Part shown: positions 1-43,088 of the stretch, one piece after another | Position numbering within the stretch: position 1 is the stretch's first letter | Layout of the letters: every line of letters starts with the position of its first letter | Assembly: GCA_027487315.1 (NCBI GenBank) | Contig: JAIYDW010000118.1 | Span: 1-43,088 of the forward strand | Length of the DNA stretch: 43,088 nt | Source: Verrucomicrobiaceae bacterium | GTDB taxonomy: Bacteria > Verrucomicrobiota > Verrucomicrobiia > Verrucomicrobiales > Verrucomicrobiaceae | Direction: 5' to 3' | The notes under the pieces: generated by a model | The model's input: the letters and a program-made list of their open reading frames with translations, nothing else | Database searches by the model: none | What the model was told of the DNA's origin: nothing | Made by a program: the position numbers and the translations under genes

Positions 1-189
1 GACCACGAAGCCGCTCGCAAGCGCAACCCCACAGGGGATCCCACCATCGACGTCATCCAGGAAGAGGTCGACCCTATCCTCGACAAAATCAGCGAAGAAG
101 GCCTCCACTCCCTCACCGAAGACGAACGCCGCACCCTCGAACGCGCCAGCCGCCTGATCTCAAACCCAGGCCGCCCTCCTCGTCGCTAA
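1..189 (+). CDS. C-terminal end of a rhomboid-family intramembrane serine protease (5' truncated)
   Basis: The frame is open from base 1 and stops at TAA 187-189, giving the last 62 residues of a protein that begins before the window. The segment VDPILDKISEEGLHSLTEDE followed by RRTLERASR matches the short cytoplasmic tail seen after the membrane domain in many rhomboid proteases of Bacteroidota and Verrucomicrobiota (DUF6576 type: an LDKI-x-EG-x-xSLT-x-EE helix pair). The catalytic Ser/His helices lie upstream of the window, so the assignment rests on this tail alone. The stop codon falls inside the left arm of the foldback element at 185-362. The gene converges on hisH. Confidence 0.6.
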   Translation, partial: DHEAARKRNPTGDPTIDVIQEEVDPILDKISEEGLHSLTEDERRTLERASRLISNPGRPPRR

Positions 190-362
190 GCCTAGAAACG
201 GAAATGGAAAGGGATGAAGATGGCGTCGTGCTTGGTTTCACAAGGCTTTCCGGTTCGCTGCGGTTGCATCGATTAGGTGATGCCACCCGAGAAGCGGGAA
301 GCCTCGTGGAGCCAATGACGGCGGCAGATTCGCCCTCAGCCATTTCCGTTTTTAGGCTAAGC
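185..362. repeat. 178-bp foldback element (near-complete imperfect palindrome)
   Basis: The outer arms 185-207 and 340-362 are inverted copies with 21 of 23 positions matching. The similarity continues inwards: the stretch from about TTGGTTTCACAAGGCTTTCC on the left pairs with its counterpart on the right at roughly three positions in four, down to GCATC 266-270 and GATGC 279-283 around an 8-nt apex. Several mismatches are T against C, which would be G-U pairs in RNA. The element fills the space between two convergent genes, overlaps the rhomboid stop codon and ends 3 bp before the hisH stop. No convincing protein is encoded. It could be a MITE-like insertion, a structured RNA or a bidirectional 3' end signal. 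Confidence 0.75.
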
Positions 363-365
363 CCT

Positions 366-1022
366 TCAGTTCGACCGAGCCATTCGGTCAGCCAAGATCT
401 CGACCGCATTCTTCAACAGCAGTAGCCCAAGCTCCTGACTCTTCTCCGGGTGGAACTGCACCGCCATCAGGTTCTGGCGCGCAATCCCCGCCGCAAACGT
501 CACCCCATAGTCCGTGTGACACAGCGCCTCCGCCTTGTCAGCCACATCCGGATAATACGAGTGCACAAAATACAAATGCGCCGGGTTCGGCAACCCTCGC
601 CACCACTCCGCATGCTCCTCCGACCATCGCACCTGATTCCACCCCATGTGCGGAATCTTGAGCCCTTCCCCCGGCAAAAACTTCTTCACCTTACCTGCCG
701 CCACCCCAAGTCCTTCCACTCCCGGACACTCCTCACTGCTCTCAAATAGCAACTGATAGCCCAAACAAATCCCCACGTACGGCCGATCCGCCTCCAACCA
801 CTGCTTCAACGGCAACCACAATCCGCGCTCCTTCAATATCCGCACACTATCCCCAAACGCTCCCTGCCCCGGAAACACCAGCACATCCGTCCGGTCAAAA
901 TCCGCAGGCTCCACCACCAACTGAGCCTCCCGCCCAATCGTCGCAAACGCATTCAGCACACTCTGCAAATTGCCGGCACCGTAGTCCAGCACCCCCAATC
1001 GTATCGCCCCGCCTTCCCTCAC
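366..1022 (-). CDS. hisH: imidazole glycerol phosphate synthase, glutamine amidotransferase subunit HisH
   Basis: This is the class I glutamine amidotransferase subunit of the histidine pathway. It releases ammonia from glutamine for the HisF cyclase, giving imidazole glycerol phosphate and AICAR. The 218-residue protein starts with the typical LGVLDYGAGNLQSV strand. It has the nucleophile Cys86 in GICLGYQ and the other triad residues His191 and Glu193 in VQFHPEKS. Length fits the family (about 200-215). The start is a GTG whose last bases overlap the hisB stop (GTGA, 4 bp), so the two are translationally coupled. hisA and hisF do not follow; the gene ends next to the foldback element. Confidence 0.95.
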   Translation of the reverse strand: MREGGAIRLGVLDYGAGNLQSVLNAFATIGREAQLVVEPADFDRTDVLVFPGQGAFGDSVRILKERGLWLPLKQWLEADRPYVGICLGYQLLFESSEECPGVEGLGVAAGKVKKFLPGEGLKIPHMGWNQVRWSEEHAEWWRGLPNPAHLYFVHSYYPDVADKAEALCHTDYGVTFAAGIARQNLMAVQFHPEKSQELGLLLLKNAVEILADRMARSN

Positions 1023-1615
1023 AGCACCTCCTTCGTGCTCGGTATCCCAGACACCCGAGGATCAATCCGAGTCGCCATGTCCAATGACCGGGCCAATCCC
1101 TTAAAAACCGCCTCCGCCATGTGATGCCCGTCGCGCCCCCGCAGAATGTCCACATGCAGGTTCGCCAGCACCGCTCCCGCAAACGCCCGCAAAAACTCCT
1201 CCACCAGTGTGAAATTAAACCGCCCCCCAATCGACTCCACCCGCTCCGGTCCCTCATACACCAGCAGCGCACGCCCGCTCAAATCCAGCGCTACCCGCGC
1301 CAGCGTCTCATCCATCGGCAGCAAGCACCACCCATAACGAGTGATCCCCGCCTTGTTCCCCAAGGCCGCCCGAAACGCCTGCCCCAGCACAATCCCCGTG
1401 TCCTCCACCGTGTGATGAAAATCCACCTCAATGTCGCCCACCGTCTTCACCGTCAAATCAAACAACCCATGCTTCGCAAACAACGTCAGCATGTGATCAA
1501 AAAACGGCACCCCGGTGTCGATCGTTGACTTCCCTGTCCCATCAACAACGAGTTCAATGTCAATGGTCGTCTCCGCCGTGCGGCGATGAATAGTGGCTTG
1601 TCGGGGTTCCAGCAT
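1019..1615 (-). CDS. hisB: imidazoleglycerol-phosphate dehydratase
   Basis: HisB removes water from imidazole glycerol phosphate to give imidazole acetol phosphate in histidine synthesis; it is a cytosolic manganese enzyme. The 198-residue protein is the monofunctional form, without a phosphatase domain. The metal-binding signatures are all visible: FFDHMLTLFAKHG near residue 40, DFHHTVEDTGI near 70 and DGHHMAEAVFKGLARSLD near 165. It starts with ATG at 1615 and overlaps hisH by 4 bp, forming a two-gene operon read on the - strand. The 154-bp gap up to the divergent tRNA-Leu should hold its promoter; no attenuator or leader peptide is evident there. Confidence 0.95.
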   Translation of the reverse strand: MLEPRQATIHRRTAETTIDIELVVDGTGKSTIDTGVPFFDHMLTLFAKHGLFDLTVKTVGDIEVDFHHTVEDTGIVLGQAFRAALGNKAGITRYGWCLLPMDETLARVALDLSGRALLVYEGPERVESIGGRFNFTLVEEFLRAFAGAVLANLHVDILRGRDGHHMAEAVFKGLARSLDMATRIDPRVSGIPSTKEVL

Positions 1616-1769
1616 CCCGCCACTAAACCCGAATTCACCCCTCTCGGCAAATGGCTAATTCACCCCGCTCACTCCCCGGCACAATCCCATCCCCTCATCG
1701 AAAAAAGTCCTCTTTTCCGGTTGAGAAACCCCGATTCAGGGTGAAACTCCGCTCCCGTTATCCAGAAAT

Positions 1770-1854
1770 GCTCGCGTGGCGGAATTGGTAGACGCGTATG
1801 ATTCAGGTTCATATGAGTAATATCGTGGAGGTTCGAGTCCTCTCGCGAGCACCA
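1770..1854 (+). tRNA. tRNA-Leu (anticodon CAG)
   Basis: The acceptor stem GCTCGCG (1770-1776) pairs with CGCGAGC (1844-1850). The anticodon stem TATGA/TCATA holds the loop TTCAGGT with anticodon CAG. The T arm reads GGTTCGAGTCC. A long variable arm is present, as expected for leucine tRNA. Discriminator A is at 1851 and CCA is encoded at 1852-1854. Confidence 0.96.
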
Positions 1855-1864
1855 TCAAACGATG

Positions 1865-1892
1865 CACCGCCCACAAGGCGGTGTTTCTTTTT
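1865..1892 (+). terminator. intrinsic terminator after tRNA-Leu
   Basis: CACCGCC (1865-1871) and GGCGGTG (1877-1883) form a 7-bp perfect stem with a 5-nt loop, followed by TTTCTTTTT. It lies 11 nt beyond the tRNA 3' end and ends transcription before the methyltransferase gene. Confidence 0.85.
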
Positions 1893-1925
1893 AGCCGCGA
1901 CCCTCGTTACCTCTTCCACTCACTC

Positions 1926-2612
1926 ATGCAGGACGCCGGATTTGTCAGACAAGCCTTTGCAGGAATCGCACGCCGCTACGTCCTCGCCAATCACGTCCTC
2001 AGCTTCGGCATCGACGTCCTCTGGCGCCGCGATACCGCTCGCCTCATCGCCAATCACCACCCCAAAGACCTCCTCGACCTCGCCACCGGCAGCGGCGACC
2101 TCATGCACACCATCCAGTCGCACTGCCCCGAAACCGCCATCATCGGCGCCGATTTCTCCGTCCCCATGATGCGCGAGGCTCAACGCCGCGACCTCCTCCC
2201 CCTCATCGCCGCCGACGGCATGAACCTCCCCTTCAACGACGCCTCTTTCGACGCCCTCACCGTCGCCTTCGGCCTCCGCAACATGGCCTCCTGGCCCGTC
2301 GCCCTCCACGAGATGGCCCGCGTCCTCCGCCCCGGCGGACGCCTCTTCATCCTCGACTTCTCCATCCCCTCCTTCCCCGGCATCCGCCAACTCTATCTCT
2401 TCTACCTCAAGCGCATCATGCCCCGCATCGCCGGCTGGATCACTGGCCAACGCGAAGCCTACGAATACCTCTGCGGCTCCATCGAACGCTTCCCCTCCGG
2501 CCAAGCCATGGAAAAACTCGTCACCGACCACGGCTTCACCACCTGCCAAACCCGCCCCCTCACCTTCGGCATCGCCGCCCTCTACATCGCAGAAAAATCT
2601 GCCAACCCTTGA
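1926..2612 (+). CDS. menG: UbiE/MenG-family quinone methyltransferase
   Basis: This class I SAM-dependent methyltransferase acts late in quinone synthesis, adding the ring C-methyl group to demethylmenaquinone or the ubiquinone precursor. The start MQDAGFVRQAFAGIARRYVL is the family signature. Motif I, LLDLATGSGDL, is at residues 49-59, VAFGLRNM near 120 and a VLRPGGRLFILDFS strand near 135. Residues 187-200 hold the C-terminal cap. An in-frame ATG at 1881 lies inside the tRNA-Leu terminator, so the start at 1926 (228 residues) is preferred. Verrucomicrobiota generally use menaquinone, hence the symbol; the sequence alone does not separate menG from ubiE. Confidence 0.88.
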   Translation: MQDAGFVRQAFAGIARRYVLANHVLSFGIDVLWRRDTARLIANHHPKDLLDLATGSGDLMHTIQSHCPETAIIGADFSVPMMREAQRRDLLPLIAADGMNLPFNDASFDALTVAFGLRNMASWPVALHEMARVLRPGGRLFILDFSIPSFPGIRQLYLFYLKRIMPRIAGWITGQREAYEYLCGSIERFPSGQAMEKLVTDHGFTTCQTRPLTFGIAALYIAEKSANP

Positions 2613-2627
2613 TCCATAAAAAAGGGG

Positions 2628-2699
2628 TGGCAGGGGGGAGAATTGAACTCCCGACCCAGGGCTTATGAGTCCCTTGCTCTACCACTGAGCTACCCTGCC
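2628..2699 (-). tRNA. tRNA with CAU anticodon (elongator Met or lysidine-type Ile2)
   Basis: Read on the - strand, the acceptor stem GGCAGGG pairs with CCCTGCC, T8-A9 follow, the D arm is AGCTCAGTGGTAGAGC, the anticodon loop is CTCATAA and the T arm holds AGTTCAATTCT. The G1-C72 pair rules out initiator tRNA. Whether it is elongator Met or Ile with C34 changed to lysidine cannot be settled by eye. CCA is not encoded. The base of the anticodon stem has an A-G mismatch (31/39). Confidence 0.9.
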
Positions 2700-2844
2700 G
2701 TTCCCTCCCATTCGAAGAATTTTCGCTTGAAGGGCCACCAAAATAGTCCGCTTCATCCTCCTGTCAAGCAGCGTGGACACCTCTCCTCACCAAAATCCCC
2801 ATGACAAACTCCCCTCCCCGCCTCCGTTCTTAACCTCCGCCCGC

Positions 2845-3348
2845 ATGAGACCCCACATCCTCACCTCCATCAGACTCCTGCTCACCGCCCTCCTCGACCT
2901 GAGCCTCTCGTCGTGCGCCAGCCCCGGCTTCCAACGCGCTTGGAAACAAGCCGCTACCGCCTCCCAGAACGACCCCGTATGTGGCCAATGGCAGGGCACA
3001 TGGCAAAGCGAGGCCAACCAACACCACGGCAACCTCCGCTGCGTCGTCACCCCTCCCAAATCCCCCGGCCAACCCCACCAGTTCCACTACCACGCCACCT
3101 GGATGCGCTTCCTCAGCGGCGCCTATCGCGCCCAACACTCCGTCACCCCGGCAGGCCAGTCCACCTGGACGCTCGCCGGCCAGCACCAAATGCCCTCTTG
3201 GGCCGGTGACCTCTACACCTACCAAGGCCAACTCTCCCCCACCAGCTTCAACGCCACCTACAAGTGCGCACTCGATCACGGCACCTTCACCCTCTCCAGA
3301 CCCCTCCCCTCCAAGAAGAAACTTGCCAAAACCCCACATTCCCCCTAG
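2845..3348 (+). CDS. small predicted lipoprotein of unknown function
   Basis: The 167-residue protein opens with a basic start, a hydrophobic stretch and the lipobox LSSC (Cys near residue 23), so it should be a lipid-anchored envelope protein. The mature part holds DPVCGQWQGTWQSE and later HYHATWMRFLSGAY, resembling a small beta-rich domain that appears in hypothetical lipoproteins; I do not recognise a named family. An in-frame ATG exists at 2773 but adds a polar, proline-rich stretch in front of the signal, so ATG 2845 is chosen. It is followed after 9 bp by the cytochrome gene and could share its mRNA. Confidence 0.7.
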   Translation: MRPHILTSIRLLLTALLDLSLSSCASPGFQRAWKQAATASQNDPVCGQWQGTWQSEANQHHGNLRCVVTPPKSPGQPHQFHYHATWMRFLSGAYRAQHSVTPAGQSTWTLAGQHQMPSWAGDLYTYQGQLSPTSFNATYKCALDHGTFTLSRPLPSKKKLAKTPHSP

Positions 3349-3357
3349 AAACGCGCC

Positions 3358-3927
3358 ATGCCTCGTCGCCCATTCGCCCTCTCTCTCTTCGTCGCCTCAT
3401 CCTGCCTCGCCACAACCGCCTCCGCCGTTGACTTCAAGTCCCAGGTCTTCCCCATCCTCAATCAAAAATGCGCCGAATGCCACAGCGTCGCCAAAGACAA
3501 AATCAAAGGCAAATTCGCCATCGATCGCATCGATGACATGAAGAAACACGTCAAAGCCGGCGAACCCACCAAAAGCACTCTCGTCTACACCGTCACCCTC
3601 CCCGACGACGACGAGGAAGTCATGCCCCCAAAAGGCAAAAACCGCCTCACCCCGGCCGAAGTCACCCTCCTCAAATCCTGGATCCAGGAAGGCGCCAACT
3701 TTGAAGCCGGAGCCGCCCCCACCGCCGCTCCCGCCACCCCAGCCCCCGCCGCCGGCGGTGTCCTTTCCTGGACCAACACCGAAGGCAAAGCCATCCAAGC
3801 CTCCTTCGAAGGCATGCAGGGCGCCGATGTCGTCCTCAAAACCGCCGACGGCACCCGCCACGCCTTCCCCCTCACCAAACTCTCCCCCGAAAGCCAAGCC
3901 CAAGCCAAAAAACTCGCTGGCCAATAA
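3358..3927 (+). CDS. exported single-heme c-type cytochrome with SHD1-like C-terminal domain
   Basis: The 189-residue protein has a signal peptide ending near ASAVDF, then a planctomycete-type cytochrome c domain (PSCyt1 type) with the heme motif C38-A-E-C41-H42 and a downstream EVMPPKGK in which Met is a likely axial ligand. A Pro/Ala linker (about residues 120-137) leads to SWTNTEGKAIQASFEG and FPLTKLSPESQAQAKK, which match the SLA1-homology-1-like module found in exported proteins of this phylum. It probably works in the periplasm as an electron carrier or an anchor for extracellular enzymes. It is only 17 bp before the acetylesterase gene, suggesting one transcription unit. Confidence 0.85.
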   Translation: MPRRPFALSLFVASSCLATTASAVDFKSQVFPILNQKCAECHSVAKDKIKGKFAIDRIDDMKKHVKAGEPTKSTLVYTVTLPDDDEEVMPPKGKNRLTPAEVTLLKSWIQEGANFEAGAAPTAAPATPAPAAGGVLSWTNTEGKAIQASFEGMQGADVVLKTADGTRHAFPLTKLSPESQAQAKKLAGQ

Positions 3928-3944
3928 CTCACTCTCTCCCAACC

Positions 3945-5498
3945 ATGCAACGCATCCTCCTCCCGGCCCTCCTCCTTAGCCTCGCCCTTTCCTCACAGGC
4001 CGAATTGAAGCTCCCCGCCATCATTGGCGACAACATGGTGCTCCAGCAAAAACACGCCAATCCCATCTGGGGCTGGGATACCCCGGGCACCAAGGTGACA
4101 GTCTCCTTCGCCGGCCAATCCAAATCCGCTGAAGCCGGCTCCGATGGCAAATGGTCTGTCACCCTCGATCCCGTCCCCGCGAACGCCCAGCCCGCCAAAA
4201 TCACCATCCAAGGCTCCTCCACCCGCGATCTCTCCAACGTGCTCGTCGGCGAAGTCTGGCTCTGCTCGGGCCAGTCCAACATGCAGTGGACCGTCAGTTC
4301 CTCCTGGGACTCCGACCTCGAAATCGCCACGGCCAAATTCCCCAACATTCGCCTCATCTCCGTCCCTCAAGTCGGCACCCAGGAACCCCAAAACGACTTC
4401 AAAGGCTCCTGGCAGCCCTGCTCCCCTGCCACCGTCGGCGACTTCAGCGCCGTCGGCTTCTTCTACGGCCGCGTCCTCCACCAAATGCTCGACGTCCCCA
4501 TCGGCCTCATCGACAACGCCTGGGGCGGCAGCGCTGCCGAAGCCTGGGTCCGCCGTGACCTCCTCGAAACGAACCCCCATTTCAAAACCCTCATGGACGG
4601 TTGGGTCGTCAAAGAAAAAGACCTCTCCTCCGCCGAAGCCCAAGCCAAATACGACACCGCCCTCGCCTCCTGGAAAGCCAAGGCCGCCGAAGCCAAAGCC
4701 GCCGGCAAACCCTTCACCGCTCGCGCTCCCCAAGGCCCCCAGCAAATCCTCACCGGTCAGCACCGCCCCGGCAACCTCTACAACGGCGTCCTCCTCCCCC
4801 TAATCGGCTACGGCATCAAAGGCACCATCTGGTATCAAGGCGAGTCCAACGCCGAACGCGCCGCCGAATACGCCCACCTCTTCCCCTTCATGATCGAACA
4901 CTGGCGCAAAGAATGGAAACAAGGCGACTTCCCCTTCTACTGGGTCCAACTCGCCGACTTCAAAGCCGAAGTCCCAACCCCTAGCGACAGCGCCTGGGCC
5001 GAACTCCGCGAAAGCCAAACCAAAACCCAGCACGCCATCAAAAACGGCGGCCAGGCCGTCATCATCGACCTCGGCGAAGCCAATGACATCCACCCCAAAA
5101 ACAAACGCGACGTCGCCGAGCGCCTCGCCCGCCTCGCCATCGCCCACGACTACGGCATCAAAATCCCCTATCGCAGCCCCGAGTTCAAATCCATCGCCAT
5201 CAAAGGCCCCAAAGTCACTGTCACACTCGACACCTTTGGCAGCGCTCTCCGCTCCGTCGACACCACCGAAATCAAAGGCTTCGCCATCTGCGGTGAAGAC
5301 CACAAATGGGTCTGGGCAGACGCCCTCATCACCGGCCCGGATCAAATCACCGTCGGCCACCCCACCATCACCAAACCCGTCGCCGTCCGCTACGCCTGGG
5401 CTGACAATCCCGTCTGCAACCTCTACTCCAAAGACGGCCTCCCCGTCACCCCCTTCCGCTCCGACGACTTCCCCCAATCTCTTCCTGCGAAGCCCTAA
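3945..5498 (+). CDS. exported sialate O-acetylesterase-like carbohydrate esterase
   Basis: The family (SGNH-type, SASA domain) removes O-acetyl groups from sialic acids or plant glycans outside the cytoplasm. The 517-residue protein has a clear signal peptide (cleavage near SSQAEL) and the nucleophile Ser111 in WLCSGQSNMQW. GTIWYQGESNAERA near residue 293 is the oxyanion/Asn block, and the Asp-x-x-His pair lies in NDIHPKNK near 380. Residues 20-95 form the usual N-terminal beta domain. It follows the small cytochrome closely and ends in a 4-bp convergent overlap with ispE. Substrate is not predictable; plant hemicellulose esters are as likely as sialic acid. Confidence 0.92.
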   Translation: MQRILLPALLLSLALSSQAELKLPAIIGDNMVLQQKHANPIWGWDTPGTKVTVSFAGQSKSAEAGSDGKWSVTLDPVPANAQPAKITIQGSSTRDLSNVLVGEVWLCSGQSNMQWTVSSSWDSDLEIATAKFPNIRLISVPQVGTQEPQNDFKGSWQPCSPATVGDFSAVGFFYGRVLHQMLDVPIGLIDNAWGGSAAEAWVRRDLLETNPHFKTLMDGWVVKEKDLSSAEAQAKYDTALASWKAKAAEAKAAGKPFTARAPQGPQQILTGQHRPGNLYNGVLLPLIGYGIKGTIWYQGESNAERAAEYAHLFPFMIEHWRKEWKQGDFPFYWVQLADFKAEVPTPSDSAWAELRESQTKTQHAIKNGGQAVIIDLGEANDIHPKNKRDVAERLARLAIAHDYGIKIPYRSPEFKSIAIKGPKVTVTLDTFGSALRSVDTTEIKGFAICGEDHKWVWADALITGPDQITVGHPTITKPVAVRYAWADNPVCNLYSKDGLPVTPFRSDDFPQSLPAKP

Positions 5499-6340
5499 CC
5501 CGCTCGCACCACCTGCACCCAGGCGCTCTCACCCACATACCCCCGCACCCGCTCAGCCAGGATCTCACCATCGACGCCATCCTTCGTGATCGCAAACATC
5601 GTCGAACCCGATCCCGACATCAAAGCCCCACGGCACTCCCCTTGCCTCAACAGCCAAGTCTTCAAACTCGGTAACAGCAGATACTTCTCAAAAACGGGCC
5701 GCTCCAGATCATTCACCAGCTCCCCCCAGGGCGTGATTTGCGGCGCATACAGCACCCCAGGCATCTCCTGACTGTCCCGCCAGCGCTGATAAGCCCAAGG
5801 CGTCGCCACCGGAAACGGCGGCTTGATCAGCACCATCGTGATCGGCCCCGGTGACACCACCGGCACCACCCGCTCCCCTCGCCCCGTCCCATCCGCAGCC
5901 GCCTCCTCCAGCGCAAAAAACGCCACATCCGCTCCGATGCCGCCCGCCATCTCCACCAACGCCTCCTGACTCAAAAGCCCGCCCGTCAGCTCATTCGCTC
6001 CTCGCAGCACCACCGCCGCATTGCCACTCCCCCCTCCCAATCCCGCCCCAGCCGGCACCCGCTTCTCCAAATCAATCTCCCACGCCCCCTTCACCCCCGT
6101 CCGCTCCTGAAACAACCGCAGCGCCTTCGCCACCAGATTCGTGCCATCCGTCGGCACCGTCGGATCACTGCACCGAATCTTCAACGAATCCCCCGCGCTC
6201 CTCATCCGGATCGTCACCTCATCCCCCAGCGACAACCGCAGCATCCTCGTCGCCACTTCATGAAATCCATCCTCCCGCCTCCCAAGCACCCTCAACCAAA
6301 GATTGATCTTGGCCGGAGAAAATAACGTCACCTCTTTCAT
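5495..6340 (-). CDS. ispE: 4-diphosphocytidyl-2-C-methyl-D-erythritol kinase
   Basis: IspE phosphorylates CDP-methylerythritol in the MEP pathway of isoprenoid synthesis. The 281-residue GHMP kinase starts MKEVTLFSPAKINLWLRV, with catalytic Lys11. The ATP-binding glycine-rich loop VPAGAGLGGGSGNAA lies at 95-109. Catalytic Asp138 is in GADVAFF, and the C-terminal GHMP motif is MSGSGSTMFAI. Length is normal. It starts 54 bp downstream of the pgeF-like stop on the same strand, so the two may be co-transcribed; its 3' end overlaps the acetylesterase by 4 bp tail to tail. Confidence 0.95.
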   Translation of the reverse strand: MKEVTLFSPAKINLWLRVLGRREDGFHEVATRMLRLSLGDEVTIRMRSAGDSLKIRCSDPTVPTDGTNLVAKALRLFQERTGVKGAWEIDLEKRVPAGAGLGGGSGNAAVVLRGANELTGGLLSQEALVEMAGGIGADVAFFALEEAAADGTGRGERVVPVVSPGPITMVLIKPPFPVATPWAYQRWRDSQEMPGVLYAPQITPWGELVNDLERPVFEKYLLLPSLKTWLLRQGECRGALMSGSGSTMFAITKDGVDGEILAERVRGYVGESAWVQVVRAG

Positions 6341-6393
6341 AATGGATTCCGCATGGGAGCCTTAACTCGACCTCAAAGCAAGCTCACTCCCTC

Positions 6394-7062
6394 TCATCGC
6401 CTCCCCAATAACGCCAGCATCCGCCCGGTCCTCCCTTTCTCCATTCGATACGAGTAAAACCGCCCCAAATCACTTGCCGTGCACGTCCCATCGTCCCGGA
6501 TCCGATCCGCCGGCACTCCCGCTCGTTCCGCATCCGCCCGGATCATCGCCGCAAAATCCACCTCATAACTCGGCGGTCGAATGCACGGCCCCAGCCTCAC
6601 CTGCATCCGCCCCGGATCCGCGCCATGCTCCCTCACCATCAACTCAATCGCCGCCCCCACAATGTTCAACTCACTCCCCTTCTTCCCCGAGTGCACCAAC
6701 CCCAAACTCCCCACCGCCTCATCCGCCAAAAAAACCGCGCAACAGTCCGCCACATAAATCCCCATCACCTTCCCCCGCACATTCGAAATCAACCCATCCA
6801 CCTCCGGATTCACCACCCCCTCAGCCATCCCCTCGTGCACCACCGCCACCCCACACCCATGCACCTGCTCAGCCAAAACCAAACTCCCCATCCCAAACCC
6901 CATCTCCTCCAGTTGCCCCTCATGCGCCACGCTCAACCTCGCGATCACTTCTCCCCTCTCCCCATCCACATCCACCTCCGGTTGCCTCAAAATGAACCGA
7001 TGCACCACCCCGTCCATCGCATCAAATTCATCATAGCCTAGCCAGGTCCGCTCATCATTCAT
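6394..7062 (-). CDS. pgeF: PgeF/YfiH (LACC1) family purine nucleoside phosphorylase / laccase-domain protein
   Basis: Members bind zinc and cleave purine nucleosides or guard peptidoglycan precursors against wrong amino acids. The 222-residue protein retains the expected zinc ligands: His in EQVHGCGV, Cys in VADCCAV and His in LVHSGKKG. LGPCIRPPSYEVD matches the conserved GPCI-x-YEV block. The usual VHAGWRG is VHSGKKG here, which alters the residues after the ligand His. It starts at ATG 7062 and is followed by ispE. The marR terminator stands just upstream, so the promoter must lie in 7063-7132. Confidence 0.85.
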   Translation of the reverse strand: MNDERTWLGYDEFDAMDGVVHRFILRQPEVDVDGERGEVIARLSVAHEGQLEEMGFGMGSLVLAEQVHGCGVAVVHEGMAEGVVNPEVDGLISNVRGKVMGIYVADCCAVFLADEAVGSLGLVHSGKKGSELNIVGAAIELMVREHGADPGRMQVRLGPCIRPPSYEVDFAAMIRADAERAGVPADRIRDDGTCTASDLGRFYSYRMEKGRTGRMLALLGRR

Positions 7063-7075
7063 TCCCCATCCTCAA

Positions 7076-7109
7076 AGAAAAAGGCGCGCCGGTCAACCCA
7101 GCGCGCCTT
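7076..7109 (-). terminator. intrinsic terminator of marR
   Basis: AAGGCGCGC (7081-7089) and GCGCGCCTT (7101-7109) are perfect inverted copies around an 11-nt loop. Read on the - strand, the stem is followed by TTTTTCTTT, so it ends transcription from marR. On the + strand the trailing T run is weaker. Confidence 0.85.
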
Positions 7110-7132
7110 TCAAAAATTTTGCCTCCGCTGGC

Positions 7133-7579
7133 TTAGCGACCCGCCACCATTCCGTTCTGCCCGGAGTAGCTCGACATGAAGCTCGCCACGTCATCGGACT
7201 CCGTCTCAGTCATCGCATCCGCAATCCGGTTTTGCAGCTCCGTCCGCAGACGACCCACCAGATCCACACCCTTCGACGTGATCCGAACCATCACCTTGCG
7301 GCGATCATCAATCGCGTGTGTCCGCTCCATGTATCCCAGCTTCTCCAGCCGATCCACCAGCCCGGTCGCCGCCGCCGTCGAATGCCCCATCTTCCGGGCA
7401 ATGTCGGTCATGGTGATTTCGCGTGACGTTGCCAAAAAGCCGAGAAGGAAAAACTGGGCAAACGAAATGTTATCCCGGTTCAGCTCCTTCGACAGATCGA
7501 GCAGGAACTCCCGCTGGCTGAACAGAATGAAGTCTGCCAGCTTGGCGTGGTCCTGTTGGTTTTCTATGTTTCCAGTCAT
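7133..7579 (-). CDS. MarR-family transcriptional regulator
   Basis: The 148-residue protein has the layout of a winged-helix MarR repressor. A helical dimerisation start (LADFILFSQREFLLDLSKEL) is followed by the DNA-binding helices in ITMTDIARKMGHSTAAATGLVDRLEKLGYMERT. The wing holds DDRRKVMVRITSKG, and a C-terminal dimer helix follows. The Asp-Asp-Arg-Arg wing is highly typical. Ligand and targets are unknown. No obvious efflux or catabolic operon adjoins it, so it may act at a distance or on itself; a possible control region lies upstream at 7613-7637. It ends at its own terminator and is monocistronic. Confidence 0.93.
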   Translation of the reverse strand: MTGNIENQQDHAKLADFILFSQREFLLDLSKELNRDNISFAQFFLLGFLATSREITMTDIARKMGHSTAAATGLVDRLEKLGYMERTHAIDDRRKVMVRITSKGVDLVGRLRTELQNRIADAMTETESDDVASFMSSYSGQNGMVAGR

Positions 7580-7612
7580 GGCTTTGAGGGGGTCGTTGGT
7601 AGCTTGGGAGTG

Positions 7613-7637
7613 ATTAAATGCCTTACACTTGTGTCAA
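7613..7637 (-). promoter_or_regulatory. possible marR promoter/operator
   Basis: On the - strand a perfect TTGACA (7637-7632) precedes TTTAAT (7618-7613). The spacer is only 13 bp, shorter than ideal. The same site overlaps the imperfect palindrome TTACACTTGTGTCAA (7624-7637 region), the kind of AT-rich dyad MarR proteins bind for self-repression. The rest of the 231-bp gap 7580-7810 is AT-rich with no gene or clear terminator for glnS. Confidence 0.35.
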
Positions 7638-7810
7638 TTTACCATCTTCAAAAGTAAAAGCAACAGAAATCCATAGATTTCATAACTTTTCGTTTCAGGC
7701 GCATATCCACTTTCGCTTAGATAATAATCAATTATGACAAATTATCAAGAACAGAATGCGCCCGAAAGGCCTTTATTCCAAAAAAACTTACCTTCCACCT
7801 GTCTTTTTTG

Positions 7811-9541
7811 TCACCCCTTTGTCCCCTGCTGCTTAGCTACCACCTTCGCCCAACTATCCTTCAGTCCTACCGTTCGATTAAACACAGGTTTCCCCGGATG
7901 TGAATCTTTTGGATCCACATAGAAATAACCCAGGCGCTCAAACTGATAATGCCCTCCCACAACGGCCTCCGCCAAGGCCGGTTCCGCCATCGCTCCCTCC
8001 ACATTCGTGAGCGACCCCGGATTGATCAACGTGACAAAATCGCCATCCTCCCCCGCCGCCACCTCAGGCTGCTCCTCCGTAAACAGCCGATCATACAATC
8101 GCACCGCCACCGGCACCGCATGCCGCGCGCTCACCCAGTGAATGATCCCCTTCACCTTCGGCCGCCCCTCCGGCTGCACCCCATGCCGCGTCGCTTCGTC
8201 ATAAGTGCACCGCACCTCCACCACCTGACCTGACGCATCCTTCACCACTTCCTGGCACCGGATGCAGAATCCATACCGCAACCGCACCTCACCACCCGGC
8301 TTCAACCGATGATACCCCGACGGTGGCACCTCCATGAAGTCATCCTGATCAATATAGATCTCCCGGCACAACGGCATTTGCCTCGTCCCCGCCGCCTCAT
8401 TCTCCGGATTGTTCACCGCCTCGATGAACTCCACCTGATCTTCCGGATAATTCTCGATCACCACCTTCAACGGCTTCAAAACCACCAGCGCCCGCAGCGC
8501 ATTCGCATTCAAATCCTCACGCACCGCGTGCTCCAGCACCGCCACATCCGTCAGGGAGTTGAACTTCGTCAGCCCGATCATCCGGCAAAAATGCCGAATC
8601 GACGCCGGCGTGTACCCTCTCCGTCTCAACCCCGAAATCGTCGGCATCCGCGGATCATCCCACCCCTGCACATGCCCCTCCTTCACCAACCGCAGCAGCT
8701 TCCGCTTGCTCATCACGGTGTAAGTCAGGCTCAGCCTCGCAAATTCCCGCTGATACGGCTGCCCCGGCAATCCTTCGACATTCTGAATCAACCACTCATA
8801 CAACGGCCGGTGATGCTCAAACTCCAGCGTACAAAGACTATGCGTGATCCCCTCCAGCGCGTCACTCAGCGGGTGCGCGTAATCATACATCGGGTACAAA
8901 CACCATGCGTCCCCTGTCCGATGATGCGCCGCCTTCAAGACCCGATACAGCACCGGATCCCGCATGTTCATGTTCGGCGACGCCATGTCGATCTTTGCCC
9001 GCAAAATCATCACCCCTTCCGCCACCTCTCCGGCCCGCATCTTCCGAAACAACGCCAGACTCTCCTCCACCGACCGATCCCGAAACGGACTGTTCACCCC
9101 CGGTGTCGTCAGCGTCCCCCGATTCGCCCGAATCGCCTCCGCCGATTGCTCATCCACATACGCCAACCCCTTCCCAATCAACTGCTCCGCAAACCCGTAC
9201 AACTTCTCAAAGTAGTCGCTCGCATAATACAGGTGATCCCCCCAGTCAAAACCCAACCACCGCACGTCCTCCTGAATCGAATCCACATACTCCGTCTCCT
9301 CCTTCGTCGGATTGGTATCGTCGAACCGCAAATGACACCGCGCCTTCGGACCATGCTCCAGCGCCAGCCCAAAATTCAAACAAATGCTCTTCGCATGCCC
9401 AATGTGGAGGTACCCGTTCGGCTCCGGCGGAAATCGTGTGATCACCCACCCCTCATTGCGCCCCGCCGCCAAATCATCGGCGATCAGATCACGAATAAAA
9501 TCAGAAGCAACAGGAGCAGGCGAAACAGCAGAGTCAGACAT
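7811..9541 (-). CDS. glnS: glutaminyl-tRNA synthetase
   Basis: GlnRS charges tRNA-Gln directly with glutamine, so the organism need not rely only on the GatCAB route. The 576-residue class I synthetase has [19 protein letters not shown], with HIGH at 46-49, and the KMSKS-type loop [11 protein letters not shown] at 277-280. [16 protein letters not shown] and the two C-terminal beta-barrels of the anticodon-binding part complete the family profile. The frame extends upstream to 9613, but ATG 9541 gives the normal N terminus. A hairpin with a pyrimidine-rich tail (9542-9575) sits directly before the start codon. Confidence 0.95.
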
Positions 9542-9575
9542 GGAAAAGGAAGATAAACCGGGAGCAATCTCCCGG
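9542..9575 (-). terminator. terminator-like hairpin directly upstream of the glnS start
   Basis: CCGGGAG (9558-9564) and CTCCCGG (9569-9575) form a perfect 7-bp stem with a 4-nt loop. On the - strand it is followed by TTTATCTTCCTTTT, reaching the glnS ATG. It could terminate the upstream exported-protein gene or act as a leader hairpin for glnS; the T run is interrupted, so strength is uncertain. Confidence 0.45.
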
Positions 9576-9620
9576 CGGACCCCATGCTTCACCGCACCTA
9601 CCGCCCCCGTCAAGCCCGCC

Positions 9621-10223
9621 TCACTCCGCCCCAGGCAGCTTTTCAGCCAACGGACGCATCATGTCAGGCACGATCATCCACTTCTTCGCATCCTTCTCGT
9701 CCTGCTGCAGCGAAATCAAAAACAACTCCTGAATCTTCTCTTTCAACGTCTCTTGCGACGTCCGCACCACCGCGTGCACGATCTTGTCACCGTCTTCACC
9801 ACACAGTCCCACAATCGTGATTTTCAGCGTTTCCTTCTTCCTCGCCAGCACCGCCGGATCCACCGTCATCCGCTCATGCACCGCCTCACGCTCCGCCGCA
9901 TAAAAGGCCGTCGGACTCATCTTCTCCAACTCCGCCAAATCCTTCACCCCCAGCTTCCCAAGCATCGCCGCTTCCTCCGTCATCGTCGGCGCCATCTTGA
10001 TCACCGACACCGTCTCCTGCAGTTTCTTCTCCAGTGACGGCACATACAACATCGTCCCCGCCTTCTTCCAGTCCTGATTCACCACCGCCGTCAAATACTC
10101 CTTCACCATCGCAGCCGTCGGATGACTCGCCGGTAAATTCTCCGCGGATCCAGTCACAGGAGGCAAAAACAAAGCGACAGCCAATGCCGCTGTCGAAAGG
10201 AATCGTGATGAACACATAAACAT
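9621..10223 (-). CDS. exported protein of unknown function
   Basis: From ATG 10223 (or 10217) the protein has about 200 residues with a signal peptide ([20 protein letters not shown]). The mature part begins [32 protein letters not shown], then TPLEKK-like helices and a C-terminal [19 protein letters not shown]. The pattern of an early helix, a repeated catalytic-free core and a final WMIVPD strand resembles small secreted NTF2/SnoaL-like or DUF4878-type folds, but I cannot place it firmly. The upstream extension to 10301 is not coding-like. It is divergent from the sigma factor gene, sharing a 157-bp promoter gap, and precedes glnS. Confidence 0.7.
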
Positions 10224-10380
10224 AAGAGTAGCCCCTGTACTAATGCCACCTCCCAGAGGCGTCAAATACGGAAACGAATCCCTAGTCCGACACCCTCCCA
10301 CAGCGTTTTCGCCAATTTTTTTTCATTGCACCCCAATAAAAATCTCGTCCCACCCGTGACGCACCCTGAACCTGCCCTGC

Positions 10381-10899
10381 ATGAGCCCCCCTCCCTCTTC
10401 CTTCGAAACCCTGCTGGACCGCTTCCAGCGCCCGCTCATCCGCTACTCCCTCACCTTCACCCCCAACCTCGAAGACGCCCGCGACATCGTCCAGGACACC
10501 TTCATCAAACTCGCCTCCGCCCTCCCCTCCCTCGACCCCGACCGCATTGCCCCCTGGCTCTTCACCGTCTGCAAAAATCAATCCGTCGACCACCACCGCA
10601 AACTCCACCGCCTCATCCCCATGGACTCCGCCACCCTCGAACTCGAATCCCCCCCGGACCCCGCCCCCTCTCCCTCAGAGGACCTCGAACACGCCGAAAC
10701 CGCCACCGCACTCCATCACCTCATCAACCAACTCCCCGACCGCCAGCGCGAAGCCGTCAAATTGAAGTTCATCGCCGGCCTCGACTACAAACAGATCTCC
10801 CAGGCCATGGACACCACCATCGGCAATGTCGGCTACCTCATCCACCACGGCGTCCAAGCCCTCCGCCAAAAATGGACCGCCCAAGAAACCCAAGCCTAA
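10381..10899 (+). CDS. ECF-family RNA polymerase sigma factor
   Basis: The 172-residue protein carries sigma region 2 (FETLLDRFQRPLIRYS to LEDARDIVQDTFIKL and the APWLFTVCKNQSVDHHRK helix) and, after an acidic Pro/Ser linker, region 4 (INQLPDRQREAVKLKFIAGLDYKQISQAM then GNVGYLIHHGVQALR). Such factors redirect RNA polymerase in response to envelope or stress signals and are normally held by an anti-sigma protein. The next gene, 21 bp downstream, encodes a membrane protein whose N terminus looks like an anti-sigma domain, so the pair probably forms one regulatory unit. The start ATG 10381 fits the family length. Confidence 0.93.
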   Translation: MSPPPSSFETLLDRFQRPLIRYSLTFTPNLEDARDIVQDTFIKLASALPSLDPDRIAPWLFTVCKNQSVDHHRKLHRLIPMDSATLELESPPDPAPSPSEDLEHAETATALHHLINQLPDRQREAVKLKFIAGLDYKQISQAMDTTIGNVGYLIHHGVQALRQKWTAQETQA

Positions 10900-10920
10900 T
10901 CCCTCACCCTCTTCCATCCC

Positions 10921-13398
10921 ATGAACCCCGAAAATTTGACCACCCACGCCCTCGGCGAACCCCTCCCCCCCGCCGACCAAGCCGCCCTCGAGCAGGCCCT
11001 CACCTCCGACGCCCAAACCCGCGCCGAATTCGAAGCCACCCAAGCCTTCACCCAGTTCCTCCAGCAAAACCTCGCCACCGACCACCCCGAAGCCACCCTC
11101 ACCGAAGCACAAAAACAACGCCTCGCCGCCCTGGCGTCAACGCCAGCAGACCGTGGTGCAAGCCGCTGGCTTGCCCGAAAAGAAGGTGCCAAAGCCGTCC
11201 ACCCCATCCCTCGCCGCTGGCTCACCCGCACCATCCTCCCCCTCAGCGCCGCCGCCCTCATCGCCCTCGGCTTCCAACAGTGGCAATCCGAAACTCAGAT
11301 TCCCTTTTACACTGATGAATCTCCCGAAGGCAAGAGTCTCTCTGAGATTCGTGAAGACGATCAAGAATTGAACCACGTCACCAATCTCAAGAAAAACACA
11401 CTCCCCACCCCAACTGTCCCCACCAAACGAATCGTCAGCAACTCCTCCTCCGCTTCCATCTCGCTCCCCGAAGCTCCACCCGCCGAGTTGCCAGCAGCTC
11501 GCGCAACCATCGGGGCGGCCACCTCCACACCGTCTAGCCCCCCTGCTCCCAAACCGGGCGAATCCCTAATCTCTGACCTCTCAGGTGGATTCAAAACCCA
11601 AATCCCACCCGGTTTCAAAAAAGAGCTCTCTAGCAGCTCCATCGCTCCCGACTTGTCAAAAAGCGGTGCCGGGTCCCTCCAACTCTCCCCCTCCTCCACC
11701 TACACCGGATCGACCACTGTCAGTGCTGGAACGCTTCAAATGGCCGGTGAAAGCGCCCCAGCCACCCGCGCAGAAGTCGCTCGCGATTCCATCGACCGCC
11801 AACTCAGCTACTCAAACGCTCCAGCTTCACCGTCTTCGCCCGCACCCGCAGACCCCTTCTCTTCCGCTCTTGCCGCACAAAGCCCTGCGCCGGTTCACCT
11901 GGAAGTTGGGTATGACAATTTGGACTCCCCAGACTCCCAACGTCGCCAGCCCCCCCCCACCAACGAATCCTACACCCCCATCCAGGAACCCCCCCTCACC
12001 CCCGTCCTCCGCGAACCCCTCTCCACCTTCTCCATCGACGTCGACACCGCCTCCTACGCCAACACCCGCCGCTTCCTTAACCACACCTCCCTCCCCCCTC
12101 GCGACGCCGTCCGCATCGAGGAATTGGTGAACTACTTCCCCTACAACCTCGAAGCCCCAGCCCCCGACTACCCCCATCCCTTCGCCGTCCACGTCGAAGT
12201 CGCCGACTGCCCCTGGCAGCCCCAACACCGCCTCGCCCGCATCGGCATCCAAGGCAAAAAAGTCGGCCTCGAACAGCGCAACAGCAACTTCGTCTTCCTC
12301 ATCGATGTCTCCGGCTCCATGAACCAGCCCGACAAACTCCCCCTCGTCAAAGAAAGCCTCCGCCTCCTCATCGAACAGCTCGACGAAAAAGACCGCGTCT
12401 CCATCGTCACCTACGCCGGCTCCTCCGGCCTCGTCCTCCCCCCCACCAACGGCGACCAAAAAGACCGCATCCGCGCCGCCATCGCCAACATGACCCCCGG
12501 CGGCTCCACCCACGGCAGCGCCGGCATCCAACTCGCCTACGAACAAGCCATCGCCGGCTTCATCCCCGAAGGAGTCAACCGCGTCATCCTCTGCTCCGAT
12601 GGCGACTTCAACGTCGGCATCTCCTCCCCCTCCGACCTCGAAAAACTCATCACCGAAAAAGCCCGCTCCGGCGTCTTCCTCTCCGTCCTCGGCTTCGGCA
12701 CCGGCAACCTCAAAGACCGCACCATGGAAACCCTCGCCGACAAAGGCAACGGCAACTACGGCTACATCGACAGCCTCAGCGAAGCCCGCAAAGTCCTTGT
12801 TGAACAAAGGACAGGCACCCTCATCACCATCGCCAAAGACGTCAAAATCCAGGTCGAGTTCAACCCCGCCCAGGTCGCCAGCTACCGCCTCATCGGCTAC
12901 GAAAACCGCCTCCTCGCCAAAGAAGACTTCAATGACGACACCAAAGACGCCGGCGAAATCGGCGCCGGCCACAGCGTCACCGCCCTCTACGAAATCGTCC
13001 CCGTCGGCGTCACCCCACCCACCGCCCCCGTCGATTCCCTCAAATACCAAACCCCACCTGTCGCAACCGCCGCCTCTCCTGACACAGCCAAGTCCCCCGA
13101 ACTCCTCACCGTCAAACTCCGCTACAAAGCCCCCGATGGCACCACCAGCCAACTCATCGAAGTCCCCGTCACCGATAAAGAAACCACCCTCGCCGCCGCC
13201 ACCCCCGAATTCAAATTCACCACCGCCGTCGCCGCCTACGGCCTCATGCTCCGCCAAAGCTCCTACCGAGGCCCCCTCACCTGGGATCAAATCCGCCAAC
13301 TCGCCCTCGAAGGCAAAGGCTCCGACCCCCACGGCTACCGCGCCGAATTCCTCCAACTCCTCGACAAAGCCCGCAGCCTCCTCCCCTCCAATCAATAA
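10921..13398 (+). CDS. membrane-anchored YfbK-type von Willebrand factor A protein with anti-sigma-like N terminus
   Basis: The protein has 825 residues. Residues 1-70 (LTTHALGEPLPPADQAALE onwards) resemble the cytoplasmic start of anti-sigma factors. A single membrane helix lies near 105-120 (TILPLSAAALIALGF). A long Ser/Pro/Thr-rich stretch follows, about 120-350, with a PATR-like motif at 247-273. YfbK-type domains come next: LSTFSIDVDTASYANTRRFL near 365, then a vWA domain whose MIDAS is D462-V-S-G-S466, with GGSTHGSAGI and LCSDGDFNVG as further metal-site segments, then the conserved C-terminal cap. Translation probably couples to the sigma gene. The role is unknown; an envelope scaffold or sensor that sequesters the sigma factor is the natural guess. 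Confidence 0.88.
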   Translation: MNPENLTTHALGEPLPPADQAALEQALTSDAQTRAEFEATQAFTQFLQQNLATDHPEATLTEAQKQRLAALASTPADRGASRWLARKEGAKAVHPIPRRWLTRTILPLSAAALIALGFQQWQSETQIPFYTDESPEGKSLSEIREDDQELNHVTNLKKNTLPTPTVPTKRIVSNSSSASISLPEAPPAELPAARATIGAATSTPSSPPAPKPGESLISDLSGGFKTQIPPGFKKELSSSSIAPDLSKSGAGSLQLSPSSTYTGSTTVSAGTLQMAGESAPATRAEVARDSIDRQLSYSNAPASPSSPAPADPFSSALAAQSPAPVHLEVGYDNLDSPDSQRRQPPPTNESYTPIQEPPLTPVLREPLSTFSIDVDTASYANTRRFLNHTSLPPRDAVRIEELVNYFPYNLEAPAPDYPHPFAVHVEVADCPWQPQHRLARIGIQGKKVGLEQRNSNFVFLIDVSGSMNQPDKLPLVKESLRLLIEQLDEKDRVSIVTYAGSSGLVLPPTNGDQKDRIRAAIANMTPGGSTHGSAGIQLAYEQAIAGFIPEGVNRVILCSDGDFNVGISSPSDLEKLITEKARSGVFLSVLGFGTGNLKDRTMETLADKGNGNYGYIDSLSEARKVLVEQRTGTLITIAKDVKIQVEFNPAQVASYRLIGYENRLLAKEDFNDDTKDAGEIGAGHSVTALYEIVPVGVTPPTAPVDSLKYQTPPVATAASPDTAKSPELLTVKLRYKAPDGTTSQLIEVPVTDKETTLAAATPEFKFTTAVAAYGLMLRQSSYRGPLTWDQIRQLALEGKGSDPHGYRAEFLQLLDKARSLLPSNQ
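11131..11174. repeat. pair of palindromes inside the vWA reading frame
   Basis: CTGGCG-TCAA-CGCCAG (11131-11146) and GCAAGCC-GCT-GGCTTGC (11158-11174) are two perfect dyads placed side by side, in the style of the short intergenic palindromes elsewhere in the window. They encode part of the cytoplasmic linker just before the membrane helix. Confidence 0.7.
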
Positions 13399-13425
13399 AC
13401 TGCCCCACTCTTTCTGAATACATCC

Positions 13426-13477
13426 GGGCCGGAAGCGTCCAACTCCCCAGTTGACGCTCCCGGCCCAACTCTTTTTC
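13426..13477 (+). terminator. strong intrinsic terminator of the sigma/vWA operon
   Basis: GGGCCGG (13426-13432) pairs with CCGGCCC (13460-13466). Inside, AGCGTC pairs with GACGCT and CAACT with AGTTG, giving about 18 bp of stem. CTTTTT follows at 13471-13476. It lies 28 bp after the vWA stop codon. Confidence 0.9.
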
Positions 13478-13553
13478 CAGCCCAATCCTCCCCAACAAAA
13501 CCATAAAATGGCTTGCGCTTAGTAAAATTTTAACAACTATTAAAGATAAAGAT

Positions 13554-14444
13554 ATGAAAACTGATTTCACCGCTCGGCCTTCTCGTTCAGTGCGTGCGCT
13601 CCTCGTCCCCTGCCTCGCTTTCGTAATCGACTTGGATTCCGCCTCCGCCCAGCAAGCCCCAAACTACGCCCCGCCTGCCGGCTACCGTCAGCCATCGCGT
13701 TATGATTCTTATCGTGCCGCTAGCCCTAATGTTTCCCAGCGCGTCGGCGGTTTCGTGAAACGCCTCTTCTACGGAGAGCCCCAGCCCACCTACGCCCCGC
13801 CCCAATACAGCCGCCGCGCCCCTTCAGGCCGCAGTCTCGACGCCCCCCCTTCAGCCTCACGCTCCACTCCCGCTGTCGCTTCCACCCCTCCTGCATCCAC
13901 CAAGACCAAGCCCGCTCCCGTGGCCTCGTCCAAACCCAAGGCACCCGCAAAACCTGCGCCAACCACCTCAAAGCCCTCCAGCAAATACACCCCGCCTCGC
14001 ATCAAACCCGAATCGGCCGCTCCCTCCATTCAATCGAAGCCAGCCCCTCAAAAGCCCCAGGAAGCCCCCCCAGCTCCCCGCACCGAACCCACTCCTCCCC
14101 CAACCCCCACTTACACGCCTCCCGCACCCACCCCGGATGCTCCTCCTGCGCTCGACAACAAACCCACCCCGTCCCCTAACTCCGTCGCCAGCCTGAACAA
14201 CACGCTCCCAGGCACGAACACCACCGAATTGACCCCCGCGCCCGAGCCAACCGCTCCGCCGCAAAAGACCCCCGCACCCAGCACCCCTAGCTCGGACGGC
14301 CAGTTCCTCGTCGGCAAAAAAACCACCTCCCCCGGTCGTGTCGTCAGCCCTTACCCTCCTTATCAGGAACTCGACGTCACCGGCCTCTCCAGCGGCTCCC
14401 TCGCCCTCGATCCCACCACCGACAAGGTCTTCCAAATCCCTTGA
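13554..14444 (+). CDS. exported proline-rich protein with conserved C-terminal tail
   Basis: The 296-residue protein has a signal peptide (ALLVPCLAFVIDLDSASAQQ), a short tyrosine-rich stretch (about 35-80, YAPPAGYRQPSRYDSYR), a Pro/Ala/Thr/Ser/Lys-rich region to about 225, and a compact tail GQFLVGKKTTSPGRVVSPYPPYQELDVTG ending FQIP. The tail looks structured and may be the functional module, while the middle is a disordered linker that could cross the cell wall or periplasm. No enzyme motif is seen. The AT-rich 76 bp before ATG 13554 contrasts with the surroundings and probably holds the promoter. I do not recognise a named family. Confidence 0.75.
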   Translation: MKTDFTARPSRSVRALLVPCLAFVIDLDSASAQQAPNYAPPAGYRQPSRYDSYRAASPNVSQRVGGFVKRLFYGEPQPTYAPPQYSRRAPSGRSLDAPPSASRSTPAVASTPPASTKTKPAPVASSKPKAPAKPAPTTSKPSSKYTPPRIKPESAAPSIQSKPAPQKPQEAPPAPRTEPTPPPTPTYTPPAPTPDAPPALDNKPTPSPNSVASLNNTLPGTNTTELTPAPEPTAPPQKTPAPSTPSSDGQFLVGKKTTSPGRVVSPYPPYQELDVTGLSSGSLALDPTTDKVFQIP

Positions 14445-14463
14445 GTTGAGCGCCAGCACCTGA

Positions 14464-14491
14464 GGGAATGCAAGCCCACGCTTGCCTTCCC
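14464..14491. repeat. intergenic hairpin before the glycosyltransferase gene
   Basis: GGGAA and TTCCC flank GCAAGC-CCAC-GCTTGC, giving an 11-bp stem with two small bulges. It begins 20 bp after the proline-rich gene stop and lacks a T run, so it is more like the palindromic repeats of this genome than a terminator. Confidence 0.6.
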
Positions 14492-14518
14492 AGATCAGGT
14501 CGCCACAATGCGCCGCTC

Positions 14519-15283
14519 ATGCCCGCGCCCTCTCAAACCCATCTGGTTCTCATCCCCAGCTACAACTCGGGACCCAAACTAGAGTCAACGGTGCGCCAAG
14601 CCCTCGCCGCTTGGTCCCCCGTCTGGGTCGTCATCGATGGCAGCACGGACGGCAGCGACCACTTCCTCGACTCCCTCGCCCAACTCTCCCCCGCCGACCT
14701 GCGGGTCCTCCGCCAAACCCCCAATAGCGGCAAAGGCAGCGCCGTTCTCCATGGCCTCCGTCACGCCGTCGCCGAAAACTTTACCCACATTCTCACCATG
14801 GATGCCGATGGCCAGCATGACCCGCAAAGCATCGCTGCCTTCATGACCACCTCAGCCCAAAACCCGACCGCCCTCATCCTCGGCGCCCCCCAGTTTGATC
14901 ACTCCGCCCCCAGCGAACGCCTCTTCGGCCATCACATCGCCAACTTCTTCGCCCGACTCGAAACCCTCGGCAGCAATCTCGGCGACTGCCTCTTCGGCTT
15001 CCGTGTCTATCCCGCCCAGGCCCTCCTCAGCGTCCTCGACTCCACCCGCTACGCCCGCCACTACGACTTCGACCCCGAATCCGCCATCCGCCTTGTCTGG
15101 CGCGGCCATCCCGTCATCAACCTTCCCACCCCCTGCCGCTACTTCACCCCCTCCGAAGGCGGCGTCTCCCATTTCAGATACCTGCGCGATAACCTCCTCC
15201 TCATCGGAATGTACGCCCGACTCCTCATCGGATTTTTCCTTCGACTTCCCCTGTTGATTCTCCGCCGACTGAACACTAAATAG
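14519..15283 (+). CDS. family 2 glycosyltransferase, membrane-associated
   Basis: The 254-residue protein has the GT-A fold start HLVLIPSYNSGPKLESTV, the nucleotide-sugar segment VVIDGSTDGSDHFL and the metal-binding Asp95-Ala-Asp97 in ILTMDADGQHDP. It is close to dolichol/polyprenyl-phosphate hexose transferases. The C-terminal LLLIGMYARLLIGFFLRLPLLIL forms a membrane hairpin or amphipathic anchor. A longer frame from 14468 would start inside the hairpin at 14464-14491, so ATG 14519 is preferred. It is first in a three-gene operon with a lipoprotein and a methyltransferase, which suggests synthesis or modification of an envelope lipid or glycan. Confidence 0.88.
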   Translation: MPAPSQTHLVLIPSYNSGPKLESTVRQALAAWSPVWVVIDGSTDGSDHFLDSLAQLSPADLRVLRQTPNSGKGSAVLHGLRHAVAENFTHILTMDADGQHDPQSIAAFMTTSAQNPTALILGAPQFDHSAPSERLFGHHIANFFARLETLGSNLGDCLFGFRVYPAQALLSVLDSTRYARHYDFDPESAIRLVWRGHPVINLPTPCRYFTPSEGGVSHFRYLRDNLLLIGMYARLLIGFFLRLPLLILRRLNTK

Positions 15284-15292
15284 TCCACAACC

Positions 15293-15913
15293 ATGAAAAG
15301 AGCTCACCGCCTCCTTTGCCTCCTCCCCTGCATCGCCGCAGCCACGCTGCTCAGCAACTGCGTCTCGTCCCAGGTGAGCTTGGACTACCAGCCACGCCCG
15401 GGGCAAATGATGCGCGGCACCCCTGACTTCGGCGTCGGCCAGTTCGTCAACCTTCGCCGCGAAGGCCCCTACTTCCTCGGCACCGTCCGCATGCCCATCG
15501 GCACCCCCGTCGAAAACGTCACCACCCGCACTCCCGTCGAGGCCATCGTCCCCAACGCCTTCGCTCACGCCCTCGAAGCCCGCGGCATGCTCAATGGCAA
15601 CGACCGCGCCAAATACATCATCACCGGTGAAGTACTCGACCTCTACTGCCAGCAAATCGTCCACCCCTACGGCTACGCCCGCCTCCGCGTCAACATCATC
15701 CGCGCCGGCAGCGGCCAAATCGTCTTCTCACGCATCTACACCGGCGAACGCCAAAGCACCGCCTACCGCCCCGGCTCCGGCTCCCCCGTTCCCCTCCTCC
15801 GCGAGCTCACCTCACGCGCCCTCCAAGACGCCGTCGACGCCGCCCTCGATGACCGCGAAATGCGCGCCCGCATCGGCAACCGCCCCCCCACCTACACCCC
15901 GGGCATGCTGTAA
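15293..15913 (+). CDS. predicted lipoprotein, YajG-like
   Basis: The 206-residue protein has a signal peptide and lipobox LSNC (Cys near residue 23), followed by SSQVSLDYQPRPGQ. The mature domain has a YIITGEVLDLYCQQIVHPYGYARLRVNI strand pair, then GQIVFSRIYTGE and a final helix LRELTSRALQDAVDAALDD. This is the arrangement of YajG and related small envelope lipoproteins that form a GNA1162/TolB-like alpha/beta fold. Function is unknown. It sits 9 bp after the glycosyltransferase stop and 35 bp before the methyltransferase, and should be co-translated with them at the outer membrane side of the pathway. Confidence 0.75.
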   Translation: MKRAHRLLCLLPCIAAATLLSNCVSSQVSLDYQPRPGQMMRGTPDFGVGQFVNLRREGPYFLGTVRMPIGTPVENVTTRTPVEAIVPNAFAHALEARGMLNGNDRAKYIITGEVLDLYCQQIVHPYGYARLRVNIIRAGSGQIVFSRIYTGERQSTAYRPGSGSPVPLLRELTSRALQDAVDAALDDREMRARIGNRPPTYTPGML

Positions 15914-15948
15914 ACTCGCGCCCGGCATCGGCCCCACTCACTCGCTGA

Positions 15949-16662
15949 ATGCATCGGCCCGCCGCCTCATCGCCCGTCGAACTCCCCGACTCGCCTGACC
16001 GCGTCCGCCGTCTGGCCAAGTCCCTCTCCCGTCTCTACCCAGGCCGCTTCCTGCGTTCCTACGTCTACTGGAAAATCCGCACCGACCCCCTCTACCCCGC
16101 CGTCACCCGCTCCCTGGCAGACGCTCAAAATCAACCCCTCGTCGATCTCGGATGCGGCGCTGGCCTGTTCCCTTTCTACCTCAAATCCCAACACTACCTC
16201 GGCCCCATCCACGGACTCGATATCGATGATCAAAAAATCATCGCCGCCCGCACCATCGCCACCCACCACTGGCCCGACATCGACTTCCAAACCAGCGACT
16301 TCGCCACCTGGAACCCCGCCCCTCATCAAGGCCACGTCACCCTCCTCGACGTCCTCCAATACCTCCCACCAGAGCTCCAACACGACCTCCTCTCCCGCGC
16401 CGCCACCTGCATCACCGCCCCCAACCACCGCCTCATCATCCGCAACGGCCTCAGCGACCCCTCCTGGCGCGCACGCATCACCCACTCCACCGACCACTTC
16501 GCCCGCTGGATCCGCTGGATGCCCAACAGCCCCCTGTCACACCCCACTCGAGAGTCCCTCGAAGCCCCCCTCCGCGCCGCCGGCCTCCACCTCATCTTCA
16601 CCCCCCTCTGGGGCAAAACCCCCTTCAACAACTACCTCATCACCGCCCACCGCCCCAATTAA
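15949..16662 (+). CDS. class I SAM-dependent methyltransferase
   Basis: The 237-residue protein has SAM motif I at PLVDLGCGAGLFPFYL (about 64-79), the acidic end of strand 2 in IHGLDIDDQKI, and motif post-II VTLLDVLQYLPPE. RLIIRNGLSDPSWRARIT and the final LWGKTPFNNYLI resemble small methyltransferases found in aryl-polyene and related pigment clusters, but no ketosynthase or dehydratase genes are present here, so the substrate is open. It ends the glycosyltransferase operon and converges on moxR with 29 bp between. ATG 15949 fits the family start although an upstream start cannot be excluded. Confidence 0.85.
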   Translation: MHRPAASSPVELPDSPDRVRRLAKSLSRLYPGRFLRSYVYWKIRTDPLYPAVTRSLADAQNQPLVDLGCGAGLFPFYLKSQHYLGPIHGLDIDDQKIIAARTIATHHWPDIDFQTSDFATWNPAPHQGHVTLLDVLQYLPPELQHDLLSRAATCITAPNHRLIIRNGLSDPSWRARITHSTDHFARWIRWMPNSPLSHPTRESLEAPLRAAGLHLIFTPLWGKTPFNNYLITAHRPN

Positions 16663-16691
16663 CAGCGAACCGAGAACAAAGAACCGCGAAC

Positions 16692-17675
16692 CTACTCCGC
16701 CTCCCCCGCCGGAGTCACCACCTTCGCCAGCACCTTGTCGATCAAATCATCCACCTTCACCTGCTGCGCCTCCCCCTCGAAATTCAAAATGATCCGGTGC
16801 CTCAGCGCCACATGCACCAGCGCCCGCACATCCTCCGTCGAAACACTCGTCGCCGCATGCAGCGCCGCCCACACCCGCGCCCCCTTGATCAACGCCTGCA
16901 ATCCCCGCGGACTCGCTCCATAAGCCACATAGCGCTTCACCTCAGGCAGCACATCCGGCTGCTCCGGATGCGTCGCTAGGATCAATCGCGACGCATAATG
17001 CGCCACCGGGTCCGGCACCGGAATCTGCGCCAGCTGCTTCTGCCACTTGATCAGATTCTTCCCCGTCAGCACCGCCTTCAACTTCGGCTCCTCAAACCCC
17101 GTCGTCCGCCGTGAAATCTCCACCAAACTCTCAATGTCCGGAAACGGCACCTTCACCTTGAACAAAAAGCGATCCAACTGCGCCTCCGGCAGCGGATAAG
17201 TCCCCTCCATCTCCATCGGATTCTGAGTCGCCAAAACAAAAAACGGCTCCGGCAGCGGATGCCTCTCCCCGCCTGTCGTCACATTCCGCTCCTGCATCAC
17301 CTCCAGCAGCGCCGCCTGCGTCTTCGGCGTCGCCCGATTGATCTCATCCACCAGCAGCAAATTGCGAAACACCGGCCCCTGCTCAAAACGCAGCACCCGC
17401 CGGCCATTCTCATCCTCCCCCACAATGTGTGTCCCCAGGATATCCGCCGGCATCAAATCCGGCGTGCACTGCACCCGCCCCGGATCCAGCCCGATCACCT
17501 GCGACAGCACCCGCACCAAATACGTCTTCCCCAACCCCGGCACCCCTTCCAAAAGCACATGCCCCCCCGCAAAAATCGCCACCAGCACATGCGTCAGCAT
17601 CTCATCATACCCCACCACCGCCTTCTGCGTCTCCGCTCGCAAGCCCTTAAAGATTTCAGGAAAAGAATCAGCCAT
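16692..17675 (-). CDS. MoxR-family AAA+ ATPase
   Basis: The 327-residue protein has the MoxR layout: VVGYDEMLTHVLVAIFAGGHVLLEG, Walker A GVPGLGKT (44-51), Walker B LLLVDEINRA (106-115), sensor 1 FFVLATQNPME and a C-terminal lid with YGASPRGLQALIKGAR. MoxR proteins act as chaperones that help mature metal- or vWA-containing protein complexes. The frame begins with a TTG at 17681, but ATG 17675 is the natural start. It lies 143 bp downstream of the large membrane protein gene on the same strand; two palindromes occupy part of that gap. DUF58 and vWA partners usual in such loci are not adjacent. Confidence 0.93.
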   Translation of the reverse strand: MADSFPEIFKGLRAETQKAVVGYDEMLTHVLVAIFAGGHVLLEGVPGLGKTYLVRVLSQVIGLDPGRVQCTPDLMPADILGTHIVGEDENGRRVLRFEQGPVFRNLLLVDEINRATPKTQAALLEVMQERNVTTGGERHPLPEPFFVLATQNPMEMEGTYPLPEAQLDRFLFKVKVPFPDIESLVEISRRTTGFEEPKLKAVLTGKNLIKWQKQLAQIPVPDPVAHYASRLILATHPEQPDVLPEVKRYVAYGASPRGLQALIKGARVWAALHAATSVSTEDVRALVHVALRHRIILNFEGEAQQVKVDDLIDKVLAKVVTPAGEAE

Positions 17676-17739
17676 GATCAAAAAACAACACCCCCATTAA
17701 CGCAGACCCAAATCAAATCACCAGCCCCAATTCACCCAA

Positions 17740-17801
17740 CGTACCACGCCTGTCCCAGGCGTGTCCCCACCAAACGAACCACGCCTGTCCCAGGCGTGTC
17801 C
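17740..17801. repeat. two copies of a 19-bp palindrome in a 35-bp tandem
   Basis: CACGCCTG-TCC-CAGGCGTG occurs at 17745-17763 and again at 17780-17798, exactly 35 bp apart; the flanks (CGTACC/CGAACC and TCC) are shared too. Each copy is a perfect 8-bp stem with a TCC loop. They lie between the membrane protein stop and the moxR start. Confidence 0.85.
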
Positions 17802-17818
17802 TCTAACACCATCACCTT

Positions 17819-19681
17819 TCACCTCCCCTCCCCCTCCAACCGCTTCCTCAGCGCATTAAAATACCGCCTCACCTGCTCCCGCCGCGCCATCGGCAGCGCC
17901 GCCTCATCCATCGCCGCCTCCTGCGCCTCCATGAACTCCACACTCAAAGCCGCACTCCCCTGACTCACACCCTCCTCTCGCGGAGCCCCACCCTCCACCT
18001 GCCGCACCGACGACGCCCCCTCTCCCGTCTTCTCCGCCTTCGCCATCGCCGACTTCACACTCTCCGGCACCGCCGTCTCCTCCCCCTTCATCTCACTCTT
18101 CGCCGACCCCGGCGGCAACCCCGACCCCGCACCCACGATGGCCCCACTGTTCGGCGAACTCCCAGGCATCATCACCATCATCTCCGGCGGCTTGTCACCC
18201 GCATCCTGCCCCGGCACCGGAGCCATCAACATCGGCGTCCCCTCCTCCGGCTTCTCCCCACCTTTCCCCGCGTTCGGATTGCCCTGACCCAAACTCAACT
18301 GCGGCCCCTGCTGCCCCGCCTGCCCTTCCTGACCCTGACCACTCGCCCCCGACTCCGGAGCCTCACTCACCTGCGCCATCTGCCCTTCCTGACCCCCTTG
18401 CCCCTCAGCCGACTCCGGCTTTCCCGACTGCCCACCTCCCTTCGTCGACTGACCTTGCGATCCCTCATTCAAAGCCTGCATCGCCTCCCCCTCCGCCCCC
18501 GCATTCGCCATCTGCCCCCCCGCCTCTCGCAGTTGCTGCGCCAACCGTTCCAACTCCTCCTGCGTCTGCTGCCTCCCCTGCATCTCCCTCAAACGCTGCG
18601 CCATCTGTCGCATCGCCTCACTCGCCTTCGCCCTCTCACCCCCCTTCAAATTTTTCGCCACCTCGCTCACCCCGCTCCCCACCAAACGCTCCCCATCCTC
18701 CGGCACCGCCGCCGCATTCACCTGATTGAAGACCCCCTCCAATCGCTCCGTCTGCTCCTCCCCACCCGCCTCAATCTTCCCCGCCAACGCCTCCGCTTCT
18801 TCCGCCGCCTCGCCACCCTTCCGATCCGCCACCGCATCGCCCAAATCCGCCGTATCCGCCTGCTTCCTCAGCGCCTCCGTCAACGCCTCGGACGCCCAAG
18901 CCTCCTCTCCCGCCCCCACCCGCTCCGCCAGTTTCTCCGCCTCCCTCGCCCGCTGCTCCAGCGCATCCAGCACCTCCCTCGCCGTCTTCCCCGCACTCTG
19001 CGACAGCGCCTCCGCCGCCCCCTGGATCTGTCCCTCCAAACCCTTCCGCTCCTCCTCCGTCAGCCCCGCCAACTTCTCCGCCTTCACCTCCATCCCCGCC
19101 AACTGCTCCGCCGCCACCCGCGCCGCCGCCACCATCTCCGCACTCAACTCCGGCCCCCGCCTCACCGCATCCATCCACCACCCCGCCACACCCGTCATCC
19201 CCAACCCAAAAATCACCCACCCCAACCGACCCACCCTCACCACTGGCATCTCCACCCCCAGCCTCCCCAGCGCCCCCGGCAACTCAGCCGCCTGCGCCTT
19301 CAAATGCCTCTCCTCAGCCTCCGTCCGCACCTCCCGCGACTCATACCACCACGCCGCCGCAAACGCCTCCCGCCGCCCCGCTTCCCGATCCCACAACGCC
19401 CACGCCGCATACACCGACGGCCGCTTCCACCACGCCCACCCCAGCATCCCCACCCCCAACAGCATCACCCCAACCAACCCCACCCAAAACGCCACCATCC
19501 CCCCACCCATCACCGCCCCAATAAAAGCCCCCAAAACCATCACCCCCGCCACCGGAAACCCCACCCGCATAACCAAAGCCACAAACCTCCGCCAAACCAC
19601 CCGCCCCATCACCACCCTCGACGCCTCACCAAACACCGCCCTCCCCGGCAAAGCCACATGCGCTGGAAACGTCTCATCCAC
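17819..19681 (-). CDS. large membrane protein with coiled-coil and Gln/Gly-rich cytoplasmic or periplasmic region (MoxR partner)
   Basis: The 620-residue protein starts with a paired membrane segment (about 33-85, VMRVGFPVAGVMVLGAFIGAV to VGLVGVMLLGVGMLGWAWW) and a third helix near 152-170. An Ala/Glu-rich coiled-coil region follows at about 180-400, then a Gln/Gly/Ser-rich stretch (AEGQGGQEGQMAQ, GASGQGQEGQAGQQG). It ends in a charged helix with REQVRRYFNALRKRLEGEG. The plan matches DUF4175-type or Bat-operon-like proteins encoded beside MoxR genes. It is first in the operon, so the ATPase probably acts on it. The start codon faces the heptamer array, leaving its promoter within or beside that array. 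Confidence 0.8.
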   Translation of the reverse strand: MDETFPAHVALPGRAVFGEASRVVMGRVVWRRFVALVMRVGFPVAGVMVLGAFIGAVMGGGMVAFWVGLVGVMLLGVGMLGWAWWKRPSVYAAWALWDREAGRREAFAAAWWYESREVRTEAEERHLKAQAAELPGALGRLGVEMPVVRVGRLGWVIFGLGMTGVAGWWMDAVRRGPELSAEMVAAARVAAEQLAGMEVKAEKLAGLTEEERKGLEGQIQGAAEALSQSAGKTAREVLDALEQRAREAEKLAERVGAGEEAWASEALTEALRKQADTADLGDAVADRKGGEAAEEAEALAGKIEAGGEEQTERLEGVFNQVNAAAVPEDGERLVGSGVSEVAKNLKGGERAKASEAMRQMAQRLREMQGRQQTQEELERLAQQLREAGGQMANAGAEGEAMQALNEGSQGQSTKGGGQSGKPESAEGQGGQEGQMAQVSEAPESGASGQGQEGQAGQQGPQLSLGQGNPNAGKGGEKPEEGTPMLMAPVPGQDAGDKPPEMMVMMPGSSPNSGAIVGAGSGLPPGSAKSEMKGEETAVPESVKSAMAKAEKTGEGASSVRQVEGGAPREEGVSQGSAALSVEFMEAQEAAMDEAALPMARREQVRRYFNALRKRLEGEGR

Positions 19682-19736
19682 AGCCCCTTAATACCCCAAT
19701 TCCACTCCCCCTCAAACCAAAATCCCCACCATCCCT

Positions 19737-19971
<235 letters not shown>

Positions 19972-20009
19972 ATTAAAAGTTCCCCCCACCCCCCACCGTT
20001 CTCCTCCCC

Positions 20010-21347
<1,338 letters not shown>

Positions 21348-21667
21348 TCCCCTCGTCCTCGCCCCTTCCCGGTCGCCCTCCGCCCCCAAAGTAGCAGTCA
21401 CTCTCCGAGTGACCAGTCCATCATTTGCGATTGCGAATCACCTCAATCACCCCAACGCCCCCCTTCCTCCAACGCCCCCCGCCCCGGCTGGACCCTCTAA
21501 ACCCTCCCCAGTACTGTAGTTCCGCCTTTAGGCGGTCCCCCAAAGTGGCAGTCACTCTCCGAGTGACGCCTCCATCATTTGCGATTGCGAATCGCTCCAT
21601 TCACCCCTTCTTAAAACCCACTCCTGAATGGCCGCGCACCATCCAGGTCACCCATGCCTTTTCAACC

Positions 21668-23521
21668 GTGAGTCAGCCCACCGAAATCCCACACTCGAAG
21701 CCCCCCGTCCCCACCCTGGACGCCCCCTTCACCCACCTCGCCGCCTACCGCTTCGCCCCCCTCACCGACCTCCGACCCCTCCGCGAGCGCCTCCAAAAAC
21801 ACTGCGCCGACCTCGACCTCAAAGGCACCATCCTCGTCAGCCAGGAGGGCCTCAACCTCTTCGTCGCAGGCCTCCCCGCCTCCATCGCCGGCCTCCTCGA
21901 CCTCATCCGCACCCTCCCCGGCTTCGAAACCTTCGACGGCAAATACAACCCCTGCGACCACCAGCCCTACAACCGCATGCTCGTCCGCCTCAAAAAGGAA
22001 ATCATCTCCTTCGGCATCGACGGCATCGACCCCGCCCATCGCACCTCCACCAAGCTCAAACCCGCCGAACTCAAGCAATGGCTCGACGAAGGCCGCCCCG
22101 TCACCCTCCTCGACACCCGCAACGACTACGAAATCAAACTCGGCACCTTCAAAAACGCCCTCACCCTCCCCCTCGCCAAATTCCGCGACTTCCCGGACGC
22201 CGTCCGCCAGCTCCCCCCCGAACTGAAGGATCAACCCATCGTCATGTTCTGCACCGGCGGCATCCGCTGTGAAAAAGCCGGCCCCTTCATGGAGCAGGAA
22301 GGCTTCAAACACATCTACCAGCTCGAAGGCGGAATATTGAAATACTTCGAAGACTGCCAGAGCGCCCACTACGACGGCGAATGCTTCGTGTTCGACCAGC
22401 GCACCGGCGTCGACCCCAGCCTCCACGAGACCGACTCCACCCAGTGCTACCACTGCCAGAGCCCCCTCACCGCCGCGGATCAAGCCGACCCCCGCTACAT
22501 CCCCGGCGCCTCCTGCCCCCACTGCCATCGCCCCCCGGAGGACGCCCGCATCGCCGCCCTCGCCGCCCGCCGCACCGCCCTCATCGCCGCCACCACCCCC
22601 CTCCCCGGCTCCATCCCCTATGACAACTTCCGCCCCCTGAACGTCCCCGCCACCTGCGACGGCTTCACCCTCATCGAAGTCCTCCACCGCATCGTCCCCA
22701 AAATCTCCCCCGCAGACTGGCTCATCCACTGGCAGGAAAACCGCCTCGTCGATGACGAAAAACGCCCCCTCCCCATCGACGTCCCCCTCCGCGCCGGCCA
22801 GCGCATCCTCCACCGCCAGCCCGCCATCCAGGAGCCCGACGTCAACCCCGCCATCGACCTCCTCCATGAGGACGAAGCCCTCATCGTCCTGAACAAACCC
22901 GCCCCCCTCCCCATGCACCCCGGCGGCCGCTTCAACCGCAACACCCTCGACTACATCCTCCAGCAGGCCTTCCACCCCTTCAAACCCCGCCCCGCCCATC
23001 GTCTCGATGCCGACACCACCGGCCTCGTCGTCTTCACCAAGACCAAGCACTTCGCCGGCATCTTGCAGCCCCAGTTCACCCGCGGCCAGATCGAAAAAGC
23101 CTACCTCGCCCGCATCCACGGCCACCCAGAAACAGACACCTTCGACTGCCACGCCCCCATCTCGGACGACCCCGGCCGCCTCGGCACCCGCAGCATCGAC
23201 GAAAGCACCGGCCTCCCCTCCCACACCCGCTTCCACGTCCTCGCCCGCCACCCCGACGGCACCGCCCTCGTCGAAGCCCACCCTCAAACCGGCCGCACCC
23301 ACCAAATCCGCCTCCACCTCCAGCACCTCGGCCACCCCATCCTCGGCGACACCACCTACCCCGCCGCCCCCACCACCGCCACCACCCTCACCCAGCAAAC
23401 CACCACCCTCCCCCTCCACCTCCACTCCCTCCGCCTCACCCTCACCCACCCCATCACCCAAGCCCGAGTCACCTACACCACTCCAGCCCCCTCTTGGGCC
23501 GAATTGACTTATTCTGCTTAA
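21668..23521 (+). CDS. fusion of TrhO-type tRNA uridine hydroxylase (rhodanese) and RluA-family pseudouridine synthase
   Basis: Residues about 20-300 match TrhO (YceA), which hydroxylates U34 of tRNA: FTHLAAYRFAPLTDL, GTILVSQEGLNLFVAG, a rhodanese domain (VTLLDTRNDYEIKLGTF) and the active-site loop C195-T-G-G-I-R-C201. A CxxC...CxxC ribbon follows (QCYHCQSP, ASCPHCHRPP). Residues about 330-617 match RluA pseudouridine synthases: an S4-like segment, HRLDADTTGLVVF with catalytic Asp447, and QTGRTHQIRLHLQHLGHPILGD. There is no stop or frame break between the halves. The frame extends upstream into the repeats; GTG 21668 is the only sensible start. Both halves modify RNA uridines, so a bifunctional tRNA enzyme is likely. 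Confidence 0.88.
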   Translation: MSQPTEIPHSKPPVPTLDAPFTHLAAYRFAPLTDLRPLRERLQKHCADLDLKGTILVSQEGLNLFVAGLPASIAGLLDLIRTLPGFETFDGKYNPCDHQPYNRMLVRLKKEIISFGIDGIDPAHRTSTKLKPAELKQWLDEGRPVTLLDTRNDYEIKLGTFKNALTLPLAKFRDFPDAVRQLPPELKDQPIVMFCTGGIRCEKAGPFMEQEGFKHIYQLEGGILKYFEDCQSAHYDGECFVFDQRTGVDPSLHETDSTQCYHCQSPLTAADQADPRYIPGASCPHCHRPPEDARIAALAARRTALIAATTPLPGSIPYDNFRPLNVPATCDGFTLIEVLHRIVPKISPADWLIHWQENRLVDDEKRPLPIDVPLRAGQRILHRQPAIQEPDVNPAIDLLHEDEALIVLNKPAPLPMHPGGRFNRNTLDYILQQAFHPFKPRPAHRLDADTTGLVVFTKTKHFAGILQPQFTRGQIEKAYLARIHGHPETDTFDCHAPISDDPGRLGTRSIDESTGLPSHTRFHVLARHPDGTALVEAHPQTGRTHQIRLHLQHLGHPILGDTTYPAAPTTATTLTQQTTTLPLHLHSLRLTLTHPITQARVTYTTPAPSWAELTYSA

Positions 23522-23524
23522 AAT

Positions 23525-24028
23525 ATGAATCCCCGCGCAGAGATCTGGAACGTGCTTCACGACGGTGGTGTCGCGGAGATCGATGGGGTAGTTCCAGGAG
23601 AGGTAACCATCCGAGTGAACATTCCATATTTGCGGCAGATGTTTTCGGACGACGGTGAGGACATCATTGTCCAACTGGGCAACTGCACGAGCCTCACGAT
23701 GAAGATTTGGAATGAGGATGTTACCACTGATGATCCAAAGCGCATCGCAAGCACCGATACGGTGATCCTGAGCACTGACTCAGAGGATGTCCCGGTTCAC
23801 ATCATCACGACGCTTGGAGAGCTGGACATTGATTTCGAGGAGTTTTCGTTGTCGCTCGACGACGGGACATCGATTTCATTCGATGAGCTATGCGACGCTT
23901 GCGAGAATTACTGGAATCGCTGGGAAAACGAAGACAAGAAGCAGAACAAGGTGGTGGTCGACAACCGGCTACCCGCCCCGAGTCCCAATGCCCCTCCTGA
24001 AACAACCCTTAACCCTGTTGCGGAGTGA
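23525..24028 (+). CDS. acidic orphan protein of unknown function, cassette-like
   Basis: The 167-residue soluble protein (MNPRAEIWNVLHDGGVAEID) is acidic and beta-rich: VTIRVNIPYLRQMF, DIIVQLGNCTSLTMKIW, LGELDIDFEEFSLSLDDGTS and a helix FDELCDACENYWNRWENED. I do not recognise a family; size and charge would suit an immunity or regulatory protein, but that is a guess. It begins 3 bp after the TrhO-RluA stop yet differs in codon choice, with abundant G-ending codons on the otherwise G-poor + strand. Its last codons overlap an attC-like hairpin at 24007-24065, the layout of an integron gene cassette. Confidence 0.75.
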   Translation: MNPRAEIWNVLHDGGVAEIDGVVPGEVTIRVNIPYLRQMFSDDGEDIIVQLGNCTSLTMKIWNEDVTTDDPKRIASTDTVILSTDSEDVPVHIITTLGELDIDFEEFSLSLDDGTSISFDELCDACENYWNRWENEDKKQNKVVVDNRLPAPSPNAPPETTLNPVAE

Positions 24029-24065
24029 CGCTCCCGGTAGCCGGTGCCACACCTCGACGTTAGGC
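24007..24065. other. putative integron attC recombination site
   Basis: GTTAGGC (24059-24065) fits the R' core GTTRRRY, and CCTTAAC (24007-24013) matches its complement GCCTAAC at 5 of 7 positions. Between them lies an imperfect palindrome: GTTG/CGAC, GG/CC and GTG/CAC blocks pair with single mismatches and a possible extrahelical A, around CCGGTAGCCGG. Total length 59 nt is normal for short attC sites. It overlaps the stop codon of the preceding gene, as in cassettes. No integrase gene is in the window and the R'' box lacks the usual first purine. Confidence 0.5.
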
Positions 24066-24082
24066 CGCCTTCGCCCCCTTTC

Positions 24083-24550
24083 GTGAAAAAGTCGCTATGG
24101 ATTCTCCTTCTCGTCTCAGTCGCCATCCTTGCCGCATTTCTGGTTTTGCGTTCGGTTGGTCAGCGTCTTTGGGAACTCAAACTCTGGGGTCCATACACCG
24201 GCGTTCTCTACAATGGCAGCATCACCACTAGCCCGACCTCTGTGCTGACTATTCCCTCGCACGGACAATTGGAAGTTCACGAGTTGCAGTCCCACACCAA
24301 CCCTGTCGTTCTGTTGCGCTCCGAAAGCGGAGACATTCAGTGGTCTCGGCTTTTCCTCCCTGAAAAGAAGCTGCAAGATGGCACGATTGAGCACGCTGGA
24401 TTGCGAGAGTTACGTTTATTGAGGTGGGAGCCGCGTAGCCCAGATTCAGTTGTCTTCGTCAGTTGCAATTGGGATTGGGGCGGCAAAGAGCGCGGCTTGA
24501 TCGAGCTCGATGCCGATTACGAATTCAAGAGTTTCAGTTTGTCTTGGTGA
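24083..24550 (+). CDS. single-pass membrane protein of unknown function, cassette-like
   Basis: From GTG 24083 the protein has 155 residues: KKSLWILLLVSVAILAAFLVL is a single N-terminal membrane helix or uncleaved signal. A soluble domain with WELKLWGPYTGVLYNG, LTIPSHGQLEVHELQSH, IQWSRLFLPEKKL and FVSCNWDWGGKERGLIELD follows, mostly beta-strand by eye. No family is recognised. An ATG at 24044 is in frame but lies within the attC-like site, so GTG, 18 bp beyond the R' box, is preferred. Base composition is balanced, unlike neighbours, matching the preceding orphan gene. No second attC is visible after the stop. Confidence 0.7.
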   Translation: MKKSLWILLLVSVAILAAFLVLRSVGQRLWELKLWGPYTGVLYNGSITTSPTSVLTIPSHGQLEVHELQSHTNPVVLLRSESGDIQWSRLFLPEKKLQDGTIEHAGLRELRLLRWEPRSPDSVVFVSCNWDWGGKERGLIELDADYEFKSFSLSW

Positions 24551-24584
24551 GGGTAGCACCCAAAACCCTCCACTCTCCACTCCA

Positions 24585-25499
24585 CTAGCCAAACATCACC
24601 TCCACCCGCTCCCGATGCCTCGGATGATCCGGGTTCAAACTGTGCAACTCCAGCGTCAACCGATCCCCCATCACCCGCGCCTCCACCCACCCCGATGGCC
24701 GCTCCGGCCCTGACGTGTACGCCACCGGCGGCAAATTGATCATCCACGGCAGCCCCTCCTTCGGCTCCTTCACCTGCCAGTGATGCGTGTGCCCATAAAT
24801 CAACGCCTTCACCTGCGGCGCCCCCTTCAACACCCGCAGCAGCTCCTCCGTATCCTTCAACCCGCCCGGCTTCTTCCCATCCGCTCCCACTGACTGCGGA
24901 TCGTGATGCACCATCACAAACGTCGGCTTCTTCGGCAGTTCCCTCAAAATCCGCTCCAACCACCGAATCTGCCCGCCACCCAACATCCCGGGAGGCGCGT
25001 TGACCACATCCAAAGAGTCCAGCAGCACCCAGTTCACCCGCGCGCTCGACAGCACCGTCACATGCTTGTCCGCCAAAACCGGATCCACGCCCGGTTGCGA
25101 ACTTACCGCCCGAAACTTCCCCCGGTCATCATGATTCCCCAGCCCGCAATGCACCTGCACCCGCTCCTCCGCCAAAGGCTTCAAACAGCTCAGCAACTGA
25201 CTGTAATCCTCCATCTGCCCATCCAAAAACGCACAGTCACCATTGATCAAAACCCCATGCGGCTTCACCCCCACCCCAAGCACCTGCTTCACTGTCCGCC
25301 GCAGATTCGTCGCCATCACCACCCCTCGCGACTCCAGCGCCTCATCCGCCGCAATGTGCGGATCCGAAAGCAACGCCCAAAACTCCTCCTTCGCTTCCCC
25401 TGCCACGCCTTGCCAAGTCCAAAGACTCCCCATCCCTGCCGCAAAACTCCGGCGAATCCATTCGCGGCGACAGGCTGACGTAAACAAACTCGTAGGCAT
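24585..25499 (-). CDS. exported calcineurin-like metallophosphoesterase
   Basis: The 304-residue protein has the full two-metal signature: LLSDPHI (Asp46, His48), LINGDCAFLDG, LGNHDDRGKF, MVHHDPQSV and YGHTHHWQV. The N terminus RREWIRRSFAAGMGSLW resembles a twin-arginine signal, so it probably acts in the periplasm. Such enzymes hydrolyse phosphomono- or diesters; the substrate is not evident. It reads towards the cassette-like gene (convergent, 34 bp between stops) and lies 56 bp downstream of the glgC stop on the same strand, so co-transcription with glgC is possible. Confidence 0.9.
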   Translation of the reverse strand: MPTSLFTSACRREWIRRSFAAGMGSLWTWQGVAGEAKEEFWALLSDPHIAADEALESRGVVMATNLRRTVKQVLGVGVKPHGVLINGDCAFLDGQMEDYSQLLSCLKPLAEERVQVHCGLGNHDDRGKFRAVSSQPGVDPVLADKHVTVLSSARVNWVLLDSLDVVNAPPGMLGGGQIRWLERILRELPKKPTFVMVHHDPQSVGADGKKPGGLKDTEELLRVLKGAPQVKALIYGHTHHWQVKEPKEGLPWMINLPPVAYTSGPERPSGWVEARVMGDRLTLELHSLNPDHPRHRERVEVMFG

Positions 25500-25555
25500 A
25501 GCAAGACCCTATCAACCGCCCTCCATCCTCCAATCTTTCACCGCGCCACTTCCAA

Positions 25556-26866
25556 TCAAATCCAAGTGTTCGCAGGAATCACCGTGTCCTTCGGAATCAC
25601 CACGATCCCATCCCGAATGCAGAACAACTCGTGATCCATCTTGTCCGGCTTGCCGCTCGGCGTGATCACCACGTTGTCCCCAATGTGCACATTCTTATCG
25701 ATGATCGCCCTCTCAATCCGGCAGTTCCGCCCGATCCCTGGCGCTGGCCGATTCGCATCCGTCCCGGCCGCACCCGCATAAAAATCCGCCCCCATGATGA
25801 TGCAGTCCCGAATCGTCGTCCCACTCTCAATGATGGATCGCAACCCAATCACCGCCGTCTCCACATGCGCATCCGTGATGATGCAGCCATCCGAAATCAA
25901 AGCCTGATGAATCTGCGCTCCATTGATCTTCGTCGCCGGCAAAAACCGCGCATGCGTGAAGATCGGCGCCGCCGAATCAAAGAAATCATACTGCGGCACC
26001 AGCTTGCACAAATCCAGGTTCGCCTCAAAGAACGACCGAATCGTCCCGATGTCCTCCCAATACCCCTGAAAGTTAAAGGCATTCACATGGTACTTCTTCA
26101 GCGCCGCCGGAATGATGTTCTTGCCAAAGTCCATCAAGTCATTGTCCAGGCTCTCGGCCAGCGCCTGCCGGTTGAACACATAAATCCCCATCGATGCCTG
26201 ATAGCGCGGCTCCTCAATCCCAAGCCCCATCTCCAAAAGCGTCTTGTCCGGCATCCGCAACCCCTCCAACACCTCAGGATCCTTGGGCTTCTCCACAAAC
26301 TCATGAATGCGCCCCTCCTCATCCGTCTTCATGATCCCAAACCCGCTCGCATCCCGCGCATTCACCGGCAGCGTCGCAATCGTCAAATCCGCTCCCGTCT
26401 CCAAGTGCTGCGTCATCACCTGCCGAAAATCCATCCGGTACAACTGGTCACCGCTCAGGATGATGTAATACTCGTGATCACTCTCCAAAAAGTAGCGCAG
26501 GTTCTTCCGCACCGCATCCGCCGTCCCCTGATACCACCTCTCACCCTCCGGAGTCTGCTGCGCCGCCAACACCTCCACAAACCCCCTCGCAAACTGGTCA
26601 AACTTGTAAGTCCGCGCGATGTGCCGGTTCAATGACGCACTGTTGAACTGCGTCAACACAAACACCTGCCTCACCCCCGAGTTGATGCAGTTGCTGATCG
26701 GAATGTCCACCAGCCGATACTTCCCCGCCAACGGCACCGCCGGCTTCGCCCGGTCTTTCGTCAGCGGATACAACCGACTTCCTGCCCCCCCGCCCATGAT
26801 GATCGCCAGCGTGGAATTGCGCAGCACGGTTCCGGTCTGAAAACGTTGAGAAATGGTTGAGGGCAT
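25556..26866 (-). CDS. glgC: glucose-1-phosphate adenylyltransferase
   Basis: GlgC makes ADP-glucose, the committed step of bacterial glycogen synthesis. The 436-residue protein has the nucleotide-binding loop IMGGGAGSRLYPLTKDRAKPA, then RLVDIPISNCINSG, GTADAVRKNLRYF, the sugar-phosphate site segment FVEKPKDP and a C-terminal left-handed beta-helix with regulatory residues (SIIESGTTIRDCIIMGADFY). Length and ending (TVIPANTWI) are typical. The frame continues upstream only from a TTG at 26908; ATG 26866 is chosen. It is divergent from the cytochrome gene, with a 114-bp promoter gap. Confidence 0.95.
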   Translation of the reverse strand: MPSTISQRFQTGTVLRNSTLAIIMGGGAGSRLYPLTKDRAKPAVPLAGKYRLVDIPISNCINSGVRQVFVLTQFNSASLNRHIARTYKFDQFARGFVEVLAAQQTPEGERWYQGTADAVRKNLRYFLESDHEYYIILSGDQLYRMDFRQVMTQHLETGADLTIATLPVNARDASGFGIMKTDEEGRIHEFVEKPKDPEVLEGLRMPDKTLLEMGLGIEEPRYQASMGIYVFNRQALAESLDNDLMDFGKNIIPAALKKYHVNAFNFQGYWEDIGTIRSFFEANLDLCKLVPQYDFFDSAAPIFTHARFLPATKINGAQIHQALISDGCIITDAHVETAVIGLRSIIESGTTIRDCIIMGADFYAGAAGTDANRPAPGIGRNCRIERAIIDKNVHIGDNVVITPSGKPDKMDHELFCIRDGIVVIPKDTVIPANTWI

Positions 26867-26980
26867 AGGTGCAGGGGGAGTTTTCTGTGAAACATGGCCT
26901 CTAGGCAAGCGTTACCTTACCATTCGGAAACGGGTGCGTTCCACCAACACCCTTCCACCTTTTAAACTGCCACATCCCTC

Positions 26981-27943
26981 ATGTCACGTCCTGTCTTTCA
27001 CTCAACCATTTTTGCTCTGTCACTCGCCTCACAGGTCACCACGCTTTCCGCCGCCCCCCAGTTCGAAAAGGAAATCTGGCCCATCCTCAGCAAAAAATGC
27101 GTCGACTGCCACCGCGCCACCCAAGTGGTTGACGGTCGCAAAAAAGAACCCAAAGCCGGCCTCCGCCTCGACGGCGCCTGGGCCATCATGAAAGGCAGCG
27201 AAAACGGCCCCGTCCTCAAACCCAAAGACAGCGCTGGCAGCTACCTCTACGAAGTCACCACCCTCCCCAAGGACGATGACATGTTCATGCCCCCCAAAGG
27301 CGACCCCCTCACCGATCCCGAAAAAGCCCTGCTCAAAGCCTGGATCGACGCCGGCGCCGACTTCGGCGGCTGGGAAGGCAACACCGAAGGCAAACCCGCC
27401 GACCCCAACGCCAAAGAAGCCGCCCGCGTTCGCGACCACGAAACCTTCTACACCGCCCTCGCCCAAGGCGTCACCCCAGCCAAAGACGACGTCATCGCCA
27501 AGGCCAAAACCTCCGGCGCCCAAATCTTCCTCCTCAAGCCCGACTCCCCCCTCCTCCGCGCCGACTTCCTCACCGGCGTCTCCAGCTGCAACGACGCCAA
27601 ACTCGAAGTCCTCCTCCCCCTCAAAGACCAGATCGCCCAACTCGACCTCGGCCGCACCGCCGTCACCGACGCTGGCATGAAAACCCTCGGCCAACTCCCC
27701 CGCCTCGCCTCCCTCGACCTCCGCCAAACCAAAATCACCGATGCCGGCCTTCAAAACCTCGCCTCCGCCTCCAAACTCCGCACCCTCAACCTCTACGGAA
27801 CCGAAGTCTCCGACGCCGGCCTCAAACATCTCTACAACCTAAAGGGCCTCAAAAACGTTTTCCTTTGGCAGACGAAAGCCACCGAAGCTGGTGCCAAGCA
27901 ACTCGCCGCCGCCATCCCTGGCCTCTCCGTCTCCGTCAAATAA
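26981..27943 (+). CDS. exported single-heme cytochrome c with C-terminal leucine-rich repeats
   Basis: The 320-residue protein has a signal peptide (ALSLASQVTTLSAAP), a planctomycete-type heme domain with C40-V-D-C43-H44 in PILSKKCVDCHRA, and a later MFMPPKGDPLTDPEKALLKAWIDAG segment with the axial Met candidate. The second half (about 215-320) consists of leucine-rich repeats of the DAGL type: VTDAGMKTLGQLPRLASLDL, ITDAGLQNLASASKLRTLNL, VSDAGLKHLYNLKGL. The repeats probably bind another protein or a glycan, bringing an electron carrier to a surface complex. It is followed after 22 bp by the peroxiredoxin gene, likely in one operon. Confidence 0.87.
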   Translation: MSRPVFHSTIFALSLASQVTTLSAAPQFEKEIWPILSKKCVDCHRATQVVDGRKKEPKAGLRLDGAWAIMKGSENGPVLKPKDSAGSYLYEVTTLPKDDDMFMPPKGDPLTDPEKALLKAWIDAGADFGGWEGNTEGKPADPNAKEAARVRDHETFYTALAQGVTPAKDDVIAKAKTSGAQIFLLKPDSPLLRADFLTGVSSCNDAKLEVLLPLKDQIAQLDLGRTAVTDAGMKTLGQLPRLASLDLRQTKITDAGLQNLASASKLRTLNLYGTEVSDAGLKHLYNLKGLKNVFLWQTKATEAGAKQLAAAIPGLSVSVK

Positions 27944-27965
27944 CCCCAACGCCCCCCAAAAAACC

Positions 27966-28481
27966 ATGTTGTCCCGCATACTCCTCGCCCTCTGCACCAT
28001 CACCGGCCTCTCCCTCTTCGGCGGCGAAGGTGAAAAAGTCAGCCTCCCCGCCCCCGACATCACCGGCATCAATCAAGACGGCAAAACCGTCGCCTTCAAA
28101 GACGTCTACGCCAAAGGCCCCACCGTCGTCTTCTTCTACCCCAAAGCCAATACCCCCGGCTGCACCAAACAAGCCTGCTCCCTCCGTGATGCCTTCGCCG
28201 ACCTCACCAAAGAAGGCGTGCAAATCCTCGGCGTTTCCACCGACAAACCCGAAGCCCAGAAGAAATTCATCACCGACCACACCCTTCCCTTCGACCTCAT
28301 CGCCGACCCCGAAGGCAAGGTCCTCGAAGCCTTCGGCGTCGCCCGCATGCCCGCCATCGGCCTCGCCACCCGCCAGTGCTTCCTCATCAAAGGCGACAAA
28401 ATCGTCTGGCACGACGCCAAAGCCAGCACCGCCGATCAAGCCGCCGACATCCGTCGTGTCCTGAAAGAAATCGGCTCCTAA
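27966..28481 (+). CDS. exported Bcp-type peroxiredoxin
   Basis: Thioredoxin-fold peroxidases reduce hydrogen peroxide and organic peroxides. The 171-residue protein has a signal peptide (ILLALCTITGLSLFGG) and the AhpC/TSA core VVFFYPKANTPGCTKQACSLRD, with peroxidatic Cys66 and resolving Cys71 five residues on, the spacing of the Bcp/PrxQ group. GVSTDKPEAQKKFITDHTLPF and FGVARMPAIGLATRQCFLI complete the fold. The frame opens earlier at 27891 but ATG 27966 provides the signal peptide. A periplasmic location is less common for this family. It ends in a terminator 33 bp after the stop. Confidence 0.92.
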   Translation: MLSRILLALCTITGLSLFGGEGEKVSLPAPDITGINQDGKTVAFKDVYAKGPTVVFFYPKANTPGCTKQACSLRDAFADLTKEGVQILGVSTDKPEAQKKFITDHTLPFDLIADPEGKVLEAFGVARMPAIGLATRQCFLIKGDKIVWHDAKASTADQAADIRRVLKEIGS

Positions 28482-28513
28482 CACCGACCTATTCTTATTG
28501 CCTATCAACCAGA

Positions 28514-28550
28514 AGGGCAGCCACCATCCCGGTGGGTGCCCTTTTTCTTT
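28514..28550 (+). terminator. intrinsic terminator after the peroxiredoxin gene
   Basis: AGGGCA-G-CCACC (28514-28525) pairs with GGTGG-G-TGCCCT (28531-28542), followed by TTTTTCTTT. The stem has one symmetric G-G mismatch. It ends only 10 bp before the next gene's start codon. Confidence 0.85.
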
Positions 28551-28559
28551 CCCATCGCC

Positions 28560-30623
28560 ATGCGCTTCCTCGTCCTCCCCTTCCTCCTCGCTCTCCCCGC
28601 CGCCGCTCAAGACCACGACCTCGTCATCTACGGCGGCACCAGCGCCTCCATCATCGCCGCCGTCCAAGCCAAGCAAATGGGCAAGTCCGTCATCATCGTC
28701 TCCCCTGACAAACACCTCGGCGGCCTCACCTCCGGCGGCCTCGGCTGGACCGACTCCGGCAACAAAGACGTCATCGGCGGCCTCTCCCGCGAGTTCTACC
28801 ACCGCGCCTGGCTCCACTACCAAAAAGACGAAAACTGGCGGCAGCAAAAACGCTCAGAATACGGCAACAAAGGACAGGGCCACTCCGCCCTCGACGACAC
28901 CACCCAGTGCGCCTGGGTCTTCGAACCCCATGTCGCCGAACGCATCTACGACGACTGGGTCAAAGAACTCAACATCCCAGTCATCCGCGAAGCCCTCCTC
29001 GACCGCGCCACCGGCGTCAAAAAAGACGGCACCCGCATCACCTCCATCACCACCCTCGATGGCAAAACCTACACCGGTAAAATGTTCCTCGACACCACCT
29101 ACGAAGGCGACCTCATGGCCGCCGCTGGCGTCGACTTCCACGTCGGTCGGGAAGCCAACAGCGTCTATGGTGAGGAGCACAACGGCATCCAAGTCGGCAT
29201 CCTCCACCACGGCCACCACTTCGGCGTCCTCAAAAAGCCCGTCAGCCCCTACAAAATCCCCGGCGATCCCAAAAGCGGCGTGCTCGCTCGCATCAGCACC
29301 GAGAACCCCGGCGTCAAAGGCGAAGGCGACCACCGCGTCCAGGCCTACTGCTTCCGCTCCTGCTACACCAAAGCCCCCGAAAACCGCATCCCCTTCCCCA
29401 AGCCCGAAGGCTACGACCCCACCCAATACGAACTCATCCTCCGCGTCTTCGACGCCGGCTGGCGCGAGTTCTTCAACAAGTTCGACCCCGCCCCCAACTG
29501 GAAGACCGACACCAACAACCACGGCCCCTTCTCCTTCGACAACATCGGCTACAACTACGACTACCCCAACGCCTCCTACGAACGCCGCAAGGAAATCATC
29601 AACGAACACCGCACCTACCAGCAGGGCCTCATGTACTTCGTCGCCAACGACCCCCGCGTCCCCGCTGACGTCCGTGAAGAACTCAACCAATGGGGCCTCC
29701 CAAAAGACGAATTCACCGACAACGGCAACTGGTCCCACCAACTCTACATCCGCGAAGCCCGCCGCATGATCGGCGCCTTCGTCATGACCGAAAACGAACT
29801 CCGCAAAAAGAAACCCACCCCCGACTCCATCGGCATGGGCTCCTACACCATCGACTCCCACAACACCCAGCGCTACATCACCCCCGAAGGCCACGTCCAA
29901 AACGAGGGCGACATCGGCGTCTCCACCGGGGGCCCCTACGCCATCGCCTACGGCTCCCTCATCCCGAAAAAATCCCAAGCCACCAACCTCCTCGTCCCCG
30001 TCGCCATGTCCGCCACCCACATCGCTTACGGCAGCATCCGCATGGAACCCGTCTTCATGATCCTCGGCCAGTCCGCCGCCACCGCCGCCTGCTTCGCCAT
30101 CGACGCCCAAAGCGACATCCAAGACGTCCCCTACAGCAAACTTCAAGAGCGCCTCCTCGCCGACAAACAAATCCTCTCCTGGGACCCCGCCAACTCAGGC
30201 ATCAAACTCCCCGGCATCGTGCTCGACGACACCAAAGGCTCCTACACCGGCCACTGGAGCACCGGCAGCATCGGCAAAACCGTCGGCGTCGGCTACCAGC
30301 ACGACGGCAACGCCAACAAAGGCCAAATGACCGCCACCTTCACCACCACCCTTCCCAAAGCCAGCGAATACGAAGTCCGCATCGCCTACAGCGCCCTCAA
30401 AAACCGCGCCACCAACGTCCCCGTTACCATCCACCACTCCGGCGACTCACCCACCACCGTCAAAGTCAATCAACGCGAAACCCCGCCCATCGACGGCATC
30501 ACCCTCTCCCTCGGCACCTTCTCCTTCACCCCCGACAAACCCGCCTCCGTCGTCATCACCAACCAAGACACCAACGGCCACGTCATCATCGACGCCATCC
30601 AGTGGCTCCCCAACGAAGAGTAA
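28560..30623 (+). CDS. exported FAD-dependent oxidoreductase with golvesin-like C-terminal domain
   Basis: The 687-residue protein has a signal peptide (FLVLPFLLALPAAAQ) and an FAD-binding Rossmann start DLVIYGGTSASIIAAVQAKQ, then the GGLTSGGLGWTD segment typical of the FAD_oxidored group. A conserved LDTTYEGDLMAAAGV follows near 180-195. Residues from about 555 (GSYTGHWSTGSIGKTVGVGY to VIIDAIQWLP) form a beta-sandwich like the golvesin/xanthan-lyase module, often associated with carbohydrate or surface binding. The family is abundant in Verrucomicrobiota and Planctomycetes; substrates are unknown. No Shine-Dalgarno is seen, and a terminator sits just upstream of ATG 28560. Confidence 0.88.
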   Translation: MRFLVLPFLLALPAAAQDHDLVIYGGTSASIIAAVQAKQMGKSVIIVSPDKHLGGLTSGGLGWTDSGNKDVIGGLSREFYHRAWLHYQKDENWRQQKRSEYGNKGQGHSALDDTTQCAWVFEPHVAERIYDDWVKELNIPVIREALLDRATGVKKDGTRITSITTLDGKTYTGKMFLDTTYEGDLMAAAGVDFHVGREANSVYGEEHNGIQVGILHHGHHFGVLKKPVSPYKIPGDPKSGVLARISTENPGVKGEGDHRVQAYCFRSCYTKAPENRIPFPKPEGYDPTQYELILRVFDAGWREFFNKFDPAPNWKTDTNNHGPFSFDNIGYNYDYPNASYERRKEIINEHRTYQQGLMYFVANDPRVPADVREELNQWGLPKDEFTDNGNWSHQLYIREARRMIGAFVMTENELRKKKPTPDSIGMGSYTIDSHNTQRYITPEGHVQNEGDIGVSTGGPYAIAYGSLIPKKSQATNLLVPVAMSATHIAYGSIRMEPVFMILGQSAATAACFAIDAQSDIQDVPYSKLQERLLADKQILSWDPANSGIKLPGIVLDDTKGSYTGHWSTGSIGKTVGVGYQHDGNANKGQMTATFTTTLPKASEYEVRIAYSALKNRATNVPVTIHHSGDSPTTVKVNQRETPPIDGITLSLGTFSFTPDKPASVVITNQDTNGHVIIDAIQWLPNEE

Positions 30624-30647
30624 CACGCTCGCACCAGGCGACCCCGT

Positions 30648-30670
30648 GGGGCAACCGGCTCGGTTGCCCC
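30648..30670. repeat. GC-rich hairpin between convergent genes
   Basis: GGGGCAACC (30648-30656) and GGTTGCCCC (30662-30670) form a perfect 9-bp stem around GGCTC. It lies between the converging stops of the FAD oxidoreductase and the AsmA-like gene and has no T run on either strand; it may act as a 3' end stabiliser or belong to the palindromic repeats. Confidence 0.7.
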
Positions 30671-30697
30671 CGCTTCAGCCACTCGCCGCCCCCCGTT

Positions 30698-32050
30698 TCA
30701 CTTCCCAATCGACTTCAACAACCCCTCGATCGCCCCACCCTGGATCGCCCGCTCCAGCGCCTTGTCCCACGCCGGCTTCACCTCCGGCCGCGTCATCTTA
30801 CCGCCCGCTCGCACATCAAACGAAAGCCGCCCCGACGTCTCGTCCAAAAACGCCTTCACCACCGAGTCCGCCATCTTCTCAGGCAGCCCCGACTTCAGCA
30901 TGCCCTCGCGCAACCGCCTTTGCAGTTCCTCCCCGCACACCAGTCGAATCACCAAATCCTGCGCATCCTCCGCGCTATTCACCCAACTCCCCTTCGCCAT
31001 CCGCACCTCATACTCCGGCATCTGAAACCGCGCATCCTCACGCACCAAAAGCCGGTTCTCACTGAACGCCATCTTCAACACCGCCGCCTCCAGCAACTCT
31101 CCCCCCATAGGCAGGTCACTCAGATCCAAACCAAAATCCTTCATCTTCTTCGCCGCATCCGCACTCGCCTGCCCCATCGTCATGTAGCCCGCCAAAACAC
31201 TCCCCTTCGCCAAACTCAGCTCCCATTCACTCACCGGACTCCAAACGCCTGTCTTCTCCTCAAACGGTTGCATCTTCCCGTTCCCACTGACGTCCAACTT
31301 CGCAAACGTCACATCCGTCATCTCCCCCGCCACCTTCCCGCGACCCTCCAGCGTCAGCTTCATCTCCAAGGCCATCTTCACCGTGTTGTGCGCCGCCAGA
31401 TTCGCCGGATCCACATCAATGTCCGTCAGCGCAAACTGCAACCCCTCCAGCCGCGTCTTCGTCTTGTTCACCCGATTGTGAATGAACAACTGCCCGTTCG
31501 AAACCCGCGCCTCCCGCACCCTCAAAGTGAACCCCAACTGCTCCGCCTTAAACTCAGCCACTCCCGCTTTTTGAACTTTCTCCACCTTCGGCTCAGCCTC
31601 CTTCACCTCTTCAACCGTCGATTTCGCATCCGCCTTCGGCTTCGCCATCACCAACTTCAAATCACTCACTCCCTCAGGACTCACATACTCCTCCACCGAC
31701 AACCCATCCAAATTCAACCGCTGCACATCCAGCGTCCCGCTCATCAAACTCCCCAACGACACCTCTAGCACCGCCTCTCGCAAACTCACCACTGGCTCCG
31801 TCGGCGCCTCCGCCTTCCCATCCCGCCCCACCGTCGCAAACACCTTCAAATCGCTCAGCTTCCAGCGCGCCGGACTGCCCCACACCTCCAACTCCGATGC
31901 CCCCAAACTCACCCGCCCCCCACACACCGCCTGCAACTGCCGCTCCACCGCCTCCCGACTCAACTGCCCCTTCACCCACCACACCCCACCCGCCAACGCC
32001 ACCCCGGCGGCACCAGCCATGATCAACCCAACTCGGACCAGCTTCTTCAT
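30698..32050 (-). CDS. AsmA-like inner membrane-anchored protein
   Basis: The 450-residue protein begins MKKLVRVGLIMAGAAGVALAGGVWWV, one membrane helix, followed by LSREAVERQLQAVCGGRVSLGASELEVWG. That is the opening of AsmA/YhdP-like proteins, where an N-terminal anchor leads into a long beta-groove for lipid transport between membranes. VVSLREAVLEVSLGSLMSGTLDVQRLNLDG fits the repeated strand pattern. A Lys/Glu-rich segment (about 140-165) interrupts it. The C-terminal FDVRAGGKMTRPEVKPAWDKALER resembles the closing part. It is shorter than E. coli AsmA, so AsmA-like is the safer name. It is last in the - strand series below ThuA; ATG 32050 starts it. Confidence 0.78.
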   Translation of the reverse strand: MKKLVRVGLIMAGAAGVALAGGVWWVKGQLSREAVERQLQAVCGGRVSLGASELEVWGSPARWKLSDLKVFATVGRDGKAEAPTEPVVSLREAVLEVSLGSLMSGTLDVQRLNLDGLSVEEYVSPEGVSDLKLVMAKPKADAKSTVEEVKEAEPKVEKVQKAGVAEFKAEQLGFTLRVREARVSNGQLFIHNRVNKTKTRLEGLQFALTDIDVDPANLAAHNTVKMALEMKLTLEGRGKVAGEMTDVTFAKLDVSGNGKMQPFEEKTGVWSPVSEWELSLAKGSVLAGYMTMGQASADAAKKMKDFGLDLSDLPMGGELLEAAVLKMAFSENRLLVREDARFQMPEYEVRMAKGSWVNSAEDAQDLVIRLVCGEELQRRLREGMLKSGLPEKMADSVVKAFLDETSGRLSFDVRAGGKMTRPEVKPAWDKALERAIQGGAIEGLLKSIGK

Positions 32051-32092
32051 CCCAAAAGCATAGCCAGCCCCCTCCAAAAGCAACCCCTCTCC

Positions 32093-33049
32093 TTACTTCG
32101 CCTTCTCCTTTTCCTTCTCTTTCGCCTTCGGCTTCGGCGGTGGCGAAGCCACATAAGGCGGATTCGTGAACGCCCCTGGCGCCACCTCCTTCAAATTCGG
32201 CGGCACCTCCGCCTTCACCTCTCCCAACGCCCACCGAATCCCACCCACCAAGATGTCCTGAAACATCGGATTCGTCCAGACATCCTCCCGATGCCCCATC
32301 GCCGTATACCACACCCGCCCATCCCCTTCCTTCCGCGCCCACGTCGTCGGAAATGCCGGACGCTGATACTCCGTCCCCTTCATCGACGGCGAGTCCATCA
32401 CACTCAGCACATGAATGTCCGGCGTAAAATCCTTCAGCGAATACCACTCCTCCATCAAAGTGTAATCCGTCCCCACCTTTTCAAACCCCGGAAACGCCGG
32501 ATTCACCACCGTGTTCTTCGCTTCCTGCTGAGCCCCATGCTTGATGAACTCAGCCCCCAAAAACCGGACATACGGATCCGCCTTGTCCCCATGATTCAAA
32601 AACCGCTCAGGCCCCTTTACCGCCTCGTTGTCCGTGTGAAACGTGTCGCTCGCCGAATGCGTCCCGATGAACCCCTTGCCGCTCTTCACCAAATCAAACA
32701 GCGCCTGCTTCCCCTCCGCCGTCATCGGCGGATTCCCATCCGTGCCCGCCTCCAGCAAATTCCCCGTCGTGTAGAAAAAAACCGCGTCAAATCCCGCCAG
32801 ATAATCCTTCCCAAACTTCGATCCATCCTTCGAAAACTCAAACTCCCACCCATGCTTGTCCCCCAGCTCCTTCAGCACCTTCTCCGCATGACTCGGCTGC
32901 CCGTTCTTCCATGAAATCACGCTGTGCTCAAACCCGCTCGACTTCGAGAAAAACAAAATGCGCGCCTTCTTCGCCGACGGTGCGGCAAACACCCAACTCA
33001 GCGCGAGACCCAAACAAACCAACGGAGCAAAGAGACGAACAGACTTCAT
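32093..33049 (-). CDS. exported ThuA-like domain protein
   Basis: ThuA-like proteins have a glutamine-amidotransferase-related fold and occur with sugar oxidoreductases; a catalytic role in trehalose or sugar metabolism is proposed. The 318-residue protein has a signal peptide (FAPLVCLGLALSWVFAAP), then ARILFFSKSSGFEHS, a GFDAVFFYTTGNL strand, GKGFIGTHSASDTFH (the elbow-like position) and GDGRVWYTAMGHREDVW. The tail is Lys/Glu-rich (KPKAKEKEKEKAK). It starts at ATG 33049, 46 bp after the DUF1501 gene, in the same - strand series. It is probably periplasmic and works with the neighbouring exported proteins. Confidence 0.9.
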   Translation of the reverse strand: MKSVRLFAPLVCLGLALSWVFAAPSAKKARILFFSKSSGFEHSVISWKNGQPSHAEKVLKELGDKHGWEFEFSKDGSKFGKDYLAGFDAVFFYTTGNLLEAGTDGNPPMTAEGKQALFDLVKSGKGFIGTHSASDTFHTDNEAVKGPERFLNHGDKADPYVRFLGAEFIKHGAQQEAKNTVVNPAFPGFEKVGTDYTLMEEWYSLKDFTPDIHVLSVMDSPSMKGTEYQRPAFPTTWARKEGDGRVWYTAMGHREDVWTNPMFQDILVGGIRWALGEVKAEVPPNLKEVAPGAFTNPPYVASPPPKPKAKEKEKEKAK

Positions 33050-33095
33050 AAAACAGACCCGCCATCTATCCCGTCCTACCGCCCATGTAAAGCCC

Positions 33096-34421
33096 TCACA
33101 TGAAAATCCCCGAGTGCACCTCCCCCGCCACATCCGTCAGCCGAAAATCCCGACCCGCATACCGATACGTCAGCTCCTCATGATCCAACCCCATCAGGTG
33201 CAAAATCGTCGCATGCAAATCAGGCGTCGGCATCGCCTGCTCCACCGCCTTCACCCCCAACTCATCCGTCGCCCCATAACGCAACCCACCCTTCACTCCC
33301 CCACCCGCCATCCACACCGTGAACCCGCTCGCCTGATGCCCCCGCCCCCCGCCATTGTCCATGTGCGCCCCCCGCCCAAACTCGCCACTGCACACAATCA
33401 GGGTCTCCTTCAGCATGTCCCGCTGCTTCAAATCCGCGATCAATCCCGCCAGCGGCAAATCAATCGTCCCCGCCCGCTCCCCCAGCGCCTCCTTCATCCG
33501 ATTGTGATGATCCCATCCCGATGACGTCACCTGAATAAACCTCACCCCCTTCTCAGCCAAACGCCGTGCCATCAAACACGACCGCCCAAAGCTGTCCGTC
33601 ACCCCGTTGCCAATGCCATACAAGTCCTGCACATGCTGCGGCTCGTCCTCCAGCGCAAACACCTCCGGCACACTCCGCTGCATCTGAAACGCCAGTTCAT
33701 ACGATTGGATCACCCCCTCCAACTCACTGTTCCCCGGATCCGTCCGCTCCTGAAAACGCCGATTCGCTTTCTGCATGAAACGCAACTGCTTCACCTGATC
33801 CGACTCCGCCCAAACCCGGTTCCCCAAGTCCGGCACCCCACCCCCACTACTCACCCGCGTCCCCTGAAACGTCGCCGGCAAAAACGCCGATCCATAATTC
33901 ATCGCCCCTCCCAAATCCCCAATCGGATTGATCGTCACAAACCCCGGCAAATCCTGCGCCATCGTGCCCAACCCATACGTCACCCACGCCCCCATCGAAG
34001 GCCGCACAAACATCTCATTGCCCGTGTGAATCGCCACCACCGCCTGCTGATGCCCCGGATTCTTCGTCGTCGCACTGTTGATCAAACACAACTCATCCGC
34101 CTGCTTCGCCAACTCCGGAAACGCCTCCGAAATCATGATCCCACTCTGCCCCCGCGGCTTGAACTCAAACTGCGGCACCAAATACGGCGCCCCCATCTTC
34201 GCCAACTCCGGCTTCCAATCAAACGTGTCCAAGTGACTCGGCCCCCCATTGAGGAACACAAAGATCACCCGCTTCGCCTTCGCCGGATGATGCGGCATCT
34301 TCGGTGCCAGCGGATTCTCAAACCGCTTCTGCTCTTGGGCCAATGCCGAAAACGCCAACCACCCAAACCCCACCCCCGCCTGCTGCAGCATCGCTCGTCG
34401 TGAGTAATTCATCGCATTCAT
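33096..34421 (-). CDS. exported DUF1501 protein with twin-arginine signal
   Basis: The 441-residue protein opens with MNYSRRAMLQQAGVGFGWLAFS, a Tat signal. The core has the alkaline-phosphatase-like arrangement of the family: VIFVFLNGGPSHLDTFDWKP, LCLINSATTKNPGHQQAV, GVRFIQVTSSGWDHHNRM and SGEFGRGAHMDNGGGRGHQ. Such proteins are always paired with DUF1549/DUF1553 cytochrome-like proteins in Planctomycetes and Verrucomicrobiota and are thought to help degrade sulfated or complex glycans, though the reaction is unproven. That partner lies directly upstream, its stop 10 bp before this ATG (34421; ATG 34412 is an alternative). The two form one transcription unit. Confidence 0.9.
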   Translation of the reverse strand: MNAMNYSRRAMLQQAGVGFGWLAFSALAQEQKRFENPLAPKMPHHPAKAKRVIFVFLNGGPSHLDTFDWKPELAKMGAPYLVPQFEFKPRGQSGIMISEAFPELAKQADELCLINSATTKNPGHQQAVVAIHTGNEMFVRPSMGAWVTYGLGTMAQDLPGFVTINPIGDLGGAMNYGSAFLPATFQGTRVSSGGGVPDLGNRVWAESDQVKQLRFMQKANRRFQERTDPGNSELEGVIQSYELAFQMQRSVPEVFALEDEPQHVQDLYGIGNGVTDSFGRSCLMARRLAEKGVRFIQVTSSGWDHHNRMKEALGERAGTIDLPLAGLIADLKQRDMLKETLIVCSGEFGRGAHMDNGGGRGHQASGFTVWMAGGGVKGGLRYGATDELGVKAVEQAMPTPDLHATILHLMGLDHEELTYRYAGRDFRLTDVAGEVHSGIFM

Positions 34422-34431
34422 AGTCACAGCA

Positions 34432-36402
34432 TTATCGAACATACCGAAACTCCGCACTCCCCATCACCATCTGCGCCAACCCCGAAAATCCCTCCACCCC
34501 TCCTCCCAACTCCGCCACCAACTCAAGCGCCTCTGCCCTCTCCTCGTCCTCAGCCTCACGACACAGCAGCACCTGATAAAGCCTCTCCACCCGCACCTCA
34601 TCGCCTTTCGTCACCTCCATCAACCCCTCTGCAAAACGCTCCGCCGCCTCCATCACAAAGTCATTGTTCAGCATGAACAACCCCTGTCCCGGCACCGTCG
34701 TCACCACCCGCTGACCCTGAATCTGACTCGGATTCGGAAAATCCCACACCTCCTGCATCGGCGACAGCAAATCCCTCAACACCGGCAAATACACCGTCCG
34801 ATACGGCGACTCCACCCCGATCACCGCCCGCGTCCTCCCACTGTTCCCCTTCCCACCATTCCCCATCACCTGCACCCCCTCCGGCCGCGTCAAATCAAGC
34901 TGCCCGCTCACCTGCAGCATCACATCCCTCAGCACCTCCATCTCCACCCGCCGCAACGGCATCCCCGCCAGCAATTCCCTCGCCACCTCGCTCCCCGCAG
35001 CCCGCTCACTGCTCTGCCGATACGTCCGACTCATCATCATCATCCGAATCAACCCCTTCATCGATCCCCCGCCCTCCACAAACTTCACCGCCAAATGATC
35101 CAGCAGTTCCGGATGCGTCGGCTTCTCTCCCGTGATCCCAAAATCATCCACCGTCCGCACAATCCCCTGCCCAAACAAATGCGCCCAAATCCGATTCACC
35201 ATCACCCTCGAAGTGAGCGGATGCGTCGGCGCCACCAACCACTGCGCCAACTGCAACCGCCCGCTCTCCTGCGGCCCCACTTTCGGCATCGGTGGCAAAC
35301 TCGGTATCGCCATCTCCCCCCGCTTCACCACCTTCCCCTCCTCATAAGGATCCCCCGCCACCCGGATCGCACAGTTTGACATCTCCCCCTCCGTCACCGC
35401 CATCACCAACGACGCGTCGTAGCCATATCGAATCGGCTCATTGCCATTCCTCGGCTGCACCACCTCCTCACTCATCATCGTCCCCGACCCCGCATCCAAT
35501 GCATTCAATCCACCCCCGGCACGCATCGCAGACCCCAGCTTCGTCTCACCGCTAACCCGAAACAAATACTCCGGCTCCACATACAAGTTCCCCCGATGCT
35601 CCCTCTTGTGCGCCGTGCCCGACCACGTCTGCGAACTCTCAAACAAACCCGCCAGCGCATAATAATCCACCTGCGTCACCGGATCCTTCTTGTGATCATG
35701 ACACCGCGCACACGCAATCGTCAGCCCCAAAAAAGCCCGGCTCGTCACATCAATCTGATCATCAATCCGATCCAACCGAAACTGCTCATACTCCAGCGCC
35801 GTCAGATCCATGCTCCCCAGCGCCAGCATCCCCGTCCCTGTCACATTCAGCGCACGCTCCTCCACCGTGCGCCCCGGCAGCAAATCCCCCGCCACCTGCG
35901 CCGCCACAAACTTCGCATAAGGCATGTCCGCATTGAACGCATCGATCACCCAGTCCCGATACCGAAACGCCTGGATGAACGGCGCATTCCAACTCCGCCC
36001 CGTCGAATCCGCATACCGCACCACATCCAACCAATGCCGCCCCCATCGCTCCCCAAACCGCGGCGACTTCAACAGCCGGTCCACCACCTCCCCATACGCC
36101 ACCTCATCCGAACCCGGACTCCTCAGAAACGCCTCCACTTCCTCCACCGTCGGCAGCAACCCATGCAAATCCAAAGTCGCCCGCCGAATCAAAGTCTCCC
36201 GATCCGCCGCCTCCCCCAGCTTCCCCCCCTCCTTCATCAACTGCTCCATCACAAACCGATCCATCTCCTGCCATGCCCCCTCCACCTGCGGCAAAGCCGG
36301 CCGCTTCAACGCCGCAAAAGACCAAGGCACCACCACCTTCTCCACCGCCCCCAGCAAAGTCGTGCCCCATAGCAACCCAAAGACGGCGCAGCCCAGTTTC
36401 AT
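34432..36402 (-). CDS. exported DUF1549/DUF1553 (PSCyt2/PSD1) protein
   Basis: The 656-residue protein has a signal peptide (MKLGCAVFGLLWGTTLLGA). The DUF1549 half includes RRATLDLHGLLPTVEEVEAFL and RFGERWGRHWLDVVRYADSTG. A c-type heme-like motif C231-A-R-C234-H235 stands in IACARCHDHKKDPV. The DUF1553 half includes PLTSRVMVNRIWAHLFGQGIVRTVDDFG, MMMSRTYRQSS and a final RYVR. There is no N-terminal PSCyt1 domain here, so it is the shorter version. The longer frame to 36516 adds no signal; ATG 36402 is preferred. It heads the series DUF1549, DUF1501, ThuA, AsmA-like on the - strand, divergent from nspC. Confidence 0.9.
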   Translation of the reverse strand: MKLGCAVFGLLWGTTLLGAVEKVVVPWSFAALKRPALPQVEGAWQEMDRFVMEQLMKEGGKLGEAADRETLIRRATLDLHGLLPTVEEVEAFLRSPGSDEVAYGEVVDRLLKSPRFGERWGRHWLDVVRYADSTGRSWNAPFIQAFRYRDWVIDAFNADMPYAKFVAAQVAGDLLPGRTVEERALNVTGTGMLALGSMDLTALEYEQFRLDRIDDQIDVTSRAFLGLTIACARCHDHKKDPVTQVDYYALAGLFESSQTWSGTAHKREHRGNLYVEPEYLFRVSGETKLGSAMRAGGGLNALDAGSGTMMSEEVVQPRNGNEPIRYGYDASLVMAVTEGEMSNCAIRVAGDPYEEGKVVKRGEMAIPSLPPMPKVGPQESGRLQLAQWLVAPTHPLTSRVMVNRIWAHLFGQGIVRTVDDFGITGEKPTHPELLDHLAVKFVEGGGSMKGLIRMMMMSRTYRQSSERAAGSEVARELLAGMPLRRVEMEVLRDVMLQVSGQLDLTRPEGVQVMGNGGKGNSGRTRAVIGVESPYRTVYLPVLRDLLSPMQEVWDFPNPSQIQGQRVVTTVPGQGLFMLNNDFVMEAAERFAEGLMEVTKGDEVRVERLYQVLLCREAEDEERAEALELVAELGGGVEGFSGLAQMVMGSAEFRYVR

Positions 36403-36574
36403 GATCGTTTCATATGCCTGACTCACGCCCACACGGATCTTGAGAACACGACGACTTCGGAACCAACATCCCAATCGGCCATCCCTATCCTGAACGACGA
36501 AGGCAACCCGCATCAAGACTATTTTTTTCCCGAGTTGCTTTTCCCCTCAGCCTAGTGGACCAAAATCCCTCCAA

Positions 36575-37729
36575 ATGACCTCCTTCGACCCCGCCCAAAT
36601 CACCACCCCCGCCTTCGTCGTGGACCTCGGGCTCCTGCGCAAAAATCTCGAAAAACTCGCCCACGTCCAGGAGCAGTCCGGCTGCCGCATTCTCCTTGCT
36701 CTGAAGGGCTTCTCCATGTTCTCCACCTTCCCCCTCGTCCGCCAATACCTGCACGGCTGCTGCGCCAGCGGCCTGCACGAGGCCCTCCTCGCCCATGAGG
36801 AGTTCCGCAAGGAAGTCCACGTCTACGCCCCCGCCTTCAAGCCCGCGGAAATGGCCAGCATCATCCCCATCGCCCACCACCTCAGCTTCAACTCCCTCTC
36901 CCAGTGGCGCACCCATCGCCCCGCCCTCGACGCCGCCCGCGCCGCCGGCCGCCACACCCCCAGCCCCGGCCTCCGCGTCAACCCCGAACACTCCGAAGTC
37001 GAAGTCGCTTTGTATGACCCCTGCTCCCCCGGCTGCCGCCTCGGCACCCGCGCCGACCTCCTCGAAGGCGAAGACCTCTCCGGCCTCGAAGGCCTCCACT
37101 TCCACGCCCTCTGCGAGCAAAACTCCGACGTCCTCGAACGCACCCTCGCCGCTGTCGAAAAACGCTTCTCCAAACTCCTCGAGCAAGTCCAATGGGTCAA
37201 CATGGGCGGCGGCCACCACATCACCCGGGACGACTACGACACCGACCGCCTCATCCGCGTCATCCGCGACTTCAAATCCCGCTGGAACAAAGACGTCTAC
37301 CTCGAACCCGGCGAAGCCATCGCCCTCAACACCGGCTACCTCGTCACCTCCGTCATGGACATCATGCCCGCGACGACCCCCACCGCCATCCTCGACACCT
37401 CCGCCACCTGTCACATGCCGGACACCCTCGAAATGCCCTACCGCCCTCACGTCATCGGCAGCGGCCAGCCCGGCGAAAAAGCCCACACTTACAAACTCGG
37501 CGGCATGAGTTGCCTCGCCGGCGACGTCATCAACGAATACTCCTTCGACAAACCCCTCGTCCCCGGTCAAAGAATCGTCTTCACTGACATGGCCCACTAC
37601 ACCATGGTCAAAACCACCACCTTCAACGGCGTCCCCCACCCCGACATCGCCACCTACGACCCCACCACCTCCGAATACAAAGTCATCCGCCGCTTCGGCT
37701 ACGAAGACTTCAAACGCAAACTCTCCTAA
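36575..37729 (+). CDS. nspC: carboxynorspermidine/carboxyspermidine decarboxylase
   Basis: NspC is a PLP enzyme of the alanine racemase-fold decarboxylases; it removes CO2 from carboxynorspermidine or carboxyspermidine, the last step of a polyamine route independent of S-adenosylmethionine decarboxylase. The 384-residue protein has the PLP lysine Lys44 in RILLALKGFSMFS, HALCEQNSDVLERTL, VNMGGGHHITRDDYD and, in the C-terminal barrel, LDTSATCHMPDTLEMPYRP and GMSCLAGDVINEYSF, where Cys and Asp belong to the substrate site. Length is usual. The matching carboxynorspermidine dehydrogenase is not adjacent. The promoter should lie in the 172-bp gap to the divergent DUF1549 gene. Confidence 0.94.
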   Translation: MTSFDPAQITTPAFVVDLGLLRKNLEKLAHVQEQSGCRILLALKGFSMFSTFPLVRQYLHGCCASGLHEALLAHEEFRKEVHVYAPAFKPAEMASIIPIAHHLSFNSLSQWRTHRPALDAARAAGRHTPSPGLRVNPEHSEVEVALYDPCSPGCRLGTRADLLEGEDLSGLEGLHFHALCEQNSDVLERTLAAVEKRFSKLLEQVQWVNMGGGHHITRDDYDTDRLIRVIRDFKSRWNKDVYLEPGEAIALNTGYLVTSVMDIMPATTPTAILDTSATCHMPDTLEMPYRPHVIGSGQPGEKAHTYKLGGMSCLAGDVINEYSFDKPLVPGQRIVFTDMAHYTMVKTTTFNGVPHPDIATYDPTTSEYKVIRRFGYEDFKRKLS

Positions 37730-37740
37730 CCCGCCTCCCC

Positions 37741-37832
37741 TTCCTGTTAATCCTCAAAAATCCTGTCAGCCGACCAAAGGGAGACAGCCTGCCAAAGGCA
37801 GCCCGAAGGGAAGCGAAGCGTAGCAATCCTGT
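37741..37832. repeat. ATCCTGT-type dispersed repeat with a small hairpin
   Basis: TTCCTGT (37741), ATCCTGT (37760) and ATCCTGT (37826) recur within 92 bp between nspC and the PurC-like gene. A dyad CTGCC-AAA-GGCAG lies at 37789-37801. The composition (GAAGGGAAGCGAAGCG) is purine-rich, unlike the surroundings. No gene is seen here. Confidence 0.6.
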
Positions 37833-37863
37833 TTAACCTAACCATCGCCCACTCTCCACCCCC

Positions 37864-39174
37864 ATGTCCTTCCCCCCAGCCCCCCCCACCCAAATCGACC
37901 CCACCACCCTCGGTGAACCCGTCTACCGCGGCTCCGTCCAATACCTCTACCCCGTCCCCGATCACCCCGCCTACCTCGTCTGCCAGACCACCGAAGCCGG
38001 CTCCGTCTTCGACGTCGGCTCCATCTTCCACATCGAAGGCAACGACCTCTCCCGTGCCCTCTTCCGGCACGCCATGTACACCCGCCTCGCCCAACCCGCC
38101 ACCTGGGTCCGCATCAAAGCCGCCATCGAAAACGACCCCCACCTCGACGCCGCCTGGAAATCCGCCCTCCTCTCCGGCCCCCTCGAAACCATGCTCGAAT
38201 CCGGCGCCCGCACCCACCACGTCGGCATGATCGACGCCACCACCGGCACGGTCGTCTCCGGCGCCATGCCAGACCACCCCAGCACCTTCAACGTCGTCAG
38301 ACGCTTCCCCGTCATGACACCCCCGCAGCGCCCCCTCCTCGGCAGCTTCGTCTTCGACTACGCCCAGTTTCACCAGAGCGACACCTACGTCATCCCGCTG
38401 GAATACATCGTCCGCTTCGGCATCACCAGCGGCTCCTCCATCCTCCGGAAATACGAGTCCATGAGCGAAGCCGCCCGCACCGCCTACCAGCAGGAACTCG
38501 GTATCGCCTCCGCCATGGAACCCTGGACCATGCTCACCCCTCCCATCTTCGACCTCACCAGCAAATACGAACCCGAAGATCGCAACGTCTCCAAACAGGA
38601 AGCCCTCCTCATGTCCGGCCTCAGCGGCCAGCACTTCCTCGACACCGTCAAAATGGCCCTACTCGGCGGCTACGCCGTCAAAGACACCCTCGACCAAATC
38701 GGCCTCCTCCTCTGGGACCTCAAATGGGAGTTCGCTGTCGATCGCGAAACCCTCATGTTCGTCGACACCATCGACGCCGACAGCTTCCGCGCCACCCGCT
38801 TCCTCGAAGTCGACGGCCACAAACTCGTCATCCATTACAATAAGCAGGCCATGCGCGACTACTACCGCATCATTCACGCCGACTGGTACGCAGGCGTCAA
38901 CGCCGCCAAAGCCGAAGCCAAAAAAACCGGCCAACCCTTCAAGCAAATCCTCAAAGCCGGCCAGCAAAACGGCCTCTACCCCCATACCCCCGCCGTCGAA
39001 CCCGAATTCCTCGCCCTCCAGGGTCGCAAATCCGAACTCATCCGCCGCCACCTCGTCGAACCCGACGCCGCCCAGGAAATCAGCGCCCAACTCGAAGCCT
39101 GCGGCCACGATGAAATCGCCTTCTACCGCGCCCACAACCGCCTCGAAGCCCTCATCAAAGTCAACGCTGTATAG
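37864..39174 (+). CDS. divergent SAICAR synthetase (PurC)-like protein
   Basis: The 436-residue protein follows the order of PurC, which joins CAIR and aspartate in purine synthesis, but is much longer than the usual 235-300. GEPVYRGSVQYLYPVPD stands where PurC has GKV-x-D-x-Y, GSVFDVGSIFHIEG where it has SAFD and the proline loop, YVIPLEYIVRFGITSGSSI where it has IPVE-VVR, and GLLLWDLKWEFAVD where it has AD-KFEFG, retaining Asp, Lys, Glu. The basic residue of the first ATP-binding strand is missing. A long C-terminal part (about 330-436) has no PurC counterpart that I recognise. It may be a real but distant PurC or a relative with a new substrate; nspC lies just upstream. Confidence 0.6.
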   Translation: MSFPPAPPTQIDPTTLGEPVYRGSVQYLYPVPDHPAYLVCQTTEAGSVFDVGSIFHIEGNDLSRALFRHAMYTRLAQPATWVRIKAAIENDPHLDAAWKSALLSGPLETMLESGARTHHVGMIDATTGTVVSGAMPDHPSTFNVVRRFPVMTPPQRPLLGSFVFDYAQFHQSDTYVIPLEYIVRFGITSGSSILRKYESMSEAARTAYQQELGIASAMEPWTMLTPPIFDLTSKYEPEDRNVSKQEALLMSGLSGQHFLDTVKMALLGGYAVKDTLDQIGLLLWDLKWEFAVDRETLMFVDTIDADSFRATRFLEVDGHKLVIHYNKQAMRDYYRIIHADWYAGVNAAKAEAKKTGQPFKQILKAGQQNGLYPHTPAVEPEFLALQGRKSELIRRHLVEPDAAQEISAQLEACGHDEIAFYRAHNRLEALIKVNAV

Positions 39175-39228
39175 CCCCTCAAGTCCCACAAAGACCCAGA
39201 AGCCAAAAGCGTGAAATCATGAAGGAAA

Positions 39229-39252
39229 CTTCGTGCCTTAGTGCCTTGGTGT
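39229..39252. repeat. three tandem octamers CTTNGTGY
   Basis: CTTCGTGC, CTTAGTGC and CTTGGTGT follow one another at 39229, 39237 and 39245 in the 129-bp gap before the lactate dehydrogenase gene. Only the fourth and last bases vary. This style of repeat is common between genes in this group of bacteria as far as I can recall. Confidence 0.65.
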
Positions 39253-39303
39253 GAGACCCTGCCTGACGAAGAAGAGACGTTCTGCAATCAAACCCACCCC
39301 ACC

Positions 39304-40305
39304 ATGATCGACGCCGTCGTCTTCGACACCAAACCCTACGACCGCGAATCGCTTGAAAAAGCCTCCGCCGGCAGCGGCATCAACTGGCGCTTCCTCGAAC
39401 CCCGCCTCACCACCGAAACCGCCGTCCTCGCCAAAGGCGCGCACACCGCCTGCATCTTCGTCAACGACCGCGCCGACCGCCCCTGCCTCGAAATCCTCGC
39501 CAGCCTCGGCGTCAAACACATCGCCCTCCGCTGCGCCGGCTTCAACGCCATCGACCTCGACGCCGCCAAAGCCCTCCACCTCGCCGTCACCCGCGTCCCC
39601 GCCTACTCACCCTACGCCGTCGCCGAACACGCCGTCGCCCTCCTGCTCGCCCTCAATCGCAAAATCCCCCGCGCCAACAACCGCGTCCGCGATCTAAACT
39701 TCTCCCTCAACGGCCTCGTCGGCTTCGACCTCCACGGCAAAACCGCCGGCCTCGTCGGCACCGGACGCACCGGCCAAATCACCGGTCAAATCCTCCGCGG
39801 CTTCGGCATGCGCGTCCTCGCCTACGACCCCTTCCCGAACCCCGACTGGGCCGCTCAAAACAACATCCAATACACCGACGCCATCACCCTCACCCGGCAG
39901 AGTGACATCATCTCCCTCCACACCCCGCTCACCGCCGAAACCCATCACATCATCCGCAAAGAAACGCTGCAAATGATGAAGCCCGGCGTCATCCTCATCA
40001 ACGTTAGCCGCGGCGCCCTCATCGACACCACCGCCCTCATCGACGCCCTCAAAAGCGGCCAGGTCGGCGGCGTCGCCCTCGACGTTTATGAGGAAGAAGA
40101 AGGCGTCTTCTTCGAGGACCTCTCCGGCCAAATCCTCCACGACGACGAACTCGCCCGCCTCCTCACCTTCCCCAACGTCCTCATCACCTCCCATCAAGCC
40201 TTCCTCACCCAGGAAGCCCTCGCCGAAATCGCCCGCGTCACCGTCGCCAACACCCAAGCCTCCTCCACCCACTCCCCCTTCCTCCCCGGCACCTCCCTCA
40301 CTTAA
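39304..40305 (+). CDS. ldhA: D-lactate dehydrogenase (LdhA type, 2-hydroxyacid dehydrogenase family)
   Basis: The enzyme reduces pyruvate to D-lactate with NADH. The 333-residue protein has VPAYSPYAVAEHAVALLLALNRK, the NAD-binding loop GTGRTGQ (152-158), the catalytic Arg236 in INVSRGALID, acidic partner near Glu265 and His297 in ITSHQAFLTQEAL. VYEEEEGVFFED is the mark of the fermentative LdhA subgroup. The frame opens earlier at 39241 inside the octamer repeat, so ATG 39304 is chosen. It stands alone between repeats and tRNA-Arg; fermentation under low oxygen or redox balancing is the likely job. Confidence 0.93.
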   Translation: MIDAVVFDTKPYDRESLEKASAGSGINWRFLEPRLTTETAVLAKGAHTACIFVNDRADRPCLEILASLGVKHIALRCAGFNAIDLDAAKALHLAVTRVPAYSPYAVAEHAVALLLALNRKIPRANNRVRDLNFSLNGLVGFDLHGKTAGLVGTGRTGQITGQILRGFGMRVLAYDPFPNPDWAAQNNIQYTDAITLTRQSDIISLHTPLTAETHHIIRKETLQMMKPGVILINVSRGALIDTTALIDALKSGQVGGVALDVYEEEEGVFFEDLSGQILHDDELARLLTFPNVLITSHQAFLTQEALAEIARVTVANTQASSTHSPFLPGTSLT

Positions 40306-40312
40306 CTAAACC

Positions 40313-40387
40313 TGGTACACCCGACAGGAATCGAACCTGTATCGACGGTTCCGGAAACCGCTGTTCTATCCGTTGAACTACGGGTGC
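40313..40387 (-). tRNA. tRNA-Arg (anticodon CCG)
   Basis: On the - strand GCACCCG (40387-40381) pairs with CGGGTGT (first pair G-U). The anticodon stem GCGGT/ACCGT holds TTCCGGA with anticodon CCG, and the T arm holds GGTTCGATTCC. Discriminator A is followed by encoded CCA (40315-40313). Confidence 0.95.
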
Positions 40388-40465
40388 GTGTTTGAATCCA
40401 CAGGTTGAACGGGCCGATCAATTGCCATCAAAAACCCCTCCAGGCAAGTCCTTTCATCACCAACG

Positions 40466-41521
40466 CTAATCCTCAGTCGACATCCCACTCGCCCGCAAAA
40501 CCGTCTCCTGCACCGCCAAATCGTGCGCCGACACAAACTCCCACGCTTCCTCCCCCCGAATCGAAGCCGCAAAAGCCCTCCAGTCCGTCTCATACCTCGC
40601 CCGCTTCTCCATCGGCACCTCCTGAACCCCCGCCTTAAATCCACCCGCCGCCACTTTCAACGTCAACCGCACCTTCGGCGGCTCCAACGGCAAAATCTCC
40701 AGCGTCCCGTTGTCCCCGCTGATCACCATCTGCCGCCGCGCATTCCCCGTCACCTCCCGCAGCGAACTCCGCAGTGTCACCAGCGTCCCCGGATACTCCA
40801 GCACCGCCGTCATGTTGTCCGCAATCCCATCTTCCCCCGCCCGCCTCAGAAACGGCGTCACCTTCTCTGGCACACCCAAAAACCGCACCACACTGTCGAT
40901 CAAGTGACACCCCAGCTCAAACATCGAACCCCCGGCATACCCCTTCAAATCATCCCTCGCCCCGCCCACCAACTGCTTACTCATCTCCGCATGCACCACC
41001 GTCACCGGCCCCAGCCAACCCTCACGAATTGCCCTCAAGGCCAGTTCAAACGCCGGATTGTAGCGAAACATGTAACCCATCTTCACCATCGTCTTCTGCT
41101 CATCCGCCCGCTTCAAGATCCGCCGAAACTGCGCCATCGATTCCCCCGCTGGCTTGTCCAACCCCAAATGCAACCCCGCCCCCACCACCGCCTCCGCCGC
41201 ATCCAGCAAACCCTTCACCTCCGTCTCCACATTCACCATTTTCAAACCCGGCACCGCCAGCAACGACTCCAAACTCAGCCGCTTCAACCCCTGATAAGCC
41301 TCCCGTTTCCTCGCCGCCTCCCACGCCGCATCATCCTCAGCTACCACCCCGACAATCTCAAAATCCTCCCCCTCACGCAACGCCATCAGTTGCCCGTCCG
41401 CATGCGCGTGCCGCGTCCCAATCTGTCCCGCTAAAAGCTTCGTCCCTCCATTTTGCCCCCACAATCCGCCCGCCGTCGCCGCAGCCGCCAACACTTGCAT
41501 TTGAAAATTTCGTCGATTCAT
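40466..41521 (-). CDS. exported Gfo/Idh/MocA-family oxidoreductase with twin-arginine signal
   Basis: The 351-residue protein starts MNRRNFQMQVLAAAATAGGLWG, a Tat-type signal. The EKP motif is LDKPAGES, with Asp instead of Glu, a change seen in part of the family. The N-terminal Rossmann glycines are weak here: LAGQIGTRHAHADGQLMAL replaces the normal GxGxxG, as in a subgroup that starts with a GTRH-type loop. The C-terminal domain holds GYMFRYNPAFELALRAIREGWLG and GGSMFELGCHLIDSVVRFLG, with the His of the active site. It may act on sugars in the periplasm. ATG 41521 gives the signal; ATG 41533 is an alternative. It reads towards tRNA-Arg. Confidence 0.88.
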   Translation of the reverse strand: MNRRNFQMQVLAAAATAGGLWGQNGGTKLLAGQIGTRHAHADGQLMALREGEDFEIVGVVAEDDAAWEAARKREAYQGLKRLSLESLLAVPGLKMVNVETEVKGLLDAAEAVVGAGLHLGLDKPAGESMAQFRRILKRADEQKTMVKMGYMFRYNPAFELALRAIREGWLGPVTVVHAEMSKQLVGGARDDLKGYAGGSMFELGCHLIDSVVRFLGVPEKVTPFLRRAGEDGIADNMTAVLEYPGTLVTLRSSLREVTGNARRQMVISGDNGTLEILPLEPPKVRLTLKVAAGGFKAGVQEVPMEKRARYETDWRAFAASIRGEEAWEFVSAHDLAVQETVLRASGMSTED

Positions 41522-41624
41522 GCGATCTCTCATACGTAACCCTAACGACAGTCATTCATCCCTCTTCCAGGACTTGTTCCCTCAGAGTTCTCATGAGTGC
41601 CTCTACCGAAGACAGAACACCGCC

Positions 41625-41774
41625 ATGAAAACAAGGATCCTTCTCCTCTGCATCGCCCTCCTCCCCCTGTTCTTCTTGTCCTCCTGCACCAGCGGTGAGT
41701 ACCAACTCCGCCCCACGCCCGAGGATCAAAAAACCGACTACGGCAGCTGGAATTACCTTCCAAAAAACAGCTGA
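41625..41774 (+). CDS. 49-residue predicted lipoprotein
   Basis: MKTRILLLCIALLPLFFLSSC is a complete lipoprotein signal with lipobox LSSC (Cys21), leaving a mature peptide of 29 residues (TSGEYQLRPTPEDQKTDYGS onwards). It is small enough to be missed by gene finders. The polar, tyrosine-containing tail ending WNYLPKNS might bind a partner at the membrane. A longer frame from 41520 covers the divergent promoter and is not credible. It lies between the divergent Gfo/Idh gene and the sodium symporter. Confidence 0.7.
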   Translation: MKTRILLLCIALLPLFFLSSCTSGEYQLRPTPEDQKTDYGSWNYLPKNS

Positions 41775-41880
41775 TCACCACCGACCGAGACGAGCGCCTC
41801 CCGCTCGCATAACCTTCCAGAGTCCTCCCTCAATCAAGTTCAGGGTTGGCAAAACCTCGCTTCGCGTCTCATAATGACGG

Positions 41881-43088
41881 ATGCCGTATCTCTTTGATGC
41901 CATCGTCATCTTCGCCTACTTCGCCCTCATCCTGGGCATAGGACTCTCCCAACGCAGCAAAAGTGGCTCTATGGAGGGCTTCGCTCTCGGAGATCGACAG
42001 ATCGCTTGGTGGGCCGTTCTCGCCTCCATCCTGGCCGCCGAAATCAGCGCCGGCACCTTCTTCGGCGCCCCGGGCGAAGGCTACGCCCTCCGCAACTTCA
42101 CCTACGTCCAGTTGATGCTCGGCTACCTCCTCGCCCGCATCGTCGTCAGCGCCGTCTTCATCCCCGCCTACTACCGCCACGGCGTCGTCAGCATCTATGA
42201 GTTTCTCGGCACTCGCTTCGGTCCCGTCACTCATCGACTCTCCTCCGGCGTGTTCCTGATCACCCGACTGCTCGCCAGCGGCACCCGTCTCTGGGTGCCC
42301 ACCATGATCATCGTCATCATCTGGCACCTGCAAAATCCAGGCCTGACCATCTCCCCTTCCACCGAGTTCTGGCTCACCGCCGTCGCCTTGGTGCTCATCA
42401 CCTTGCTCACCGCCGTCTACACCACACTTGGCGGCATCCGCGCCGTCATCTGGACAGATGTCCTCCAAATCATCGTCCTTGTTTTGGCCCTCGGTTTCTC
42501 CCTCTTTTACCTCCTCAGCCACATCCCCGGCGGCTGGAGCGGGGCCACCGCCCTGCTCACCGGTCCTAACGACCTCAAAATCATCGACCTCGGCACCCAG
42601 GAAGGCCTCGGTTTTTGGGGCAATGTGAAGCACATTCTGGAGCAGGAATACACGCTCTGGGCCGCCTTTCTCGGCTCCACCTTCGTCACCCTGGCCACGC
42701 ACGGCACCGATCAAGACATGGTCCAACGCATGCTCACCGCCAAAAACAAACGCCAAAGCGCCGTCGCCACCATGCTCTCTGGCCTCGCCGATATCCCCAT
42801 CACGCTCGTCGTGCTCGGCATCGGCATTCTCCTCTACGTGTTCTATCAACAAAACGTCGACGCCCTGCTCCCCCGAGGCGAAACCGGCGTAGTCTCTTCC
42901 AACAAAGTCTTCCCCTACTTCGTCCTCACCGTCATGCCCGCCGGTCTCCGCGGTCTCGTTATCGCTGGCGTCCTCGCCACCACCATGGGCTCCCTCAGCA
43001 CCGCCCTGAACTCCCTCGCCACCAGCTACGTCCGCGATTTCCATTTCCACTGGTTCGGTGAACCCGATTCCGACGCCGGCAAAGTCAA
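41881..43088 (+). CDS. sodium:solute symporter (SSS family), 3' truncated by the window end
   Basis: The visible 402 residues start MPYLFDAIVIFAYFALILGIG and contain at least nine membrane helices. RSKSGSMEGFALGDRQIAWW and ILAAEISAGTFFGAPGEGYALRN form the conserved opening. TAVYTTLGGIRAVIWTDVLQ is the diagnostic SSS loop, and LVIAGVLATTMGSLSTALNSLATSY is the second sodium-site helix (Ser/Thr-rich). Such carriers import sugars, amino acids, carboxylates or nucleosides with Na+. The substrate is not deducible; closeness to a Gfo/Idh oxidoreductase hints at a sugar derivative. The frame is open to the last base. ATG 41881 is preferred. Confidence 0.93.
   Translation, partial: MPYLFDAIVIFAYFALILGIGLSQRSKSGSMEGFALGDRQIAWWAVLASILAAEISAGTFFGAPGEGYALRNFTYVQLMLGYLLARIVVSAVFIPAYYRHGVVSIYEFLGTRFGPVTHRLSSGVFLITRLLASGTRLWVPTMIIVIIWHLQNPGLTISPSTEFWLTAVALVLITLLTAVYTTLGGIRAVIWTDVLQIIVLVLALGFSLFYLLSHIPGGWSGATALLTGPNDLKIIDLGTQEGLGFWGNVKHILEQEYTLWAAFLGSTFVTLATHGTDQDMVQRMLTAKNKRQSAVATMLSGLADIPITLVVLGIGILLYVFYQQNVDALLPRGETGVVSSNKVFPYFVLTVMPAGLRGLVIAGVLATTMGSLSTALNSLATSYVRDFHFHWFGEPDSDAGKV

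Follow-up and report, generated by a model that had tools for sequence, protein, structure and literature searches.

How did a gene with an integron-type end come to lie beside a tRNA-modification gene, with no integron next to it? The DNA analysed here, which we call the window, is the whole of contig C9 (43,088 nt) from a draft genome of 5.87 Mb in 256 contigs. At the locus, a trhO-rluA fusion is followed by two orphan genes, ORF1 and ORF2, all three on the plus strand, and then by a metallophosphoesterase gene on the minus strand (Table 1). The initial annotation proposed an attC-like site of 59 nt at the end of ORF1. We find that ORF1 and a longer attC site form a solitary integron cassette whose limits are well defined, that the event is of a known kind but with unusually complete evidence, and that the cassette's arrival beside RluA can be explained fairly well, the RluA stop codon offering a GTT at which it would have been inserted.

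Table 1. Features of the locus, of related attC sites and of the corresponding slot in the sister genome (G001)
Feature	Position	Strand	Remarks
TrhO-RluA fusion gene	21425..23521	+	UPF0176_N, rhodanese, PseudoU_synth_2; upstream host gene; start codon uncertain
Complete gene cassette, 548 bp	23512..24059	+	TTCTGC 5' end, ORF, attC to G of R' box
TTCTGC, the cassette's own R' half	23512..23517	+	Left junction 23511/23512
Cassette ORF1, 167 aa	23525..24028	+	C-terminus encoded by attC
attC site, 125 nt	23941..24065	+	R2 cmsearch, geometry test, family covariation
R'' box GCAGAAC	23941..23947	+	Exact reverse complement of GTTCTGC (cassette 5' end, TTCTGC)
attC left arm	GGT 23953-23955; extrahelical G 23956; GTCG 23957-23960	+	
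9-bp stem	CCGGCTACC 23965-23973 / GGTAGCCGG 24036-24044	+	L''/L' stem has one extrahelical G
attC right arm	CCAC 24047-24050; ACC 24051-24053	+	
R' box GTTAGGC	24059..24065	+	
TTAGGC, host (right) half of target	24060..24065	+	Right junction 24059/24060; aligns with CTAGGC of G001
Second orphan gene ORF2, GTG start	24086..24550	+	Host flank; 83% aa identical in G001
Metallophosphoesterase, convergent host gene	24585..25499	-	Flank anchor; 94% identical in G001
Near relative of the attC site, contig C109	L028:6636-6761	-	
Near relative of the attC site, contig C79	L027:1444-1569	+	
Near relative of the attC site, contig C76	L029:6158-6281	+	
DUF6896 gene in G001	L058:97-537		TTAGGC at left junction, CTAGGC at right

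The initial annotation was right about the 3' end of the site. Its R' box, GTTAGGC, is the sole copy in the window with both strands counted, and the attC does span the stop codon of ORF1 (TGA, 24026-24028). The element itself is longer than was thought. A blastn search with the 59 nt first proposed (24007-24065) retrieved related copies on contigs C79, C109 and C76, and folding gave a longer hairpin whose left arm starts at GCAGAAC, so that the 59 nt are the 3' part of a 125-nt attC. The stretch CCTTAAC (24007-24013), which had been taken for the R'' box, falls in the hairpin loop; it is loop in all related sites, where the AAC is not kept (CTTGGCA in the C79 site; alignment A5). The true R'' box, GCAGAAC, is also present in the integrase-adjacent C7 array and in the C72 array. 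As a complete attC, the 59-nt piece is rejected on the extent of the covariance match described below, on the loop alignment and on a shuffled-fold test, in which shuffled sequences fold as well as it does (DNA z = +0.80). Among the related copies, the R' of the C109 site is degenerate (GTTGTCC), and the peptide encoded in the left arm of this site resembles the ORF1 C-terminus (44.7% over 38 aa).

For the covariance check that had been advised, we used a model, R2, built from eight attC sites of the integrase-adjacent arrays on contigs C139 and C7 of this genome only, the window site being kept out of the training. It replaced R1, an RNAalifold-based model that held 8 pairs only. The arms of R2 were placed and its loops trimmed by hand, and its E-values, such as the 1.5e-6 (33.4 bits) obtained by cmsearch for positions 23941-24065, are rough; this match is the sole one in the 43 kb. 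Training sites score 53-79 bits, and the other array-external sites about 20-50. In a fixed-geometry pairing score the site reaches 20, the next best place in the window 12.5, and 300 second-order Markov simulations at most 18. Across 39 distinct sites, nearly all from this genome, 88% of the pair cells are standard, with heavy compensatory changes. Their covariation score is 0.528, versus 0.132 for shuffles and at most 0.113 with the partners slid, a figure that leans towards the model because the alignment was fitted to R2. The R2 alignment, the geometry and the covariation all describe an imperfect hairpin with an L''/L' stem and an extrahelical base. Its boxes are of the RYYYAAC-like (R'') and GTTRRRY-like (R') kind, and R'' is fully complementary to TTCTGC, the half that stands at the 5' end of the cassette itself.

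Could a GC-rich palindrome that ends an ordinary gene, for instance a terminator or a REP-like repeat, look like this by chance? Taken by itself the 59-nt piece has an ordinary fold energy, and exact RYYYAAC-N-GTTRRRY motifs are in no excess across the genome over a reversed-pattern control, so that such motifs carry no information on their own. Nor is the minimum free energy of the 125-nt strand, folded as DNA, below that of shuffles (z -0.24), though the predicted fold does hold the expected long stem, and an Rfam scan gave no relevant match. Against such a coincidence stand the R2 match by a model not trained on the site, a geometry score above all 300 simulations and the compensatory changes among the array sites, together with two results given below: the distant end of the cassette was predicted exactly, and ORF1 homologues occur in integrons. 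The attC resemblance is not chance, and we hold a coincidence to be extremely improbable.

Once the R'' box is known, the far end of the cassette can be read. When cassettes are integrated in an array, the final six bases of each R' are part of the cassette that follows, and the R' half that a cassette owns forms its 5' end. We tested the resulting rule, that the complement of R'' is the R' at the start of the same cassette, on 27 consecutive site pairs from the arrays of this genome; 24 agree exactly and all 27 within one base. In the window, R'' predicts TTCTGC, and the 1600 nt upstream of the site contain a single copy, at 23512, 13 nt before the ORF1 ATG. With nine copies per 43 kb, 0.006 would be expected in 30 nt. 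The cassette is therefore 23512-24059, and the mismatch between R'' and R' at its right end is explained as well, since the TTAGGC found there belongs to the host. The left end abuts RluA and coincides with the loss of homology to the sister genome.

That genome (G001), a metagenome-assembled genome of the same genus (Verrucomicrobiaceae bacterium isolate CE-Jul18-43), is the nearest relative with the same locus. It shares with the window RluA, ORF2, the metallophosphoesterase and the sequence beyond, and only the gene in the slot is exchanged: RluA ends in ...CACTTGTTAGGCC..., followed by a DUF6896 gene (146 aa, E 7e-32), then ...ACGCTAGGC..., ORF2 and the metallophosphoesterase. A comparison of the 3' flank with relatives had been suggested as a way to find an empty site; the flanks do align, but the slot of the sister genome is occupied by this other gene. 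No synteny of rluA and metallophosphoesterase was seen among the other relatives searched, and the same-genus genome G002 is without it. A survey of family-level loci, some of whose rluA 3' ends had been taken from the wrong strand, does not enter this comparison. The sister genome is thus the only syntenic relative, two occupied slots are known, and the search turned up no genome in which the slot is empty.

The empty site can be reconstructed. Joined without the cassette, the window flanks read ...GACTTATTAGGCC..., in register with ...CACTTGTTAGGCC of the sister genome, and RluA would end in ...ELTY before the stop, as compared with ...DLTC in the relative. The register places the insertion point at a GTT (now ATT) in the rluA stop codon. 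This GTT is neither attI nor attC (reconstructed ACTTATTAGGCC; ACTTGTTAGGCC in the sister genome), and R2 found no attC at the corresponding target of the sister genome. At present the RluA frame continues for a few codons inside the cassette (...LTYSA before the stop), which supplies the TAA at 23519-23521. Because this stop ends 3 nt before the ORF1 ATG, ORF1, predicted to be promoterless, is probably read from the rluA transcript.

Where could such a cassette come from? ORF1 has no match above cut-off in Pfam or NCBIfam and none in plasmids and viral contigs, and homologues occur in 4 other genomes among 289 of the phylum (G225, G198, G246 and G285). The homologue of G225, a distant genome of the phylum, is 64-65% identical and begins directly after an attC with the R' box GTTCTAC, in a complete integron with at least 15 attC sites and an integrase 42.6% identical to that of C139. 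The G198 homologue (26%) sits in a repeat array, and that of G246 (36%) has an attC beside it; around the one in G285 no attC context was noted. Since the first three homologues sit in or beside arrays or attC sites, ORF1 is a gene that circulates in integrons and belongs to the cassette-gene pool. The G225 homologue (L116:6510-8326), inside its large integron array, is interrupted by a transposase-like insert.

The initial annotation saw no integrase and no array. For the 43-kb window a profile search bears out the first point, as it found no integrase there. The genome, however, has two integron integrases above the TIGR02249 cut-off (C139, 368 bits; C7, 337 bits), each adjoining an attC array, and the recommended search for intI and further copies located attC-like sites on 16 contigs, more than 40 in all, including one further site each on C76 and C206, a count that is a lower bound, R2 having scored 150 of 1219 candidates genome-wide. 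The genome holds many attC arrays. Further ones lie on C72 (42000-52989, L121; 10 sites), C158 (L122; 6), C172 (L119; 3) and C154 (L120; 3), contigs for which no integrase match is reported. A third integrase-like gene (C206:223-1113, L016) scores 228 bits, below the TIGR02249 cut-off, and lies close to one end of its contig, which also carries attC-like sites some 15 kb away. There is also a second solitary cassette, on contig C10 (site 7151-7239, minus strand, L123), of about 420 bp with a 98-aa ORF; it is bounded by GTTCTCC and GTTCTCT, its left end lies 16 nt past the stop of an 861-aa ORF, and it faces a convergent gene. An integron integrase at E <= 1e-50 was found in 15 of the 38 genomes searched, this one included, and integrons are on record in this phylum (PMC8618304).

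On this evidence, we consider it likely that an integron integrase, acting in trans, inserted one intact cassette, 23512-24059, into a chromosomal target of non-classical type. The bottom strand of an attC folds to a hairpin, and IntI cuts at the R' box and joins the end to a target GTT. Here the target would be the G/TT of ACTTG/TTAGGC at the end of trhO-rluA, where TTAG carries the stop codon, and the product would read host...ACTTG / TTCTGC-ORF-attC...ACG / TTAGGC...host. The integrase may have been that of one of the genome's own integrons or of an earlier relative; with integrases present in the genome, the window attC is a candidate for recombination by them. The right junction is G/TT (24059/24060). 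The left one is A/TT (23511/23512), where the sister genome has G/TT, and one must therefore assume either that G became A after insertion or that the target was less strict.

The A at the left junction, and the need for some vehicle to carry a cassette between genomes, could also speak for another route, in which homologous recombination, a transposon or a phage moved the cassette in place of direct recombination by IntI. Yet both ends of the insert coincide exactly with the IntI crossover points and neither carries additional sequence, and we regard such a route as improbable. Somewhat less improbable, but still unlikely, is an eroded array in which ORF2 is a former cassette that lost its attC and the other cassettes and the integrase have decayed. 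The spacing of about 20 nt between TTAGGC and the start of ORF2 is what a cassette ORF would show, ORF2 has almost no counterparts elsewhere in the phylum, and CALINs are commonly taken as degraded integrons (PMC9024848). But neither an attC nor a remnant of one follows ORF2 in the window, where 34 nt separate it from the next gene, or in the sister genome, and ORF2 as a second cassette was rejected for want of an attC after it. Moreover, the window has no integrase, and its flanks are syntenic with the sister genome save for the one exchanged gene.

Insertion of a single cassette in trans, the reading that we prefer, can be set beside known systems. As in sedentary chromosomal integrons, the ORF fills the cassette, R'' is complementary to the cassette's own 5' end, and the attC combines R''/R' boxes, an L''/L' stem with an extrahelical base and a variable terminal loop. 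Unlike integron cassettes, this one is solitary, without an array or an adjoining attI or intI, and its attC encodes the C-terminus of a protein. Like a CALIN, it has an attC without an adjacent integrase and is potentially mobilisable in trans. The initial label of a solitary, CALIN-like cassette nonetheless holds in its first half only: a CALIN in the strict sense comprises at least two attC sites without intI, and the 43 kb contain one. A single cassette joined to a chromosomal GTT outside integrons resembles insertion at attG or secondary sites, which was reportedly described by Francia in 1993 and by Loot et al. in 2024. The latter work is cited for attG in PMC12901181, PMC12444791 and PMC11023631. 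Unlike the attG precedents, ours is a natural chromosomal case from the Verrucomicrobiota with both junctions and a sister allele, and a stop codon with the complete GTTRRRY sequence serves as its target.

The sister slot invites a wider, more tentative reading. R2 found no attC after its DUF6896 gene, and so only the junctions point to a cassette origin for that gene; it is possibly a cassette whose hairpin was deleted. One might then imagine, as a possibility that we favour less than not, that the trhO-rluA stop codon (...ACTTGTTAGGC...) is a reusable docking slot in the genus, where two species independently captured different cassettes with no integron beside. The host frame would be kept and the newcomer would gain expression, and cassettes would therefore leave their arrays to become ordinary co-transcribed genes, later losing their attC.

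Most of what is known about cassette insertion outside integrons comes from laboratory assays and from clusters whose origin is unclear. We describe a natural case beyond the usual model bacteria, for which both ends are resolved to the nucleotide, a reconstruction of the empty site is possible and the sister slot holds a different gene. IntegronFinder 2.0 by default reports CALINs with at least two sites (PMC9024848). Since the far end of a cassette can be predicted from its R'' alone, there is a simple test for single-attC calls, which the defaults of detection programs drop. The locus shows a route by which integron cargo can join the fixed genome.
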